Shown: positions 1 through 64,000 of the stretch, in pieces
Layout of the letters: the number at the start of each line of letters is the position of its first letter
How positions within the stretch are numbered: the first letter of the stretch is position 1
Origin: Planctomycetaceae bacterium
Lineage (GTDB): Bacteria > Planctomycetota > Planctomycetia > Pirellulales > PALSA-1355
Assembly: GCA_003153375.1 (NCBI GenBank)
Contig: PLYM01000212.1
Span: 1 to 64,000, forward strand
Length of the DNA: 64,000 nucleotides
Direction of reading: 5' to 3'
Translations under genes and position numbers: made by a program
The notes under the pieces: generated by a model
Database searches by the model: none
Seen by the model: the letters and a program-made list of their open reading frames with translations, nothing else
Told to the model about the DNA's origin: nothing

Positions 1-175
1 CGTGGGCGACAGCATGAATCCTTGTCCGAAAGCCGGATGCGGGAAATCTGCACGTCCGGTTTGATGAGCGGGAGGTGGAAACGGAGCATGGTACAGCTAG
101 TGAGGCACCCGCAAACGAAAGAGCGGGACACAGATAGGCTACACCTAAACCACCGCGCCACCTCTCGACTCTACC
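1..175 (+). mobile_element. 3' end of a probable group II intron (domains V-VI), rest outside window
   Basis: Positions 30-62 fold as a group II intron domain V-like hairpin: an outer stem of AAGCCGGA with TCCGGTTT, including the expected G-U pair in the AGC catalytic triad region, an inner stem, and a GAAA-containing loop. A second long-range stem follows: GAGGTGG at 72-78 pairs with CCACCTC at 158-164, in the place of domain VI. Coding sequence of the EmrA-like gene begins on the opposite strand right after this, so the intron's 3' boundary is probably near 170-176. Any intron-encoded reverse transcriptase would lie left of the window. The inner helix is one base shorter than in the domain V I know best, and the exact boundary is not proven. 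A 123-residue open frame across this region has no credible protein features. Confidence 0.5.
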
Positions 176-1430
176 CCTTGAAATCCTGCCGGCTGCCGTA
201 CATGTCGACGTCCAGATCGACGGCCTGCCCGATACGCAGTTCGGAAAGCTGGGTCTCCTTGAAGTTCGCGTCGACCCAGATTTCGGTTAGGGAACGGACC
301 GCCATCAGAATCTGCCCGTCGTTCACGTGGTTGCCGGGATTCACGTTGCGGCGTGTGACGACGCCGTCGATCTCGGACAGGATGTCGCAGTAGCGCAGAT
401 TGAGCTGGGCCCGTTCCAGGTTTCGCCGCGCTTGCAGCACCTTGGCCTGGGACTGCTTGAGGGCCGGAGCATTCTTGAGCAGCTCGTCATAGATGCGATC
501 GATCTGGCCCTTGGGGTCGCGCTTGTAAAAGTCGGCCACCAATTGTCGCGGCGACTTGGTGAACGATTCGTTGACGCCCAACTGCGCCGCCGATTCCATC
601 AGGCTGGCCTGCGCCTGCCTGACCGAAGAGAAGGTCTGGTCCAAATCAGGCGGCACGTGAGCCAAATCGTGTCCTTCAGCCGGTTCGAGCGGCAGCCCCA
701 GCGACACACGCACCTGGTGCACGCCTTCCATAGCCTCGTGTACGCGCGCCTGGGCCACGAGCATCGACTCGCGGCGAAGGTCGAACTCTTCCTTCGAGAT
801 CGTCTTGGTTGCGAAGGTTTTTTCGCCGCGTTCGAAGTCGGCTTGGGCCTTGGCCAGGCTGGCTTTTTGCGACTGCAAGAACGCAACTTTCGAGCGCAGG
901 ATCGCGATCTGGTTGTTGACGTCCTCGATCGAACGCTCAAGATTGAATCGCAAGCTGCGAGTACGGCCCTCGATGCCGCGAGTTTGGGCTTCGGCCACCA
1001 CCAAATCAGCTTCAGACGCGGCGACGGCGGCTTGGGCGACGTCGACTTCGACTTGGAACGGCTCCTTGTCGAGCTCGACCAGCAGGTCCCCTTTGCGCAC
1101 GCGGTTGTTGTCGTCGACCAGCACCCGGGCAACCTGGCCGCTGACACGTGGAGCCACGAGCGTCACGTGACTGTTGATGTAGGCGTCGTCGGTCGAGACC
1201 GTGTCGAGCGCCCGACGCACCCAAGGGGCTGCCAATACCGCCCCGCCCGCGACCAGCACGGCGACGATGCCCCACACCAGCCAGCGCTTGACGCCGCCGT
1301 GGGAGGAAGCCGCGGGAACCGGCGCGGACGCGGTGGCGACATGCGGATGATCGGGCGTCTTGCCGCCCGTCGGGCCGGCGACAGGCTTCGGGGCGGGCGT
1401 CTGGGGAGTGGGTTTCTCTGGCGACGACAT
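171..1430 (-). CDS. HlyD/EmrA-family membrane fusion protein, C-terminally truncated
   Basis: Periplasmic adaptor of a drug-efflux or secretion system of the EmrAB type. A Pro/Ala-rich cytoplasmic tail (about residues 1-47) is followed by one membrane segment (about 48-70). Next come the family motif DDAYINSHVTLVAPRVSGQV (about 82-101), a long coiled-coil hairpin (about 120-340), and the second lipoyl half with ETQLSELRIGQ near the C-terminus. The protein stops at 419 residues, just after a DVDMYGSRQDFKG segment. EmrA-like proteins normally continue there with a further beta-barrel region of roughly 80-130 residues. The stop codon (complement of 171-173) lies at the edge of the group II intron-like sequence, so the gene looks cut by that insertion. 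It lies 135 bp downstream of the flavoprotein gene on the same strand. Confidence 0.8.
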   Translation of the reverse strand: MSSPEKPTPQTPAPKPVAGPTGGKTPDHPHVATASAPVPAASSHGGVKRWLVWGIVAVLVAGGAVLAAPWVRRALDTVSTDDAYINSHVTLVAPRVSGQVARVLVDDNNRVRKGDLLVELDKEPFQVEVDVAQAAVAASEADLVVAEAQTRGIEGRTRSLRFNLERSIEDVNNQIAILRSKVAFLQSQKASLAKAQADFERGEKTFATKTISKEEFDLRRESMLVAQARVHEAMEGVHQVRVSLGLPLEPAEGHDLAHVPPDLDQTFSSVRQAQASLMESAAQLGVNESFTKSPRQLVADFYKRDPKGQIDRIYDELLKNAPALKQSQAKVLQARRNLERAQLNLRYCDILSEIDGVVTRRNVNPGNHVNDGQILMAVRSLTEIWVDANFKETQLSELRIGQAVDLDVDMYGSRQDFKG

Positions 1431-1565
1431 GGTGTCAGTTCCCGTAAAGAGTCATTCGTTTTCGGACGCAACTCTCGGGCCGCCGAAATCATACCCGGCC
1501 CGGCAACGGACGCCAGTCGTCGCCAAGGCCTGAATTGATGCTTGGGACTGTTTTGAACATGGGGA

Positions 1566-2963
1566 TTAATTTGAATCCGGCGCCGTCGGAGGCTGGCTGA
1601 ACAGGGCCACGAGTCCCTCGGCGGTTGTGGGATGCGTGAAGATCGCATTGCGCAGGGCGGTGTACGGCATCCGAGCGAGCATCGCGGTTTGGACCACGGC
1701 CATCGCCTCGCTGGCTTCCGCTCCGAAGGCGGTGAAACCGAGGATCTGGTCGTCGGCGCCGATCAGGGCCTTCATGAAGCCCCGGGTTTGCGACAACGTG
1801 CGCGTGCGCAACACCAGCGCCATCGGCAGCCGGACGATGCGATAGGGAATTTGCTTTACCCTGGCGTCCGTTTCGCCGAGGCCGACATGGGCCAGCTCGG
1901 GGTCGGTGAACAGGCAGTATGGAATCAGCCGGCCGGTCGTGGTGCGGCTGCCACCGTTCAGATTGTCGAGGACGACGCGAAAATCGTCGAAGCCGACGTG
2001 CGTGAACATCGGGCTGCCTGCGCCGTCGCCGGTTGCCCAAACGTCGGGGGCGCTGGTTTGCAGCCGCTCGTTGACCTGAATGAAGCCGCGGGCGTCGAGC
2101 TGCACGCCTCCTTGGGCGGCATCGAGTCGATCGGTGTTGGGAGTTCGCCCCGCGGCCACGAGGATGTCGGTGGCCTCGACGGTGCGGCTGCGGCTTCCCG
2201 CGCGAATCGCGAGCGCAACCTGCGCGCCCGAGTGGCCCGAAACGTGATCGACGGTGGCCTGTAGCAGAACCTCGATGCCTTCGTCGCGCATTAAATCCAA
2301 GACGGCGTCGGCCACGTCCGGGTCTTCGCGGTCGAGCAGTCGCCGGCCGCGTTGCACGATGGTCACGCGACTGCCGAATCGCCGCATTGCTTGGGCGAAC
2401 TCCAGGCCGACGTAACCTCCACCCAGGATGACCAGGTGTTCGGGCAATTGCTCGAGATTGAGTGCTTCGACGTGTGTCATCGGATGGGCCGCGGCCAGGC
2501 CCGGCACGTCGGGAATCGTGGCTCGCGTGCCGACGTTCAGAAAAACGCGTTCGCCGCGCAGCCGCCGCGTGCCGCCGGCGTTCAACGCGACTTCGAAAGT
2601 CTTGGGTTCCGTGAACCGCGCTTCGGCCATCACGAGTTCGGCGCCGCTGGCTTTGAAATAGCCGAGGTGCAGTTCGATCAGTCCGTCGATCATCTGCCGT
2701 TTGCGCCGCGCAACGCCGGCCATGTCGACGCGCGGCGAACCGCTGACGACTCCCAGGCCCCGCTGGGGATCGACGAGCGACACGGCCTTGGCGCTATAGA
2801 TGACGTTTTTGCTCGGCAGGCAGGCGACGTTGGGGCACGAGCCGCCAATCATCGAGCGCTCGACCACGGCCGTCGTCTGGCCAAGTTTCGCCAGGTTCCA
2901 GGCCAGTATCTTGCCGGCCTCGCCGCTACCGATCACCAGGTTTTGATAGGTTTCGACCGCCAT
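1566..2963 (-). CDS. Class I pyridine nucleotide-disulfide oxidoreductase (mercuric reductase/lipoamide dehydrogenase-like)
   Basis: FAD- and NAD(P)H-dependent flavoprotein of 465 residues, the usual length for the family. The N-terminal FAD-binding GSGEAG is at residues 12-17. The redox-active disulfide is C43-P-N-V-A-C48, followed by LPSK as in lipoamide dehydrogenase and MerA. A second dinucleotide fold, GGGYVGLEFA, is mid-protein, and ATGDGAG marks the second FAD contact. The C-terminal dimerisation domain ends with FTHPTTAEG, which holds the conserved His-Pro pair. No N-terminal heavy-metal domain and no MerA C-terminal Cys pair are present, so the substrate is unlikely to be mercury. 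The partner is unknown. A good promoter candidate lies directly upstream. It is upstream of the EmrA-like gene and may be co-transcribed with it. Confidence 0.85.
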   Translation of the reverse strand: MAVETYQNLVIGSGEAGKILAWNLAKLGQTTAVVERSMIGGSCPNVACLPSKNVIYSAKAVSLVDPQRGLGVVSGSPRVDMAGVARRKRQMIDGLIELHLGYFKASGAELVMAEARFTEPKTFEVALNAGGTRRLRGERVFLNVGTRATIPDVPGLAAAHPMTHVEALNLEQLPEHLVILGGGYVGLEFAQAMRRFGSRVTIVQRGRRLLDREDPDVADAVLDLMRDEGIEVLLQATVDHVSGHSGAQVALAIRAGSRSRTVEATDILVAAGRTPNTDRLDAAQGGVQLDARGFIQVNERLQTSAPDVWATGDGAGSPMFTHVGFDDFRVVLDNLNGGSRTTTGRLIPYCLFTDPELAHVGLGETDARVKQIPYRIVRLPMALVLRTRTLSQTRGFMKALIGADDQILGFTAFGAEASEAMAVVQTAMLARMPYTALRNAIFTHPTTAEGLVALFSQPPTAPDSN

Positions 2964-2992
2964 GGCTGACGTCTTCCCGGCTTGAAATCATT

Positions 2993-3021
2993 TGTATATG
3001 CGGATATTTCAAATCTGGCAA
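2993..3021 (-). promoter_or_regulatory. Sigma70-type promoter candidate for the flavoprotein gene
   Basis: Read on the minus strand: TTGCCA (complement of 3016-3021), 17 bases, then TATACA (complement of 2993-2998). The predicted transcript start, near 2986, leaves a short leader with a GGAAG ribosome site before the ATG at 2963. Motif match only. Confidence 0.45.
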
Positions 3022-3315
3022 GCAATATGCGCCCTCGCGACTCAGTCGCGGAAGTGACGACAAGGATCCGCCTAAGCCCTCGCGGATTCGGAATCGTGGA
3101 GAGAGTTCAATGGAGTGCCCTCGAAATGGAGTGTCGTCGTCGATGACAGATATCGCTCCGGCCCATTCGGAGATGGCTGGCACGTAGACCCTTCGTTGCG
3201 GAGGAGCGGCCGACGGGATACTTTTTTATCAGCCGGGGAGTGGTTCGACGTTTGGCCGATCGAGCCGTCCATCATGCGCAACTTTGCCAAACAAATCTCA
3301 GCGCGAGGATACTTC

Positions 3316-4578
3316 ATGATTCGTACTGGACTGAAATGGTGCGTCGCGATGGTATTGGCGGGCGGTTATTTCTTGCCGGCGGTTGGCCGCGCGGCAGAGG
3401 TCGATACCAAGGTGCTGTCGCTCGCGGTCGAGAACGCGCTGCCTGAGATCGAGTGGACCGGCTGGGATTTCGGCGAGGACAGTGGCAAGGAACAGGCGAT
3501 TCGGCCGATTCTGTTGACGCACGCGGGCGACAACTCGGGCCGGCTGTTCGTGCCGACGCAACAGGGTGTGATTCATCTGTTGGGTCAGGGAACCAAGACG
3601 AAGAAGACGGATGTCTTTCTCGACATCAGCTCGCTGGTCGCCTACGACGATAAATCGAATGAGGAGGGGTTTCTGGGGCTCGCGTTTCATCCAAAGTTTG
3701 CCGACAACGGGCAGTTCTTCGTCTATTACACGAACAAGGCCAAGAAGCACCAGAACGTGATCGCCCGCTATCGCGTCAGCAAGACCGATCCCAAGCGGGC
3801 CGATCCCGACTCACAAGAGATTCTGCTGACGTTCGACAAGCCGTTCTGGAACCACGACGGCGGCACGATCGTCTTCGGTCCCGATGGCTATCTTTACGTC
3901 GCGGTCGGCGATGGCGGACTGGCCAACGATCCGTACAAGAACGGCCAGAAGATGACCACGCTGCTGGGCAAGATGCTGAGGATCGACGTGGATCATCGGG
4001 GCGAGAAGACATCCTACGCGGTGCCGGCCGACAATCCATTCGCCGGACGCGCCGACGCACGCGGCGAGATTTGGGCTTATGGGCTGCGAAACGTGTGGCG
4101 AATGGCGTTCGATCGTTCGACAGGCCTGCTGTGGGCCGCCGACGTGGGGCAGGACGCTTGGGAGGAGATCGACTTGATCGAGAAAGGCGGCAATTACGGC
4201 TGGAACATCCGCGAGGGCCTGCACCCGTTCGTTCGCAAGGGAGGATCGCCGCCGGCCAAGGACGTTAAGCGGCCGGACATGATCGATCCGATTTGGGAAT
4301 ACAGCCACGATGTCGGCAAATCGATTACCGGCGGCTCGGTGTACCGCGGCCAGCAGGTGCCCGAACTCGTCGGCTCGTATCTCTACGCCGACTATGTGGC
4401 AGGAAAGATGTGGGCCCTGCGCTACGACGAGGCCGAGCGAAAGGTCGTCGCCAATCGTGAGATACCGTTGCCGAAGCCAATTCTGACGATGTCGTTTGGC
4501 GAGGACGAGCAAGGCGAGGTGTACTTCATGACCTATTCGCCCACGCCGCAGTGCGTCTATCGTTTTGCCCGGCCGTAG
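3316..4578 (+). CDS. Secreted PQQ-dependent glucose/sorbosone dehydrogenase-like protein
   Basis: A 420-residue six-bladed propeller protein of the glucose/sorbosone dehydrogenase family (PF07995 type), which oxidises sugars using PQQ in the periplasm. Signature strings are HAGDNSGRLFV, EEGFLGLAFHP, FNHDGG-like WNHDGGTIVFGPDGYLYV, GDGG, LLGKMLRIDV, AYGLRNVWRMAFD, ADVGQDAWEEI and GGNYGWN. The chosen start, MIRTGLKWCV, gives a typical signal peptide ending near AVGRAAE and has GAGGAT about 6 bases upstream. An in-frame upstream ATG at 3274 would bury this signal peptide, so it is less likely. The substrate cannot be read from sequence. The gene is convergent with the molybdopterin-fold gene, with only 9 bp between the stops. 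Confidence 0.85.
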   Translation: MIRTGLKWCVAMVLAGGYFLPAVGRAAEVDTKVLSLAVENALPEIEWTGWDFGEDSGKEQAIRPILLTHAGDNSGRLFVPTQQGVIHLLGQGTKTKKTDVFLDISSLVAYDDKSNEEGFLGLAFHPKFADNGQFFVYYTNKAKKHQNVIARYRVSKTDPKRADPDSQEILLTFDKPFWNHDGGTIVFGPDGYLYVAVGDGGLANDPYKNGQKMTTLLGKMLRIDVDHRGEKTSYAVPADNPFAGRADARGEIWAYGLRNVWRMAFDRSTGLLWAADVGQDAWEEIDLIEKGGNYGWNIREGLHPFVRKGGSPPAKDVKRPDMIDPIWEYSHDVGKSITGGSVYRGQQVPELVGSYLYADYVAGKMWALRYDEAERKVVANREIPLPKPILTMSFGEDEQGEVYFMTYSPTPQCVYRFARP

Positions 4579-4587
4579 TTACCGTGG

Positions 4588-5115
4588 CTACTTGGCAGCT
4601 TCGGTGGCGGGCGCTCGCACGCTGATGCGCTGGACCATGCGTACCCAGCGGACGGGACGCTTGTCGTCGGGAATGACGAGCCTCCAGGGAGCTTCTTTTT
4701 CTGGCAGTGCCACGCCGTTTTTCTTGTCGGCCAGCAGCACGACTTTGTCGGTGGTCGCAGGATCCACTTCGGCGATGGCCAGCGAGACCCGATAGCCGTC
4801 GGTGGCTTCGATGAGCAGATAGTTCGCCACTCGCGGCCCGCGCAGTTCCTTACCCAGCACCACGCCACAGTGTTCGAGCAAAGTAGCCAGTGGAATGCCT
4901 TCGTACTCCGAGGTCTGATTGTCGGAACCGGTGACTTTGATCGTTTTGCGGGCCAACTTGGCCAACTCGGCGCTCGATAGCGAGCGGCTCAAACCCTGTT
5001 CGTCGGCGAAGATGAGGGCAGCCGGCTCGGCCGCGAGGCATGGCCCGCCTGGTGCCGACGCCAGTTGCGCGGCGGTGCCGAGGGCCATGAGGAACCGAAT
5101 GAGAAGATCTCGCAT
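4588..5115 (-). CDS. Exported molybdopterin-dependent oxidoreductase-fold protein
   Basis: A 175-residue protein with a signal peptide (MRDLLIRFLMALG... up to CLAAEPA) and a small domain resembling the sulfite-oxidase-type molybdopterin-binding fold. It has a TIKVTGSDNQTSEYEGIPL segment, LLEHCGV, then YLLIEATDGYRVSLAIAEVD and WRLVIPDDKRPVRWVRMVQRI. In true sulfite oxidases the cofactor cysteine lies elsewhere. C at the LLEHCG position is not proof of cofactor binding, so it may be a degenerate relative. The start at 5115 was chosen because it begins the signal peptide; 44 upstream in-frame residues look non-coding. Confidence 0.6.
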   Translation of the reverse strand: MRDLLIRFLMALGTAAQLASAPGGPCLAAEPAALIFADEQGLSRSLSSAELAKLARKTIKVTGSDNQTSEYEGIPLATLLEHCGVVLGKELRGPRVANYLLIEATDGYRVSLAIAEVDPATTDKVVLLADKKNGVALPEKEAPWRLVIPDDKRPVRWVRMVQRISVRAPATEAAK

Positions 5116-5215
5116 GTGTGCATCTCCGAGGGCCAGGCCACAGCGCGTCATCTGTGTCGCGTAAAGCCTATCGAAATACCTGCTCGTTTCGCTAGGCATT
5201 TTTTCGATTCGGCCG

Positions 5216-5347
5216 CTAGCCGTGCCTGTCCAGCATCGAGTGGACAACCTGGGTCAGCACCACGAGGGCGGCGAAGAACAGGAGGGCAGCCAGCAGGCAA
5301 GCCCACCAGCGTCCGCGTGGTTCGAGCGGCCCCGGGTCGTTCGGCAT
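5216..5347 (-). CDS. Small single-pass membrane protein
   Basis: A predicted 43-residue protein. It has a charged N-terminus (MPNDPGPLEPRGRWW), one strongly hydrophobic span (about residues 16-36, LLAALLFFAALVVLTQVV) and a short polar tail. It starts 4 bases after the stop of the preceding small ORF, which suggests translational coupling within a three-gene unit behind the CHASE3 gene. No family recognised. Short hydrophobic ORFs can arise by chance, so support is moderate. Confidence 0.4.
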   Translation of the reverse strand: MPNDPGPLEPRGRWWACLLAALLFFAALVVLTQVVHSMLDRHG

Positions 5348-5351
5348 GGCA

Positions 5352-5507
5352 TCAGGCACGTCGGTTGCGTCGCTTGACCAGGATGCCGGTGAATCCCGCC
5401 GGCACGGCTGCCAGCCAGCCGTCGAAATCCCAGTGACCATGCACGAACACGAAAGCGGTTGCGCCGGCCAGCGCGCTCAATAACGCGGCGGCGACAACGG
5501 GCCGCAT
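5352..5507 (-). CDS. Small membrane protein, unknown
   Basis: A predicted 51-residue protein, MRPVVAAALLSALAGATAFV..., with one or two hydrophobic spans and a basic C-terminus ending KRRNRRA. The ATG at 5507 is preceded by GAGGAGC at good spacing, which favours it over an in-frame ATG at 5531. It sits between the CHASE3 gene (33 bp upstream) and another small membrane ORF (4 bp downstream), all on the minus strand. No homologue recognised. Confidence 0.45.
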   Translation of the reverse strand: MRPVVAAALLSALAGATAFVFVHGHWDFDGWLAAVPAGFTGILVKRRNRRA

Positions 5508-5540
5508 GACGCTCCTCGAGGTATCCTGCATGGTGGGTCG

Positions 5541-6197
5541 CTATGCCGCGGTCAACGATCGCTGAGGGTGAGACGTTCGCGGACGCAGTGACCAGGTGAA
5601 GCCGGCCAGCACCGCGCTGATCACGAAGCCCATGGCCACGACCGAAGCTGACGCGTCGCGCGAGGCGTCACCGTGGGCCCATTGTTGTTCGGTCAACAGC
5701 TCTCGCTGCTCTTCCTCGAGCTGGTTGACCAGTGATTGAAGTTCCTCCATCAGCTCTCGACCTTGCCCGGATCGAACTTGATCCAAAGCGGCATCCGTGT
5801 TGCCCTCACGATAAAGCTTCACGGTCTCGGCCAACTCGAAGAACTTGGCGGCCGTCAGTTTTTCGAGTTGCGCGGTTGTCGCTTCTTGGCGCGGGTTGCC
5901 GGCAAAGAGCCTGGTCATGTGGGCAACCTCCTCGACTTGCCGGTTCCGGGCGACCCGATAAGGTCCCAGATAGGCTTCGTCACCGGTCAACAAAAAGCCG
6001 CGCTGGCCGCTCTCGGCGTCCTTTAGAGTGACCAAGAGCCGCTCAAGCGAGTCCAGCACCTCGTGCGTTTGCTTGACCACGAGTGCGCTCTCTTGCAACT
6101 GCCCAATCGTGCGATAGGACATCACGCCCACGATGATCAATAGCACGAACAGAGTTACCGAGATGGCGACGAGCCATGTTCGCGTAATGGGTCGCAT
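5541..6197 (-). CDS. Orphan CHASE3-domain membrane sensor protein
   Basis: A 218-residue protein with an N-terminal membrane span (about 9-29), an extracytoplasmic CHASE3 domain (about 35-180) and a second span near 185-205. The CHASE3 hallmarks are the helical stretch around DAESGQRGFLLTGDEAYLGPY and the heptad-rich LVNQLEEEQRELLTEQQ. CHASE3 modules normally sit in front of a histidine kinase or cyclase output domain. Here the protein ends about 13 residues after the second span, so it has no output domain of its own. It may signal to a partner, or be a truncated receptor. It is divergent from the large propeller kinase gene that starts about 500 bp away. Confidence 0.75.
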   Translation of the reverse strand: MRPITRTWLVAISVTLFVLLIIVGVMSYRTIGQLQESALVVKQTHEVLDSLERLLVTLKDAESGQRGFLLTGDEAYLGPYRVARNRQVEEVAHMTRLFAGNPRQEATTAQLEKLTAAKFFELAETVKLYREGNTDAALDQVRSGQGRELMEELQSLVNQLEEEQRELLTEQQWAHGDASRDASASVVAMGFVISAVLAGFTWSLRPRTSHPQRSLTAA

Positions 6198-6700
6198 GAG
6201 ACGCCTCGCTTGCCTGCGAATCGTTGAAAGTCCCCGCTGATCCTCAGCAGCCCCTGCTAGCCAGGCAAATCACGATCCGACGAGGGAGCACGCCGTAGGC
6301 CACTGGGAGTCCGAGACCTCGAACCCAATTGGCGGACGACGCGCGCTGGCCCGATGGGGTCGCAAACGACCGACCCAGCGGGGGCTGCCCCACCCCGCGA
6401 GCGTGGCTAAGCGTCTGCAACGAATTGGCCGATTTGCCTATTTCAAACTATCGTAATCTCGGGACGGAACTCAAGAACTGCCGATTGGAGTACACCGATC
6501 TATGCCATTCGGCATATCTCGTTTCCCTCAACCCCATCTCCGCGCTTAGCCTCCTCTTGGAGTCACACAGACAACCCCAAACCGCCACTCGCTGCCGGAG
6601 CCGTCGCGGGCCATCCTGTTTCAGGCGGCTGCGCTATATATTGGGAGTCAGCGACCCGTGGCGCAATTCGCAAACTTCCGCGCGTCCTGCTTTACCGTCG
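6198..6700. other. Intergenic region between divergent signalling genes
   Basis: About 500 bp between the CHASE3 gene (minus) and the propeller kinase (plus). The plus frame stays open from 6329, but its product there is compositionally unlike protein and contains no motif. A CTATATATT segment near 6633 is AT-rich, but I could not pair it with a -35 box. No RNA gene seen. Confidence 0.4.
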
Positions 6701-9700
6701 ATGGCACCCGCAATGCATCAGCGTCTACTTGCCATTTCTCACTCGCCCAACCGCAGTGGGGCGTCGGGTGCCCGCGCCCTGGGACGGCTGACGCTTGTCG
6801 CAACGACCATCTTGTTCTCCAGCGGGTTTCTCTCGCGCGATGCTCACGCGCTCGACCCGAATCGAACCTTGACGCAGGCCGGCCACCGCATCTGGCAGGC
6901 GCAACAGGGACTGACGCAGGCCACGATCACCTGCGTTCGGCAGCGGCAGGACGGCTATGTGTGGCTGGGAACGCGCAACGGCGTGGTGCGGTTCGACGGC
7001 ATACGGTTCACCACCATTCATGCGCGCGACGATCAGGGATTCGAGCGAGCCTGGATTCACGACATGCAGGAGGATGGCGAGCATAACCTGTGGATTGCCA
7101 CGGACGAGGCCGGCATCATCCGTCTCGACGGTGAACGGGCCACGCGGTTTGGCACTCACGATGGACTGCCATCGGACAACGTTCGGGCCGTGCTCGTCGA
7201 TCGTCAAGGCCGCATTTGGGCGGGCACCGACCGGGGACTGGCGCGATTCGACGAAGGCCGCTTTGTGCCGATCGCGGAGCAGCAGGGGTTGAGCGTTTTT
7301 GCCGTGCACGCGATTTGCCAGGGCGCGGGCAATGAAATCTGGGTCGGCGGCGACCACGGGCAATTGGCCGTCTGGAACGGCCAACGATTCGAGCCCCGCA
7401 CGCTCGCATCGATTTCCAGCGGCGACGTGGTGAATGCCTTGCTCCGCGACACCGACGGCGCGATCTGGATCGGGACGTCGAACGGCCTGGTCAAGCTCGA
7501 TGGCCAACAAGAGCGGCGCTACACCAGCGCCGACGATCTCGCCGGCGACGCCGTGCTCTGCCTGGCCGAGGGGCGGCACCACACGATTTATGTCGGCACC
7601 AAAGAAGGCTTCAGCCGGCTGCACGACGGCGACATCGAAAACTTTGGCATCGCCCAAGGGCTTTCGCAAAGCATGGTGTACACCATCTGCGAGGATCATG
7701 AGGGCACACTCTGGGTGGGCACGAAACATGGGCTGAATCAGTTTATCGATCGGCGCACCCTGCCCTTCACCGTCCACGAGGGGCTGCCGAGCAACCACAT
7801 GGGCGCCATTCTTCAGGACCGCGGCGGCACGATTTGGGCCGGCACCCTCGACGCGGGTTTGGCGCGCTTGGAAGGCCGGCGGTTCGTGCCGCTGGGAGAA
7901 TTGCCAGGGTTGAGCAACAAGATCGTGGCCTTGGCGGAAGGTCCCGCGGGCGAACTGTGGATTGGCACCGATAAAGGGCTAGGGCGGCTGCACGAAGGAA
8001 AAGTCATCCAGACATTTCGCGCCGAACAAGGCTTGCCGGCCGACAACGTGCACTGCCTGTGGCACGATCAGCAAGAGTCGCTGTGGGTGGGAACCTCGGC
8101 CGGCCTCGCGGTCTTGCGCGGCGAACGGTTCACGGCCATTCATTTGCCTGACAATTCCACTGGGGGCGCGGTGCTGGCGCTGGCCGATTGCAGCGGACAA
8201 CTGTTGGTATCGATCGCGGGGCGGGGCGCGTTTCGCTGCGTGAACGACAAGCTGGAAGCCGTGTTGGCCGTGACCGACGCCGACGATGACGTCAACGCGT
8301 TCTGCCGCGACGACGACGGCCTGTTGTGGCTGGGCACGCGTGGCCATGGACTGTGTCTGGTTGACGGCGACCATCACGATCATTTCACGTCCAAGGATGG
8401 GCTGTATGACGACGAGATCTTTGGCATCGTCTCCGATGATCACGATCGGCTGTGGCTGGCGTGCAGCAAGGGCTGCTTTCTGGTCTCGCGGTCCAATCTG
8501 TTGAAGTTCGCGGCCGGCGCGTTGCCACAAGCCAAAACGACCTGGTTCAGTCCGCTCGATGCACAGCACGCGCTGGAATGCCAGGAAGGTGTGCAGCCGG
8601 TGGTCTTGTCGGCGCGCGATGGCCGGATCTGGTTCGCGACGATTGGCGGTTTATTCGCGATCGATCCCAGCCAACTACGGCGGCAGTTGCCTCCCACGGC
8701 CGTCGTGATCGAGGACATTGTTGTCAATGGCCGCAGCGAGAGGGGACCACGCATTCCGACCATCGGCCCGGGCGAGGCCAACATCACGTTCCACTACACC
8801 GCGCTCAGCTATGCATCGCCGCCGCTGATCACGTTTCGATACCGCCTCGAGGGTTTTGACAAGGACTGGAACTACGCCGGTAGCCGCCGTGAGGCGTTCT
8901 ACACGAACTTGCCGCCGGGCGACTATCAATTCCGCGTCGCGGCCTACAACACGGACGAGAAGGAATATGAGAATGCCACGCCGGTCGTGTTCACGGTCAG
9001 ACCCTACGTTTATCAAACGGCCTGGTTCTGGCCCTTGTGTCTGAGCATCGCGGCCGCGGGAGCCTGGTCGGTTTACCGGTTGAGGGTGCGGCGCATCCGC
9101 GAAAAACTCAATACGATCGTCTCTGAGCGCGGTCGCATTGCGCGCGAGTTGCACGACACATTGATGCAGGGCTTCTCGGGCGTGACGATGGAGATGCAGG
9201 CGCTGGCGTCACGATTGCCACCTTCGGCGCATCGAGCCACGTTGAACGACATCATTCAGGACGCTGGCAATTGCCTGACCGAGGCTCGCCGCTCGGTAGC
9301 CGGCCTGCGCGGAGATCACTCGAGCTTTGCGGCTTCGCTCGCGCAATCGGCTCAGCAGATTACCGTCACGAGCGAGATTCGCCTGGAGATGAAGCTCGAC
9401 GAGCTTCCTCGGCGGTTGCCACCCGACGTGGAATACAACTTGTTGCGGATTGCGCAAGAAGCCATCTCGAACGCGGTCAAGCACTCGGGAGCCAACACGG
9501 TCGAGGTGGTGTTGAATTCCACGCTGCGGGATCTGCGACTGTCGATCCGTGATGACGGCGTTGGTTTTCAGACAGGCGCCGACGCGCTGCGGCACTATGG
9601 CCTGATCGGCATGCGCGAGCGCGCGGCGCACATCGGCGCGGAACTACATTTGCAGAGCGAACCGGCACGCGGCACCTCGATCCTCGTGGTCCTGCCCACG

Positions 9701-9760
9701 TCGCCCGCTGGAGTTGTCGAACGCATCACCATTGGAACGCCGGCCCGGCCGGTGGAGTAA
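6701..9760 (+). CDS. Two-component sensor histidine kinase with periplasmic propeller and Y_Y_Y domain
   Basis: A hybrid-like sensor of about 1019 residues. An N-terminal signal or anchor (LGRLTLVATTILFSSGF) precedes a long array of regulator-propeller repeats with recurrent W-x-GT-x-x-GL motifs (about residues 60-660). A Y_Y_Y domain follows (YRLEGFDKDWNYAG, LPPGDYQFRV), then one membrane span (WFWPLCLSIAAAGAWSVY). The output is a HisKA_3 dimerisation domain with phospho-acceptor His818 in ARELHDTLMQG, then a HATPase domain with AQEAISNAVKHSGA, DDGVGF and GLIGMRERA. It resembles glycan-sensing kinases of Bacteroidetes, but here phosphorylates a NarL-type partner encoded 3 bp downstream. The start is uncertain: ATG 6701 or 6713, neither with a strong ribosome site. 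Confidence 0.85.
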   Translation: MAPAMHQRLLAISHSPNRSGASGARALGRLTLVATTILFSSGFLSRDAHALDPNRTLTQAGHRIWQAQQGLTQATITCVRQRQDGYVWLGTRNGVVRFDGIRFTTIHARDDQGFERAWIHDMQEDGEHNLWIATDEAGIIRLDGERATRFGTHDGLPSDNVRAVLVDRQGRIWAGTDRGLARFDEGRFVPIAEQQGLSVFAVHAICQGAGNEIWVGGDHGQLAVWNGQRFEPRTLASISSGDVVNALLRDTDGAIWIGTSNGLVKLDGQQERRYTSADDLAGDAVLCLAEGRHHTIYVGTKEGFSRLHDGDIENFGIAQGLSQSMVYTICEDHEGTLWVGTKHGLNQFIDRRTLPFTVHEGLPSNHMGAILQDRGGTIWAGTLDAGLARLEGRRFVPLGELPGLSNKIVALAEGPAGELWIGTDKGLGRLHEGKVIQTFRAEQGLPADNVHCLWHDQQESLWVGTSAGLAVLRGERFTAIHLPDNSTGGAVLALADCSGQLLVSIAGRGAFRCVNDKLEAVLAVTDADDDVNAFCRDDDGLLWLGTRGHGLCLVDGDHHDHFTSKDGLYDDEIFGIVSDDHDRLWLACSKGCFLVSRSNLLKFAAGALPQAKTTWFSPLDAQHALECQEGVQPVVLSARDGRIWFATIGGLFAIDPSQLRRQLPPTAVVIEDIVVNGRSERGPRIPTIGPGEANITFHYTALSYASPPLITFRYRLEGFDKDWNYAGSRREAFYTNLPPGDYQFRVAAYNTDEKEYENATPVVFTVRPYVYQTAWFWPLCLSIAAAGAWSVYRLRVRRIREKLNTIVSERGRIARELHDTLMQGFSGVTMEMQALASRLPPSAHRATLNDIIQDAGNCLTEARRSVAGLRGDHSSFAASLAQSAQQITVTSEIRLEMKLDELPRRLPPDVEYNLLRIAQEAISNAVKHSGANTVEVVLNSTLRDLRLSIRDDGVGFQTGADALRHYGLIGMRERAAHIGAELHLQSEPARGTSILVVLPTSPAGVVERITIGTPARPVE

Positions 9761-9763
9761 ACC

Positions 9764-10408
9764 GTGGCAACCGCGACCATGACCACCACCACACCGATCA
9801 CGATCATGTGCGTCGACGACCACCCGCTGGTGCGCAAGGGAATTGCGCTGATCGTAGGCAACGAGCCGGACATGCGGCTCGTGGCCGAAGCCAGCAATGG
9901 GCGACAGGCCGTCGAGTTGTTTCGACAGTTTCGTCCGGACGTGACGCTGATGGATCTACGCATGCCGGGGCTGGACGGCATCGGCGCCGTGAAGTTGATC
10001 CTTGATGAATTTCCTGACGCCCGGGTGATCGCACTGACGAGTTTCGATGGCGACCAGGAGATCTATCGCGCCCTGGAGGCGGGCGTGAAAGGCTACCTGC
10101 TCAAGGAAATGGTGCACACGGACGTGCTCACCGCCATTCGCCAGGTGCACGCAGGCATGCGGCTGATGCCGCAAGAAGTCGCGCAGCGCCTTCAGCAATA
10201 CTTTGTCCACGGCGTGCTCACACCACGCGAAGTCGAGGTGTTGGAACTGGTGGCCAAGGGGTATGCCAACAAGGAAATCGCGGCACAACTGAATAAAGCG
10301 GCCGGCACGGTCAAAATTCACGTGCAGAACATCCTGACCAAGCTCAACGCGACCGACCGCACGCACGCCGTGTCGATCGCCGTGCAGCGCGGCATCATTC
10401 GCTTGTAA
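9764..10408 (+). CDS. NarL/FixJ-family response regulator
   Basis: A 214-residue cytoplasmic transcription factor. The receiver domain has the acidic pair D18-D19, phospho-acceptor D64 (LMDLRMPG) and the conserved Lys in GYLLKE. A LuxR-type helix-turn-helix follows: LTPREVEVLELVAKGYANKE and AGTVKIHVQNILTKL. The GTG start at 9764 has GGTGGAG 6 bases upstream, overlapping the end of the kinase gene. A downstream ATG at 9779 is a less likely alternative. It is translationally coupled to the upstream HisKA_3 kinase, which is its obvious cognate partner. Confidence 0.9.
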   Translation: MATATMTTTTPITIMCVDDHPLVRKGIALIVGNEPDMRLVAEASNGRQAVELFRQFRPDVTLMDLRMPGLDGIGAVKLILDEFPDARVIALTSFDGDQEIYRALEAGVKGYLLKEMVHTDVLTAIRQVHAGMRLMPQEVAQRLQQYFVHGVLTPREVEVLELVAKGYANKEIAAQLNKAAGTVKIHVQNILTKLNATDRTHAVSIAVQRGIIRL

Positions 10409-10472
10409 GGGCCGGAATTCGAGTCGCCGAGCCAGGGGCCGCCGCTAATCGGCGCGCGCCAGACGAGCCCCC

Positions 10473-10501
10473 TTGACGCTTGTTTCACCAGGTTTTAGAC
10501 T
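10473..10501 (+). promoter_or_regulatory. Sigma70-type promoter candidate upstream of the TPR/alpha-CTD gene
   Basis: TTGACG at 10473-10478, a 17-base spacer, then TAGACT at 10496-10501. It is the best hexamer pair in the 434-bp gap after the response regulator. It would give a leader of about 335 nt before the ATG at 10843, which is long enough to hold regulatory structure. No riboswitch was recognised in that leader. Confidence 0.4.
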
Positions 10502-10842
10502 GTCGCAAGTCTTTCAACTGTGGTAAGTTAACGGGCTTGCACCACCCCTTGGCATGGGATTGTACTGGGGTCGAGGTCGAGGGCACGACCAGATCGCGGT
10601 GTTTCGGTTGCCCGTAAGCCCTCGTTTGGCACGAACTTGCGTCCCAGCGGCCCGGCTTGTCAGGATTGGCTTGAACGATATATTTTTCTTGGGCCCGGCA
10701 TGATATTTCCGCGGGGTTCGCATTGCGCGCTCGAGGCTGGGCGGTGGCCGGCCGTGGCGGCCGAACCCGTGGACCTTTTGAATCGCATCGCACATTTGGA
10801 CCGTATTGGGCGGCCTTGGGCCGCGGCATCGGGAGAGAATTG

Positions 10843-12168
10843 ATGGCGTCGCAAGTGGAATCGGATTTGAAGCTGTTTGTTTTGGGCGGCGGGCCCTTTG
10901 GCCCCCAGGAAATCAAGAAGGTCGTCAACACGATCGCCGAGGATTTCTCGCAGTATCGCGAGCTGCGCGACGCGGTTGGCGAATTCGAGCTGCGCGAGGA
11001 TCGCAGCCCGGCCGCCTCGGTGCGGTTGGGCGTCTGCTATTACCTGTTGGGACGCTATTCGGCGGCGATCAACACGTTGAAGGCCGGCGATGGCGGTGCT
11101 CTGGCTCATTACTATCTCGGCAAGACGCACTTCGCGCTCGGCCAATATGACGAGGCGATGGCTTCCTACGCGTCGGCAGCCAAGGGCGGCTATAACGCCG
11201 ACGATTGTGCTCTCGGAAAAGCCGAGGCGCAGCGTTCCAAGGGTGACGCGACCGGGGCCTTGCAGACGCTCGATGCCCTCAGCGGTGCCGTCGAGCAGAC
11301 CGGCGAGTACCTGTATCAACGGGGCGCCACGGTGTCGGCCCTGGGCGGCAGCCCGACCGAGGTCGTTGCCCTGTTCGAACGGGCCGTCGAATCCGACCCC
11401 AATCACTCGGGGGCCTTGTTTGGCCTGGCCAAGGAGAACGATCGCCGCGGCAACGACGACGTCGCGCTCGACCTCTACGAGCGGTCCGTCGCTCAGTTCC
11501 CGACCTTCGTCGGCACGCTGCTCAATCTGGGCGTACTGTACGAGGATCGTCAGCAATACGATCGGGCCCAGCAATGTTATCAACGCATTCTGGATACCTA
11601 TCCGAATCACGCCCGCGCGCGGTTGTTCCTGAAAGACGCGCAGGCCTCGGGCGACATGTTCTACGACGAGGACGCCCAGCGGAAGCGCGACCGGGCCAGC
11701 CAGGTGCTGAATGTGCCGGTGAGCGACTTCGAGTTGTCGGTCCGCAGCCGCAACTGCCTGCAAAAGATGGGCATTCACACGCTGGGCGACCTGGCCCGCT
11801 GCACCGAGGCCGATCTGCTGGCCAGCAAGAATTTTGGCGAGACATCACTGGTCGAAATTCGCGAGATGTTGGCTTCCAAGGGACTCTCGTTGGGCCAGCT
11901 TGCCACGTCGAAGGCCGAGCCCGAGCCGGTGTTCGAGCCCGAGTTCATGTCGCCCGACGAGCAAGCCATGCTCGATCGCCCGATCGCGGACTTGAACCTG
12001 TCGGTGCGTGCCCGCAAGTGCATGATCCGCCTGGGCCTGAACACGATCGGCGAACTGGTGCGGCGCACGGGCGACGACCTGCTGGAGTGCAAGAACTTCG
12101 GCGTCACGAGCCTCAATGAAGTGCGCGAGAAACTGCAATTGCAGAGCCTGAAACTCCGCGGCGACTGA
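10843..12168 (+). CDS. TPR protein with two RNA polymerase alpha-CTD-like domains
   Basis: A 441-residue cytoplasmic protein. An N-terminal segment is followed by TPR-type helical repeats (about residues 55-280, e.g. GALAHYYLGKTHFALGQYDEAMASY, LLNLGVLYEDRQQYDRAQQCYQRIL). Two modules then closely match the C-terminal domain of the RNA polymerase alpha subunit: about 292-355 (ELSVRSRNCLQKMGIHTLGDL) and about 380-441 (LNLSVRARKCMIRLGLNTIGEL). Arg301 and Arg389 correspond to E. coli alpha R265, the key minor-groove DNA contact. The later NFG-x-TSL-x-E keeps G296, S299 and E302, while K298 is Thr in both. GGGAGAG lies just upstream of the chosen ATG. It is not RpoA itself; a role in transcription or nucleoid binding is inferred. 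Confidence 0.8.
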   Translation: MASQVESDLKLFVLGGGPFGPQEIKKVVNTIAEDFSQYRELRDAVGEFELREDRSPAASVRLGVCYYLLGRYSAAINTLKAGDGGALAHYYLGKTHFALGQYDEAMASYASAAKGGYNADDCALGKAEAQRSKGDATGALQTLDALSGAVEQTGEYLYQRGATVSALGGSPTEVVALFERAVESDPNHSGALFGLAKENDRRGNDDVALDLYERSVAQFPTFVGTLLNLGVLYEDRQQYDRAQQCYQRILDTYPNHARARLFLKDAQASGDMFYDEDAQRKRDRASQVLNVPVSDFELSVRSRNCLQKMGIHTLGDLARCTEADLLASKNFGETSLVEIREMLASKGLSLGQLATSKAEPEPVFEPEFMSPDEQAMLDRPIADLNLSVRARKCMIRLGLNTIGELVRRTGDDLLECKNFGVTSLNEVREKLQLQSLKLRGD

Positions 12169-12201
12169 TTCACGTCGGTTCGCGACCGGCGGCGTCAGAT
12201 G

Positions 12202-12933
12202 CTAGGTCCGATAGGCCGGATCGTAGGGCACGGCTTGCAGAAAGTCGTTGATCTGGGCGATCAGCCAGAGTTTTTCAGACTCGTTGTCGCACGGTAACTT
12301 GAACGAGCCTTTGGTGAAAATCACTTCCACCCAATGCGGGCTATAGCCCGGGCCGGATTGCGTGTTGCTGTTCGTCGCGACGGGCGTGCCCGCTCGCGCG
12401 CACTGCACTTCGTCTCGCTGACGCGAACGGATGCGGTGCCAGGCGAGACAGCGCAATTCCGTGACCATTTGCGCCGGATCGATGTAAAGGCTGCGGGTGC
12501 CGCGCGACAGCCACAGCACCACAGCCAGCATTCCGATTCCCACCAGCCAAAACGGCGTGGAGAAGGCGGCAAACAGCACATTCTCCCATTTGAATGGCCC
12601 ACCGTTGAAAAACACACCCAGCGCGCCGGCGGTCCAAAACGCGATGAATGCCAACCAGAACGTCGCGAACCCCAGTATTCCCCACACGGCGGCGCGCATG
12701 CCATAAGCGGGAATCAAGATCACCAGCGACTTGTCTTGGCGTTGAAGTGTCGACCAGGCGTCGAACGGCCGCTCCGGCAACTGGGGACTCGCGGTTTCGC
12801 CGGCATCGAAGCCCGGCAGAATTCCGGCCAACGGAAACACTTCGTCACAACGGACACACTTCGCCCAGCCCTTGTCGAGCGCGATGTCGCTGGCTGGGAT
12901 CGGTTGGTTGCACTTTGGACAATCGAGCTTCAT
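12202..12933 (-). CDS. Zinc-ribbon membrane protein, unknown function
   Basis: A 243-residue protein with an N-terminal zinc ribbon formed by two C-x2-C knuckles (CPKC at residues 5-8, CVRC near 26-29). A linker follows, then two or more hydrophobic spans (about 78-112 and 125-147), with a soluble C-terminal domain facing the cytoplasm if the topology is even. No specific family recognised; such N-terminal zinc ribbons ahead of membrane helices are common in planctomycete proteins. It converges on the TPR/alpha-CTD gene with a 33-bp gap that contains a short inverted repeat. Confidence 0.6.
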   Translation of the reverse strand: MKLDCPKCNQPIPASDIALDKGWAKCVRCDEVFPLAGILPGFDAGETASPQLPERPFDAWSTLQRQDKSLVILIPAYGMRAAVWGILGFATFWLAFIAFWTAGALGVFFNGGPFKWENVLFAAFSTPFWLVGIGMLAVVLWLSRGTRSLYIDPAQMVTELRCLAWHRIRSRQRDEVQCARAGTPVATNSNTQSGPGYSPHWVEVIFTKGSFKLPCDNESEKLWLIAQINDFLQAVPYDPAYRT

Positions 12934-13195
12934 GAGTTCGCGCCAGTCAGTCTCCGACTACGGTCCCCGCATCGTCCCCGAGCGACGATCAACTTTACAA
13001 TCTGGCAAAGGACGCCGCAACGCGGCCGCCATGCGCGCCGGACCGTTGACTCGCACGCCATTGCCAAACTCCGCGTCCGCTAAATGGCCCCGTGCGGAAC
13101 TCTCGCTTGGCGCCTAAGATTGACATCGGTCGCTCAGCGACCCCCAATGGTTCAGACATCAAATCGATCGGCGCCGGCCAGCCGGCGGACACGGC

Positions 13196-14305
13196 ATGAG
13201 CGGCGATTCCTTTTCCTTCGAGTTGCACGCGACCGACGCGCATTCGGCGGCGCGGCTCAGCACATTTCACACGCCGCACGGGCCGGTTGACATGCCGGCC
13301 TTCATGCCCGTCGGCACCCAGGGGACGGTCAAGGGCCTGACCGTCGACGCGATTCGCGCCACCGGGGCGCAGATGATCCTGGCCAATACTTATCATCTCG
13401 CGCTCCGTCCCGGCGAAGCCGTGGTCGAGGCGCTCGGGGGTTTGCACGTCTTCAGCGGCTTTGACGGTCCGATTCTGACCGACAGCGGCGGATTTCAGAT
13501 CTTCAGCCTGGCGCGGAATACGAAGATCACCGAGGAGAAGGCCAGCTTTCGTTCGCACCTGGACGGCAACCTGTTCGAGTTGTCGCCCGAACGGGCCGTG
13601 GCCATTCAAGAGGCCCTGGGCAGCGACGTGGCGATGGTATTGGATCACGTCGTGGCGCTGCCGAACGAGCCGCACGTGGTGCGCGAGGCCGCCGAGCGCA
13701 GCATCCGCTGGGCAATCCGCTGCCAGGCTGCCCAGAAGCGCCCGGACCAGGCGCTATTCGCGATCGTGCAGGGCGGGCTCGATCCCGAATTGCGCGTCAA
13801 ATCAGCACGGCGGTTGGCCGAGCTGGATTTTCCCGGATACGCCGTGGGGGGGCTGAGCGTGGGCGAGTCGCCCGAAGAGATGTACCAGGTGCTCGATGCG
13901 ACAGTGCCGGCTCTGCCGGCCGACCGGCCGCGCTACCTGATGGGGGTTGGCCGGCCACAGGATTTGCTCGAAGCGATTCGCCGCGGCATCGACTTGTTCG
14001 ACTGCGTGCTGCCGACGCGCAACGGACGCAATGCCCTGGCCTATACCCACGAGGGACCGGTGCGGCTCCGCAACTTGCAATACGAGCGCGATCTGCGCCC
14101 CTTGGACGCCGGGTGTCCGTGTCCAGCGTGCCGACACAGCCGGGGCTATCTGCGGCATCTGTTCATGGCCGGCGAGATGCTGGGGCCAGTGCTCGTCTCG
14201 GCCCACAATTTGACGTTCTATCAGCGGTTGTTGGCTCTGGCCCGGCGTGCGATTGCACTCGGGCAGTTCAACGAATTTGCCGACGAACGGCTGCGTCGAT
14301 GGTAG
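13196..14305 (+). CDS. tgt: Queuine tRNA-ribosyltransferase (tRNA-guanine transglycosylase)
   Basis: Exchanges guanine-34 in GUN-anticodon tRNAs for the queuosine precursor preQ1. At 369 residues it is close to the bacterial norm. The substrate-binding Asp is D96 in TDSGGFQ, and the catalytic nucleophile is D269 in [17 protein letters not shown] is present in the recognition loop (AIVQGGLD), as is GGLSVGE. The zinc site near the C-terminus has C-x-C-x2-C and a later His (CPCPAC ... SAHNLTFY). The order tgt-yajC-secD(F) is a widespread bacterial arrangement. A 300-bp gap and a possible internal promoter separate it from yajC. Confidence 0.95.
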
Positions 14306-14351
14306 GCCGCGGGCGGCTAGGGCGACGCGCCGGGGGGCCGCGGCAGTGCCC

Positions 14352-14380
14352 TTGTCCCTTCAGCCGTATAACTTTAAGAT
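14352..14380 (+). promoter_or_regulatory. Promoter candidate for yajC-secDF
   Basis: TTGTCC at 14352-14357, a 17-base spacer, then TAAGAT at 14375-14380, in the otherwise gene-free 14306-14605 interval. Transcription would start about 220 nt before yajC. Each hexamer matches the consensus at four of six positions. Confidence 0.3.
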
Positions 14381-14605
14381 AGCGACTTGCATTGAGGCGA
14401 CCGCTCAAGTCACCACCAGAGGGTGGATGCCAGGCCAGGGTGTCGAACCGGCGCGGGGATGGTTTGCCGGATCGACAGGCGGCGATTTTCTTTCGGCCGT
14501 CCTCGAGACCGTTGAATCGCGCTCGCGGACATTGGCGGGCTGCTTTTCGATGGAAATGTCAACCGTGATCGCTTTTGACGCACACACTTTTGGACGGGAC
14601 GGACT

Positions 14606-14974
14606 TTGACTCCAATTAATTTGTCGCCGCTGTTGGCCCAAGCGGCCGAAGCGCCAGCCGATCCGGCCCAAGGCGTGCAAGGGCTGTTGGGTTTCATGCC
14701 CGCCATCCTCGGCGCCATCATCCTGTATTTCTTTCTGATCGTGCGGCCCGAGAGGCGGAAGCAAAGCGAACAGAAAGCGAAGCTCGACGCGCTGAAAAAG
14801 AACGACCGGGTAGTGACCATCGGCGGCATCTACGGCGTGGTGATGAACGTGCAGCGCGATTCGGACGAAGTCACGCTGAAGATCGACGAAGCCACGAATA
14901 CAAAACTCCGCGTCACTTTCGGCGCAATCGCCAGAATCGTGGGCGACGAACCCGCGGGCGATAAAAAAGACTAA
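14606..14974 (+). CDS. yajC: Preprotein translocase subunit YajC
   Basis: A 122-residue accessory subunit of the Sec holotranslocon. It has a short N-terminal periplasmic segment, one membrane span (about 28-46, FMPAILGAIILYFFLIV), then the family-defining RPERRKQSEQK and a small cytoplasmic domain with NDRVVTIGGIYGVV and FGAIARIV. It uses a TTG start; no ATG or GTG in frame would keep the N-terminal region. It lies 25 bp upstream of secDF, consistent with a shared transcript. Confidence 0.92.
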   Translation: MTPINLSPLLAQAAEAPADPAQGVQGLLGFMPAILGAIILYFFLIVRPERRKQSEQKAKLDALKKNDRVVTIGGIYGVVMNVQRDSDEVTLKIDEATNTKLRVTFGAIARIVGDEPAGDKKD

Positions 14975-14999
14975 CTTCTGACGCGAGGAATTTCCTCCC

Positions 15000-17900
15000 A
15001 TGCTCCCTTTCAGCACTCTTCCCTGGCTCCTCGGACAAGCGGCGCCCGCCGCGGCCGCTCCGGAAGCCGGCTCGCACACGATGCTCATCAACCTGCTGTT
15101 GGCCGTCGGGGTCACCGCGGGCTCGTTCGCCCTGGGCACCTTTCTGGCCCAGCGACTGCGGATGCGCGACTATGGTTTCAAAATTGGCCTGGTGCTGTTC
15201 ACGCTGTTTGCCAGCTTGGCGGTCAATTTCATGGGCTGGCCGCCCAAGCGCGGCATCGATCTGAGTGGTGGCGTGGTGCTGATCTATGAAGTCGATCGCG
15301 GCCTGTCGCAACCCGGCTACATGCAGACAGCCATCGGCCGCATCAACGAGCAACTCAACGCCGGCGGCGGCGAGAAGTTGGAGGCCACGCCGATCAGCTC
15401 GGAGCAAATCGAAATCACGGTGCCCGAGGGGGTTGAGCTGTCGCGTGTCGATAAGGCCGTTGAGGACCTTCGCACCGGCGCCGACCTGACGTTGCGCAGC
15501 GCGGGCAAGCGCAAGGAAACCAGCAAGACCGTGCTGGTCTATAACCTCGAGCAGCGCGCGTCGAAGACAGTCGACATGAACAAGCTGATCGCGGCCGTGG
15601 GCCGGCGCATCAATCCGAGCGGCGTCAAGGAATTGACGATCCGGCAATATGGCGCCGAGCAGATCGAAGTCATCATCCCGGAAATCGAAGAGCGCGAGGT
15701 CGATCAGATCAAGCAGAAGATCAGTACCAGCGGATTGCTCGAGTTCCGCATCGTCGCCAATCCAAACGACGACCGCGAGCTGATCAAGGTGGCCACGAAA
15801 ACGCCCGGCCGCGACGTTTACATCGGTGGCAAACTGGAGGGCCGTTGGGTCAAGGCCGGTCCGGACCTGGAAGTGCCTGGCGCCACGATGCGCGAAGTGA
15901 AGGGACGCGGCCGGGAGATCCTGGTGCGCATCGATCCCTATGACGTCGACGGTCGCTACCTCGATCGCGCATCGCCTGACTTCGCCGAAGGGCGCATGGC
16001 CGTGGCGTTCAGCTTCGACAACATCGGCGCCGAGAAGTTCGGCGAGCTGACCCGGCACAACCTTCCCGACACGACCATCGAATTCTATCGTCACCTGGGC
16101 ATCGTTCTCGACGACACGATGCTCTCGGCGCCGCGGATTAACGACACGATTCGCGGCCGCGGCGTGATCACGGGCCAGTTCACCGAGCAATACGTCGATT
16201 TTTTGGTCGGCGTGCTCAATGCCGGCAGCCTGCCGGCCAGCTTGCGTCCCGAGCCAATTAGCCAGCAGCGCATCAGCTCGCAGTTGGGTGACGATACGAT
16301 TCAAAAAGGCACCACGTCGATCGTGATTTCGACGGTGGCCATCTTGATTTTCATGGCCGTCTACTACCGCTTTTGCGGTCTCGTGGCCGACATCGCCGTG
16401 ATGCTCAACATGATCGTCACCGTGGCCTTGATGATTCTGATCAAGGCGGCCTTCACCCTGCCCGGACTGGCCGGTTTGGTGCTCACCGTGGGCATGGCGG
16501 TCGACGCGAACGTGTTGATTTATGAGCGCATGCGCGAGGAAACCGAGCGCGGGGCCTCGCTGCGGATGGCGATCCGCAACGGCTTCGGCCGCGCCATGGC
16601 CACGATCATCGACTCGCATGTCACGACGCTGGTTTCGGCGGCCGTCTTGTATGTCGTCGGCACCGACCAGATCAAAGGCTTTGCCGTGACGTTGATCATC
16701 GGTCTGTTGATGAGCTTGTTCACCGCGGTTTTCGTGGCCCGGGTCATCTTCGACATCGCCGAAAAGCAGCGTTGGCTGACCAAGCTGAACCTGATGCACG
16801 TCATTGGCCACACCAACATCGACTTCATCCGCTGGCGCGGACCGGCCATTGCCGCATCGGTGGCCGTGATCGTGATCGGATTTGTCGCTACCTGGGCTCG
16901 CGGCAAAGGCATTCTGGACATCGACTTTACCGGCGGCTCGTCGGTGCAAATCGTGTTCGTCGAGCCGCAAGACATTGCCAGCGTGCGCAAGACGGTGGAA
17001 GACAAGCTCGAGGACGTGGCCGTCAGCAGCGTGGGCGAGCAGAATCTGGAATTCAAAGTTGACACCTCGAATCGCGACATCAAGGAGGTGCAGCAGTTCT
17101 TGCAGGATTCGTTCGGCAAGTCGTTGCGGACCTACAGCATGACCTTTGGCCAGTTGGCGACCATCGAAAAGGGCGCGGCCAAGGAAGAGAAAGAAGAGAA
17201 GGGGCCCGACCTGAGCAAGCCCAATGCACCCGCCGATGAAAAGCCGGCTGCCGAGGGAGCCAAGCCCGAGGAGCCCAACAGCGAGGCCGCACCGGAGACC
17301 AAACCGGCTGAAGACGCCAAATCTGCTGACGACGCCAAACCGGCCGAGCCTGCCGAACCGAAGAAGCCCGAAGGGGCGCAGACCGGCGATCGCCATGCGA
17401 AGTTCCGTCTGGTTTCAACCGCTGCCGGCCAGGCGTTGACCGTGTTGGCGCTGACGCAGGCAGAACCCGCTGATAAACCAGCCGCCGACACGGCGGAATC
17501 GCAGCCTGCCGCCGAGGAAACGAAGCCGGCCGCGGAAGAAGCCAAGCCAACGGCCGAGGACTCGAAACCAGCGGCCGAAGCGGCGGAATCGAAACCGGCC
17601 GAAACGAAATCCGCCACGGACGAGCCCGGCGACGCCGCGGTCGAAGCAGCGCCGCCCGAGGACAACACGGCCATGCTCGGGGGAACCCGCGCCACGTTGA
17701 ACTTTCCGCAGGAAATCAGCTACGGCCCGCTGCACGAAATGGTTGAGAAGGAATTGAAGGAGCTCAAGTTCGAGGATGCCCAATTCGAACTGCACAATCC
17801 GGGCTATCAGTTCGGCAGCGATGCCCGTTACAAGGAATGGACGCTCGAGACCACGCTCAAGCAGGACCAGGCCAAGCAACTGCTGACCAAGGTCGAGGAG

Positions 17901-18545
17901 CAATTGGCCAGCACCCCCGTGTTTCCCTCGTCGAATTTCATCGGCGGCAAAGTGGCCGGTGACACGCAATTGATGGCCTTGTATGCCATGTTGGCCAGCA
18001 TGGCGATCATCGTCATCTACATCTGGATTCGTTTCCAGAACGTGGTGTTCGGCCTGGCGGCGGTCGTGGCCTTGGTACACGACGTGTTCGTGACCACCGG
18101 CTTTTTGGCGATGAGCTATTACCTGTCGCCCTACTTCGGCTGGCTGATGGTCGATCCGTTCAAGATCAGCCTGGCGGTGCTGGCAGCGCTGTTGACGATC
18201 GTCGGCTTTTCGATCAACGACACGATCGTCGTATTCGATCGCATCCGCGAAGTGCGCGGCAAGAGTCCGGATTTAACCGAGGGGATGATCAATCTGAGCG
18301 TCAACGCCACGCTTAGCCGCACGTTGCTCACATCCGGCACCGTGTTCATCGCCAGCGTGATCTTGTACTTTGTCGGCGGACCGGGCATTCACGGCTTTGC
18401 CTTCTCGATGGTCATTGGCGTCATCGCCGGCACGTTCAGCTCGGTGTATATCGCGGCCCCGATTCTGTTGTGGTTGAAGAAACCGACGGGCGGCAACAAC
18501 GCCAGCGGCCCCGTGCGATCGCCGGCTGCGGCCGGCAAGAAGTAG
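15000..18545 (+). CDS. secDF: Fused protein translocase SecDF with a long acidic insertion
   Basis: A 1181-residue proton-driven membrane component of the Sec export machinery, with SecD and SecF in one chain. The SecD half has an N-terminal span, GIDLSGGVVLIYEV, the large periplasmic P1 region and five grouped spans with VGMAVDANVLIYERMREE. The SecF half opens with a span and DIDFTGGSSVQIVF, and ends with spans carrying GFSINDTIVVFDRIRE. Between about residues 720 and 900, inside the SecF periplasmic region, lies a low-complexity Ala/Glu/Pro/Lys stretch with repeated KPAAE-type units, not present in standard SecF. A shorter folded segment (KFRLVSTAAGQALTVLALTQ) interrupts it. The hydrophobic N-terminal leader also has an AAPAAAAPEA run. 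Confidence 0.93.
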   Translation: MLPFSTLPWLLGQAAPAAAAPEAGSHTMLINLLLAVGVTAGSFALGTFLAQRLRMRDYGFKIGLVLFTLFASLAVNFMGWPPKRGIDLSGGVVLIYEVDRGLSQPGYMQTAIGRINEQLNAGGGEKLEATPISSEQIEITVPEGVELSRVDKAVEDLRTGADLTLRSAGKRKETSKTVLVYNLEQRASKTVDMNKLIAAVGRRINPSGVKELTIRQYGAEQIEVIIPEIEEREVDQIKQKISTSGLLEFRIVANPNDDRELIKVATKTPGRDVYIGGKLEGRWVKAGPDLEVPGATMREVKGRGREILVRIDPYDVDGRYLDRASPDFAEGRMAVAFSFDNIGAEKFGELTRHNLPDTTIEFYRHLGIVLDDTMLSAPRINDTIRGRGVITGQFTEQYVDFLVGVLNAGSLPASLRPEPISQQRISSQLGDDTIQKGTTSIVISTVAILIFMAVYYRFCGLVADIAVMLNMIVTVALMILIKAAFTLPGLAGLVLTVGMAVDANVLIYERMREETERGASLRMAIRNGFGRAMATIIDSHVTTLVSAAVLYVVGTDQIKGFAVTLIIGLLMSLFTAVFVARVIFDIAEKQRWLTKLNLMHVIGHTNIDFIRWRGPAIAASVAVIVIGFVATWARGKGILDIDFTGGSSVQIVFVEPQDIASVRKTVEDKLEDVAVSSVGEQNLEFKVDTSNRDIKEVQQFLQDSFGKSLRTYSMTFGQLATIEKGAAKEEKEEKGPDLSKPNAPADEKPAAEGAKPEEPNSEAAPETKPAEDAKSADDAKPAEPAEPKKPEGAQTGDRHAKFRLVSTAAGQALTVLALTQAEPADKPAADTAESQPAAEETKPAAEEAKPTAEDSKPAAEAAESKPAETKSATDEPGDAAVEAAPPEDNTAMLGGTRATLNFPQEISYGPLHEMVEKELKELKFEDAQFELHNPGYQFGSDARYKEWTLETTLKQDQAKQLLTKVEEQLASTPVFPSSNFIGGKVAGDTQLMALYAMLASMAIIVIYIWIRFQNVVFGLAAVVALVHDVFVTTGFLAMSYYLSPYFGWLMVDPFKISLAVLAALLTIVGFSINDTIVVFDRIREVRGKSPDLTEGMINLSVNATLSRTLLTSGTVFIASVILYFVGGPGIHGFAFSMVIGVIAGTFSSVYIAAPILLWLKKPTGGNNASGPVRSPAAAGKK

Positions 18546-18810
18546 TCGCACGCCGCGCTTCGCAGCGCGGCCGATCGGAGCACCGAACGATCCGCAAGAC
18601 CGGCTCACCGCCAAGGCCGGTTCGCGGGATTGGCGCGACGCGCTGTTCGGTCCATTCGCGCGGTTTGTTACCAGCCGATCGCGACTTTCTCGAATCGCCC
18701 CGCTTCGCCTCAACGCGGCTGCAATCGGGCCACTCGACCGTCCGATGAATGAGACGGACAACTGCGCCTTGATGAGAAATTCCTGTGGGTGTGATTTCGG
18801 GGGTCTGAGG

Positions 18811-19491
18811 ATGCGGATGGGACGAAAACTGTTGGTTGTGCTCTCCGTGTTGGTAACCGGCATTAGTTCGGCGCTGTTCTTTCGAAAGGATCAGGGGCAG
18901 TCCGATCCGCGGCAGGGAACGCTCGGCAACCCGTTTGGCCAGCGCGTGGAGCGCCGTATCCTGGCCGGTGCGGCCTGGGCCCGTAAAATCGGCGGCCCGC
19001 TGCCGGCCATGCCAGGGCGAGCGCCGGAGCCCTTGCGGGTGCCGGCCAGCGCCACGGCCGCGATCTTGGAACCGAATCGGCCCGGCATCGAAGTGCCGCC
19101 GATCTTTCAGAAGACTTCCGTGCCGGTGGGATCGCTGTTGGCGCCGATTGATGGAATTGCGCCGGCCGACGACGAGCCGAACATGGCTCCCAGTTATGAG
19201 GCCGCCGACGCGCCTGACGCGGGTCAAGGCGGCATCCACCGCATCATCGATGGCGACACGCTGACCAAATTGGCCAGCCGCTATTTGGGCCGCGCCGACC
19301 GTTATCTGGAGATTTTTGAGTACAACCGCGACTTGTTGACGAGCCCGGACCTGTTGCCGATCGGCGCGTTGATCAAAATCCCTCCCCGCGACGCCAAGCC
19401 GGTTCGGCCAGACCGATCGACCCAGCAAATCCTTCCGCGCGACAAGGGCGAGCGGCTACCGATGGTGCAGGTGCCGCCGGCCGCACGCTAG
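18811..19491 (+). CDS. LysM-domain membrane-anchored protein
   Basis: A 226-residue protein. An N-terminal signal anchor (KLLVVLSVLVTGISSALFF) and a Pro/Ala-rich, probably unstructured region (about 40-150) precede one C-terminal LysM domain (about 153-205): IHRIIDGDTLTKLASRYLGR ... IFEYNRDLL ... LPIGALIKIPP. LysM domains bind N-acetylglucosamine-containing polymers such as peptidoglycan, so a cell-wall or periplasmic role is likely. The start at 18811 follows a GGGGG stretch; an ATG 6 bases later is also possible. It is convergent with the alpha/beta hydrolase gene. Confidence 0.8.
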   Translation: MRMGRKLLVVLSVLVTGISSALFFRKDQGQSDPRQGTLGNPFGQRVERRILAGAAWARKIGGPLPAMPGRAPEPLRVPASATAAILEPNRPGIEVPPIFQKTSVPVGSLLAPIDGIAPADDEPNMAPSYEAADAPDAGQGGIHRIIDGDTLTKLASRYLGRADRYLEIFEYNRDLLTSPDLLPIGALIKIPPRDAKPVRPDRSTQQILPRDKGERLPMVQVPPAAR

Positions 19492-19510
19492 GCGCGGTGA
19501 GCCCGACGGG

Positions 19511-20449
19511 TCAATCACGCGGATTGCGACGTTCGACCCAGGCCAAGGGCTGCTTGGCCAGTCGCAGCTCGATGAACTTCAGAATCATCTGGTCGACGTG
19601 CATGGTCTTCTCGTGCAGCAGCCGGGTGCTCTGCAGGCTTGTGGCCGGAGTGCGCAGCAGCAGCGTTTGCTTGTCGGGCCCCTCTTCTCCGGCCGCCAGC
19701 GGGTGATAGCGCTCGAGCGTCGAGTACAGTCGCTTGGCTTCCTTCAGCAGCTTGGCATTGCCTTCGCCGGCGATGATCATCACCGACAGGTCGCTGCGGA
19801 CGTTCGTGTTTTGCAGCGCCTCGTTGAGACGCAGGCCGCGATAGGTCCACTCAGGAGAAATCAATACGAGCGCCTTGACGTCCTGGCCCTGCTTGCCCGT
19901 GGCCAGCATCGGCCAACTCCAATCGTGGGCCGCCCAGTTAACTGCCACGACGGCGCCCATTTCGACGCCCACGACGCACAGCTTGTCGATGTTCAACTCG
20001 CCGGCGTTGTGCCTGATCATCAGGAACCGTTTGATGGCTTCCATGTCCTCGAAGACCATCGCCGGATAGTCCTCGGTTCTCAGGCCTTCGCTGCGATTGG
20101 CGCCGTGGCCGCGAAAGTCGGCGGCGATCACGGCGTGGTCGGCGCGTTGGAGCTTGAGAGCCAGCTCCTCGAAGTCGGCTCGGCTGCCCTTGGCAGCGTG
20201 CAACAGAATGACGGGCACGGCGTCTTTGCCCGCGCGGCTGGGATAGTAGGTGGCCAGCAGCTTGACGTCATCCGTCGTCGTGATCGTGACCTCGGCCGGC
20301 GGCGGAATTTTCTTCGGCTCTTCTGCCCCGGCCAGCGATCGGACCGTCAACAGGCACAAAGCGAATGCCAGCGGTGCGCCCGTGCGACAAGCCGAGCGGC
20401 GGAATGCAGGGGACTCTGGCGAGCGGACAGCGAGGTGATTCGTCACCAT
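19511..20449 (-). CDS. Exported alpha/beta-hydrolase-fold protein lacking the nucleophile serine
   Basis: A 312-residue protein with a signal peptide ending near SLAGAEE. It has the alpha/beta-hydrolase core: VPVILLHAAKGSRADFEELA (oxyanion-hole strand), HAVIAADFRGHGAN, then the nucleophile-elbow strand LCVVGVEMGAVVAV. The elbow reads G-V-E-M-G, so the catalytic serine is replaced by Glu. The acid strand (VMIIAGEGN) also lacks a clear Asp. A His-containing segment (HEKTMHVDQM) is present at the expected C-terminal site. It is therefore probably not a conventional serine hydrolase and may be a binding protein or pseudoenzyme. Confidence 0.7.
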   Translation of the reverse strand: MVTNHLAVRSPESPAFRRSACRTGAPLAFALCLLTVRSLAGAEEPKKIPPPAEVTITTTDDVKLLATYYPSRAGKDAVPVILLHAAKGSRADFEELALKLQRADHAVIAADFRGHGANRSEGLRTEDYPAMVFEDMEAIKRFLMIRHNAGELNIDKLCVVGVEMGAVVAVNWAAHDWSWPMLATGKQGQDVKALVLISPEWTYRGLRLNEALQNTNVRSDLSVMIIAGEGNAKLLKEAKRLYSTLERYHPLAAGEEGPDKQTLLLRTPATSLQSTRLLHEKTMHVDQMILKFIELRLAKQPLAWVERRNPRD

Positions 20450-20963
20450 GACCCAGCCCCCAGCGAGCGGTGCGCGAGTGTGGGGAAATAAGGCGACTGG
20501 CGGTGGCCAGCGCCGCTATCCTTCAATCCTAGATCGGGACGCGAGTGAGCGTCAACGCAAGGATTGCGCGCCAAGGCGGCTGTCCGCCCCAGACGGGCGC
20601 TTTTTGCGAGATTCATCGCGAGACCACTGGACCGCTACGGCGTTGACAGCCGGAAAAACGCGGCACGGAGCCTGCCCGGCACGTCCGGGGCCCACGGACC
20701 AAGACCAGCGGCCAGGAACGCCGACCTGGCCGAATTTGCCGTGCGAAACGTCGCCGCGGCCGGCGGCTCGGCAGCCCGCCTGGCAATAATTCGCGGGGAA
20801 AAAGCCGAATTCACCAAGTGGCGGAAAGCGCGCGTCGCCCCCGGAGGTCAGGGCCGGCCGCCGGGGGCGGCGTCGCGATTGCGGGTTGGCGGATGGGAGT
20901 CGACAATAGAAGGAATCTGGCGGTGGGCCGGCGGCCTCCGTCGGTCTGGCAGGGAATGTTCGT
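20450..20963. other. 514-bp intergenic region with one terminator-like hairpin
   Basis: Lies between the divergent hydrolase (minus) and VWA (plus) genes. A 5-bp stem CGCCC/GGGCG with a CAGAC loop at 20585-20599 is followed by TTTTT at 20601-20605 on the plus strand. That resembles a weak intrinsic terminator, although no gene ends upstream of it on that strand. A TTGACA at about 20643 has no matching -10 box. No credible coding frame. Confidence 0.3.
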
Positions 20964-22991
20964 GTGCAGCCACACACCTCGCACCATGGGTCGAGCGTGA
21001 ACGTCTTTTCTCGCGAGCACAAGTTGCTTTCACCGGACGAGCCCAGCGGCCGATGGTGGTGGCAGGGCGAGGTGCCCTCGTGGTTCGCGAGCACAATCCT
21101 ACACGCCACGATTCTGGTCACCATGGTGCTGGTGGGTTCCGCGGTCGAACCAGCCCGGCACTATTTCGAACTGGTGGCGGCCAACGACCCCGACGACGTG
21201 TTGCCGGCGAGCGACGAGCTGTCCTATTCCGACATTCCGCAGGACGCGGTCGGTGCGCCGGGCGTGGGAAATAATCCGGATGCGACGTTCTCGGCCGCGC
21301 CCACCTTGGCCATGACGGCTACCCTGCCCACGCAAATCGAGGCCGACCCTCTGCCCGAGATGCCGACCGGCGGCCTGCGCATTCAAGACGAGATTCGCAT
21401 CGCGACGGGTCCGAAGTTCGCCGAAAATGTCACCATCAAAGGGGCCGCGGGCGTGGGCGCCACGGGCGCCACCGGGGCGGTCGATCGCATCACGCAGGAG
21501 ATTCTGCTCTCGCTCGAAGAGCGGCGCACCCTGGTCGTTTGGCTGTTCGATCAATCGGGCAGCCTCGAGCGGCAACGGGCCGAGATCATCAAGCGCTTCG
21601 ACCGCATCTACGAAGAGCTGGGAGTGATCGAAGCCAGCGGCAATCCGGCCTTCAAGAAACACGACAAGAAGCCGCTGCTGACCAGCGTCATGGCCTTCGG
21701 CGAGCGCATCTCGCTGCTCACCCCCAAGCCGACTGACGACGTCGAAGAGATCAAAAGCGCCGTGGCCGGTATGAAGACCGACGAAAGCGGCACCGAGCGG
21801 GTGTTTGGCGCTGTGCTCGAAGCGGCCGAGCGCTATCGGACCTTTCGCACTCAGGAGCCGCGGCGCAACGTGATGTTCGTTATCTTTACCGACGAGGTCG
21901 GAGATGATGAATCGGATTTGGACCGCGCGGTGGCGACCTGCCGGCGCAACGAGATTCCGGTCTATTGCGTGGGGGTTCCGGCGCCGTTCGGCCGCCGCGA
22001 CGCGCTGATCAAGTATGTCGATCCCGACCCGAAGTACGATCAGTCGCCTCAGTGGATCAAGGTGCAGCAAGGGCCCGAGTCGTATTTGCCAGAGTTGGTG
22101 CAGATCGGGGCGCCGGAGTCCGAGGAGCCGATGGACTCGGGTTTTGGACCCTATAGCCTGACACGGCTGTGCTATGAGACGGGGGGCATCTTTTTTGCCG
22201 TGCACCCGAATCGCGATGACCGCCACGCGGTCAGCCGCCGCGAGACGGCCGTGCTGTCGGCACAGCTAACGTACTTCTTCGATCCCGAGGTGATGCGCAA
22301 CTATCGGCCCGATTATCTGCCGATCAAGGAATATCAAAAGCTACTGACGGAGAACAAAGCCCGCGCGGCACTGGTACAGGCGGCGCAAATGTCGTGGCTG
22401 GCGCCGATGGAAAAGCCGCAGTTGAACTTTCTCAAGCCGAGCGAGGCCGAATTGGCCAATCGGTTGACCAAAGCCCAGCACGCGGCGGCGGTGCTGGAGC
22501 CGAAGGTCACGCATCTGTATGACGTCCTGAAGCAAGGCGAAAAGGACCGGGCCAAACTCACCAAGCCGCGCTGGCAAGCCGGGTTTGACCTGTCGATGGG
22601 GCGCGTGCTGGCGATCAAGGTGCGCACCGAGGGCTACAACGCGATGCTGGCCAAGGCGAAGCAAGGCATGCGCTTCGCCGACGCCAAGGACGACACCTGG
22701 CAATTGATTCCGGCCAACGAGATCAGCGTGGGCAGCACGCTGGAGAAACAGGCCGAGCAAGCGAAAACCTATCTGGAACGCGTGGTGCGCGAGCATCCCA
22801 AGACGCCCTGGGCGCTGCTGGCCGAAAGAGAATTAGCCGAGCCGTTCGGCTGGGCCTGGAAAGAAACCTACACCGGCGTCAACCAGCCACGCCAGGTGGC
22901 GGCCACGAATAATAATCGGCCCCGTCCGCCGCGCGACGATAAGGCCAAGATGCTCCCCCGGCCGGAAAAGCGGCCGCCGCCGAAGTTGTAA
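20964..22991 (+). CDS. Membrane-anchored von Willebrand factor A domain protein
   Basis: A 675-residue protein with one N-terminal membrane span (about 42-60, WFASTILHATILVTMVLVG). The VWA domain spans about residues 185-380, with a MIDAS metal site DQSGS in LVVWLFDQSGS and a later FTDEVGDDESD. VWA domains mediate metal-dependent protein binding. The C-terminal third has helical, charged stretches and a basic, Pro-rich tail (RPPRDDKAKMLPRPEKRPP). The GTG start at 20964 has AGGGA about 8 bases upstream; GTG 20997 is an alternative. The specific partner is unknown. Confidence 0.75.
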   Translation: MQPHTSHHGSSVNVFSREHKLLSPDEPSGRWWWQGEVPSWFASTILHATILVTMVLVGSAVEPARHYFELVAANDPDDVLPASDELSYSDIPQDAVGAPGVGNNPDATFSAAPTLAMTATLPTQIEADPLPEMPTGGLRIQDEIRIATGPKFAENVTIKGAAGVGATGATGAVDRITQEILLSLEERRTLVVWLFDQSGSLERQRAEIIKRFDRIYEELGVIEASGNPAFKKHDKKPLLTSVMAFGERISLLTPKPTDDVEEIKSAVAGMKTDESGTERVFGAVLEAAERYRTFRTQEPRRNVMFVIFTDEVGDDESDLDRAVATCRRNEIPVYCVGVPAPFGRRDALIKYVDPDPKYDQSPQWIKVQQGPESYLPELVQIGAPESEEPMDSGFGPYSLTRLCYETGGIFFAVHPNRDDRHAVSRRETAVLSAQLTYFFDPEVMRNYRPDYLPIKEYQKLLTENKARAALVQAAQMSWLAPMEKPQLNFLKPSEAELANRLTKAQHAAAVLEPKVTHLYDVLKQGEKDRAKLTKPRWQAGFDLSMGRVLAIKVRTEGYNAMLAKAKQGMRFADAKDDTWQLIPANEISVGSTLEKQAEQAKTYLERVVREHPKTPWALLAERELAEPFGWAWKETYTGVNQPRQVAATNNNRPRPPRDDKAKMLPRPEKRPPPKL

Positions 22992-23027
22992 TGCGGCTGC
23001 GCAAGTCCAAACGCGTTGGCTGCCCCC

Positions 23028-23067
23028 GGTGCTTATCGCATGCCCACGCGAGCGTGGCCATGGCACC
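23028..23067. repeat. Palindromic intergenic element between convergent genes
   Basis: Nested inverted repeats: GGTGC (23028-23032) with GCACC (23063-23067), CATG with CATG, and a core CCACGC-GA-GCGTGG (23044-23057). It sits between the stops of the VWA gene (plus) and the DUF1080 gene (minus), a position typical of REP-like or bidirectional-terminator elements. A similar CGCGAGCGTGG string occurs near 6400. Confidence 0.5.
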
Positions 23068-23072
23068 CCCAA

Positions 23073-24227
23073 CTAGTTGCTCATGGCCAGCTCTTTGATC
23101 CGCATGTTGCGGAATTCGATGCGGGCGCCGTGGCCGAGGAAGCCGATGTGGCCTTTCTCGTTGGTCAGGCCGGGGTGCGGCTTGTGGTCGATCGTGCCGC
23201 CGCGGGCGGCGACGTCGAGATCGGCGTTGACGATCATGGTGCCGTTGAGGATCACGATCATGCGGCGTCCCTTGGCGATGATCTCTTCATGATTCCACTC
23301 GCCCACTGGTTTTAGGAATCCGCGTTTGGCCGGCACAATGCCATAGATCGAGCCGTGGGCCTGCCAGGGGTGAATCGATTTATAGGCATCGGCCCCGTCG
23401 TCGAGAATCTGCACCTCGAGGCCCACATAGGCGGCGTCGCCCTTGGTGGGTGTGCGAATGCCGACGCCGTTGTTGCCACCGCTGCTGAGCTTGAAGTCGA
23501 AGCGGAAGGAAAAATCGCTGAACTCCCCTTCGGTATACAGATTTCCGCCGCCGTCTTGCGGACAAACCAACGAGCCGTCTTCGACCGCATAGCCCTTGGT
23601 GTCGCCAATCCAGCCGGCCAGATCATGACCATTGAACAAGGGCTTGTAATCGAGGTCCGTAAGCTCGATGTTGCGAAACTCGAACTGCCCGCCGCCATCG
23701 ACTTCCGATTGCAGCGCGATGTAGCCGTCGACATTGTTCAGCCCCGTGGCGCTCCACGCCTTGGCGCCGTTGATTTCCAATTCGGCCGTGTCGCCTTTGG
23801 CCGTGATCTTGAAATGATTCCAGTCGCCCCGTTTGATCTTGCCGGCGCCTTGACCGCCGGCGACCCCGAGCAGGTGGCCCTCATCCCCTTCCTTGAGATT
23901 GATCTGGTTGCGGGCAGGCCAAGGCGACTTGCCCACAGGCAAGTCAGCGCGGATGTAGATACCCGAGTCGTAGTTCGAGTCGCGGCGCGCTTTCCAATCG
24001 AGTTCGAGCACGAAGTCGCCATGACGTTCGTTGGTGCGCACCAGGCCATCGCCCGCCTTGAGTAGCAGCACCCTGTTTTCGACGACCGCATCGCAACCGG
24101 TCACGACCCAGCCGTCGAGGTCTTTGCCGTTGAACAGCGCGGTGCGATATCCGGCATTTTCAGCGGCCCCGGCGGTACTGGCCAACAGGAGGAAACCAAT
24201 CCACACGGTGGTGCGTACAAAGAGCAT
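23073..24227 (-). CDS. Secreted protein with two DUF1080 (3-keto-glycoside hydrolase-type) domains
   Basis: A 384-residue exported protein with a signal peptide cleaved near STAGAAE. Two tandem DUF1080 jelly-roll domains follow, at about 26-195 and 196-384. Each starts with the same cue (TALFNGKDLDGWVV and KPLFNGHDLAGWIG). Each also carries FELDWK-like strands and a G-I-x-R segment (SGIYIRADLP; GVGIRTPTK). DUF1080 proteins are now known to act on 3-keto-sugars (3-keto-disaccharide hydrolases). It is divergent from a Tat-exported Gfo/Idh/MocA oxidoreductase, consistent with a shared sugar pathway. AGGGGA precedes the ATG. Confidence 0.85.
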   Translation of the reverse strand: MLFVRTTVWIGFLLLASTAGAAENAGYRTALFNGKDLDGWVVTGCDAVVENRVLLLKAGDGLVRTNERHGDFVLELDWKARRDSNYDSGIYIRADLPVGKSPWPARNQINLKEGDEGHLLGVAGGQGAGKIKRGDWNHFKITAKGDTAELEINGAKAWSATGLNNVDGYIALQSEVDGGGQFEFRNIELTDLDYKPLFNGHDLAGWIGDTKGYAVEDGSLVCPQDGGGNLYTEGEFSDFSFRFDFKLSSGGNNGVGIRTPTKGDAAYVGLEVQILDDGADAYKSIHPWQAHGSIYGIVPAKRGFLKPVGEWNHEEIIAKGRRMIVILNGTMIVNADLDVAARGGTIDHKPHPGLTNEKGHIGFLGHGARIEFRNMRIKELAMSN

Positions 24228-24640
24228 GATGTCCCCTATCGAGTGTTAAGTCCGGTGTTTTCGCCTGGCGTTGTTGGATTCTGCAGACTTCCGTCGCGCG
24301 CTGGCACGCAGCCCGCGACCGCCTGCCATCTCGCCGCACTGGCGGCCGATTGTCAAGAAAAATCACGGATTCTCGCCGTTTTGGGGCGGCGGTCAAGCGG
24401 CCAACTTTTTATAAAAACTTGCCGGGCCGAAGATTGCGAGCCGCGCCGCCAGAGATTATCGTCTAGCGCAGAGGGAACGTCAAAATCATGCCGCTTGAGA
24501 CCTGCCGCACGCCGGGCCGAGGAATGCCCGTACACCGTGTGCCCGTCGGGTCGGAGCACCGCACCGCGTTTGTCGTTCGTGTGCTCGGAAGGCCCCCAGC
24601 ACGCACCCACACCATCCATCCACTCGAGGAGCGTTGAACC
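24228..24640. other. Divergent intergenic region, no gene seen
   Basis: 413 bp between the DUF1080 and Gfo/Idh/MocA genes, so it must hold both promoters. A local AT-rich stretch TTTTTATAAAA lies near 24404-24414 and a TTGTCA near 24351, but they do not form a well-spaced pair. No palindromic operator stood out. Confidence 0.35.
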
Positions 24641-25966
24641 ATGTCGTACTTGACAGATCGTCGTCGGTTCTTGAAGAGCACCGCGCTGACGGGCGTCGGG
24701 GTGTTCGTGGCTGGCACGGCCGCGGCCGAAGACAGCAAATCACCCAATGAGCGCGTGCGTTTCGCCTGTATCGGCGTTGGCGGCAAGGGATCGAGCGACT
24801 CGCACGATGCCAAGACGCACGGCGACGTCGTCGGCATTTGCGACATCGACGATGACACGCTGGAAAAGGCCAGCAAGGGCTTCTCGCAGGCGCAAAAGTA
24901 CAGCGACTTTCGCAAGATGCTCGACGAATTGGGCAAGAACATCGATGCCGTGACCGTGAGCACGCCCGATCACATGCACGCGCCGGCCTCGGCCATGGCG
25001 ATGCGGATGGGCAAAGCCTGCTTCACGCAGAAGCCGCTGACGCGGACGATCTTCGAAGCCCGAAAGCTGGGCGATATCGCTCGCGAGATGAAAGTGGCCA
25101 CGCAGATGGGCAACCAGGGCACGGCCAGCAACTCGCTGCGCAAGACGGCCGAAGTCATTCGGGCCGGCGCCGTGGGCAACGTCAAGGAAGTGCACGTCTG
25201 GACGAACCGTCCGATCTGGCCGCAAGGCGTCGGCCGTCCGGCTCCCTCCGAAGCCCCCAAGACGGTGCACTGGGATTTGTGGCTCGGCCCCGCTCCGGAG
25301 CGGCCCTACTCGGCTGAGTATCACCCGTTCAAGTGGCGCGGCTGGTGGGACTTTGGATCGGGCGCGCTGGGCGACATGGCCTGCCACACGGTCAACATGC
25401 CGTTCATGGCCTTGGATCTGCGCGATCCGACCGGCGTGCAGGCCACGACCTCGGGCCACAACGGCGACAGTTTCCCCAAGTGGTCGATCATCAACTACGA
25501 CTTCGCCGCCAACGGCAATCGCCAGCCGCTGAAGATGGTCTGGTATGACGGCGGCAAGAAGCCTTCGCCTGAGTTGTTCGATGGCGAGCAGGTGAGCGAG
25601 ACCGGCGTGTTGTTGATCGGCGACAAGGGCAAGTTGTTTGCCCCTGGCGATTACTGCGAGAAGGGCTATAAGCTGCTGGCCGGCGCGACCGACAAAGACG
25701 TCGAGTTCGAGAAAGCGGCCGGCGGCCACTTTGCTGAATTCATTCGCGCGGTCAAGGGCGGACCTCCGGCCCGTTCGAACTTCGCGAATTATGCCGGTCC
25801 GCTGACCGAGACGATTCTGTTGGGCAACCTGGCCGTGTGGGCCGCGCCCGAAGCCGATTCGCCCGGCAAGAAGATCGATTGGGACGCCAGGAACCTCAAG
25901 GCGACCAACGCTCCGGAAGTGGCCAGCGTGGTCACTCCGACCTATCGCGACGGCTACAAGTTGTAG
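24641..25966 (+). CDS. Tat-exported Gfo/Idh/MocA-family oxidoreductase
   Basis: A 441-residue NAD(P)-dependent sugar oxidoreductase with a twin-arginine signal: TDRRRFLKSTALTG, then a hydrophobic stretch ending GTAAAED. The Rossmann fold starts at FACIGVGGKGSSD (about 44-56), with CDIDDD at the end of strand 2 and VSTPDHMHAPAS as the nicotinamide contact. The usual EKP motif is QKPL (CFTQKPLTRT), a variant seen in exported members. The C-terminal substrate domain contains WDLWLGPAP and GSGALGDMACH. It is probably involved in periplasmic 3-keto-sugar chemistry with the divergent DUF1080 protein. GGAG precedes the start. Confidence 0.9.
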   Translation: MSYLTDRRRFLKSTALTGVGVFVAGTAAAEDSKSPNERVRFACIGVGGKGSSDSHDAKTHGDVVGICDIDDDTLEKASKGFSQAQKYSDFRKMLDELGKNIDAVTVSTPDHMHAPASAMAMRMGKACFTQKPLTRTIFEARKLGDIAREMKVATQMGNQGTASNSLRKTAEVIRAGAVGNVKEVHVWTNRPIWPQGVGRPAPSEAPKTVHWDLWLGPAPERPYSAEYHPFKWRGWWDFGSGALGDMACHTVNMPFMALDLRDPTGVQATTSGHNGDSFPKWSIINYDFAANGNRQPLKMVWYDGGKKPSPELFDGEQVSETGVLLIGDKGKLFAPGDYCEKGYKLLAGATDKDVEFEKAAGGHFAEFIRAVKGGPPARSNFANYAGPLTETILLGNLAVWAAPEADSPGKKIDWDARNLKATNAPEVASVVTPTYRDGYKL

Positions 25967-25985
25967 ACGTTTTTCGTTACCATGA

Positions 25986-26027
25986 AACAGCCGCGAGCAG
26001 CCTTGGCGCTCGCGGCTGTTGTTTTTT
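25986..26027 (+). terminator. Rho-independent terminator of the Gfo/Idh/MocA gene
   Basis: A perfect 13-bp stem, AACAGCCGCGAGC (25986-25998) with GCTCGCGGCTGTT (26008-26020), a 9-base loop, then G and a run of six T (26022-26027). It lies 19 bp after the stop codon. Confidence 0.9.
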
Positions 26028-26082
26028 AACGTTGTCGATCCCCCCTGCCCCGCGGCTGCCGCGGACACGAGAGATGGTTGCC

Positions 26083-27435
26083 ATGAGATTTCGCGTTACC
26101 CACGCTTGTTTGTCCTTGGTTGTTTGCGTCGCCAGTGCGCTGGTGCTGGGCTGTGGCAAGCCCGAGGGGCCGAAGCCTTTGACGCCCGCCGAAGAGAAAA
26201 AGGAAGAAGCCGTCCTGAAGCCCGCGATCGAAAAGCTGGAGACCGAAATCGCCGCGCTCGACGACGAGCTGGCGGTCGAAGTGATTGAAAAGGCCGGCGG
26301 CATCTTGGTGCGCGACAAGCAGGGCAAGGTGACCGCGGTCGATTTTCATCGGGCCAACGTCAAGGACTTTGATTTCGCACTGTTGAAGAAGCTGCCGTCG
26401 TTGCAGCGGCTCGAATTGTTTGGCGCCGAAGTGAACAACGCCACGCTGGCCAAGTTGCCGGGGCTCAACCTGCGCGAGTTGGTCGTGGAGAACAGCGAAT
26501 TGACTGACGATGGCCTGGCCAGTTTGGAGGGGCTGCAGACGCTGAAGTCGGTCAATTTGCGGCGCTCGTCCTATCTGACCAACAAAGCCTTGGAGCATCT
26601 GACCAAGCTGCCGCAGGTCGATCAGTTGCACCTGCTCTACAACAACTTTGACGACGACGGCATGGAGTATCTGACCAAGATTCCCAAGTTGCGCGTGCTG
26701 GATCTGCGCGGCTGCGTGCGGATCGGTGACAAGGGCATGGAACATCTGGCCAAGATCAAGAATCTGGAGCGCCTCAAGATGCGCAATCCAGGCGTCACCA
26801 ATGCCGGCCTGCACGCCATCCGCGGGCTGACGAAGCTCAAAGGGCTGGGACTGGAGGATTCACGGATCAACGACGACGGGTTGGCGGACGTCGCGGGCAT
26901 GACGAAGCTCGATGAGCTCTACTTGATGCGCACCAACGTCACCGACAAAGGTTTGGAGCACCTCCAGGGCTTGAAGGACATGAAGCGGCTCGAGCTGCGC
27001 AACGCCGGTCTCGACGGCTCGGGCCTGGTACACTTGAAAGACATGTCCAAGCTGCAAACCCTGGATCTGGCCGAAACCGAGGTCAACGACGCGGGCCTGG
27101 CGCATCTGAAAGACTTGAAGAGCCTCACGGTACTCGACCTGTGGCACACGGCGGTGACCGATGCCGGATTGCCGGCGATCAAGGATCTCGTCGAACTGAG
27201 CGAGTTGAGCCTGGAAGAAACTCCCATCACCGACGCTGGGCTGGTGAATCTTGAGTCACTCAAGAAGCTGAAGAAGTTGAGCCTCAAAGGCGACGGCGAA
27301 GTCACGGATGAAGGTCTCAAGCACCTTGAGGGCCTCACGGATCTGGTCGAACTCGACCTGGCCTTCACACAGACCACGCCCGAAGGCCAGGAAAAGCTCC
27401 AGAAGGCCCTGCCGAAGCTGAAGATTGTCAACTAA
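26083..27435 (+). CDS. Leucine-rich-repeat lipoprotein
   Basis: A 450-residue exported protein. The lipobox LVLGC directs acylation at the Cys, followed by a charged coiled-coil-like stretch (TPAEEKKEEAVLKPAIEKLETEIAALDDEL is split here only for description). About thirteen leucine-rich repeats of the L-x-x-L-x-L-x-x-T-x-x-x-D-x-G-L type fill residues about 90-445 (e.g. LKGLGLEDSRINDDGLADV, LDLWHTAVTDAGL). Such LRR proteins are numerous in planctomycetes and presumably bind proteins at the cell surface. The start at 26083 is preferred over ATG 26074 because of the GAGAG spacing. The upstream terminator isolates it from the Gfo/Idh/MocA gene. Confidence 0.85.
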   Translation: MRFRVTHACLSLVVCVASALVLGCGKPEGPKPLTPAEEKKEEAVLKPAIEKLETEIAALDDELAVEVIEKAGGILVRDKQGKVTAVDFHRANVKDFDFALLKKLPSLQRLELFGAEVNNATLAKLPGLNLRELVVENSELTDDGLASLEGLQTLKSVNLRRSSYLTNKALEHLTKLPQVDQLHLLYNNFDDDGMEYLTKIPKLRVLDLRGCVRIGDKGMEHLAKIKNLERLKMRNPGVTNAGLHAIRGLTKLKGLGLEDSRINDDGLADVAGMTKLDELYLMRTNVTDKGLEHLQGLKDMKRLELRNAGLDGSGLVHLKDMSKLQTLDLAETEVNDAGLAHLKDLKSLTVLDLWHTAVTDAGLPAIKDLVELSELSLEETPITDAGLVNLESLKKLKKLSLKGDGEVTDEGLKHLEGLTDLVELDLAFTQTTPEGQEKLQKALPKLKIVN

Positions 27436-27491
27436 CGAGGCGGCTGAGTGCCCCATCGAGGAGCTCACTTTCTCGGTGCGTGCCCGTCGTT

Positions 27492-27533
27492 TTCATCCTT
27501 CATCCTTCATCCTTCCGCCTTCATCCTTCTTCC
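27492..27533. repeat. Heptamer tandem repeat (TTCATCC x6, two units degenerate)
   Basis: Six contiguous 7-bp units: TTCATCC three times, TTCCGCC, TTCATCC, TTCTTCC. It lies between the convergent LRR and GNAT genes and runs into the GNAT stop codon at 27521-27523. I recall near-identical strings in intergenic regions of other planctomycetes, but could not check this. Confidence 0.65.
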
Positions 27534-28006
27534 CTCGCCGTCATCCTCTTGCTAAACACGACCAGGCTATCGCCGTCGGCGTAGAAGTCGGCGATCACGG
27601 TTGCCTGTTCGTACTTGTGCTTGAGGTAAAACTTGCGAGTCAGGTCGTAGCTAGGCAATGACGAGGTTTCGATCAGCAGAATCCGCCCGCGTTTGGCGAG
27701 GATGTCGTCTTCGACGTATTTGAGCAGCTTTCCGCCGATGCCGCGGGCTTGGGTTTGCTTCGTGACGGCGATCCAGTAGAGATACCAGGTGCGATCGGTC
27801 ATCGCGGCCGGTGCATAGTAGGCGAAGCCCAGCACTTCGCCCCCTTCCTCGAACGTGATCGAGCAGTGATCCTGGTTTTTGTTGCGCGCATGAAAATCGC
27901 TGAGCACTTCGTCCAGCGCCTGGATTTCGTGCGGCTTGAAAACGCCTGTGCGGCTTGCCAAAGCGAGCACGGGCTTCGTATCGTTGGGAACTGTTGGTCG
28001 AATCAT
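27521..28006 (-). CDS. GNAT-family N-acetyltransferase
   Basis: A 161-residue cytoplasmic acetyl-CoA-dependent acyltransferase. The acetyl-CoA loop (motif A) is QARGIGGKLLKYVED (about residues 83-97), preceded by the strand WYLYWIAV and followed by LLIETSSL and FYLKHKYEQ, the usual motif B region. The substrate cannot be inferred. The last three codons (Glu-Glu-Gly) and stop are encoded by the adjacent heptamer repeat, so the C-terminus may have been shaped by repeat expansion. Confidence 0.85.
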   Translation of the reverse strand: MIRPTVPNDTKPVLALASRTGVFKPHEIQALDEVLSDFHARNKNQDHCSITFEEGGEVLGFAYYAPAAMTDRTWYLYWIAVTKQTQARGIGGKLLKYVEDDILAKRGRILLIETSSLPSYDLTRKFYLKHKYEQATVIADFYADGDSLVVFSKRMTAREEG

Positions 28007-28137
28007 GGCGCTGCCCTCTGTTCAGACCCATCGGCCCGCCGGCGCTCGCGGTGGCCGCGGCTTGTCAATCCTGCGCGGGCTTTGCTAAGCTGAGCCCGCC
28101 CCTGGCCTATTATTCATGATGCCGCGTTGAGCCTACC

Positions 28138-31044
28138 ATGGCAAATCAAGGTTGGAAACAGCTTCTGGCGGATGGGGCGCGCGACGAGCGCGCAAGCTAT
28201 GAAATCGCGGCCTATTCCGAGTTCATGCCGCCGCCACGAGTCGGCTGCAAGCCCTACGGCGCGATTGACACGCTGCTATTTCAGGAGGACGACCCCTGGG
28301 GCTGGCACGTCACGGAATACGAGCAAGCGTTCGAGCTCGACCCCGGCCTGCGCCTGTTGGCCAAGGAACTGCTTGGCGCGTTGCGTCACCTGGGCCGCCG
28401 CGAGCCAGCGCACGGCATCGCGCAAAACAAATTGCAGGATAATCCCTATTGGCCCGACGAATTGCGCAAAGCCGGCGCGCCGGACAGCGAACACTATGTC
28501 AGCCTGATGCCGTTGGCACTGGCACGCTCACAGGATGACATGGGCCGGGTACGCTGGACGCTGTTTGGCGGCAGCGAGCAAGGACCATCGCGAGGATTCT
28601 GGCGCAGCTTTTTTTCGGATCCCAAGACCGAGCGGCCAGCCGAGGAAGGGCTGGGCTTTCTGCGGCACCTGCTGCACTCGGTCTACGGCGAGCATCGGCC
28701 GGCGCTCGATGATTTGTCGAAAGGCGGCCTCCGGATCTTGCCGTGTACCGATGGCGCGCCCCAGCCCCTCTGGCACGACGATCGATTGCCCTCATGGACC
28801 GAACCGCTGTTGCTGCGCAAGGGTCGGCCGCTCGCGGGCGTGAAGTACCTGCTCACGTTTTGTCCTTTTGGCACGCTTCCGGCGGCGGTGCGAAAGGCTT
28901 ACCTGGCCGGTGCGCTGCACCTGCTGCCATTTCCCGGCAGTCTTGTGTTTTGGGGAGCGGACCCCTATTTGCGATTGGCCGAGGACTTGCCCCTGGCCGC
29001 GCAGATACCGCTGTTGCACTCGGCTGAGCGCCATGCGGCGCCCATCGGCATTCGCGTGCCGCAATCCGGCTGGCTGCACGAGCCGCGCCCCGGCGCGCCG
29101 GCGCAGAGCGGCTTGCAGGGTCCGCTGCGCAACACCTATCGCCGCACGCATCGTTGGGCCCGGGTGCATCGCGATGACGACGAGTTGGCCGTGTCGGCCG
29201 CCGAGGACAAGGTCGCGCACGTGCTGTTCAGCACGGCCGCCGACGACCTGGGGCTGTACGGCAAACCGATGGCCCGCAATTCGCAGCTATGGACGCGCGA
29301 CTGCCAGCGGTTGCTCGACGGTCCGCGAGCCCAACGCAGCGAGTTGATGAAGGCAGCCCGCGCGCTGGCCGACGGCGGATTGTTCGGCTATCGGTTCCAA
29401 TTTCCGCCGATGTTGGCCGGCGAACATGAGGTCTATTGGCACCGTCCGCTGGTGGCCTGGTGGGCGGCTGACGAGACCGATCCGACGGTGCTCGAAGGAG
29501 CGCCGCTGGGGTATTTGACCGCCTACAAAACCCAGCGGCTCAATTTGGCCAAACCGATTGAGCTTTGGCCACGGCTGCTCGAGCGCACGGCGCACAAGTT
29601 GGCCGTGCGGCTGTTCGAGGGCAATCACGAGCCGCTCTCGCATCGCCGCGTGATCAACATTCGCAAGCTGCTCGACACCCGTCAGCTTCTGCAAGGTCCG
29701 CTGCAAGCCAGTTTCGCCCGTAGTCTGCTGACCGTGGCCAAGGAGCAAACGCTCGACGGCTGGCTCGATTCGCTGTCGATGGATGGTCGCAAGACGCGGC
29801 CCGTGCGTGAGCTGGTCGACGAGTTGCGGACGTGCATTGATCCGGCGCCCGTCGCCACGGTCAAGCCACTGACGTTCGCCAAGACAGCGCAGCGGGCTTT
29901 CGAGAAGCGCTATTGGGAGACGATCGCCGGCCTGTCGACGGGCATTTACATCAACAAGGACAATGCCGATTGCGTGCGCGACGCGATCACACAGTCGCGG
30001 TTGGCACACAACCATCGCGATCTCGAGGCGCTCGGCGACCACCTGTTGAGCTACTATCACGACCTGATTGCCGAGCAAGGAATGCACGGCCAGGTGTTGG
30101 CCGGCGATTTGCCGTTTCGCTGGCGCACCGAGTTCGACTATGGCTGGCAAGGCGGCTGGGTCGAAAACCAGGCCGGCCAGATCGAGGAGCGCGATTTGAT
30201 CGTCGTCATACCCGGCCGCGACCGCTCGCGCGCCGTGATCATGGCCGATCACTACGACACAGCTTACATGGAGGACGAGTATGGCTATGGCCACGGCGGT
30301 CACGGTCCGCGGCTTTCGGCGGCCGGGGCCGACGACAACCATTCGGCCACGGCGGCGTTGATGCTTGGCGCGCCGGTGTTCATGGAACTGAGCCGGCGCG
30401 GACAATTGGATTGCGACGTGTGGCTGGTGCACTTGACCGGCGAGGAGTTTCCGGCCGATTGCCTGGGCGCGCGCCATCTTTGCCAGGGCGTGGTCGAGCG
30501 ATCGCTGCGGATGCGGCTGGCCGGCAGCAAGAAGACGAAGGACTTGAGCAAGGTGCGCATTCAGGGCGTCTATGTGCTCGACATGGTGGCGCACAATAAC
30601 GACCGCGATCGCGACGTGTTTCAGATTTGCCCTGGGACGAGCCGACAGTCGATGTGGCTGGCCTATCAGGCTCACGTCGCCAGTCGCACCTGGAACGAAC
30701 TGGCCCCGACCTGGAACCAGAAGGCGGCCCGCCGTGGACGAGGACGCGGCCGGCGCAGCGCCGACGCTATCACGCTGCCGGCGATTGCCGAACACCCACG
30801 CCTCGATGGCGAGGTGCGTCCGGCCTACGATCCGCGCAGCACGCTCTATAACACGGACGGCCAGATTTTTTCCGATGCGGGCGTGCCGGTGGTTTTGTTC
30901 ATGGAGAATTACGACATCAATCGCCGGGGCTATCACGACACGCACGACACGATGGCCAATATCGACCTCGACTACGGGGCAGCCGTGGCGGCAATCGCCA
31001 TCGAAAGCGTCGCCCGTGCAGCCAGCCAGCCGCCGCTGCCGTAG
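28138..31044 (+). CDS. M28-like metallopeptidase with a ~690-residue N-terminal region of unknown type
   Basis: A 968-residue protein without an obvious signal peptide. The C-terminal part (from about residue 690) has a complete M28-type di-zinc aminopeptidase site: ADHYDTA (His), GADDNHSATA (bridging Asp), LTGEEFPADCLGARHL (catalytic and metal Glu), VLDMVAHNN (Asp) and GYHDTHDTMANIDLDYG (last His). This order matches M28 enzymes. Residues 1-690 show no motif I recognise; they are rich in Trp, Arg and Leu and look globular. An Arg/Gly tract (ARRGRGRGRRSA) sits in a loop of the peptidase part. It is first in a co-directional set with an OPT transporter and an S46 peptidase. Confidence 0.75.
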   Translation: MANQGWKQLLADGARDERASYEIAAYSEFMPPPRVGCKPYGAIDTLLFQEDDPWGWHVTEYEQAFELDPGLRLLAKELLGALRHLGRREPAHGIAQNKLQDNPYWPDELRKAGAPDSEHYVSLMPLALARSQDDMGRVRWTLFGGSEQGPSRGFWRSFFSDPKTERPAEEGLGFLRHLLHSVYGEHRPALDDLSKGGLRILPCTDGAPQPLWHDDRLPSWTEPLLLRKGRPLAGVKYLLTFCPFGTLPAAVRKAYLAGALHLLPFPGSLVFWGADPYLRLAEDLPLAAQIPLLHSAERHAAPIGIRVPQSGWLHEPRPGAPAQSGLQGPLRNTYRRTHRWARVHRDDDELAVSAAEDKVAHVLFSTAADDLGLYGKPMARNSQLWTRDCQRLLDGPRAQRSELMKAARALADGGLFGYRFQFPPMLAGEHEVYWHRPLVAWWAADETDPTVLEGAPLGYLTAYKTQRLNLAKPIELWPRLLERTAHKLAVRLFEGNHEPLSHRRVINIRKLLDTRQLLQGPLQASFARSLLTVAKEQTLDGWLDSLSMDGRKTRPVRELVDELRTCIDPAPVATVKPLTFAKTAQRAFEKRYWETIAGLSTGIYINKDNADCVRDAITQSRLAHNHRDLEALGDHLLSYYHDLIAEQGMHGQVLAGDLPFRWRTEFDYGWQGGWVENQAGQIEERDLIVVIPGRDRSRAVIMADHYDTAYMEDEYGYGHGGHGPRLSAAGADDNHSATAALMLGAPVFMELSRRGQLDCDVWLVHLTGEEFPADCLGARHLCQGVVERSLRMRLAGSKKTKDLSKVRIQGVYVLDMVAHNNDRDRDVFQICPGTSRQSMWLAYQAHVASRTWNELAPTWNQKAARRGRGRGRRSADAITLPAIAEHPRLDGEVRPAYDPRSTLYNTDGQIFSDAGVPVVLFMENYDINRRGYHDTHDTMANIDLDYGAAVAAIAIESVARAASQPPLP

Positions 31045-31175
31045 GCCGGCCGCCTGATCCGCGGGATGTAAAAATGCCCTTCTAAGACCCCTCAGCGGGG
31101 CCCCCAGGCAGTGTGGTGGGGCTGGGGGCTTCTCGCTAGAATGGTGGCGACCTGGCGAAGAACGTCCCTGCTGGA

Positions 31176-33500
31176 ATGGTGTCCATGGCAGCGCCCCCGA
31201 CAACGGAAAGAAAGCCACTCCCGACGACCGGGGCAGCAACGGGGGGCTCGACGTACCAGCCGTATGTGCCGGCCAACGTCGAGATGCCCGAGTTCACCTG
31301 GTCGGCCGTCACGGCCGGCGTCGTGCTGGGCATTCTGTTCGGCACCTCCTCGCTCTACCTGGTGCTCAAGGTGGGCATGACCGTCTCGGCCTCGATTCCC
31401 GTGGCCGTGCTCTCGATCACCCTGTTTCGGGTGATGTCCAAGGTATTTCGGCTGCGGCCGGCGACGATTCTGGAAAACAACATCGTGCAGACCACCGGTT
31501 CGGCCGGTGAGTCGATCGCCTTTGGCGTGGGTGTGACCATACCGGCCCTGCTGCTGCTGGGCCACGACATGAGCATCGTGCGAGTGATGACCGTCGGCTC
31601 GCTGGGCGGGCTGCTCGGCATCTTGATGATGATCCCCCTGCGGCGGGCGTTCATCGTGCAGCAGCACGATAAGCTGCGCTATCCCGAGGGCACGGCCTGC
31701 GCCGACGTGCTGATCGTGGGCGAGGAAGGGGGCGCGACGGCCCGCACGGTCTTCGCCGGGTTCGGGCTGGCTTTTGTCCACAAGTTCGCCATGGTCGCGA
31801 TGGGCCTGTGGCCCGAGGTGGTCAGCATCCCGCTCTTCACGGCCAGCAAGGGGCTGCGGCCGACGATCGACAGCAAAGGATTGCGCGGCGGTGTCATGGC
31901 GGGCGAGTTGGCCCCCGAGCTGTTAGGGGTGGGTTACATCATTGGCCCTCGCGTGGCATCGATCATGATGTCCGGCGGCGTGCTGGCCTATCTGGTGCTG
32001 GTGCCGCTGGTCATGCTATTCGGCGGCGGACTGACGCGGCCTTTGGCGCCGGCCACCGACGCGTTGATTCGCGACATGGGCGTCAAGGATGTGCGCGATG
32101 CGTATATCGTCTATATCGGCGCGGGCGCCGTGGCGGCTGGTGGCATCATCAGTATGTTTCAGGCCCTGCCAATGATCATCAGTTCGCTGCGCGGGGCGCT
32201 GGGCGACCTGGCTGCCGGCAGCGGCGGCAAGAACAGCGGCGCAAAAGTTCCCCGCACCGAACGCGATCTGCCGCTGTGGCTGGTCCTAGGCGGCAGCATT
32301 GGCCTGGTCGTGGCGCTGGCAGCCACGCCGGCGCTGGGATTGGGGCTGAGCTTCAAGGGGCTGATGGGCGCCGTCTGCATCGTGTTTTTCGGATTCCTGT
32401 TCGTCACGGTTTCGTCGCGCTTGACCGGCGAGATCGGTTCATCGTCGAACCCCATCTCGGGCATGACCGTGGCCACGTTGCTGCTCACCTGCCTGGCCTT
32501 TCTGATGTTTGGCCACGTCGGCAAAGCAGCCACGTTGACCGCGCTGACAGTGGCGGCCGTGGTGTGCATCGCGGCCTCGAACGGCGGCACGACCTCGCAG
32601 GATCTGAAGACCGGCTTTTTAGTGGGCTCGACCCCCCGCAGCCAGCAGATTGCGATTCTGATTGGCGCCCTGACCTCGGCCCTGGTCATTGGCGTGACAT
32701 TGCAGTTGCTCAACGATGCCGGCACGGTCTATTCGAAGCGGCGTGAGTATCTGCCGCGGGTCACGATTAACGACGTCGCCGAATTGACCGACCGCGAGCA
32801 CGCCGGGGGCGAATACGCCGGCAAAGACGGCGTGCTCTATCACGTGTTGCACGCTGGCGAGGGGGAGATCAAGGGCGTGCCGGCCGGCAAGTATCTGGTC
32901 GATGATAATGGCCGTATCGCCTATTTCGTCGATCCGGCGATCAATGGCAAGCTCAAGCAGCGCGACGACGGCACCGAGGTGACCGGCAAGTTCGACGCCC
33001 CCAAGACCCGGCTGATGGCCGTGATTATCGACGGCATTCTGAATGGCAAATTGCCCTGGGAACTGGTGTTGATCGGCGCCCTGATCGCCATCGTGCTCGA
33101 ACTGGCCGGCGTGCCCTCGTTGCCCTTTGCCGTGGGCGTGTATCTGCCGATTTCGACCTCGGCTCCGATTTTCGTGGGCGGGTTGGTGCGCTTTGTGGTC
33201 GATCGCGTCAAACGAAAGCATGAAGACGAGAGCAGTCCGGCCGTGCTATTGAGTTCGGGCTACATCGCTGGCGGTTCGATCGCGGGCGTGTTGATCGCGT
33301 TCTTGTCGTTTCCAGTATTCGACAAGATCGTGCCGTGGCTGAACGTTGGTGGCTACGAGTACTTCTCCAAGCCGCTGTCAAAATCCAATTGGCCCGGCTC
33401 GCTGGCGGCGTTCGGTTTGCTGGTCGTCGTGCTCGCGATGACCGGACTGTTGGCATCGACCAAGCCGCGTGCGCCGCAATCGCGTGGCGGGTCTAAATAG
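31176..33500 (+). CDS. OPT-family oligopeptide transporter
   Basis: A 774-residue inner-membrane transporter of the OPT/YSL type, which imports peptides or metal-peptide chelates by proton symport. It has about 15 hydrophobic spans. Family cues are MPEFTWSAVTAGVVLGILFG near the N-terminus, ENNIVQTTGSAGESIAFGVG, YPEGTACADVL, SNGGTTSQDLKTGFLVG and GALIAIVLELAGVPSLPFAVGVYLP. A soluble insertion of about 100 residues (about 520-620) separates two membrane bundles, as in some bacterial OPT proteins. The start is not well supported by a ribosome site; ATG 31185 is an alternative. Neighbouring peptidases on both sides suggest peptide uptake. Confidence 0.9.
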   Translation: MVSMAAPPTTERKPLPTTGAATGGSTYQPYVPANVEMPEFTWSAVTAGVVLGILFGTSSLYLVLKVGMTVSASIPVAVLSITLFRVMSKVFRLRPATILENNIVQTTGSAGESIAFGVGVTIPALLLLGHDMSIVRVMTVGSLGGLLGILMMIPLRRAFIVQQHDKLRYPEGTACADVLIVGEEGGATARTVFAGFGLAFVHKFAMVAMGLWPEVVSIPLFTASKGLRPTIDSKGLRGGVMAGELAPELLGVGYIIGPRVASIMMSGGVLAYLVLVPLVMLFGGGLTRPLAPATDALIRDMGVKDVRDAYIVYIGAGAVAAGGIISMFQALPMIISSLRGALGDLAAGSGGKNSGAKVPRTERDLPLWLVLGGSIGLVVALAATPALGLGLSFKGLMGAVCIVFFGFLFVTVSSRLTGEIGSSSNPISGMTVATLLLTCLAFLMFGHVGKAATLTALTVAAVVCIAASNGGTTSQDLKTGFLVGSTPRSQQIAILIGALTSALVIGVTLQLLNDAGTVYSKRREYLPRVTINDVAELTDREHAGGEYAGKDGVLYHVLHAGEGEIKGVPAGKYLVDDNGRIAYFVDPAINGKLKQRDDGTEVTGKFDAPKTRLMAVIIDGILNGKLPWELVLIGALIAIVLELAGVPSLPFAVGVYLPISTSAPIFVGGLVRFVVDRVKRKHEDESSPAVLLSSGYIAGGSIAGVLIAFLSFPVFDKIVPWLNVGGYEYFSKPLSKSNWPGSLAAFGLLVVVLAMTGLLASTKPRAPQSRGGSK

Positions 33501-33545
33501 ATCAAGTCGGCCGTGATTGGCCTCAGAAGAAAGAGTTCAAAGCCG

Positions 33546-35639
33546 ATGATTGTTCTCGTAAATCGTGTGTGCTGTCTGTTTCTGATCGCTCTGCCGCTGC
33601 TGCTGTCGGCGGTCGTGCCGGCGCGGGCCGATGAGGGGATGTGGTTGTTCAATCAGCCACCACGCAAACAATTGCAGGAGAAATATGGCTTCGACGCGAC
33701 CGACGCATGGCTGAAACACCTGCAAAAGTCGGCCGTGCGCTTCAACAGCGGTGGATCGGGCTCGTTCGTTTCGGCCGACGGCCTGGTGATGACGAACCAT
33801 CACGTCGGCGCCGACTGCCTGCACAAGTTGAGCAGCGAGGATAAGGACCTGGTCAAAACTGGGTTTCACGCCCGCAAACGCGAGGAAGAGATCAAGTGCG
33901 TCGACTTGGAGCTCAACGTACTGATGGAGATCGAGGACGTCACGGAGCGCGTGAACGCCGCGGTCAAGCCGGGGATGGATGCGGCGGCCGCCCAGTTGGC
34001 CCGGCGTGCGATTCGCAACACGATCGAGAAGGAATCGCTCGACAAGACCGGCCTGCGCAGTGACGTCGTGACCCTGTTTCAGGGCGGTCGCTATCATCTC
34101 TATCGCTATAAGAAGTACACCGACGTGCGGCTGGTGTTCGCGCCCGAGAAGGACATCGCGTTCTTTGGCGGCGACCCCGACAACTTCGAGTATCCACGCT
34201 ATGACCTCGACATTTGCTTCTTTCGCGTTTACGAGGACGGCAAACCAGTGAAGGTCGACAACTTTCTGCGCTGGAGCAAGGCCGGCGCAACCGACGAGGA
34301 GTTGATCTTCGTGGCCGGTCACCCGGGCCGTACCGATCGCTTGAACACGGTGGCGCATCTTGAGTTTCTGCGCGATCGGATTTTCCCCCGCTCGCTCAAT
34401 GCGCTGCGGCGTCGCGAGGTGTTGCTGAAGACCTATAGCGATCGCGGCCTGGAAAACGCCCGCCGGGCGCAGGACGAACTGTTCAGTTATCAGAACAGCC
34501 GCAAGGCCCGCTTGGGCGGTCTGGCCGGTTTGCAAGATCCGGCGATCATGGAAGCCAAGCGGCACAGCGAGCGCGCGCTGCGCTTGGCGGTCAACAACGA
34601 TCCAAAACTGCGCGACACCCGGCCGGCGTGGGACGAGGTCAACACTGCGTTGGCAACTTGGGGGCAGATCCTGAGCGACTATGACCTCTATGAACGCGGC
34701 ACGGCGTTCAACAGCGAGTTGTTCGTCATCGCCCGCATGCTGGTGCGACTGTCGGAGGAGTCGACCAAGGCCAACAGCGAGCGGCTGCGCGAATATGCCG
34801 AGGCGGGTATCGATTCGCTGAAGTTGCAGCTATTCTCCGAGGCCCCTATTTTTCCGGACCTGGAGACCGTCAAGCTGACCGATTCGCTGAGCTATCTGAT
34901 GGAACAGGCCGGCGCCGAAAACCCGTTCGTCAAGCAGGTGCTGGCCGACATGTCGCCCGCGGCCCGCGCCGCCCAATTGATTTCGGGCACGAAACTGGCC
35001 AGCGTCGAAGTGCGGCAGAAGCTGGCGTCCGGCGACCACAGCCTGGTCGAGCGATCGGAAGACCCGATGATCGTGCTGGCGCGGATCGTCGATGGCCCGG
35101 CCCGCAAGGTGCGCAAGACCTATGATGATAAAGTCGAAGAGCCGCTGCGGCAGGCCTATGCCAAAATTGCCAAAGCGCGCTTCCTGCTGGAAGGCGACAC
35201 CACCTATCCCGATGCCACGTTCACGCTCCGTCTGGCCTATGGCCAGGTCAAGGGCTACGAAGAGCTAGGCATGAAGTTGCCTGCCTGGACCACGGTGGGC
35301 GGAGCCTATGTCCACGCCGAGAAGCACGGCAGCCAACCGCCCTTCGAATTGCCGGCGAGTTGGACGAAGGCCAAGAGCAAGTTGAATCTCGAGACCCCCT
35401 TCAACTTCGTGAGCACGGCCGACATCATCGGCGGCAATTCGGGAAGTCCCGTGGTCAACCGCGCGGGCGAGCTGGTTGGCATTATCTTCGACGGCAACCT
35501 CGAATCGCTGGTGCTCGACTTCGTCTACTCCGACAAGCAAGCCCGCGCGATCTCGGTCCATTCGAGCGTGATCATCGAAGCGCTGCGAAAGGTCTACGGC
35601 GCCGGCGGGTTGGCCGATGAGTTGACGAGCGCGAAGTGA
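33546..35639 (+). CDS. S46-family dipeptidyl-peptidase (DPP7-like)
   Basis: A 697-residue periplasmic serine exopeptidase with a signal peptide (MIVLVNRVCCLFLIALPLLLS... to PARADEG). It releases dipeptides from oligopeptides. The N-terminal DEGMWLFNQPP is a family hallmark. The catalytic His lies in VMTNHHVGAD (about 85-86), and the nucleophile is Ser632 in GGNSGSPVV. Eighteen residues after the Ser, where DPP11 has the Arg that selects acidic P1 residues, this protein has Gly650 (IIFDG), as in DPP7, so a hydrophobic P1 preference is inferred. The length matches the family (about 700-720). It follows the OPT gene by 45 bp. Confidence 0.9.
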   Translation: MIVLVNRVCCLFLIALPLLLSAVVPARADEGMWLFNQPPRKQLQEKYGFDATDAWLKHLQKSAVRFNSGGSGSFVSADGLVMTNHHVGADCLHKLSSEDKDLVKTGFHARKREEEIKCVDLELNVLMEIEDVTERVNAAVKPGMDAAAAQLARRAIRNTIEKESLDKTGLRSDVVTLFQGGRYHLYRYKKYTDVRLVFAPEKDIAFFGGDPDNFEYPRYDLDICFFRVYEDGKPVKVDNFLRWSKAGATDEELIFVAGHPGRTDRLNTVAHLEFLRDRIFPRSLNALRRREVLLKTYSDRGLENARRAQDELFSYQNSRKARLGGLAGLQDPAIMEAKRHSERALRLAVNNDPKLRDTRPAWDEVNTALATWGQILSDYDLYERGTAFNSELFVIARMLVRLSEESTKANSERLREYAEAGIDSLKLQLFSEAPIFPDLETVKLTDSLSYLMEQAGAENPFVKQVLADMSPAARAAQLISGTKLASVEVRQKLASGDHSLVERSEDPMIVLARIVDGPARKVRKTYDDKVEEPLRQAYAKIAKARFLLEGDTTYPDATFTLRLAYGQVKGYEELGMKLPAWTTVGGAYVHAEKHGSQPPFELPASWTKAKSKLNLETPFNFVSTADIIGGNSGSPVVNRAGELVGIIFDGNLESLVLDFVYSDKQARAISVHSSVIIEALRKVYGAGGLADELTSAK

Positions 35640-35666
35640 GCAGGCGGCGCCCCGGCCGGCGCGGGG

Positions 35667-37064
35667 TTATTTGCTGGGCGACCCCAGGGCTTGCTTGAGG
35701 GCGGCGGTCATCAGGCTTTCGACTTCGGGGGCCACCCAGCACCAACCCTGGCTTTCGGCATAGCCCTCGCGCGAGGCCGAATCGGTCGGCACGTAGCCTG
35801 GGGAGCATTCGCCATAGCCGATCGCCATCACAAAGCGGTCGGGACGCAGTTGCTGGGCCAGCAGTTGATAACCCACCAGGCTTTCGCCAGGGAGCAGCAC
35901 GATCTCGGCCCGGCCCAGGTCGATTGCGCACACGTCGATTTGGTGTCCCGAGGGATGCAGACGGCGTGAGCTGAGGCCCATGGCCGCCAGGGCCCGGTTG
36001 AACATCGGCCTGGCCGGATCGGCCAACTGCTTTTGCAGGGCGGCTTCTGTTTGTTCGCCATCGCGGTGCGGCAGGACCAGAGGCACGCTACGGAACTCGA
36101 TTTGTTCGAGCGGATGCCGCTCGGTGGCGGACCAGGCCGCGGCCATGCCCTGGCGCATGCGTTCGGTCAGGCGTGCGCGGTTTTCGGGCGAGCCGTCGTT
36201 GTATTTGCCGGCCGTGATGTCGCCGCTGCAACCCGAGACGTAGATCTGGTGAACGCCCGGCAAGTCCCCTTGCCGCGCGGCGCGGGCCAAGCCAACGAAA
36301 TCGCTCGATACCGCTCCGCCGCCATAATAGCTCATCGGGTGCGTCGCGTAGGCGTTGATGGCCACCAGCGGCTGGTCGCCGTCCCAAAAGCTGATGGTCT
36401 TGAGCCAGGGATCGATCAGGCCCTCGGGCAGGTCGCGGATCGCGGCGTCACGAGTGGCACTGTAGCGCGAGAACGAGGACTTTCCGCTTGAATCCACGAC
36501 GCGACGGTTCGAGGCTACGCGTTCGACCTTCGCCTGGCCGATTCCATAATGGGTCACGCGGCGCGGGTGCTCGAGGCTCTGCTTCAAGGCAGCCGCCACG
36601 CGCTGGACCGTGCGCTCGTGAAAGTCGCGGTCGATGATCTGGCCGTCGACCTGGGCCTCTTTGAGCAATCGCTCGGCGGTCAGGTCCGCCAACGGCGCAT
36701 CGTGTTGGTGAACACTGGTCACCAACACGCGATCGCTCGACGTGCCGGCGGCCGTAGCCAGCGCGTCGCGCCAACGGGCATAGGCATCGTTGCGAATTTC
36801 GCACCAGTCGACCGCCACCAACACCAGCGGCTTGTCGGCAGAGAGCAGCACCAGGCCATGGGCGAAGAGCGGATCGTCGATCGACCGCGCGGGCTCGAGA
36901 TGGCTGCCCAGCAGCGGATGCCCCAATCGCGGCGTCACGTCGGCCTGGAATGTGGCCAAACGGAATTCGCCTGGCTGGTCGGCGGCCGACCGCGGGGCCC
37001 AGGCACCCGAAGCGAAAACTAAGAGGGCGATCGCCAAAACGCGACACGAGGTGGGCGAGTGCAT
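35667..37064 (-). CDS. Neutral/alkaline ceramidase-like secreted protein
   Basis: A 465-residue exported protein with a signal peptide (CRVLAIALLVFASGAWA). It has the layout of planctomycete ceramidase-like N-terminal-domain proteins: FQADVTPRLGHPLLGS, LFAHGLVL, LVAVDWCEIRND, VTSVHQHDAP (a His-rich zinc-site segment), NAYATHPMSYYGGG, ISGCSGDITAGKYND-like VSGCSGDITAGKYND, and LLPGESLVGYQLL. The HQHDAP and ATHP segments plausibly bind zinc, as in ceramidases. The substrate is unproven. The ATG at 37064 has GGAG 8 bases upstream and starts the signal peptide. It is downstream of the ABC exporter genes on the same strand. Confidence 0.75.
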   Translation of the reverse strand: MHSPTSCRVLAIALLVFASGAWAPRSAADQPGEFRLATFQADVTPRLGHPLLGSHLEPARSIDDPLFAHGLVLLSADKPLVLVAVDWCEIRNDAYARWRDALATAAGTSSDRVLVTSVHQHDAPLADLTAERLLKEAQVDGQIIDRDFHERTVQRVAAALKQSLEHPRRVTHYGIGQAKVERVASNRRVVDSSGKSSFSRYSATRDAAIRDLPEGLIDPWLKTISFWDGDQPLVAINAYATHPMSYYGGGAVSSDFVGLARAARQGDLPGVHQIYVSGCSGDITAGKYNDGSPENRARLTERMRQGMAAAWSATERHPLEQIEFRSVPLVLPHRDGEQTEAALQKQLADPARPMFNRALAAMGLSSRRLHPSGHQIDVCAIDLGRAEIVLLPGESLVGYQLLAQQLRPDRFVMAIGYGECSPGYVPTDSASREGYAESQGWCWVAPEVESLMTAALKQALGSPSK

Positions 37065-37111
37065 GGAAGGGCTCCGCGTTTCAGGGCGGTTCTGGGGCTC
37101 AGGGGACGGCT

Positions 37112-39375
37112 TCAAAAGTCTTTTCGATAGATATACACGCAAGCCACGCCCAAAACCACGACCAGAAAAGCCATGTTGCTCCACACCGGTCCCCAAACGT
37201 CGAGATTCCGCCGGGTGTTTTCCGGATCGTTCAGCCGCACCGCGCCGGCCGGCGCATCCTTGGGCGTCAGCACATAGGTGACCGTGTCGTTCAACTGACC
37301 TGGCTTAGGAAAGATCGTGTACAACGGGTGCAGCACATAGCGATAGAATTTTTCGACGGCTGGCATGTCCGTCTGCCACTGGCGGAGCAGCTCGCCACGT
37401 TCGACGTCGTACTCGGTTACCCGCGTCAGACGATCGACGACCAACAGCTTCTGACCGTCGAAGGCCACGGCCGAAATATCCCCCTGCCCCGATGGCGACA
37501 AGGGTGCTTCCCGACGTTCGCGGACGTCGTACATCCACAGCGTCTGGTTATGAAAGACAATCGCCAGATAGCGACCATCGGGAGGCACGGCCAGCGACTC
37601 GCCCAGGCTGTCGGTCGGAAGAGCTACGGCGTCGAGGGGCTCGAGCCGGTCGTTGTAACGGTGCAATCGGCCATCGTCCAAAGCCAACAGCACCTCGCCG
37701 CCGGCAACAGCCGCCTGCCCGAATTGCTTGCTCGAAAATGTCTGCTCCCCGACCTGGCTGTACGTTCCCTTGTCGCCGCGTTGGTAAGTCACGAGCTTGA
37801 AACCGTCGAACAGCGCGATGGCGCCGGTCTGCGGATCGATCGCGGCGCTTAATAGCGGCCGGAGTTGCGTTTTGGGTCCGATATTGGCAAAACGGGCACC
37901 TTTGGATGGCAACGCCAGCCGAAAGCCGAGCAGGTTCAGGTCGGCTTGCTTGGCGGCCACGTCGCCTTCGAGGCGAAAGATGCCCTGCGACGCTGCCACG
38001 AGCACTTCGCTCTCGCGGCCTCCCAGCAACGCAGCAGCGCCGGAGGGCAGTGCCAGCCCTTCGTCGCGCCGCCAGCCGTCGGACTGTTTGCCGACCAGCA
38101 ATCGGTTTGACGACGAAAGTGGGCCAAAGCCGGGTCGCATCGTCGAGAAGGCAAAGATCCGCTTGCCGGCCGCGTCGTACAGGGGTCCGGCCAGGCGCTG
38201 GGGAATTGGGAAAGGAAGCTGTGCGTCGCGACCTATGAAGATCTTCTTCCAATCGTGTTCTTCGTCGCTCCAGCGAAACACGTCGCCACGGCTGACGCCC
38301 AGCAGGGTGTCGCCGGCCGGCACGATCGTGGTCATGCGACGCGGAGTGAGCGCGAACTGATCGATCAGCGACACCGCGGTGCCCAGCGACCAGCAGACAC
38401 CCCAGAACACGATGGCCAGCACGACCGAGACGATGGCGTTGCGCCAGATGATGCCGGCCAGTGCCGAGACACCGTAGTAAATCGCGAACAGAAACAGGTA
38501 CAGTGGAATCGCCCACAGCAGCCGGCCATTCCAGAGCCCGAAACGTAGTCCCAGCACGAGCCAAATTCCGCAGATCAGATAAGCGGCGTTGATGGCGATG
38601 AAGGCGCAACCGCCGACGAACTTGGCCAGGAACAGCCAGCCGCGCGAAATCGGCTTGCTCAGTAGCAAGTCGACCGGCCCCGGCTCAAACGTGACGGGGA
38701 TCATCGAGGCCGTCACCAGCACGGCCACGAACACGCCCGCAACGCCCAACAACGTGCCCAACGACCAGACGACCACTTGATTGATGGCCGGGAAAAGTTG
38801 CTCCGGCTCGACCGGCAGCGGCAGACCCAACTCCCAGCGGCCATAGCTCAGTTGCACCTGCTTGGCGGGGGCCGGAGCGATCTCAATGGGAAACGCCGCT
38901 TCGAGCGCCAGGCGATTGAAGCGGGCCACCTGATCGTTAGGCAGGTTCTCGAGTCCTTTGGCCAACAGCGCGCGGGCGGCGGCGGGCAATTTTATCTTGG
39001 CCCAGTTCTCCACTCGATAAAACTCGCGATTGGCGACCACGCCTTGCAGCGCGCGGGCCAGATTCAGTGGTCGCGCGGCTTCGGGGGCATCCGCGTCGGC
39101 TTTTGCCTCGAGCGATCGCCGCGTCGGATCGTCGAGCAGTGCCCAGATTCGTCCGCCCACGGTTGGTTCACTCAACTTGGACTGCGCGATAATTTTGGCC
39201 GTGAGCTGCCCGGGGTTGAGGATGTCGGCTTCGCGCAGATAGCCGCCGGCTTGTTCGATCACACCCAGCGGCAACAGGGCCAGCAGAAACACCGTCGTGG
39301 CGCCCAGCAGAATCCACAGCACGCGCGAGACCAGGGCCTCGTGAAACGAGTCGGCGATGACGGCCAGGTAGGGTC

Positions 39376-39379
<4 letters not shown>
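37112..39379 (-). CDS. ABC-2-type permease with a C-terminal propeller-like domain
   Basis: A 755-residue inner-membrane protein. Residues 1-35 hold a first span, followed by a periplasmic region (about 40-190). A cluster of spans then covers about 200-340: VVVWSLGTLLGVAGVFVAVLVTASMIP, then FEPGPVDLLLSKPISRGWLFLAKFVGG, the ABC-2 coupling region. From about 345 to 720 is a soluble part rich in short beta repeats (e.g. DGRYLAIVFHNQTLWMYDV, ISAVAFDGQKLLVVD), resembling a WD40-type propeller. A last span (about 728-748) ends YIYRKDF. The ATPase gene upstream overlaps its start by 4 bp (ATGA), so the two form one exporter. Substrate unknown. Confidence 0.8.
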
Positions 39380-40332
<953 letters not shown>

Positions 40333-40345
40333 GGGAGTATCATAA

Positions 40346-40379
40346 TAGTGGCTCGTGGTGGGTGGTTAGTGGATAGTAG
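40346..40379. repeat. GTGG/TTAG-rich short repeat in a divergent promoter region
   Basis: A stretch of imperfect GTGGnTnGTGG units (TAGTGGCTCGTGGTGGGTGG followed by TTAGTGGATAGTAG) between the ABC ATPase start (minus) and the hydrolase start (plus). It resembles the short G/T-rich sequences dispersed in some planctomycete genomes; this is recollection only. Confidence 0.3.
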
Positions 40380-40473
40380 TCAAGGATGGGGAAATTGATC
40401 GGTTGCGACGTGGGGCTAGAATTGGCGTCGTCGGCACGTCGACCTGTGAGAAGACGGTGAGAACCCGGCGAGA

Positions 40474-41412
40474 ATGACGATGCGACGGATCTGGCTGATC
40501 GTGGCGATATTTGGGTGGCTGGCGGCGGGCACGGCCACGGTGGCGCTCGCGGGATTCGATGAACTGACCCGTGAGCAGGCCGAGGCCGAGCGGCGGCAAT
40601 TGTTGGGCGGGCGGCATGAGCAGGTTCCGGCGATGGCGGCGTTTCGAAAGTCGGCCGAGGACGTCGCTTACCCGAGCGGCGAGCTTCGCTTGCCTGGATA
40701 TCTTTACCGGCCCGAAGGCCAGGGTCCGTTTCCGGCCATGATTTGGAATCATGGCAGCGAGAAGGATCCGAAAGCACAGCCGGAGTTGGCTCGATTCTAT
40801 ACGCAGCAAGGATACCTGTTCTTCGTGCCGATCCGGCGTGGGCACGCCGGCGCGCCGGGGGAGTACATCGTCGACCTGCAGGAAGCGGCGCGCAAGCAAG
40901 GGCCCGACCTGAAGGCGACACAAAAGAAAACCGTCGAACTGCACGAGCTCGCCAACCGTGACGTCGTGGCCGCCGTGGCGTGGCTCATGGAGCAGCCGCA
41001 AGTGGACCGCGAGCGGATCGTGATGTCCGGTGTTTCTTATGGCGGCATTCAGACATTGCTCACCGCCGAGAAGGGGCTCGGGCTGCGGGCGTTCATCCCC
41101 TTTGCGCCGGCGGCGATGTCGTTTGCCAACACGGCACTTCGCGAGCGGTTGGTGCTGGCGGCCCGCAACGCCCAGGCGCCGGTGTTTTTGCTCCAGGCGC
41201 AGAACGACTACAGCATCGGTCCCAGCGAACTGTTGGCGCCAATTCTCAAGGAGCGGGGGCGCCCGAACGGCTCCAAGGTCTATTCTGCCTTCGGCGTCAC
41301 GCCGCAGCAGGGGCACGGCACGTTTGCTTGCTGGAGCCTGGGAATTCTCGAGTGGGGCGAGAATGTGGCCAAGTTCCTCGACGAGGCCCTCGGAAAGAAG
41401 CCCGAGCGCTAG
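40474..41412 (+). CDS. Exported dienelactone-hydrolase-like alpha/beta hydrolase
   Basis: A 312-residue serine hydrolase with a signal peptide (RRIWLIVAIFGWLAAGTATVALAG). The alpha/beta-hydrolase triad is intact: nucleophile in MSGVSYGGIQ (G-x-S-x-G), acid Asp in LQAQNDYSIGP and His in QQGHGTFACW. The oxyanion strand is PAMIWNHGSEKD. It most resembles dienelactone hydrolase or S9-type peptidase domains. The substrate is unknown. Two ATGs (40474, 40480) are possible; GCGAGA lies just upstream. Confidence 0.8.
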   Translation: MTMRRIWLIVAIFGWLAAGTATVALAGFDELTREQAEAERRQLLGGRHEQVPAMAAFRKSAEDVAYPSGELRLPGYLYRPEGQGPFPAMIWNHGSEKDPKAQPELARFYTQQGYLFFVPIRRGHAGAPGEYIVDLQEAARKQGPDLKATQKKTVELHELANRDVVAAVAWLMEQPQVDRERIVMSGVSYGGIQTLLTAEKGLGLRAFIPFAPAAMSFANTALRERLVLAARNAQAPVFLLQAQNDYSIGPSELLAPILKERGRPNGSKVYSAFGVTPQQGHGTFACWSLGILEWGENVAKFLDEALGKKPER

Positions 41413-41444
41413 CAGGGCAGCTGCTGGAACGCGTGGAAAGGGAG

Positions 41445-41506
41445 ACGTGTGCCACTTTCTTTGTCAGCGACAAATAAGCACCTGGCTGGCAGAGCCAGTG
41501 GCACAC
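41445..41506. repeat. Palindromic REP-like element
   Basis: A perfect 10-bp inverted repeat, GTGTGCCACT (41447-41456) and AGTGGCACAC (41497-41506), encloses a second small hairpin CTGGCT-GGCAG-AGCCAG (41482-41498). It lies between the hydrolase stop (plus) and the small minus-strand gene that ends at 41536. I recall the GGCAGAGCCAGTGGCACAC core as a dispersed planctomycete repeat; unverified. Confidence 0.6.
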
Positions 41507-41535
41507 GGCCGTTGCTTTTCCCGCGGAGGTGCGAT

Positions 41536-41742
41536 TTAGCGCACTTCGAAATCAGCGGACCAAAATCCCGCCAACTCCGATTCCGCGAACACCGGCGGAA
41601 CCCAGTTTGGACGCTTGAATCCGCTGCGTCGGGCCCTCTCGCGGGGGCTCCAAGTTTGGCGGATGGCCTCACTCCGTCGGCGAATTTCCTCTGGGGTCGG
41701 GTCCGTGGCCGACATGTCTGAATTGCGCGCTCTGCGTATCAT
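41536..41742 (-). CDS. Small hypothetical protein (TPEEIRRR-type)
   Basis: A predicted 68-residue, strongly charged soluble protein: MIRRARNSDMSATDPTPEEI... followed by RQTWSPRERARRSG and a Trp/Pro-rich tail. The start at 41742 has AGAGG 8 bases upstream; 25 upstream in-frame residues look unrelated. The pattern TPEEIRRR ... IR-x-x-WS-x-x-E-R-x-x-R resembles very small planctomycete proteins of unknown function, which supports it as a real gene. No function can be assigned. Confidence 0.55.
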   Translation of the reverse strand: MIRRARNSDMSATDPTPEEIRRRSEAIRQTWSPRERARRSGFKRPNWVPPVFAESELAGFWSADFEVR

Positions 41743-42160
41743 GTCGATCGCCTCTCTCGAAGAAAAGATGTGAAACGAGCCAGACAAGGCTGCGCGAAGG
41801 CAGTTCGTGCAGTGCAATCAAAAAGTTCCCTGTTCCCACAAGGACACGTTTATTACGCAGCTGCGGAAGATTGGGTCAGAAAAACGGCCCGAAAATCTTT
41901 CGTCACCGCGCTACACCCGTGAATCGGTCACGCCGCGCTTGAAGATGTGATAGGTAAGCGCTTCGTGATCAGTAGTTTTATATCCCTCGATTCTCGCACA
42001 ATCAAGGATTGCCTAATAAAAAGCTGATAGGTTGCGCGATCTAGCAAGAATGTGGGCAAATCGGAGGAAATGCTTGTTGCGACAACCGTGCGGACGCGAG
42101 TTGCCGAGGGGAGGCGCCAGCCGTCAATCGACGTGCAAAAAGCGGGTTTGCCTGGCGACG
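41743..42160. other. AT-richer gap, no gene recognised
   Basis: 418 bp whose base use is visibly less GC-rich than the surroundings (e.g. around 41950-42040). All frames are closed or short. No tRNA cloverleaf, attachment-site repeat or transposase remnant was identified. It may be a scar of lost DNA. Confidence 0.35.
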
Positions 42161-42364
42161 CTAGTGGGGGTCTTTTTTCACAAGCTGCCAGGCACCCCAC
42201 AGGCCGAGCGCGGCCGCAGTGCCAATCGCCACGAGCACCATGTTCGCGACGTTGTCGGGAACATCGTACTTATGGATCTGGGGGTGACTGGCGATAAAGA
42301 CCATGGCCGCGTGCCCCGAGATGGCGGCCGCCAGAATGAGAATTGCCCCCGCGATTTTGTTCAC
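42161..42364 (-). CDS. Small two-span membrane protein
   Basis: A 67-residue protein with two hydrophobic spans (about 4-26 and 41-61) separated by a polar loop, HPQIHKYDVPDNVAN. It has a GTG start with AAGGAG about 9 bases upstream, which supports expression. The tail is basic (WQLVKKDPH). It resembles small planctomycete membrane proteins of unknown role. It stands alone between gene-poor stretches. Confidence 0.6.
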   Translation of the reverse strand: MNKIAGAILILAAAISGHAAMVFIASHPQIHKYDVPDNVANMVLVAIGTAAALGLWGAWQLVKKDPH

Positions 42365-42766
42365 GGTATCCGCTCCTTGCCCGGCTGCGTCCGGTCGAGT
42401 TCCGCACTCTCGGCGGCGACTGCACAGCTAACCCCTGGACCAACTGGTCGCCGACGGAATAGGCTGCGAGCCTCGTTTCGCGACCGTCGGGCTTCGACTA
42501 AAATGGCCCGCGCACTGCGAGCAGCCAAAAATGACACCCTGTTGTTAGCCTAACCCACGGTGATAGCGATGCAAGATACCCATGTCACTTTTGCATTGCC
42601 CAAATTAATGTCCCGAAAGAGCCGAAATGGCCACGGCACCTGGGTCTCGCCAGCGGGCGAAGTCGAGCGGGCTGCTGCGGGATGACTAGAATAAGCCGCT
42701 GACGAGGCGTCCTACCGAAATCGCGTTCCGCCAACTCGGGCTTCAAGCCGCCCGTCTGAACTGACC
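42365..42766. other. Intergenic region upstream of the PurU-like gene
   Basis: About 400 bp between the small membrane gene (minus) and the formyltetrahydrofolate deformylase-like gene (plus). No well-spaced promoter hexamers, riboswitch or RNA gene were recognised. A short AT-rich patch (CCCAAATTAATGTCC) lies near 42600. Confidence 0.35.
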
Positions 42767-43618
42767 ATGCAAGTCATCGTTACCGCTGTCGGACCCGACA
42801 ACCGGGGCCTGGCCGATCCGATCATTCACCATTTGACGGGTCGGGGCGCCAACATTTCGGAAATCCAGATGTACGACCATGACGAACAGAGCGTGTTCGC
42901 CATGTTGCTGCGGATTGAAATTCCGCTCGAGGTGTGGCCCTCGCTGCGCGGCGAGCTGGCCCAGATCGGTCAGCTCAAGGGGCTTTCGATTCGTGTCTGG
43001 TCGCCCGACGAGCGGAGGCAACGCCCGCGGCTGGCAATCTGCACCACGGTTCGTCCCGAGCCGGCGCTGGCGCTACTGCGCGCGATCCGCGACGGCCAGG
43101 TGAAAGCCGAACCGGCCGTGATGCTGGGGAATCGGCCCACGTGCCGGTCGCTGGCCGAGCAGTTTGGCGTCGATTGGCACACGATCGGCGACGACGAGGG
43201 CGTGGCCGACGACGACCGGTTGATCGAGCTTTGCGATCAGTACGAGATCGACTATCTGATCCTGGCACGCTATATGCGCGTCTTGCCGGCCAGCAGTTGT
43301 TGGAAGTATGCCGGTGGAAGAATCATCAATTTGCACCACGGTCTGTTGCCGAGCTTCCCGGGTATGCGTCCCTATCATGAGGCCTTTGCCAGTCGTATGT
43401 TGACCTTTGGCGCGACGTGCCATTTCATCGTGCCCGAATTGGACGCCGGCAATCAGATCATCTATCAATCGACCTTCGCGGCGAACCACGGCATGAAGCT
43501 CGACGAGATCATCCGCCGCGGTCAGGAGGACAACGAGCCGCATTGCCTGGTCGAAGGCGTGCGGCGGGTTGTCGACCGCGAAGTGCGACTGCACTTTCAC
43601 CGCGTGGTGGGTCGCTAA
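42767..43618 (+). CDS. purU: Formyltetrahydrofolate deformylase
   Basis: A 283-residue cytoplasmic enzyme that hydrolyses 10-formyl-THF to THF and formate. The N-terminal ACT domain (about 1-80) opens VIVTAVGPDNRGLADPI. The C-terminal formyltransferase fold (about 85-275) holds the catalytic triad Asn188, His190 (INLHHGLLPSFPG) and Asp226 (ATCHFIVPELDAG). GMRPYHEAF corresponds to the family's GAKPYHQA. All catalytic residues appear intact. It lies 271 bp upstream of the phosphonate-type oxidoreductase, so membership of that cluster is possible but not shown. Confidence 0.9.
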   Translation: MQVIVTAVGPDNRGLADPIIHHLTGRGANISEIQMYDHDEQSVFAMLLRIEIPLEVWPSLRGELAQIGQLKGLSIRVWSPDERRQRPRLAICTTVRPEPALALLRAIRDGQVKAEPAVMLGNRPTCRSLAEQFGVDWHTIGDDEGVADDDRLIELCDQYEIDYLILARYMRVLPASSCWKYAGGRIINLHHGLLPSFPGMRPYHEAFASRMLTFGATCHFIVPELDAGNQIIYQSTFAANHGMKLDEIIRRGQEDNEPHCLVEGVRRVVDREVRLHFHRVVGR

Positions 43619-43757
43619 CGCGGGCTCAAAAACTGCGCGCCGCGCATGCCATCGATTGACAAGCCTGGCTCGTTGTCGAACTCCGACCTCGACGATGCCG
43701 CCAATTGAGTAACGATGGTATCCCGCGTTTGGAATGTGCCCAATCGAGAACTGGATG

Positions 43758-43769
43758 ATTCAATTGAAT
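43758..43769. promoter_or_regulatory. 12-bp perfect palindrome, candidate operator
   Basis: ATTCAATTGAAT lies in a local AT-rich island 120 bp upstream of the FAD oxidoreductase gene that opens the phosphonate cluster. The symmetry suits a dimeric regulator. No regulator gene is adjacent, and I could not place a promoter around it. Confidence 0.3.
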
Positions 43770-43889
43770 TTAGTTTATTACGATGGCCGCAGCCGTCACC
43801 CGCTGGCCAAGTGGCCACGGCTCTTGTAGAACGGGTTGGTCACCGGCTGGTGCCATGTGTGACGCCCCTGCCCCGACGGTTTCAGCAGC

Positions 43890-45010
43890 ATGACAGTAGC
43901 AAAGTATGACGACGCGGTTGTCGGCGCCGGAATCCTCGGCCTGGCTCACGCCTTTCATTTGGCTCGCGCGGGGCGCCAGGTGATCGTGTTCGAGCGCAGC
44001 GCCCGGGCGGTCGGGGCGTCCATCCGCAATTTCGGCATGCTTTGGCCCGTGGGGCAGCCGGCCGGAGCCTTGCACGAGTTGGCGCTGGCGAGTCGCGAGC
44101 ATTGGTTGGGCGTATTGGCGGGGGCCGGATTGTGGCACGAACAGACCGGTTCGCTGCACCTGGCCTATCATGACGACGAAGCCCAGACCCTGGCCGAGTT
44201 CGTGAGCACCGCCGATGCGTCCTATCGGTGTGAGCTGCTCGAGCCGGCCGACGTGGCCGCGAAGTCGGCAGCCGTGGTGCAGCGTGGGCTCGTGGCTGGC
44301 ATGTGGAGCCCGACCGAGATTTGCGTCGACCCGCGCGAAGTGATTGCCGCCCTGCCGGCATGGCTGGCGTGCAATTCGAGTTCGGCACGGCGGTCGCCGC
44401 CTATGAACGACCCCGCGTGGTGGCGGGTGGTCGAACCTGGGCGGCCGATCGTTTGCTCGTGTGCACGGGCGATGACCTGCAGACGCTTTATCCCGAGGCT
44501 TATGTCGGCGCGGGATTGTTTCGTTGCAAACTGCAGATGATGCGAACTGCCAGCTATGGTGGGCGGTTTCGACTGGGACCCATGCTCGCCGGCGGTCTGA
44601 CATTGCGGCACTATAAGAATTTTCAAAGCTGTCCGACGCTGGCGGCGGTCAAGGAGCGCGTGGCACGCCAGAACCCGGAATTCGATCACTATGGCGTACA
44701 CGTCATGGCATCGCAAAACGGCCAGGGCGAGCTCGTGCTGGGCGACTCGCACGAATATGACGCCGACATTGAACCGTTTGATAAGCCCGAGATCGACGCG
44801 CTGATTCTCGACTATCTGCGAACGTTCCTGAACGTGCCCGAGTTGCAAATCGCGGCTCGTTGGCATGGCATCTACGTCAAGCACCCGCGAGACGCTTACT
44901 TTGTCGCGCAGCCGGCGCCGGGCGTCACCGCCGTCACGGGCGTCGGCGGCGCCGGCATGACGCTTTCGTTCGGCCTGGCCGAGCATGTCCTGCGCTCGAT
45001 TGAAGGGTGA
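43890..45010 (+). pseudogene. Phosphonate-associated FAD-dependent oxidoreductase (TIGR03364 type), frameshifted
   Basis: A DadA/sarcosine-oxidase-like flavoprotein typical of aminophosphonate catabolic clusters. The first frame (from ATG 43890) has the FAD fold VGAGILGLAHA (residues 11-21), SIRNFGMLWPVGQPAG and WSPTEICVDPREVIAALPAWLA. It then shifts near 44360-44372. The expected continuation (GVQFEFGTAVAAYERP ... LLVCTGDD ... VTGVGGAGMTLSFGLAEHVL) is in the frame two positions on and runs to the stop at 45010. Joined, the two give about 372 residues, the family length. The change amounts to a net loss of one base (modulo 3), perhaps with a few missing codons. No slippery heptamer is visible, so this is either a real mutation or a sequencing error. 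Confidence 0.85.
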
Positions 45011-45014
45011 ACCC

Positions 45015-45692
45015 ATGCCCATCGATTTGGTGATTTTCGATATGGCGGGCACGACCGTCAACGACGACGACGGTGTGAACCGGTGCGTCCGCGCGGCCCT
45101 GGCCGAGGTGGGCATCACGGTCACGCGCGAAGCGGTCAACGCGGTGATGGGCATTCCCAAGCCCATCGCCCTGCGGCGGCTGATCGAAGACTCGCCGCGG
45201 CGGGATCTGCTGGGACGGTTGGATGACATTCACAGCGACTTTGTGCGTCGGATGATCGCCTTCTATCAAACCGATCCGTCGGTACACGAAATCGACGGCG
45301 CCGCCGACACCTTTCGCCGGTTGCGGGCCGCGGGCATCAAAGTGGCGCTCGATACCGGTTTCACGCGCGACATCGTCGACGTGGTCCTGACACGGCTTGG
45401 TTGGAGCGACGATCGATTGATCGACGCCACCGTCACCAGCGACGAAGTGCACCGCGGCCGGCCGCATCCCGATATGGTTCACAAAGCGATGCGCGACTTG
45501 GGCGTGAAAGACGCGAGGTGCGTGGCGAAGGTCGGCGACACGCCGTCTGATCTGGAAGAGGGCAACAACGCCGGCTGCGGCCTGGTCGTCGGCGTCACCG
45601 GGGGCTCCCATACGGCCGAGCAATTAAGGCCTTTCCGACACACGCATCTGATTGGCAGCGTCCGCGAGTTGCCGGCGATTCTGGGACTTTAG
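45015..45692 (+). CDS. Phosphonatase-like HAD hydrolase (TIGR03351/PhnX-related)
   Basis: A 225-residue HAD-superfamily enzyme. Motif I is IFDMAGTTVND with nucleophile Asp9; DMAGTTV parallels DWAGTTV/I of phosphonoacetaldehyde hydrolase. The C1-cap contains VMGIPK with Lys49, aligned with the Schiff-base Lys53 of Bacillus PhnX by eye. Motif II is ALDTGF, motif III Lys is in HRGRPHPDM, and motif IV is VAKVGDTPSDLEEG. Related enzymes hydrolyse phosphonoacetaldehyde to acetaldehyde and phosphate, but this subfamily may act on other phosphorylated substrates. GAAGGGTGA precedes the start. It begins 4 bp after the frameshifted oxidoreductase, clearly the same operon. Confidence 0.8.
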   Translation: MPIDLVIFDMAGTTVNDDDGVNRCVRAALAEVGITVTREAVNAVMGIPKPIALRRLIEDSPRRDLLGRLDDIHSDFVRRMIAFYQTDPSVHEIDGAADTFRRLRAAGIKVALDTGFTRDIVDVVLTRLGWSDDRLIDATVTSDEVHRGRPHPDMVHKAMRDLGVKDARCVAKVGDTPSDLEEGNNAGCGLVVGVTGGSHTAEQLRPFRHTHLIGSVRELPAILGL

Positions 45693-45707
45693 TTTCAAGG
45701 GGACCGC

Positions 45708-47276
45708 ATGACGAAATGGTTGGGGATGTTGCTGATCGCGATGGCGATCGTACTGAGCGGTCAAGCGGCGGCGATCGAGATCGGTGCGAACGTGGGGCCG
45801 GTTAATCTGACGGCCCTCTCGGGCGACCGGATCGTGATGAACAACTACGGCGAGCGGCCGGCCACCGTGGTGTTGTTCCTGTCGGGGCGGTGCGAGGCGA
45901 GCGAACGGGCGATCGCGGACATGAATCGGTCGTTCGAGAAGTTGCGACATCGCGGCGTGCTGTTCGTGGGCGTGTGCTCGAACCCCGAGGAGAGTGGCGA
46001 AGAGCTGCGCACGTTTTCACAACGCCGCGGCATGATCTTTCCCCTCTATCGCGATCCCGATGGCAAGGTCGCCCGGCAATTCGGCGCCCGCGTGAGTCCG
46101 GAGTTATTCCTGCTCGACCGCCAGGGCGTGCTCCAGTTCCACGGTGGGCTGCAGGATGCAGCGGCACGCAAGGCATTCGAAGCGGCCATGAGCAGCGTGC
46201 TGCGGAAGCAGCCCCCGGAGGTGACGACGGTGGCCGCCGAGGGCACGCCGTTGGAGCGGCCGGGACCGAAGCGCGAGGTTGACGATCTCTATGGCGAGGT
46301 TTCATTTTCGTCGGAGTTGGTTTTCAATCGCGTCGCCGGAGCGGCGGCCCATCATTGCTCAACGATCTGCGAAGCGGGCAACAAGGACTTGCTGTGCCTG
46401 TGGTATGGCGGCACCTATGAAAGCGCCGACGATCAGAAGCTGTTCTTGGCTCGCAGGAAGCCCGGCGAGTGCAACTGGGGAACGCCGCAACCGCTGATCC
46501 AAAACACGGCGCAGCCGCCCGGCAACGGCGTCATTTTTCGCGACGCCAGCGATCGGGTGTGGATCGTGTGGTGCCGCGTGGAAGGCACGCGGCCGATGGG
46601 CCGAGGCGAGGGTTGGGGACGCTGCCGGCTGTTCGATCGTACCTCGACCGACCACGGCGCCACCTGGAGCGAAGATCGGCCCATGCTCGGTGAAACCGTC
46701 TGGTGCGTGCCGCGCAATCCGCCGATCGCCCTCAAGGACGGCACCCTGCTGCTGCCGGTTGAAGGAAGTTGGCAAGGCGCCGAGGGCTCGCACTTTCTGA
46801 CGCTGGCCCCGGGTGCGACCGACTGGCAGCGGGCTGGTTTCACCAGCGGCGGCAGCCAGCCGGCCGTCGTGCAACGAAACGATGGTTCGCTGCTGGCCCT
46901 GTTACGGCATTCGCGAAACATTCGCCAAATCGAATCGCGCGATGGCGGACTAACCTGGACCAAGGCCGAAGCGACGGCGCTCAAAAACCCCGATGCCGGC
47001 ATCACGATGACCCGGCTGACCAATGGCCACCTGGTGCTGGTCTACAACGACTCGCAGACCAGCCGCACACCGCTGTCGATCACGCGATCGGTCGACGAGG
47101 GGAAAACCTGGGACAAGCCGTTGGATCTCGAATCGACGCCCGGCGAGTATTCCTATCCGTGCATCATTCAGGCCGCCGACGGCAATCTGCACATCACCTA
47201 CACCTTCCGTCGCTACGCCATCAAGCACGTCGAGCTGAACGAAGACTGGCTCGTTCGCTGGGAGCGGTCGGACTGA
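45708..47276 (+). CDS. Secreted redoxin-sialidase fusion protein
   Basis: A 522-residue exported protein with a signal peptide (MTKWLGMLLIAMAIVLSGQAAA is the N-terminal hydrophobic segment, cleaved near residue 22). Residues about 25-165 form a thioredoxin-like (AhpC/TlpA) domain, with VVLFLSGRC62-E-A-S65 at the active-site position: one Cys in C-x-x-S form. Residues about 190-520 are a BNR/sialidase-like propeller with Asp-box-like motifs STDHGATW, ESRDGGLTW and SVDEGKTWDKP. It follows the HAD gene by 15 bp and so sits inside the phosphonate cluster. Sialidase activity is unproven: I could not confirm the Arg triad and Tyr nucleophile. Confidence 0.75.
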   Translation: MTKWLGMLLIAMAIVLSGQAAAIEIGANVGPVNLTALSGDRIVMNNYGERPATVVLFLSGRCEASERAIADMNRSFEKLRHRGVLFVGVCSNPEESGEELRTFSQRRGMIFPLYRDPDGKVARQFGARVSPELFLLDRQGVLQFHGGLQDAAARKAFEAAMSSVLRKQPPEVTTVAAEGTPLERPGPKREVDDLYGEVSFSSELVFNRVAGAAAHHCSTICEAGNKDLLCLWYGGTYESADDQKLFLARRKPGECNWGTPQPLIQNTAQPPGNGVIFRDASDRVWIVWCRVEGTRPMGRGEGWGRCRLFDRTSTDHGATWSEDRPMLGETVWCVPRNPPIALKDGTLLLPVEGSWQGAEGSHFLTLAPGATDWQRAGFTSGGSQPAVVQRNDGSLLALLRHSRNIRQIESRDGGLTWTKAEATALKNPDAGITMTRLTNGHLVLVYNDSQTSRTPLSITRSVDEGKTWDKPLDLESTPGEYSYPCIIQAADGNLHITYTFRRYAIKHVELNEDWLVRWERSD

Positions 47277-47315
47277 ACGACTTTGCGGCGAATCACCGGC
47301 GCGATTCGGTAACCG

Positions 47316-47864
47316 TCATCGCTCGGCGACCACGCGCTGCATCCGTCCCCGATAGTGTTCCAGCGGCGGCACGTCCATCCCCGGCACTTTGGCCAGGTCG
47401 TCCCAGCGGCGGAGGTCGACGGCCTGGCGATACCAGGGGTTGCGCTGGAACTCGGCAATTTCGGTCGCGTCGAACGGGCCGCCTTGCAGTTCGAGACTCT
47501 GCACCGAGGCGGGCGAGAGCTGGCCGAGGTATTCCTGATCGGTGGCACACAGATAACGCTTGGCAGAGACGTGCAGCCGCACTGGCTCGGTGACTTCTGG
47601 GCCGCAGTAACGGTTGAGCCAGGCCTGGCCGAGCTGTTCGTGACGGGTGTCAATGCCGTGGTCGGCGGCGTCTTCGTCGTGCTTGGTGATCAGGTGGCCG
47701 ATGTCGTGCAACAAGGCCGCCACGACCAGCGCGTCGTCCGCGCCCGACTGCTCGGCGTGATAGGCGGCCTGCAAGGCGTGCTCGAGTTGCGAGACCGGCT
47801 CGCCGACATAAGCGGCGTGGCCTTTGACGGCGAACAGGTTGCAGATCTCGTCGACGACGGTCAT
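47316..47864 (-). CDS. PhnZ-like HD-domain oxygenase (phosphonate degradation-associated HDIG protein)
   Basis: A 182-residue cytoplasmic mixed-valence di-iron HD enzyme. PhnZ cleaves 2-amino-1-hydroxyethylphosphonate to glycine and phosphate. Diagnostic features fit well: Y19-V-G-E22-P, matching the Tyr24/Glu27 gate of PhnZ; His29 in QLEH; the HD pair His53-Asp54 in ALLHDIGHL; then His75 (TRHEQLG) and His98 (RLHVSAKRYL), with Asp132 (PFDATE) as the likely last ligand. The usual partner PhnY (an Fe/2-oxoglutarate dioxygenase) is not in the window. The start overlaps the upstream transporter stop (ATGA), indicating coupling. Confidence 0.85.
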   Translation of the reverse strand: MTVVDEICNLFAVKGHAAYVGEPVSQLEHALQAAYHAEQSGADDALVVAALLHDIGHLITKHDEDAADHGIDTRHEQLGQAWLNRYCGPEVTEPVRLHVSAKRYLCATDQEYLGQLSPASVQSLELQGGPFDATEIAEFQRNPWYRQAVDLRRWDDLAKVPGMDVPPLEHYRGRMQRVVAER

Positions 47865-49189
47865 GTTGCCCGTTTGCGTTGAAGCCAGAAATAAACCACG
47901 GCCGCGGCGCTGGGCAGCAGGGCGACGGCCGCCAGCGCTTGAAACGCCCCGTGCCAGCCGTACTTCACGCTCAGCCGGGCCACGCTATCGCCCGCGGCCA
48001 TCGCTCCAAGATACCCGACGCCGTCGATAATTCCACAGGCGGTTGCGCCCCCCTGCTTTCCGCCCAAGTCGAGCGAAATCGCTCCGGCCAGGTAAGAGTA
48101 TGGCCCCAGCATCAAGAAGCCGGTGAGGCCCACCAGCCACACCGGCGCCAGCGAATCGGCGGCGAAATCGGCCGTTCCGAGGATCGACAACACGCCGGCC
48201 GTTAGCAGGCACCCGGCCACGATCACCGCCGCCCGCCCCAACTTGCCAAGCCGATCGCCGAGCCAGCCGGCCACGAGCACCGAGGCCCCTCCGGACAGGG
48301 GAAACCAGGCGCTATGCCCGGCAGCTTGGGCGCTCGAGGCGTTGATCGTATCGGCGAAATAGGCCGGCGACCAGGTGCCGAACGTCTCGCGCAACAGCGT
48401 CAGTCCCAGCGACAGCAGGCACACGACGATGAACTGCGGACTGGTGAGCAGCGGCCGCAATAAGCTTGCCAGCGTCGCGGGCCGCGCATCACCGCCTTCC
48501 GAGCCATAGACGCTTAGCGGGCTGGCCGCGGGTTCGCTCAGGCCGATGGCCACGGGTGATTCGCGCAGCCAGAGCCAGTTGAGGGCAAAGAATGCGAACA
48601 GCACCCCCGCCGCGGTGAAGAACACTTCGCGCCAGCCGAACCCCCACCCGAGCAACAGGCCCATGAACCAGCGGGCCGCGGCGTCGCCAAACAGGTAGCT
48701 GAGGCTGATCACGCCCATGGCGGTGCCGTAGCTCGAAAAGGCAAACCACTTACCCGTGATTTTGACCATGCCCGTCCAGCAGAGCGATTGCACCACGCGG
48801 TTGCCCGCCCAGGCCAGGCTGAACAGCGGCAGCGTGCCTCTGCAGGCGAACCACAGGGTGAACAGCACCGAGCCCAGCATGCCACCGAGGATGTTGCGCC
48901 GGCCGCCCAGAAAGTCGGCCAGGCTGCCCGTGACGAACTTGCCCAGGGCATAAGCGAGGGTGCCGATCGTGGCGATCGTGCCCAGATGAATTCGAGCGGC
49001 CTCGGGCTGATAGCCTTGCTCGACCAAGGAGTCGGCAATCAGGTTGAGCGTGACCGAAAAATTCGAGCGGCACAGATAGCAGCCGGTGTAGCCGACCACC
49101 ATCAAGGCGAGCGTCACGATCTGCCAATGCAAGAGCCTTGATCGCGAGAGAGGCGATGGGTCGGGTTGCGAGCGAGTGGGCACGGTCAT
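47861..49189 (-). CDS. MFS transporter of the organophosphate:phosphate antiporter type
   Basis: A 442-residue membrane protein with about 12 spans. The N-terminal VVGYTGCYLCRSNFSVTLN closely parallels the GYaxYYLxRkNFS signature of GlpT/UhpT-type (OPA) transporters. KFVTGSLADFLGGRRN is the loop 2-3 MFS motif. In this context it probably imports an aminoethylphosphonate or related compound for the HD enzyme, with which it overlaps by 4 bp. The start at 49189 (MTVPTRSQPD) was chosen over 49213; neither has a strong ribosome site. It is oppositely oriented to the oxidoreductase/HAD/sialidase genes. Confidence 0.85.
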   Translation of the reverse strand: MTVPTRSQPDPSPLSRSRLLHWQIVTLALMVVGYTGCYLCRSNFSVTLNLIADSLVEQGYQPEAARIHLGTIATIGTLAYALGKFVTGSLADFLGGRRNILGGMLGSVLFTLWFACRGTLPLFSLAWAGNRVVQSLCWTGMVKITGKWFAFSSYGTAMGVISLSYLFGDAAARWFMGLLLGWGFGWREVFFTAAGVLFAFFALNWLWLRESPVAIGLSEPAASPLSVYGSEGGDARPATLASLLRPLLTSPQFIVVCLLSLGLTLLRETFGTWSPAYFADTINASSAQAAGHSAWFPLSGGASVLVAGWLGDRLGKLGRAAVIVAGCLLTAGVLSILGTADFAADSLAPVWLVGLTGFLMLGPYSYLAGAISLDLGGKQGGATACGIIDGVGYLGAMAAGDSVARLSVKYGWHGAFQALAAVALLPSAAAVVYFWLQRKRAT

Positions 49190-49230
49190 TTCAACTCGCG
49201 CGATGGCGCGCACGTTCGGCTGGCGCGCGG

Positions 49231-51342
49231 TTAACCGGGATGCTCGAGCGTGGCCGCCGACAGATTGATCTGTTTCGTCACCTCGCCATTGCCGCCGTCA
49301 GCGCCCACGGCCGAGTAGGCATCCCACCAGCGCTGCGCGTCCTTCGGAGTCCAGGGGACGAGCGGCGCGCACTGGCCGAGTCCCGCGGCCAGCTCGGCGG
49401 CGCTGCGTGGGCGATCGGCTGGCGATTTGGCCAGACAGGACATGATCAGCTGTTCGAGTTGCGGGCTGACCGGCTGATTCGTGCGTTCGGCGAGTGCGGC
49501 GGGCTGGCTGCCCAGGTGGTGTCGGATGATGTCGAGCACGCTGACCGCCTCGAACACGGCCCGACCGGTGAGCAGGAAGTACGCGACGCCGCCCAGCGAA
49601 TAGAGGTCGCTGCGGTAGTCGGCCCGATTCGGATCCTCGATACTCTCGGGCGACATGTACAAGGGCGTGCCGGTAATCGAGTCGGCGGCCGTCAGCACGC
49701 GCTGCTTCTGCGAGTCGATGGCCTTGACCAGTCCGAAGTCGAGCAGCTTGACATAGTCGCACACGCCGCCGAGCCGAGTGAGCATGATGTTGGCGGGCTT
49801 GATGTCGCGATGAATCAGATTGTGCGAATGCGCTTCGACCAGCGATCCGCAGACCTGCTGCATGATTTGAATCACGCGGCCGTCGGGTTGCGGTCCAAAG
49901 CAATCGACCAGGAGTTGCAACGACAGGCCGTCGAGATATTCCATGGCGTAGTAGAACACGCCTTCCTCGGTGCGGCCGTAGTCGTAGATCGTGATCGTGT
50001 TGGGGTGATTGAGCTGGCTGGTCATTTGCACTTCGCGTTCGAAGCGCTCGATGGCCACGTCCGTGGTTTTCGAGGGCTCGAGCAACTTGATGGCCGTGGG
50101 CCGGCGCAGCATGGCATGGCGGCCTCGATAGACCGAGCCCATGCCCCCCTCGCCGATCTTTTCTTCCAGGGCATATTGGCCGAGTTTGCCCGCGGCAATC
50201 ACCGCGTCGCGCATCCGCCGTTCCAGCCGGCGGGCCAGGAGCGTCAAGGCCAGCAGCGCCAGAGCGGCCACCGAAAGCAGCGCAAAGAGCGACCAGAAGA
50301 TCGTGCGCAGAATATTCAACAAGCCGAAGGCCTCGGCCTTGTCCATCTCGGTCACCACGCCAAAACCGTAATCGGGCAGCCAGGTCCAGGCTCCCACGGT
50401 CGGCACACCGCGATAGTCGCGATAGCCCTGGACATTGACGCCATCCTCGCCAGCCACGGCCAGCCTGGCCATGTCAGTCAGCGGCTGCTCGCTGCGCCGC
50501 AGTGGTGAGCCAACGCCCTTGGTCAAATCGATTTGCGGATCGCGAATCTCGACGGTCAACTCCGAGCGGGCTGTCGGCTTGTCGGGCAACAGGCCGATTT
50601 GCTTCAACTGGTCATCGAATCGGCTGCGCGTGAGCATCAGGCCCTTTTGATCGAAGGCATAGGTCTCGCCGGTTGCTCCGGGCCGGGCGACGTTCAGGAT
50701 GCTGGTGAAATCTTGATCGGGACGAATGCGAAGTCCCAATACTGCGATGGCGGCGCCGTTGTCGTCGCGCACCGGGGCGGCGGCAAACATGGTGGGAACC
50801 CCGCTGGTCACGTTGCCCCATTCGTCATTCACAGCCGCGATCGAAGGAAATGGCTTGGACACCAACGCCCGGCCCGAAAGCACGGTCTCGACGAAGTCCA
50901 TGTAGCCGGGGAGCGATTTCTGGCCCACCAGGGTATCGTTCTTCGAAGCCAGGATCCGTGTCTCGCGATCGATGACGACAAAGCCGGCGTAGTGATGCGC
51001 CTCGATCCACGGGCTGAGCGCGGTTTTCAACTCGCCAGTGGCCGGTGTGCTGAGCAGGTCGGCTGCGCTGGTCTTACCCTCCTGGGCGTCGCGCACCAGT
51101 TTGATCACGGTCTGGCGAACCTGTGATTCGTCGGCGGCGGTGGTGGCCGTGGCTGTCTGCGATGCGAGCCAGAGTCGCAGCGCCGTGACGTCGGCCTGCA
51201 ACAGAGTTTGCAACTCGCTTTCGGTCTGGTTGCGAATGGCCTGTTCCATCCGCGCGCGGACCCAGGTGCCGGCGAAGATGAGCAGAATGAGGGCCACGAC
51301 CGGTCCGACCCAGACATTGCGGCGGATGAACCCGCGCGACAT
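49231..51342 (-). CDS. Receptor-like Ser/Thr protein kinase with extracytoplasmic dCache sensor
   Basis: About 703 residues. An N-terminal span (VWVGPVVALILLIFAGTW) is followed by a long extracytoplasmic sensor (about 30-320) with Cache-type strands: HHYAGFVVIDRETRILAS, PVRDDNGAAIAVLGLRI, GETYAFDQKGLMLTRSRF. A second span is near 335-360 (IFWSLFALLSVAALALLALTLL). The cytoplasmic kinase domain has GEGGMGSVYRG, the Lys in TAIKLL, HRDIKPANIML, LDFGLVK, GTPLYMSPE and RSDLYSLGGVAYFLLTGR, so it appears active. The kinase follows the sensor, the reverse of PknB order. The start is uncertain: the frame extends to 51537 without protein-like sequence, and ATG 51342 has AAGG upstream. Confidence 0.85.
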   Translation of the reverse strand: MSRGFIRRNVWVGPVVALILLIFAGTWVRARMEQAIRNQTESELQTLLQADVTALRLWLASQTATATTAADESQVRQTVIKLVRDAQEGKTSAADLLSTPATGELKTALSPWIEAHHYAGFVVIDRETRILASKNDTLVGQKSLPGYMDFVETVLSGRALVSKPFPSIAAVNDEWGNVTSGVPTMFAAAPVRDDNGAAIAVLGLRIRPDQDFTSILNVARPGATGETYAFDQKGLMLTRSRFDDQLKQIGLLPDKPTARSELTVEIRDPQIDLTKGVGSPLRRSEQPLTDMARLAVAGEDGVNVQGYRDYRGVPTVGAWTWLPDYGFGVVTEMDKAEAFGLLNILRTIFWSLFALLSVAALALLALTLLARRLERRMRDAVIAAGKLGQYALEEKIGEGGMGSVYRGRHAMLRRPTAIKLLEPSKTTDVAIERFEREVQMTSQLNHPNTITIYDYGRTEEGVFYYAMEYLDGLSLQLLVDCFGPQPDGRVIQIMQQVCGSLVEAHSHNLIHRDIKPANIMLTRLGGVCDYVKLLDFGLVKAIDSQKQRVLTAADSITGTPLYMSPESIEDPNRADYRSDLYSLGGVAYFLLTGRAVFEAVSVLDIIRHHLGSQPAALAERTNQPVSPQLEQLIMSCLAKSPADRPRSAAELAAGLGQCAPLVPWTPKDAQRWWDAYSAVGADGGNGEVTKQINLSAATLEHPG

Positions 51343-51651
51343 CGACAGCCGGCCTTTGCGGCCGAGCACGGAGCGCAGCATCTGGACCGAAGTCAGCCGC
51401 GCACTCGATTTAGAGAGCCCTGGTTCGACCAAATTGTCCCCCACTTGCGGCCGGGCAGCCTTGCCCACCGTCGGCCCGCGACCGCGTGCACGATCCGATC
51501 TGCATCCATGGCTCAGCCTAGCGACGCACCGCCGCATTCACAAGACAAGTCGGCGATTGTGAGCCGCGTGTAAAGTGTGCTGGAATTAGGCGGGGAAATT
51601 CGACATACTGTTTGATTCCCCAGTCCTCGTTCCTTGCCATCATCCTGCCCC

Positions 51652-53535
51652 ATGACGAACGTTCCCGCCGCAGGCCCCTTGGCCGGTACCGCGTTACCTT
51701 GCTACGTATTCGACTCGCATCAGGTTCTGGCCCGTTATGTGGCCCAGATGATTGCCGGCGTGATTCGCGAGCGGCAAGCGCAGGGACAAAAGGCCGTCTT
51801 GGGCCTGCCGACCGGCAGCACCCCGGTGGGCATCTATCGCGAGCTGATCCGATTGCACCAGGAGGAAGCGCTCGACTTCTCGAATGTGGTCACCTTCAAT
51901 CTCGACGAATACCTAGGGCTGGGCCCCGACCGGTTGCAAAGCTATCGCCGCTGGATGCGCGAGCACCTGTTCAAGTTCTTGAACATTCGGCCGGAAAATG
52001 TGTATATCCCCGACGGCCTGACCCCGCCTGAGCGGCTCGAAGCTTATTGCCGCGAATATGAGGCCGCGATCGAGGACGCAGGTGGCATCGACATTCAATT
52101 GCTGGGCATTGGTCGCAATGGGCACATCGGCTTCAACGAACCGTTCAGCGCTCCGAATTGCCGCACGCGCGTGGCCACGCTCGACCCGCTGACGCGGCGC
52201 GACGCCGCCAGCGATTTCTTCAGCGAAGAGAATGTGCCGATGCAAGCGATCACGATGGGGCTGGGCACGATTTTCGACGCCCGCAAGATCGTGCTGATTG
52301 CCCTCGGCGAACACAAGGCCGGAATCATTCGCGAGACGGCCGAGGGCGAAGCCTCGCCGCGCGTGCCTGCTTGCTACCTGCGGCAACATCCCGATGCGGT
52401 GCTGTTGGTCGATTCGGCGGCCGCCGGCAAGTTGACGGCTGTGACCACGCCGTGGCTGCTGGGCAAAATCGAATGGACCGACGCCTTGGTGAAGCGGGCC
52501 CTGTTGTGGCTCAGTGAAAAGTCCGGCAAGGCGCTACTGAAACTCGATGACGATGACTTTCGTCAGCATGGCCTGCACCAGTTGCTGCGGCACCATGGCC
52601 CGGCCCAGAGCGTGGCGCATCGCGTGTTTCGCTGGATGATGGACACGATTGAATATCACCCGGCCGGACGCGAAGCGAAGAAGGTGATTTGCTTCAGTCC
52701 ACATCCGGATGATGACGTGATCAGCATGGGCGGCACGTTGATCCGGCTGGTCGAAGACAAGCACGAGGTTCACGTGGCCTATATGACCAGCGGCAACATT
52801 GCCGTGTTTGATCATGACGCCCGGCAAGTGGCCGACCTGGTGAAGGAGTTCAATCGGCTGTTCGGCATCGACGAGATCAAGTCGCGACAGTTGGAAGAAC
52901 GCGTTGGCCACGCACTGGCCAAGAAGGGCCCCGGCGAAAGCGACGCGCAGGAAGTGCTGCTGATCAAGTCCTTGATCCGCTGGAGCGAGGCCAAGGCTGG
53001 AGCCATCGTGGCCGGCTGTCGCGAGGAGCATCTGCACTTTCTCGACCTGCCGTTCTATCGCACCGGCACGATTGCCAAGAAGCCGCTCACCGAGGAAGAC
53101 ATTACGATCGTGCGGACCCTGATCGAACGCGTCGGGCCCTCACAGATCTACGTGGCCGGCGATCTCTCGGATCCGCACGGCACGCACCGCGTCTGTGCCG
53201 AGGCGATCTTTCGGGCGGTGAACGCCCTCGAGCGCGACACCGGCAGCCGGCCCGAAGTGCTGCTCTATCGCGGCGCCTGGCAGGAATGGGCCCCGCACGA
53301 AATCGAAATCGCCGTGCCCTTGAGCCCACACGATCTGGAACTCAAACGGGCCGCGATCTTTCGCCACGAGTCGCAAAAAGACTCAGCCCTATTCCCCGGC
53401 CCCGACGACCCCCGCGAATTCTGGCAGCGGGCCGAAGACCGCAACCGCCACACCGCGGCGGTCTACAACCAATTCGGCCTGCCGGAATATTTTGCGATGG
53501 AGGGTTTTGTGCGGTGGAATGGGTTGCCGTTGTGA
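51652..53535 (+). CDS. Glucosamine-6-phosphate deaminase fused to a PIG-L/LmbE deacetylase
   Basis: A 627-residue bifunctional-looking protein. The N-terminal half (about 15-270) is NagB-like: LGLPTGSTPVGIY, FNLDEYLGL (catalytic base) and GIGRNGHIGFNEP. It converts glucosamine-6-phosphate to fructose-6-phosphate and ammonia. The C-terminal half (about 340-600) is a zinc PIG-L/LmbE de-N-acetylase: CFSPHPDDDVISMGGTLIRL and DPHGTHRVC. Together they could deacetylate and then deaminate N-acetylglucosamine derivatives. Such fusions are known in Bacteroidetes and planctomycetes. The ATG at 51652 begins MTNVPAAGP; no good ribosome site is seen. Confidence 0.9.
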   Translation: MTNVPAAGPLAGTALPCYVFDSHQVLARYVAQMIAGVIRERQAQGQKAVLGLPTGSTPVGIYRELIRLHQEEALDFSNVVTFNLDEYLGLGPDRLQSYRRWMREHLFKFLNIRPENVYIPDGLTPPERLEAYCREYEAAIEDAGGIDIQLLGIGRNGHIGFNEPFSAPNCRTRVATLDPLTRRDAASDFFSEENVPMQAITMGLGTIFDARKIVLIALGEHKAGIIRETAEGEASPRVPACYLRQHPDAVLLVDSAAAGKLTAVTTPWLLGKIEWTDALVKRALLWLSEKSGKALLKLDDDDFRQHGLHQLLRHHGPAQSVAHRVFRWMMDTIEYHPAGREAKKVICFSPHPDDDVISMGGTLIRLVEDKHEVHVAYMTSGNIAVFDHDARQVADLVKEFNRLFGIDEIKSRQLEERVGHALAKKGPGESDAQEVLLIKSLIRWSEAKAGAIVAGCREEHLHFLDLPFYRTGTIAKKPLTEEDITIVRTLIERVGPSQIYVAGDLSDPHGTHRVCAEAIFRAVNALERDTGSRPEVLLYRGAWQEWAPHEIEIAVPLSPHDLELKRAAIFRHESQKDSALFPGPDDPREFWQRAEDRNRHTAAVYNQFGLPEYFAMEGFVRWNGLPL

Positions 53536-53549
53536 GACGAGGTCGGTTG

Positions 53550-54092
53550 TTAGAGGCGAAGGCCCAGCAAATCCTTGACAAACCGACTGAGATGGTGAAG
53601 AAAACTCTCATCGGCGGGTGCGGCGATTGAATCGGCTGGTAGAGTTTCGTCGATTCCTAGCCCGAGAGTGTTTAGGACTTCTTCGCGCACGCGGTCGATG
53701 TTGAGACCGCGGTTCTCAAGTACATGGAATGCGATGCCTTCTTTCTCCCCTAAAAGTCCCAACAAGATGTGCTCGCTGCCGATATAGCTGTGTCGCATGT
53801 TGCGGGCTTCTTCCAGCGAGTGCTCGATAACTTTTTTCGACTGCGGGGTTTGGGGAATCTTGTTCGACGTCACCGGGTCTCGTCCGGATCGCATGAGTTT
53901 CTCGACGTCGAGGCGGATTGTTCGCGAGTCAACGTCCAGGTTTCTTAGCACCTTGACCGCGACACCGCCCCTCACTTTCAGCAGGCCGAGCAGCAAGTGC
54001 TCCGTCCCGACGTATTCATGATTGAATCGCCGGGCCTCCTGCCAGGTCAATTCGATCGCTTTTCGGGCTCGGTCTGTAAATCGCTCGTACAC
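53550..54092 (-). CDS. Stand-alone Clp N-terminal domain protein (ClpC-N like)
   Basis: A 180-residue protein that is the duplicated N-domain of ClpC without the AAA+ rings. Repeat 1 is at about 1-70 (RFTDRARKAIELTWQEARRFNHEYVGTEHLLLGLL is its hallmark, in two parts) and repeat 2 at about 80-150 (ARNMRHSYIGSEHILLGLL). A short tail follows. It could act as an adaptor or decoy for the ClpC/P protease, which is inferred. It uses a GTG start (VYERFTDR as coded). It is divergent from lexA; the 233-bp space contains a candidate LexA site, so SOS control is possible. Confidence 0.85.
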   Translation of the reverse strand: MYERFTDRARKAIELTWQEARRFNHEYVGTEHLLLGLLKVRGGVAVKVLRNLDVDSRTIRLDVEKLMRSGRDPVTSNKIPQTPQSKKVIEHSLEEARNMRHSYIGSEHILLGLLGEKEGIAFHVLENRGLNIDRVREEVLNTLGLGIDETLPADSIAAPADESFLHHLSRFVKDLLGLRL

Positions 54093-54239
54093 GGCAGCTC
54101 GCTCTTGCTAGATGGGCATGGGTTCGCGACCAGCGAACCCAACACAACTCATCGTAACGAAATCTTCCGCCAAACCCACGAAGCGGCCAGAGAAGCACAA
54201 CAGCGCGATTGCTCTGCCAGCAATTTTCGGGCCCTGCGG

Positions 54240-54280
54240 TGTACAAACGCTATTGCTTATGTACAGGCGTATATTATAGT
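54240..54280 (+). promoter_or_regulatory. Candidate lexA promoter with a paired TGTACA element
   Basis: TGTACA occurs at 54240-54245 and again at 54260-54265, exactly 20 bp apart; each hexamer is itself palindromic. They flank a promoter: TTGCTT (54253-54258), a 16-base spacer, TATAGT (54275-54280), about 45 bp before the lexA ATG. The position and two-turn-like spacing suit autoregulation by LexA, but the site is not a known SOS box that I can name for this phylum. Confidence 0.5.
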
Positions 54281-54325
54281 GGAGGGCGGGTAGGATCCCT
54301 CAACCGATAGGATGCCAGCAAGATC

Positions 54326-54928
54326 ATGTCACAGTTCGACCAACTGACCGAGCGTCAGAAGGACGTGTACGACTTTATTCGCGACAAGATTCGCAACCGT
54401 GGCTATGGGCCCACGGTGCGGGAGATCGGCGAGAATTTTCAGATCAGCTCGCCCAACGGCGTGATGTGCCATCTGAAGGCCCTGGAGAAAAAGGGGCTGA
54501 TCACCCGCGAGCCGAACATGTCGCGGGCCATTCAATTGTCGACCGAACCGGCCGAATTGCGGGGTCTGCCGCTGGCCGGACGCATCGCTGCCGGCGTGCT
54601 GCACGAGGCGATCGAGCAGGATGAACGCGTCGACTTCGACGCCATGTTCAGCCAAAAGAACCTGTTCGTGCTCAAAGTGGCTGGCGATTCGATGATCGAC
54701 GCCCAGATTGCCGATGGCGACTACGTCGTGGTTCGCAAGCAGCGCACGGCCCGCGATGGCCAAATTGCGGTGGTGCAAACCGACGAGGGCGAGGCCACGC
54801 TGAAACGCTTCTATCTGGAGCGAAACCGCATTCGGTTGGAACCGGCCAACTCGATGATGAAGCCGATCTACGTGAAAAGTGCTAAGATCCTGGGCGTGGT
54901 CGTGGGCGTGGTGCGCAAGGTCGACTAA
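54326..54928 (+). CDS. lexA: SOS-response repressor LexA
   Basis: A 200-residue dimeric repressor with autoproteolysis on RecA activation. The N-terminal winged HTH (about 1-70) holds LTERQKDVYDFIRD, YGPTVREIG and SPNGVMCHLKALEKKGLI. The cleavage site is Ala89-Gly90 in RIAAGVLHE. Catalytic Ser122 lies in VAGDSMID and Lys160 in EATLKRFYL, 38 residues apart, close to the Ser119/Lys156 pair of E. coli. It is complete and probably active. It is divergent from the Clp N-domain gene. A paired TGTACA element overlaps the upstream promoter. Confidence 0.95.
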   Translation: MSQFDQLTERQKDVYDFIRDKIRNRGYGPTVREIGENFQISSPNGVMCHLKALEKKGLITREPNMSRAIQLSTEPAELRGLPLAGRIAAGVLHEAIEQDERVDFDAMFSQKNLFVLKVAGDSMIDAQIADGDYVVVRKQRTARDGQIAVVQTDEGEATLKRFYLERNRIRLEPANSMMKPIYVKSAKILGVVVGVVRKVD

Positions 54929-55001
54929 GTCCCACGGCTGCCAATCGCAGGGCCGAAGGCCTCACGGCTGTACGACTTACGGCGGGCCGATTGGCGATCG
55001 C

Positions 55002-56405
55002 TCACGCTGATTTTTCCAGCGGGGCGTTCGACTGGTTCAGCTTGTTGTAGAGCGTCTTGAGGCTGATGCCCAGTTCTTCGGCGACTTTGGGTTTGTTGCC
55101 CGCCAGGCGCTCGAGCGCCTGATAGATGACCTGCATTTCGATCTCGCGCAGCGTCTGCGGCGCGGTGCCGATGGCTTTCAATTGGCCGGGAGCCGCGGCT
55201 GGGCTACGCAATCGGCGCGATTCGAATTTCGTGGGCAGGTGTTCCAGCGAAATCGGACCACTGGGGCACAGGATCGTGGCGTGCTCGATCACGTTGGCCA
55301 ATTCGCGCACGTTGCCCGGCCAGACGTGGCTCGAGAGGGCCCGCACCACCTCGGGCGAAAAGTGCTCATCCTGCGGCCTGGCGCCGGGGCGAAACCGCAA
55401 GATCAGATGGGCCGCCAAGGGGGGAATATCTTCGATTCGTTCGCGCAGCGGTGGCAAATGGATTTCAAATGTGTTGATGCGGAACATCAGGTCTTCGCGG
55501 AAGTCGCCGTCCTCGACCATCTGCTCCACGTGGCGGTGGGTAGCGCACACCACACGCACGTCGACGGTGAAAGAATCGTTCTCGCCGACGCGGCGGATTT
55601 CGCCGCTTTCGAGGAATCGCAGCAGCTTGGCCTGCATGGCCTTGGGCAATTCGCCGATTTCGTCGAGGAACAACGTGCCGCCGTTGGCGACTTCGAAAAG
55701 TCCGACCCGGTGCTCGTCGGCGCCGGTGAAGCTGCCGCGGCGGTGACCGAACAATTCGCTTTCGATTAGGCTTTCGGGCAGGGCCCCGCAATTGATCGCC
55801 ACGAAGGGCATGTCGGCGCGCAGACTTTGATCGTGCAGCGAGCGGGCGACGAGCTCCTTGCCCGTGCCGGTCTCGCCCAGAATCAGGGCGGTCGAGTTCG
55901 TGGGGGCAACTTTGGCAATCAATTGCCGCACCTGGTCCATCAAGGCGCTGGGCCCGATCAGTTGGCTTTTGCCCTCCAGGCGTTCGAGCTGCCGCTTGAT
56001 GGCCAGATACTTATTCGTTAGTTCTCGCTTTTCGGCCACGCGTTGCAGCAGCGCTTGCAGCTCGATCAGCTTGCAGGGTTTGGTCAGGTAGTCGAACGCG
56101 CCCTGGCGCAGCGCGGCGATGGCGGTGTCGAGCGATGACTTGCCGGTCAGCACGACGGCGTCGGTTTGCGGCGACAGGGCCTTGGCCTTGGCAATCACCT
56201 CGATGCCCGAGAGGCCCGGCATGTCGAGATCGACCAGGATGCAATCGTAGGAATTGCGCTCGAGCGCGGCGGCGGCGGTCAGCCCGTCGGGACACACGGT
56301 CACCTCGTGCCCCATGCGCGGCAACTCAAGGCTCATCAATTCCTGAAGGCACTTTTCGTCGTCGGCAAACAGCAGCTTCAGACGGTTATGCGGCTTGGTA
56401 GCGAT
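55002..56405 (-). CDS. Sigma54-dependent response regulator (NtrC family), probable non-ATG start
   Basis: Receiver, AAA+ and Fis-type HTH domains in one regulator of about 467 residues. The first ATG/GTG/TTG in frame (TTG 56339) would remove the receiver's N-terminus. Extending upstream in the same frame gives KLLFADDEK, with acidic pair D15-D16 and phospho-acceptor D59 at correct spacing. The best start is ATC 56403-56405, 7 nt after AGGAG; CTG codons follow. Central motifs are GETGTGKELVA, a GSFTGA loop (a GAFTGA variant) and DEIGELP. The HTH is VAEELGISLKTLYNKL. It overlaps the 3' end of the kinase gene by 20 bp and is its partner. Confidence 0.85.
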   Translation of the reverse strand: MATKPHNRLKLLFADDEKCLQELMSLELPRMGHEVTVCPDGLTAAAALERNSYDCILVDLDMPGLSGIEVIAKAKALSPQTDAVVLTGKSSLDTAIAALRQGAFDYLTKPCKLIELQALLQRVAEKRELTNKYLAIKRQLERLEGKSQLIGPSALMDQVRQLIAKVAPTNSTALILGETGTGKELVARSLHDQSLRADMPFVAINCGALPESLIESELFGHRRGSFTGADEHRVGLFEVANGGTLFLDEIGELPKAMQAKLLRFLESGEIRRVGENDSFTVDVRVVCATHRHVEQMVEDGDFREDLMFRINTFEIHLPPLRERIEDIPPLAAHLILRFRPGARPQDEHFSPEVVRALSSHVWPGNVRELANVIEHATILCPSGPISLEHLPTKFESRRLRSPAAAPGQLKAIGTAPQTLREIEMQVIYQALERLAGNKPKVAEELGISLKTLYNKLNQSNAPLEKSA

Positions 56406-57996
56406 GATCTCTCTCCTTTTGCTGCTCGCTCAACGGGAACGAGACGCGGAATTCCGATCCTCTTCCCGGTCCGTCGCTGTGCACGTCGATGTGCCCGCCG
56501 TGGTCGGCGACGATGCGATACGTGATCGACAGCCCCAGCCCGGTGCCCTGTCCATTGCGATTGCGCGTGAAGAAGGGCTCGAACAAGTGTTTGAGCACCT
56601 CGTCGGTCATGCCGCAGCCATTGTCGGTGAACACCAGCTCGGCCTGGCCGCGGTTTTTCTGTAGCTCGATTTGCAAGGTTCCGCCGCTCGACAGGCTGTC
56701 GAGGCCGTTGGTGATCAGGTTCAGCACCACCTGCTTGCACTCTTGGGGGTTGACGGGCGCGATGATCGGTTCGCCGGGCGCCAGCTCGATCACCTTGTCC
56801 GAATAGCGGCCCAGGTGGCCGACCATGTCGATCACGCCCTGCACCAGTTCGCGCAGGTCGGTGTTCTGCCGAGTGACGTCACCCATGCGCGAAAAATCGA
56901 GCAGCCGCTCGGTGATCCCTTTGCAGCGGAACGCTTCGTCCTGGATCATCTTCAAGTAATTGCGAATGACTTCGTGATCGGACGACATCGTGGCCGGGGC
57001 GGCATCGAGCACTTCCTGAATGCGGCCTTCCAGTGATTCGGCGCACAGCGCGATCGAGGCCAGCGGGTTGTTGATTTCGTGGGCCACGCCGGCCGCGAGA
57101 AAGCCGACACTGGCCAGTTGTTCGCTGCGCACCACTTGCTTGGTGCGCTCTTGCACCTGCCGATCGAGCCCGTCGCGAATGTCCTGAAAGCGGGCCGTCA
57201 TGTCGTTCATCGCGTCGGCCAGCTCGGACATCTCATCCTTCGTGTCGAGCGCGATCCGATAGCTGAACTCGCCGGCAGCCACGCGCCGCGATCCCTTGAC
57301 CAGCACGCGCAGCGGGCGAAAGACCCAGGTGTAGAACAGGCGGATCAGCAAGCCCAACAGAACGGTGCCCAAGACCGCAGTGACCCAAGTCAGGATGATC
57401 GCGGCCCGATACTGGCTGCGCACTTCATCCTTGAAACTGTGAATGCGCTGATGCAGAAAGCTGGGCAGCTCCCAGGAGAGCTGTTGCAGGCGCGCCAATT
57501 CGGCGTGCAGAGTCTCAATTCCCAGCGCATGGGTGGTCCAATCCGTGTCGGTTCCCGCTTCGATGATCCGCTCCAGCGAGGCATCGATCTTGTGCAAAGT
57601 GACCTGCTCACCGTGGCTGTCGTTGATTTTCAAGTCGTCCGGATTGTTGTCGTCGAGCAACTGATCGCGGTATTCCTCGAGCGTGTCGCGCAGCAGTTGC
57701 AGGTCGTTGGCGAACTGGCTGCCCAGCGCGTCGCGGTCGAGCCCCTGCGGCGCGTCGACGTCGACGCTGGCAGCTCGGGCCGTGCGCACCTGGGCTACGA
57801 TCATCCGCAGGTCGCTGACATATCGAGCGAACTGCGATGCTAGCGGTAGCTCGGTGGCACGCCCGCTGAGGCTGCGCACCAGGCTGCGATAGGCATACAC
57901 GCCGTGAAAGCCGCTGCCCGAGAGCGTGGCGACGATCACCAGCAGCAGGCCGATGCCGACCAGCAGCTTATTGCGAATGGGCCATTTGGAGAGCAA
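56386..57996 (-). CDS. NtrB-like membrane histidine kinase
   Basis: A 536-residue sensor kinase partnered with the sigma54 activator. The TTG start at 57996 has a perfect AAGGAGGT 6 bases upstream; an ATG at 58137 gives a non-protein-like extension. The N-terminal span (LLVGIGLLLVIVATLSGSG) is followed by a periplasmic sensor (about 35-220) and a second span (about 230-250). HAMP is near 255-305 (FRPLRVLVKGSRRVAAGEF). HisKA has His306 in AAGVAHEINNPLASI. The HATPase has NLITNGLDSLSSGG, FTDNGCGM and GQGTGLGLSIT. The stop at 56386 overlaps the regulator start. Confidence 0.88.
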   Translation of the reverse strand: MLSKWPIRNKLLVGIGLLLVIVATLSGSGFHGVYAYRSLVRSLSGRATELPLASQFARYVSDLRMIVAQVRTARAASVDVDAPQGLDRDALGSQFANDLQLLRDTLEEYRDQLLDDNNPDDLKINDSHGEQVTLHKIDASLERIIEAGTDTDWTTHALGIETLHAELARLQQLSWELPSFLHQRIHSFKDEVRSQYRAAIILTWVTAVLGTVLLGLLIRLFYTWVFRPLRVLVKGSRRVAAGEFSYRIALDTKDEMSELADAMNDMTARFQDIRDGLDRQVQERTKQVVRSEQLASVGFLAAGVAHEINNPLASIALCAESLEGRIQEVLDAAPATMSSDHEVIRNYLKMIQDEAFRCKGITERLLDFSRMGDVTRQNTDLRELVQGVIDMVGHLGRYSDKVIELAPGEPIIAPVNPQECKQVVLNLITNGLDSLSSGGTLQIELQKNRGQAELVFTDNGCGMTDEVLKHLFEPFFTRNRNGQGTGLGLSITYRIVADHGGHIDVHSDGPGRGSEFRVSFPLSEQQKERDHRYQAA

Positions 57997-58137
57997 CGGC
58001 GACCTCCTTGTCGCGATCGTTCTTGCCGCGATCGTTCCGCCCTGCCATGGGCTTGTTGGGGCGTGGGCCGAAACGAGGGACTCAACGAAAATGCCCCCGC
58101 TTGCGGGTGCCAGCGGCAATGGCTCGCTGCAATCCAC

Positions 58138-58384
58138 GGTCGTCGAGATCCCGTTTCGGCAGGGGTGCGGAGTGTAGCATCAAAACGATCCGTGGGGCAA
58201 GACAAACAGCGCCTCCGCGCCCCCCCGCCCCGAAACATCGGTACAGGCAAGCGATCTTGACTGCAAATCACGAGCGCGATAGCGTTCGCCCCTCGGGCAG
58301 GCCTCGCATCTCAAGGCCGCGAGCACGGACGAGGGACCAGCGTGGCATCGTTTCTTCGACAGCGGCTTACGCAAGGCGCGATCC
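58138..58384. other. Divergent intergenic region, nothing recognised
   Basis: About 250 bp between the kinase (minus) and the GT87-type gene (plus). No promoter hexamers of usable quality, no repeat and no RNA gene seen. Confidence 0.3.
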
Positions 58385-59884
58385 TTGACCTTACGCCTTC
58401 AGACTGACGCGCCGATCTCGGCCCCGAGACGTTGGCTTTCGCGCTGCACGGCCCGGCCGGTGCTGTTCGTGCTGCTGATGTTCGGCTTTGCCGTTTGGGG
58501 TTGGGTCGACGTGCGCAAGCGAGGCAAGGTCGACCCGCAAGACATCTACGCCCACCGCACCGATTTCACGGTCTACACCGAAGCCGGTGCCGCGTTCTTC
58601 GACGGCCGCGACCCCTACGAAGTCGGTAATCCGCGCGGTTGGAAATACCTCTATCCGCCGCTGTTCGCCATGCTGGTGGCGCCGTTACACGCGCTGCCGC
58701 CGCAAACGGCCGTAATGATCTGGTTCGCTTTGAGCGCGCTGATGTGGTGGGGGTGCTATGCAGAATGCGTGCGGATCGCGCGGGCGTGTTGGCCCGACGC
58801 GCCGGATCGAGGGTTATTCGGCCCGATTCCACCGGCAATCGGCTGGTTGGCCGTCTTGGCGGCCGTGCTGCCGGCGTTCAATTGCCTGCAACGCGGCCAG
58901 GTGGAAGTGGCCAAACTGTTTTTGCTCATGCTTGGCTTTCGGCTGGTGATCGAGCGTCGCTCGCCCTGGCTCACCTTCCTGGGCGGCGCCGCGTTTGCCC
59001 TGACCATTGTGCTGAAAGTCACGCCGCTGTTGCCGGTAGCGATGGTGCTCGGCCAGCAGCTGCTCAATGGCTGGCACGAGCGGTGGACGCGCTCGGCACG
59101 GACCCACGTCGGCGCGCTGTGGCTGGGAACGGGGCTCGGGATGGCAGTGTTTATCTTTGTGTTGCCCTCGGCACTGGTGGGCTGGCAGGCCAATCTCAAG
59201 CATCTGGACACCTGGTGGAATAAAGTCGCGATGCGTATGGAGACCACGACGGCCGACAGTTTTGCCGGCAACTCCTACTCAGTGCGAAACCAAAGCTTGA
59301 CCAACGCCACGCACCGGCTTGGCAATTGGATCCATTATCAATTCGGCAGCGGTCCCTTCGACGACGGCCCGATGAACTTGGGCAAGGGTGGCCCGGGCCT
59401 GGTGATGGACAAGCCGGTCGTCGATCATCTCCTGCTCGCCGGCCGCATCCTTACCGGATGCTTGCTGTTGATCGTCGCATTGCGAACGGCGCGAGACGAT
59501 CTCGGCGGTCAGGCGGCCGCATTCGGGCTGGCTTATGTGGCGACGTTGGTCACCGTGCCCATTGCGCGCGGACATTACTTCGTGGCGATGTTGCCCGGCA
59601 TCCTTTTTCTCGGCGCCTGGTTGGTTCGTCAGGGCCGTGGGCGCTGGGCCATTGTGTTGGCCATGGCGCCGTGGACGTTGATTATTCCGCACTACATCTT
59701 TGTCGACGCGGTGGGTCGCATGGGATTGCTAGGGCTGGGCACGGCCGCCTGGTATACGGCCGGCTGCGTCACGATGTTGGCGTTCCGTCGCGTCGCTCGT
59801 GAGGAAGCGGTAGAGGACGAGGTTGATCCCCCTCGCATCCTGGTGTTGCCGCAACCCAGCGTCGGTCGCGCCGCGGCGGCGTGA
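58385..59884 (+). CDS. Multi-span membrane glycosyltransferase-like protein (GT87/DUF2029 type)
   Basis: A 499-residue inner-membrane protein with about 11 hydrophobic spans. DFTVYTEAGAAFFDGRDPYEV matches the first extracytoplasmic loop of GT87/DUF2029 polyprenyl-phosphate-mannose-type mannosyltransferases, where an Asp in the D-F or D-x-Y motif serves catalysis. YLYPPLFAMLVAPL and NCLQRGQVEVAKLFLLMLGF are further family cues. It probably transfers a sugar from a lipid carrier in envelope glycan synthesis; donor and acceptor are unknown. It uses a TTG start (58385). It is convergent with the PP2C phosphatase gene. Confidence 0.75.
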   Translation: MTLRLQTDAPISAPRRWLSRCTARPVLFVLLMFGFAVWGWVDVRKRGKVDPQDIYAHRTDFTVYTEAGAAFFDGRDPYEVGNPRGWKYLYPPLFAMLVAPLHALPPQTAVMIWFALSALMWWGCYAECVRIARACWPDAPDRGLFGPIPPAIGWLAVLAAVLPAFNCLQRGQVEVAKLFLLMLGFRLVIERRSPWLTFLGGAAFALTIVLKVTPLLPVAMVLGQQLLNGWHERWTRSARTHVGALWLGTGLGMAVFIFVLPSALVGWQANLKHLDTWWNKVAMRMETTTADSFAGNSYSVRNQSLTNATHRLGNWIHYQFGSGPFDDGPMNLGKGGPGLVMDKPVVDHLLLAGRILTGCLLLIVALRTARDDLGGQAAAFGLAYVATLVTVPIARGHYFVAMLPGILFLGAWLVRQGRGRWAIVLAMAPWTLIIPHYIFVDAVGRMGLLGLGTAAWYTAGCVTMLAFRRVAREEAVEDEVDPPRILVLPQPSVGRAAAA

Positions 59885-59911
59885 ACGAGCACGGTTAGAG
59901 ATCGAGCCCGC

Positions 59912-61219
59912 TTAAAGATCGAGTACCGTGCTGTCGCGCTGGTCTTTACGGGCGGGCTGGCGGCGAATCTCGCTCATCATGAAGCTGATTGCCAGCGCGT
60001 ATTGACGCACGGCGCGTGTGAAGTCGCCGGCCGCCAGCGCGGCTTGGGCTTGCTTACCGAAGTTGTTGAAATGGGCCCAGTCGAGGGTCCAATGCTCGTC
60101 CTTGGCTGCTTCGCGCAATTGCTGAGCCATCTGGCAGAGCACGGCCACGGACTCGGCCCGCGGTGTGGCCACGAATGCGGCGTGGGGACCCGTGCCCAGC
60201 GGACCATCGAGCCCCAGTCGTGTTGGCTGCGACGTCTTCGAGGCGTTTTGCGCCAAGGCAATCAGGCCCGACGCCACCGCCACCAGGCCGCCGATCAGTG
60301 CGCCGACGTAATAGCGGTCAGCGGCCAGCCCCAACGCGAGCAACACACACAGGCCCATCACGACCCATAAGGCCGGATGCGCCCCGGCGGCCGTGGGCGA
60401 CGGATCGGCCGGAGGCAATTCGATTTCGGTCGCGGGCACGGCCGTCACGCGGGCCACGATGGCCGTGATGTTGTCGGGTCCGCCGCGCAGGTTCGCCATG
60501 TCAACCAGCAACCGCACGGCCTCGCCGGGCGAAAGAGCGGACAAAATCGGGCCGATCTCCTCGTCCTTCACCTGGCCGCTCAAACCGTCGCTGCACAGCA
60601 GGAACGTGTCGCCCGCGTCGAGCGGAAAAGGGCCCTCCATGTCGACTTGAACATCGGCATGCGGACCCAGCGAGCGGGTGATGATGTTTTTGGGAATGAA
60701 GCCGGCCACTTCGCCGCGCGGCATTTGGCCGGCGGCTTGCATTTCCCACACCAGGCTGTGATCGAACGTCAGTTGTTCCAGCCGGCCGGCGCGCAGGCGA
60801 TAGACGCGGCTGTCGCCCACGTGCGCCACGATCGCCGCGCGTGGCATGAGCAGCAACACACTGCACGTGGTGCCCATGCCTTGAAACTCAGCATTGGCCT
60901 GGCCGCGTTCGTGAATGCTGGCATTGGCAGCCAGGACGGCTTGCCGCAAAGCGTCGGCTGGCGGGCGGTCGGCAAGCTTGCGATAGGTGTGCGGCAAGCT
61001 TTCGCAAGCCATCTTGCTGGCCAGCTCGCCCGCCGCATGGGCGCCCATGCCATCGGCCACCATCAGCAGGCTGCCGCGTCGTTGCCAATCGGATTCGTCG
61101 ACCGCCAGCGAAATCGCGAAGGAGTCCTGATTATTGGCACGGCGCAGGCCGACGTCGGAGAGCGCTGACTGCTCGATCGCGACATTCCAGGCACCAACAG
61201 AATCGGCCATCGTGCTCAC
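59912..61219 (-). CDS. PP2C-family Ser/Thr phosphatase with membrane region and C-terminal helical domain
   Basis: A 435-residue metal-dependent phosphatase that reverses Hanks-type kinase signalling. The PP2C domain (about 15-260) has DVGLRRANNQD, VADGMGAHAAGE, GMGTTCSVLL, VAHVGDSRVYRL, CSDGLSGQV and GGPDNITAIV, so all metal-binding Asp residues are present. Two hydrophobic spans follow (about 280-325, ALWVVMGLCVLLALGLAA and ALIGGLVAVASGLIALA). A cytoplasmic helical tail (about 350-435) ends the protein. The kinase it opposes could be the receptor kinase at 49-51 kb, but this is only a guess. A 27-codon ORF lies upstream. Confidence 0.9.
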   Translation of the reverse strand: MSTMADSVGAWNVAIEQSALSDVGLRRANNQDSFAISLAVDESDWQRRGSLLMVADGMGAHAAGELASKMACESLPHTYRKLADRPPADALRQAVLAANASIHERGQANAEFQGMGTTCSVLLLMPRAAIVAHVGDSRVYRLRAGRLEQLTFDHSLVWEMQAAGQMPRGEVAGFIPKNIITRSLGPHADVQVDMEGPFPLDAGDTFLLCSDGLSGQVKDEEIGPILSALSPGEAVRLLVDMANLRGGPDNITAIVARVTAVPATEIELPPADPSPTAAGAHPALWVVMGLCVLLALGLAADRYYVGALIGGLVAVASGLIALAQNASKTSQPTRLGLDGPLGTGPHAAFVATPRAESVAVLCQMAQQLREAAKDEHWTLDWAHFNNFGKQAQAALAAGDFTRAVRQYALAISFMMSEIRRQPARKDQRDSTVLDL

Positions 61220-61280
61220 GTCAGGTGGTCACTGCGATCGGAATGTACGCGCCGACCTTAAGTTCGCTAGCCCAAAGGTC

Positions 61281-61364
61281 CTATTCTAACTCACTCAGAA
61301 AGTAGCGAATAGAGCCCCACCGATGTAGGCTGACTAGCTTGCCCGGCTCCAGATAAACTGCCAT
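61281..61364 (-). CDS. 27-codon leader-type ORF upstream of the PP2C gene (weak)
   Basis: Begins ATG at 61364 with AGGGGGACC directly before it, and encodes MAVYLEPGKLVSLHRW... to SELE. It ends 61 bp before the phosphatase start. A good ribosome site in front of so short a frame is suggestive of a leader peptide, but chance is not excluded. Confidence 0.25.
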   Translation of the reverse strand: MAVYLEPGKLVSLHRWGSIRYFLSELE

Positions 61365-61487
61365 GGTCCCCCTATTTTGGTCCGGCTGCCGGCATGGGGG
61401 CAGCCGCCGGGTGCTGGCAGGCGATGAATCCCTCTGGCGGCCTTTTTCGCGGGCACCTATACTCGCCGCCCGACCCTGCGGCCTCCG

Positions 61488-62090
61488 TTGGCCTTTGGAC
61501 CGCACGGTTCATTTCCGCAATTTCTCGCGCCGATCCATTTGACTTTGACTCTCGCACGAAGCCATCCCTTGCCGCGACGCGCTCGCCGGTGCCTGTTGGG
61601 GCTCCTGGTGTGTTTGCTATGCGCTGCGCAGGTTGGTTGCGTGCAGCGGCGATTGACGATTCGAAGCAACCCGCCCGGCGCACTGGTTTACGTGGACGAT
61701 TATCCGATCGGCACGACGCCGGTCTCGACCAGCTTTGTCTATTACGGCACGCGCAAGATTCGCCTGGTGCTCAGCGGTTACGAAACGCTCGAGGTCCTGC
61801 AACCGTTGCCAACGCCCTGGTATGAGTATCCGGTTCTTGACTTCATTACCGAGAACCTGGTGCCGGGAGAAATTCGCGACGAGCGCGCGGTCGATTATGC
61901 CCTCAAGCCGCAAATGATCGTGCCCAGTCAGCAGTTGCTCAGCCGGGCAGACAACCTGCGCCGCGGCGCGATCATGCAGCCCGTGCCAGCGCCCCCTGCC
62001 GGTCCCAGCTTCGGTCCCCCAGGCGGACCGCCGGGCCAATTGCCGGCCTCGCCGCCTCCCCCTCCGCCGGGCGCCGGCTTGTTCAACTAA
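61488..62090 (+). CDS. PEGA-domain lipoprotein
   Basis: An exported protein of up to 200 residues. A basic N-terminus and hydrophobic signal (CLLGLLVCLLCAAQVGC) end in a lipobox Cys, then a PEGA domain: RRLTIRSNPPGALVYVDDYPIGTTPVSTSFVYYGTRKIRLVLSGYE (motif given only to show the P-x-G-A core near SNPPGAL and the IGTTP turn). The C-terminus is Pro/Gly-rich and probably unstructured. The start is not settled: TTG 61488 gives 200 residues and TTG 61539 gives 183; neither has a good ribosome site. PEGA lipoproteins are surface proteins of unknown binding role. Confidence 0.75.
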   Translation: MAFGPHGSFPQFLAPIHLTLTLARSHPLPRRARRCLLGLLVCLLCAAQVGCVQRRLTIRSNPPGALVYVDDYPIGTTPVSTSFVYYGTRKIRLVLSGYETLEVLQPLPTPWYEYPVLDFITENLVPGEIRDERAVDYALKPQMIVPSQQLLSRADNLRRGAIMQPVPAPPAGPSFGPPGGPPGQLPASPPPPPPGAGLFN

Positions 62091-62112
62091 ATCGTGGCGG
62101 CGCCGCTGATCG

Positions 62113-63333
62113 TCACTTGATCGAAGTGCGGCGCTGCAGGACGCCGCGGACGCCGATCACGCCAGGGTCGCGGGCGATCTTGTCGGAAAACACCCGCGCG
62201 TCGTCGAGAATGGGCCGCAGCTTGCAAGTGAGCCGCTCGACATTCAGGGCCGCCGCATTGAGATGCTGATAGAGCTCGGGGTTGCGCATCAACTCGCCGA
62301 GGGTGCCCTCGCCGCTGTTGAGCTTGCGGCCGAAATCGGACATTTCGACGAGCAAGCTGTCAAACCGCGAGAGGGCCTTGTCGATGTTGTCGATGATCTG
62401 ATCGCCGCGATCGCCCAGGGGGCCCGTGAAGCCCTCGAGATTGCGCATATTGCGGTCGACCGACTCCAGCGTGGCCTGCATCGTGTTGACCGTTTCGCGC
62501 GTGTCGGTGAACAACTGGGGCAGTTCGCGGATTGAGTTCTTCAAGTTGTCACGGACGTCCTTGTCACCGATCACGTCATCGAGATTGTTCAGGCTCGTCT
62601 GGAAGGTGTCGATGACCGACTCGGTCTTGTTGACGATGCGGCTGATCTGCTCGTCGTTGTTATCGAGCAGCTTATTCATGCTGGCAGCCAGCTTGCCGAC
62701 TTCAGTGCCCGCGGTGGAGAGGTTATCGATGGCCTGCTTCAAGTCACCTTCCAGGTTTCCGAAGGCCTGAATGGCGTTGGGCGCGACGGTGCCTTCGATG
62801 TAGTCGCCGTCGTGCACGAGCTCCTCGGGCTTTTCGTTCATGGCCGGCGGCGCCGCGGGCGGTTTCGCCTGGCCCGCTTCGTCACCGTCGTTGGCGGCCG
62901 TCAGGGTGCCCGCCTCGCCTGCCACCGCACCGTCACTGGTCGGCGCGCGGGGTTGGGGCGGCGGACTGGTGGCCGCGCGGCGATAGAATTGAATCACGAC
63001 GTCGCCCCCCAGCAGCGAACCGCTGACCTGCGGCACCTCGTCGCGATAGAGCTTCACTTGCGGATCGACTTTGACGTCGACGTCGACGCCGCCACGGTCG
63101 GCAAATCGCACCTTGGTGACGCGGCCGATGAGGATGCCGCTTTTGCGCACCGGCGTCCCTTCCGTGACGCCCGGCGCCTCGGCAAAGTGAATGTGCAGGA
63201 CGTAGCCGCCCCAACTCGTCCACCGCACATCACTGAACAATAGCACCAGGATGCCAGCGATGAACAGGGTGGCCAGGACCATCACCCCGACTCGAAATTT
63301 GACGACTCGTTCATCCATATTCGCTCGCGCCAC
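62113..63333 (-). CDS. mlaD: MlaD-family MCE substrate-binding protein
   Basis: A 406-residue protein. An N-terminal membrane anchor (VVKFRVGVMVLATLFIAGILVLLF) is followed by an MCE domain (about 38-180) with YVLHIHFAEAPGVTEGTPVRKSGILIGRV. A Pro/Ala/Asp-rich insertion (about residues 120-160) precedes the last MCE strand (VHDGDYIEG). The rest (about 190-400) is a long helical region resembling the coiled-coil or needle part of longer MCE proteins. It binds phospholipid for the Mla-type transporter. It starts 30 bp after the ATPase gene in one operon. Confidence 0.88.
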   Translation of the reverse strand: MARANMDERVVKFRVGVMVLATLFIAGILVLLFSDVRWTSWGGYVLHIHFAEAPGVTEGTPVRKSGILIGRVTKVRFADRGGVDVDVKVDPQVKLYRDEVPQVSGSLLGGDVVIQFYRRAATSPPPQPRAPTSDGAVAGEAGTLTAANDGDEAGQAKPPAAPPAMNEKPEELVHDGDYIEGTVAPNAIQAFGNLEGDLKQAIDNLSTAGTEVGKLAASMNKLLDNNDEQISRIVNKTESVIDTFQTSLNNLDDVIGDKDVRDNLKNSIRELPQLFTDTRETVNTMQATLESVDRNMRNLEGFTGPLGDRGDQIIDNIDKALSRFDSLLVEMSDFGRKLNSGEGTLGELMRNPELYQHLNAAALNVERLTCKLRPILDDARVFSDKIARDPGVIGVRGVLQRRTSIK

Positions 63334-63363
63334 TGCGCTCGTGCTGTCGTGTCGCGGAGGTTG

Positions 63364-64000
63364 TTATCGTTGATTGGCCAGACGCAGATCCGCCATTTTT
63401 CTCATCTCCATCAGCCGCTCGCCCGCCTCGCCCTGCACGAACTGCGTCACGCGCGGATCGCCCGAGCGATCTAACAGTTCGGGTTTGCCATCGAAGATGA
63501 TCTGAGGCTCGTCGGGTTCGAGCCGGCTGAGCGGATAGACCATGATCACGCGATCCGCGACCTTGCGGGCCGTGTGCATGTCGTGTGTCACCACCACGCT
63601 CGTGACCGGGTGCTCGCTTCGCGTGCGCAGAATCAGCTCGTTGATCACATCGCTCATGATCGGGTCCAGCCCGGTCGTGGGCTCGTCGTAGAGCACGACT
63701 TCGGGACTCAGCGCCAGGGCCCGTGCCAGACCGACGCGTTTGCGCATGCCGCCCGACAACTCAGCCGGCTTTTTGTTGATTACGCTTTCGGGCAGCCCAA
63801 CCGCGGCCAAGCGCGAGATGACGGCGTCTTGGATGGCGTGATCGTCGTTGTCCGTGTGTTCGCGCAGCGGAAAGGCCACGTTCTGGCCGACCGTCAGGCT
63901 GTCGAACAGCGCCGCGCCTTGGAACAAATAACCAAAGCGGATCCGCTCGTGGGTCAGTTCCTTTTCGGTGAGCTTGTTGATATCGTTGCCGTCGAAGGTA
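63364..64000 (-). CDS. mlaF: Mla-type ABC transporter ATP-binding protein MlaF, partial (5' end outside window)
   Basis: About 212 C-terminal residues of an ABC ATPase; the start lies beyond 64000. Visible motifs are the Q-loop region GYLFQGAALFDSLTVGQNVAFPL, signature LSGGMRKRVGLARAL, Walker B VVLYDEPTTGLDP and the switch His in VVTHDM. This is the pattern of MlaF and Ttg2A-type lipid-transport ATPases. It is directly upstream of mlaD; an MlaE permease would be expected just outside the window. Confidence 0.9.
   Translation of the reverse strand, partial: TFDGNDINKLTEKELTHERIRFGYLFQGAALFDSLTVGQNVAFPLREHTDNDDHAIQDAVISRLAAVGLPESVINKKPAELSGGMRKRVGLARALALSPEVVLYDEPTTGLDPIMSDVINELILRTRSEHPVTSVVVTHDMHTARKVADRVIMVYPLSRLEPDEPQIIFDGKPELLDRSGDPRVTQFVQGEAGERLMEMRKMADLRLANQR

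Follow-up and report, generated by a model that had tools for sequence, protein, structure and literature searches.

Which of two divergent genes is served by a pair of TGTACA boxes in the gap between them, and what binds there? In the window, by which we mean the whole 64-kb stretch of DNA that was analysed, lexA (54326-54928, + strand) encodes a protein of 200 aa with a winged-helix DNA-binding domain and an S24 self-cleaving domain (Pfam LexA_DNA_bind, PF01726, E = 1.1e-23; Peptidase_S24, PF00717, E = 1.4e-28). A gap of 233 bp (54093-54325) separates it from the divergent gene of a stand-alone Clp_N protein (53550-54092, - strand), which contains two Clp_N stretches (Pfam PF02861, E = 1.3e-33). 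A first-pass annotation had proposed that the shared region places the Clp_N gene under SOS control and links DNA damage to ClpC proteolysis. The sequence comparisons reported here make it very probable that the boxes belong to the autoregulatory lexA operator of the order Pirellulales.

A lexA match is present in 94 of 97 relatives. The LexA protein of the window aligns over its full length with the solved LexA chains 3k2z, 7ocj and 7b5g, and keeps the residues that align with Ser119, Lys156 and the Ala-Gly cleavage site of E. coli LexA. The roles of residues in self-cleavage and DNA contact are those described in the available text of PMC3091678; among the five DNA-contact residues given there, three differ from E. 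coli in the alignment (Ala42 to Gly, Glu44 to Met and Glu45 to Cys). Of the 48 order-level LexA proteins (from 90 loci) that a script pattern could read, 47 have the helix SPNGV[MV]CH, the exception being SPNGVRGH at locus L200.

The boxes are predicted half-sites of dyads in the lexA promoter

The two boxes were confirmed at 54240-54245 and 54260-54265, 20 bp apart from start to start and with 14 bp between them. They had been described as flanking the lexA -35 element and the spacer, a detail that differs on reading. The likely -35 element, TTGCTT (54253-54258, + strand), reads TTGACT in many relatives, and the likely -10 element, TATAGT (54275-54280, + strand), follows after a spacer of 16 bp, at a place where TAnnnT was read by eye in relatives. 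A consensus promoter scan of the region called no promoter, and both elements were assigned from reading of the sequence and from conservation. Box 1 lies upstream of the -35 element, but box 2 sits within the spacer, before the -10 element, and the spacer is therefore not enclosed in full by the two boxes.

Taken singly, TGTACA is not rare: the window contains five copies against 2.9 expected, and 22 of 100 shuffles reach five. The exact pair TGTACA-N14-TGTACA occurs a single time in the 6.70-Mb assembly, and pairs with up to two mismatches are not enriched genome-wide (33 versus 40 in the reversed control). Pairs with one mismatch at other places in the genome (L032 and L033) are surrounded by unrelated reading frames.

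Box 2 forms the left half of TGTAC-N4-GTATA, a dyad of 14 bp. This dyad, hereafter dyad 2 (TGTAC-AGGC-GTATA, 54260-54273, + strand), lies in the promoter spacer, is the only exact match to TRWAC-N4-GTWYA in the 64-kb window and is the predicted main LexA operator. Box 1 belongs to a weaker dyad, dyad 1 (TGTAC-AAAC-GCTAT, 54240-54253, + strand), which begins 20 bp further upstream and is a predicted auxiliary operator with three mismatches to the pattern; its left half is perfect, and its right half is degenerate and runs into the -35 element. The true unit is, by our prediction, the dyad TRWAC-N4-GTWYA and not the paired TGTACA. By reading, the E. coli-type box CTGT-N8-ACAG is absent from positions 54240-54325.

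The dyad is conserved upstream of lexA in Pirellulales

The 350 bp upstream of lexA were read in 90 order-level genomes (30 plus 60 more) of the 94 with a match; G005, G028, G032 and G061 (contig edge, partial or weak match) were left out. TRWAC-N4-GTWYA was present exactly in 64 of the 90 genomes and with at most one mismatch in 78, compared with means of 0.35 and 6.1 over 20 rounds of dinucleotide shuffling; these counts, like those for recA below, are partly circular because the motif was chosen from lexA and recA upstream regions. With 300 bp of upstream sequence, the counts were 61/90 and 74/90. When the gap between the half-sites was varied from 0 to 24, a gap of 4 gave the 64 exact sites, followed by gaps of 24 (35 sites) and 16 (18 sites), both secondary counts being due to the two boxes themselves. 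The exact TGTACA pair was found upstream of lexA in 16/90 genomes and the pair with at most one mismatch in 35/90, with none in any of the 20 shuffle rounds, which puts the pair at lexA well beyond chance. A frequent upstream pattern in these genomes is TGTACA-nnY-GCTATTGACT-n-TGTACA-nn-CGTATATTAT.

A second set was made of 80 lexA loci from named records, of which 77 were usable (L357, without upstream sequence, was excluded). The closest records include Pirellulales MAGs, Lacipirellula, Bythopirellula, Botrimarina and Adhaeretor. The dyad was exact in 64 of the 77 loci and within one mismatch in 69, and exact sites include those of Bythopirellula polymerisocia, Lacipirellula limnantheis and Adhaeretor mobilis. 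Fifty-one of the named loci are not identical to members of the first set and are therefore independent of the choice of the motif; here the dyad was exact in 48 and within one mismatch in 50.

Where a good lexA dyad was present, a TGTACA-like box was found 20 or 21 bp further upstream in 45/78 genomes of the first set and 37/69 named loci. Two families, f8 (0/11) and f17 (0/10), keep dyad 2 but lack a box 1 at the 20-bp distance. The half-sites themselves vary: family f8 has TGAAC, and the right half sometimes changes together with the left, as in TAAAC-N4-GTTTA in two members of f7 and in TATAC-N4-GTATA and a perfect TGTAC-N4-GTACA in f17. No lexA site within one mismatch was found in 12 of the 90 genomes, namely 7/9 of family f3, the sole f6 genome and 4/10 of f15. 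Outside the order the motif fades: among the 18 of 20 fetched phylum-level stretches that gave an alignment, one had an exact site and five a site with at most one mismatch (shuffle means 0.05 and 1.35).

The dyad recurs upstream of recA, imuA and an M78/IrrE-type protease gene

The first-pass annotation had pointed to other SOS genes as places where paired TGTACA might be sought. By that criterion the pair as such fails: it is not the arrangement read at recA or imuA, and uvrA has no dyad above chance. The dyad does recur at recA and imuA. Among 30 recA upstream regions sampled from 55, 29 have a site with at most one mismatch and six an exact one (shuffle means 2.15 and 0.05), with the partial circularity given above; the recA gene of the source genome carries an exact dyad. 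In 16/30 of these regions, two sites with at most one mismatch lie 15-16 bp apart around the -10 element. An early reading of the recA regions as one wide dyad, TGWAC-N19-GTWCA, was abandoned, as it resolves into the two sites in these 16. TGAAC or GTTCA halves occur at several recA promoters.

At imuA in relatives, all 15 upstream regions counted have a site with at most one mismatch, three of them exact (shuffles 1.3 and 0). This count omits L135 (KaiC-like), L138-L140 (dnaE2 upstream regions only) and L132 (frame unclear), of which L132 has an exact site, L140 a site with at most one mismatch and the other three none; across all 20 stretches fetched, the figure is 17/20 with at most one mismatch. 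The imuA sites often read GRTAC-AWWT-GTACA, and several begin with G. In the source assembly, searches found no DnaE2 above the cut-off and no second RecA-family match of the kind that marks imuA.

Three further genes were counted. For uvrA, with one copy read per genome, exact sites were found in 0/30 and sites with at most one mismatch in 2/30 upstream regions, at shuffle level (mean 1.3, maximum 5); loci L392, L398 and L399 are cut by contig ends, and the stretch taken there may be misplaced. The clpC control gave 0/10 relatives' loci with at most one mismatch. The canonical dprA control gave 0/27 exact sites and 3/27 with at most one mismatch, slightly above shuffles (mean 0.65, maximum 2), with one cut locus (L263) whose stretch may be misplaced. 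Because of these 3/27, isolated one-mismatch sites mean little.

Genome-wide, the 6.70-Mb assembly contains 10 distinct exact sites of the form TRTACNNNNGTWYA, including those at lexA and recA. Genome-wide counts of the dyad do not stand out from those of the reversed-pattern control (6 and 10 versus 5 and 7; 182 versus 174), and since the total hardly exceeds this control, the meaning of the dyad lies in the position of its sites, not in their number. One exact site is located 23 bp before the gene of an M78 (IrrE N-terminal-like) protease (L202, 1501-1514; contig C64, 106661-106674, beyond the window). In Pirellulales (L231-L250, a sample of 20 of the 35 genomes with a match), 17 of the 20 M78 upstream regions have a site with at most one mismatch and 11 an exact one (shuffles 0.6 and 0); without the seed genome the former count is 16/19. 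The dyads of relatives lie 29-60 bp before the match.

This conserved dyad suggests a link between two damage-response strategies. In Deinococcus, proteases of the IrrE type cleave the repressor DdrO, according to the available text of PMC5552922. By analogy, LexA might control the M78/IrrE-type protease, which would in turn cleave a second repressor, so that the SOS response would trigger a proteolysis-based damage regulon. Such a two-stage cascade is a tentative idea that we hold to be rather doubtful; if true, it would join two damage systems known as alternatives.

Another exact dyad, TGAACAATTGTACA (L077, 1337-1350; G000:C216), is found in the source genome at a distance of 64 bp from the accessory dprA that it precedes. 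The genome has a second dprA-like gene at C70, and we regard the accessory dprA as a lead. Five further exact TRTACNNNNGTWYA sites are those of L203, L204, L206, L207 and L209, and the one in L206 (1501-1514; G000:C140:30309-30322), TATACTTATGTACA, precedes by about 42 bp an ATG that is internal to a DUF2569 gene. The remaining one of the ten, a perfect dyad, TATACAACTGTATA (L208, 1501-1514; G000:C277:6723-6736), is found 45 bp before a 169-aa frame with no Pfam match and just upstream of the promoter-like TTGCAC-N16-TATAAT.

The Clp_N gene is most likely a neighbour by rearrangement

The layout of the locus invites the proposal of shared control: the Clp_N gene is divergent from lexA and the 233-bp gap holds the operator, so LexA might act on both genes, and damage would then raise a ClpC-related protein and alter ClpC proteolysis. 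We judge this very unlikely. The Clp_N gene was found beside lexA in none of 29 relatives, same genus and same family included (with some 1.5 kb upstream covered, or about 0.5 kb for L005), and in none of the 80 named loci (seven with less than 500 bp of upstream flank). In a genome of the same genus, lexA directly adjoins the gene found upstream of Clp_N in the window. The dyad nearest to Clp_N is the weak dyad 1, which starts 147 bp upstream of its start codon, and no dyad with at most two mismatches lies between the Clp_N gene and the operator. The lexA side of the proposed SOS control is supported: the site is conserved there, and its dyad recurs at recA and imuA.

The supposed link from DNA damage to ClpC proteolysis is not supported either. 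A ClpC query (first 649 residues) against the draft assembly, which is 96% complete, turned up nothing but this N-domain and a ClpB-like gene. G003, a genome of the same family, has ClpC about 11 kb away on the far side of lexA; the gene order that the source genome shares with G003 stops just before this point, and the next stretch has no ClpC. G002 is also without ClpC. In G001, from the same genus, the only ClpC traces are a contig-edge fragment with 51 identical residues and a match of 38 residues, so an assembly gap at ClpC is possible in the source genome too.

The Clp_N protein is about 66% identical to the N-domain of the full-length ClpC of relatives, and among 56 relatives 54 have a strong Clp_N match (E = 1e-39 or better). 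The Clp_N gene of the window could be what is left of a ClpC gene, or a free N-domain that moved next to lexA; it is most likely a neighbour by rearrangement that LexA does not control. At 54119-54141, 26 bp before the Clp_N start, there is a perfect inverted repeat of 9 bp around a 5-base loop (tgggttcgc gacca gcgaaccca), perhaps a hairpin or the site of another regulator.

Proposed autoregulation of lexA

The dyad is conserved, with a fixed 4-bp gap and a promoter position, and it recurs at several SOS genes. We infer that LexA binds it and represses lexA, and that the two dyads cooperate. A LexA dimer would bind the 14-bp dyad at 54260-54273, between the -35 and -10 elements, and block RNA polymerase. 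The weaker dyad 1, which starts 20 bp further upstream, overlaps the -35 element and lies on almost the same helical face, would probably hold another dimer or a half-occupied one. Upon DNA damage, activated RecA would induce self-cleavage of LexA, and lexA, recA, the imuA cassette for mutagenic, error-prone repair (in the relatives having it) and the gene for the M78/IrrE-type protease would be released from repression.

Two other readings of the site were weighed against LexA autoregulation. A regulator other than LexA might bind the dyad, the co-occurrence with SOS genes then reflecting another damage-responsive repressor. The link between LexA and the dyad is one of sequence, and the order does have M78/IrrE-type proteases, whose Deinococcus counterparts act on DdrO (PMC5552922, available text). 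The site is nevertheless most constant at lexA, which autoregulation would predict, it has the form of the LexA boxes given for cyanobacteria and Bacillus in the accessible part of PMC3091678, and the recognition helix and the motif are both conserved across the order, which together make another regulator most improbable. It is just as hard to credit that one LexA dimer bridges both TGTACA boxes as a wide unit, TGTAC-N16-GTACA: a box 1 does lie 20 or 21 bp upstream in the 45/78 good-dyad lexA regions noted above, yet families f8 and f17 keep dyad 2 without a box 1 at 20 bp, the recA, imuA and M78 upstream regions read carry the 4-bp-gap dyad without the pair, and the gap scan peaks at 4.

The TGTACA direct repeat as such was also considered as the operator and rejected, because the pair is missing from the recA, imuA and M78 upstream regions read and because the gap scan favours the dyad with a gap of 4.

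Relation to known LexA boxes

The cyanobacterial LexA box is given as RGTACNNNDGTWCB in Nostoc, with the predicted consensus AGTACWNWTGTACT, in the available text of PMC3091678. The Pirellulales dyad resembles it in its length of 14 bp, its dyad symmetry, its 4-bp gap, its GTAC...GTWC core and its location upstream of lexA and recA. It differs in its outer bases (T...A instead of A...T), in a relaxed second position of the half-site (TRWAC) and in the frequent presence of two dyads 20-21 bp apart at lexA. The Bacillus subtilis, or Gram-positive, box CGAAC-N4-GTTCG, as quoted in the same source, has the same gap and geometry, and TGAAC or GTTCA halves occur in Pirellulales; here the outer C...G is replaced by T...A, and GTAC prevails over GAAC at most Pirellulales lexA sites. 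The outer bases are thus neither the R...B of Nostoc nor the C...G of Bacillus as these are given there: at the window site they are T...A, as the pattern by its definition requires of every exact site.

E. coli LexA likewise has an autoregulatory operator overlapping its promoter; its box, CTGT-N8-ACAG (quoted in the accessible part of PMC8565304), differs in half-site and gap, and the protein in three of the five DNA-contact residues. This article, on Bacteroidetes, mentions 17 reported LexA motifs, and its main text does not contain the string "planctomyc". On planctomycete LexA, the available text of PMC3108266 says no more than that it fails to recognise the E. coli box. The open-access literature searched yielded no account of a LexA box from planctomycetes.

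The dyad groups the Pirellulales LexA box with those of cyanobacteria and Gram-positives, and we treat it as a lineage variant of that geometry, not as an identical motif. A defined dyad and a list of targets make the SOS response of Pirellulales testable.

In Verrucomicrobia, a sister lineage within the PVC group, LexA reportedly uses the motif TGTTC-N4-GAACA. It shares with the Pirellulales dyad the 4-bp gap and the outer T...A, and differs in the half-site (TGTTC there, TRWAC here); one Pirellulales recA locus, L050, carries TGTTCATTTGAACA. This locus belongs to a divergent member of the order, G019, whose LexA is 58% identical and has the changed recognition helix SPNGVRGH; its recA has the TGTTCATTTGAACA site and its lexA (L200) a perfect TGTACACTTGTACA, and G019 may show the motif in transition.
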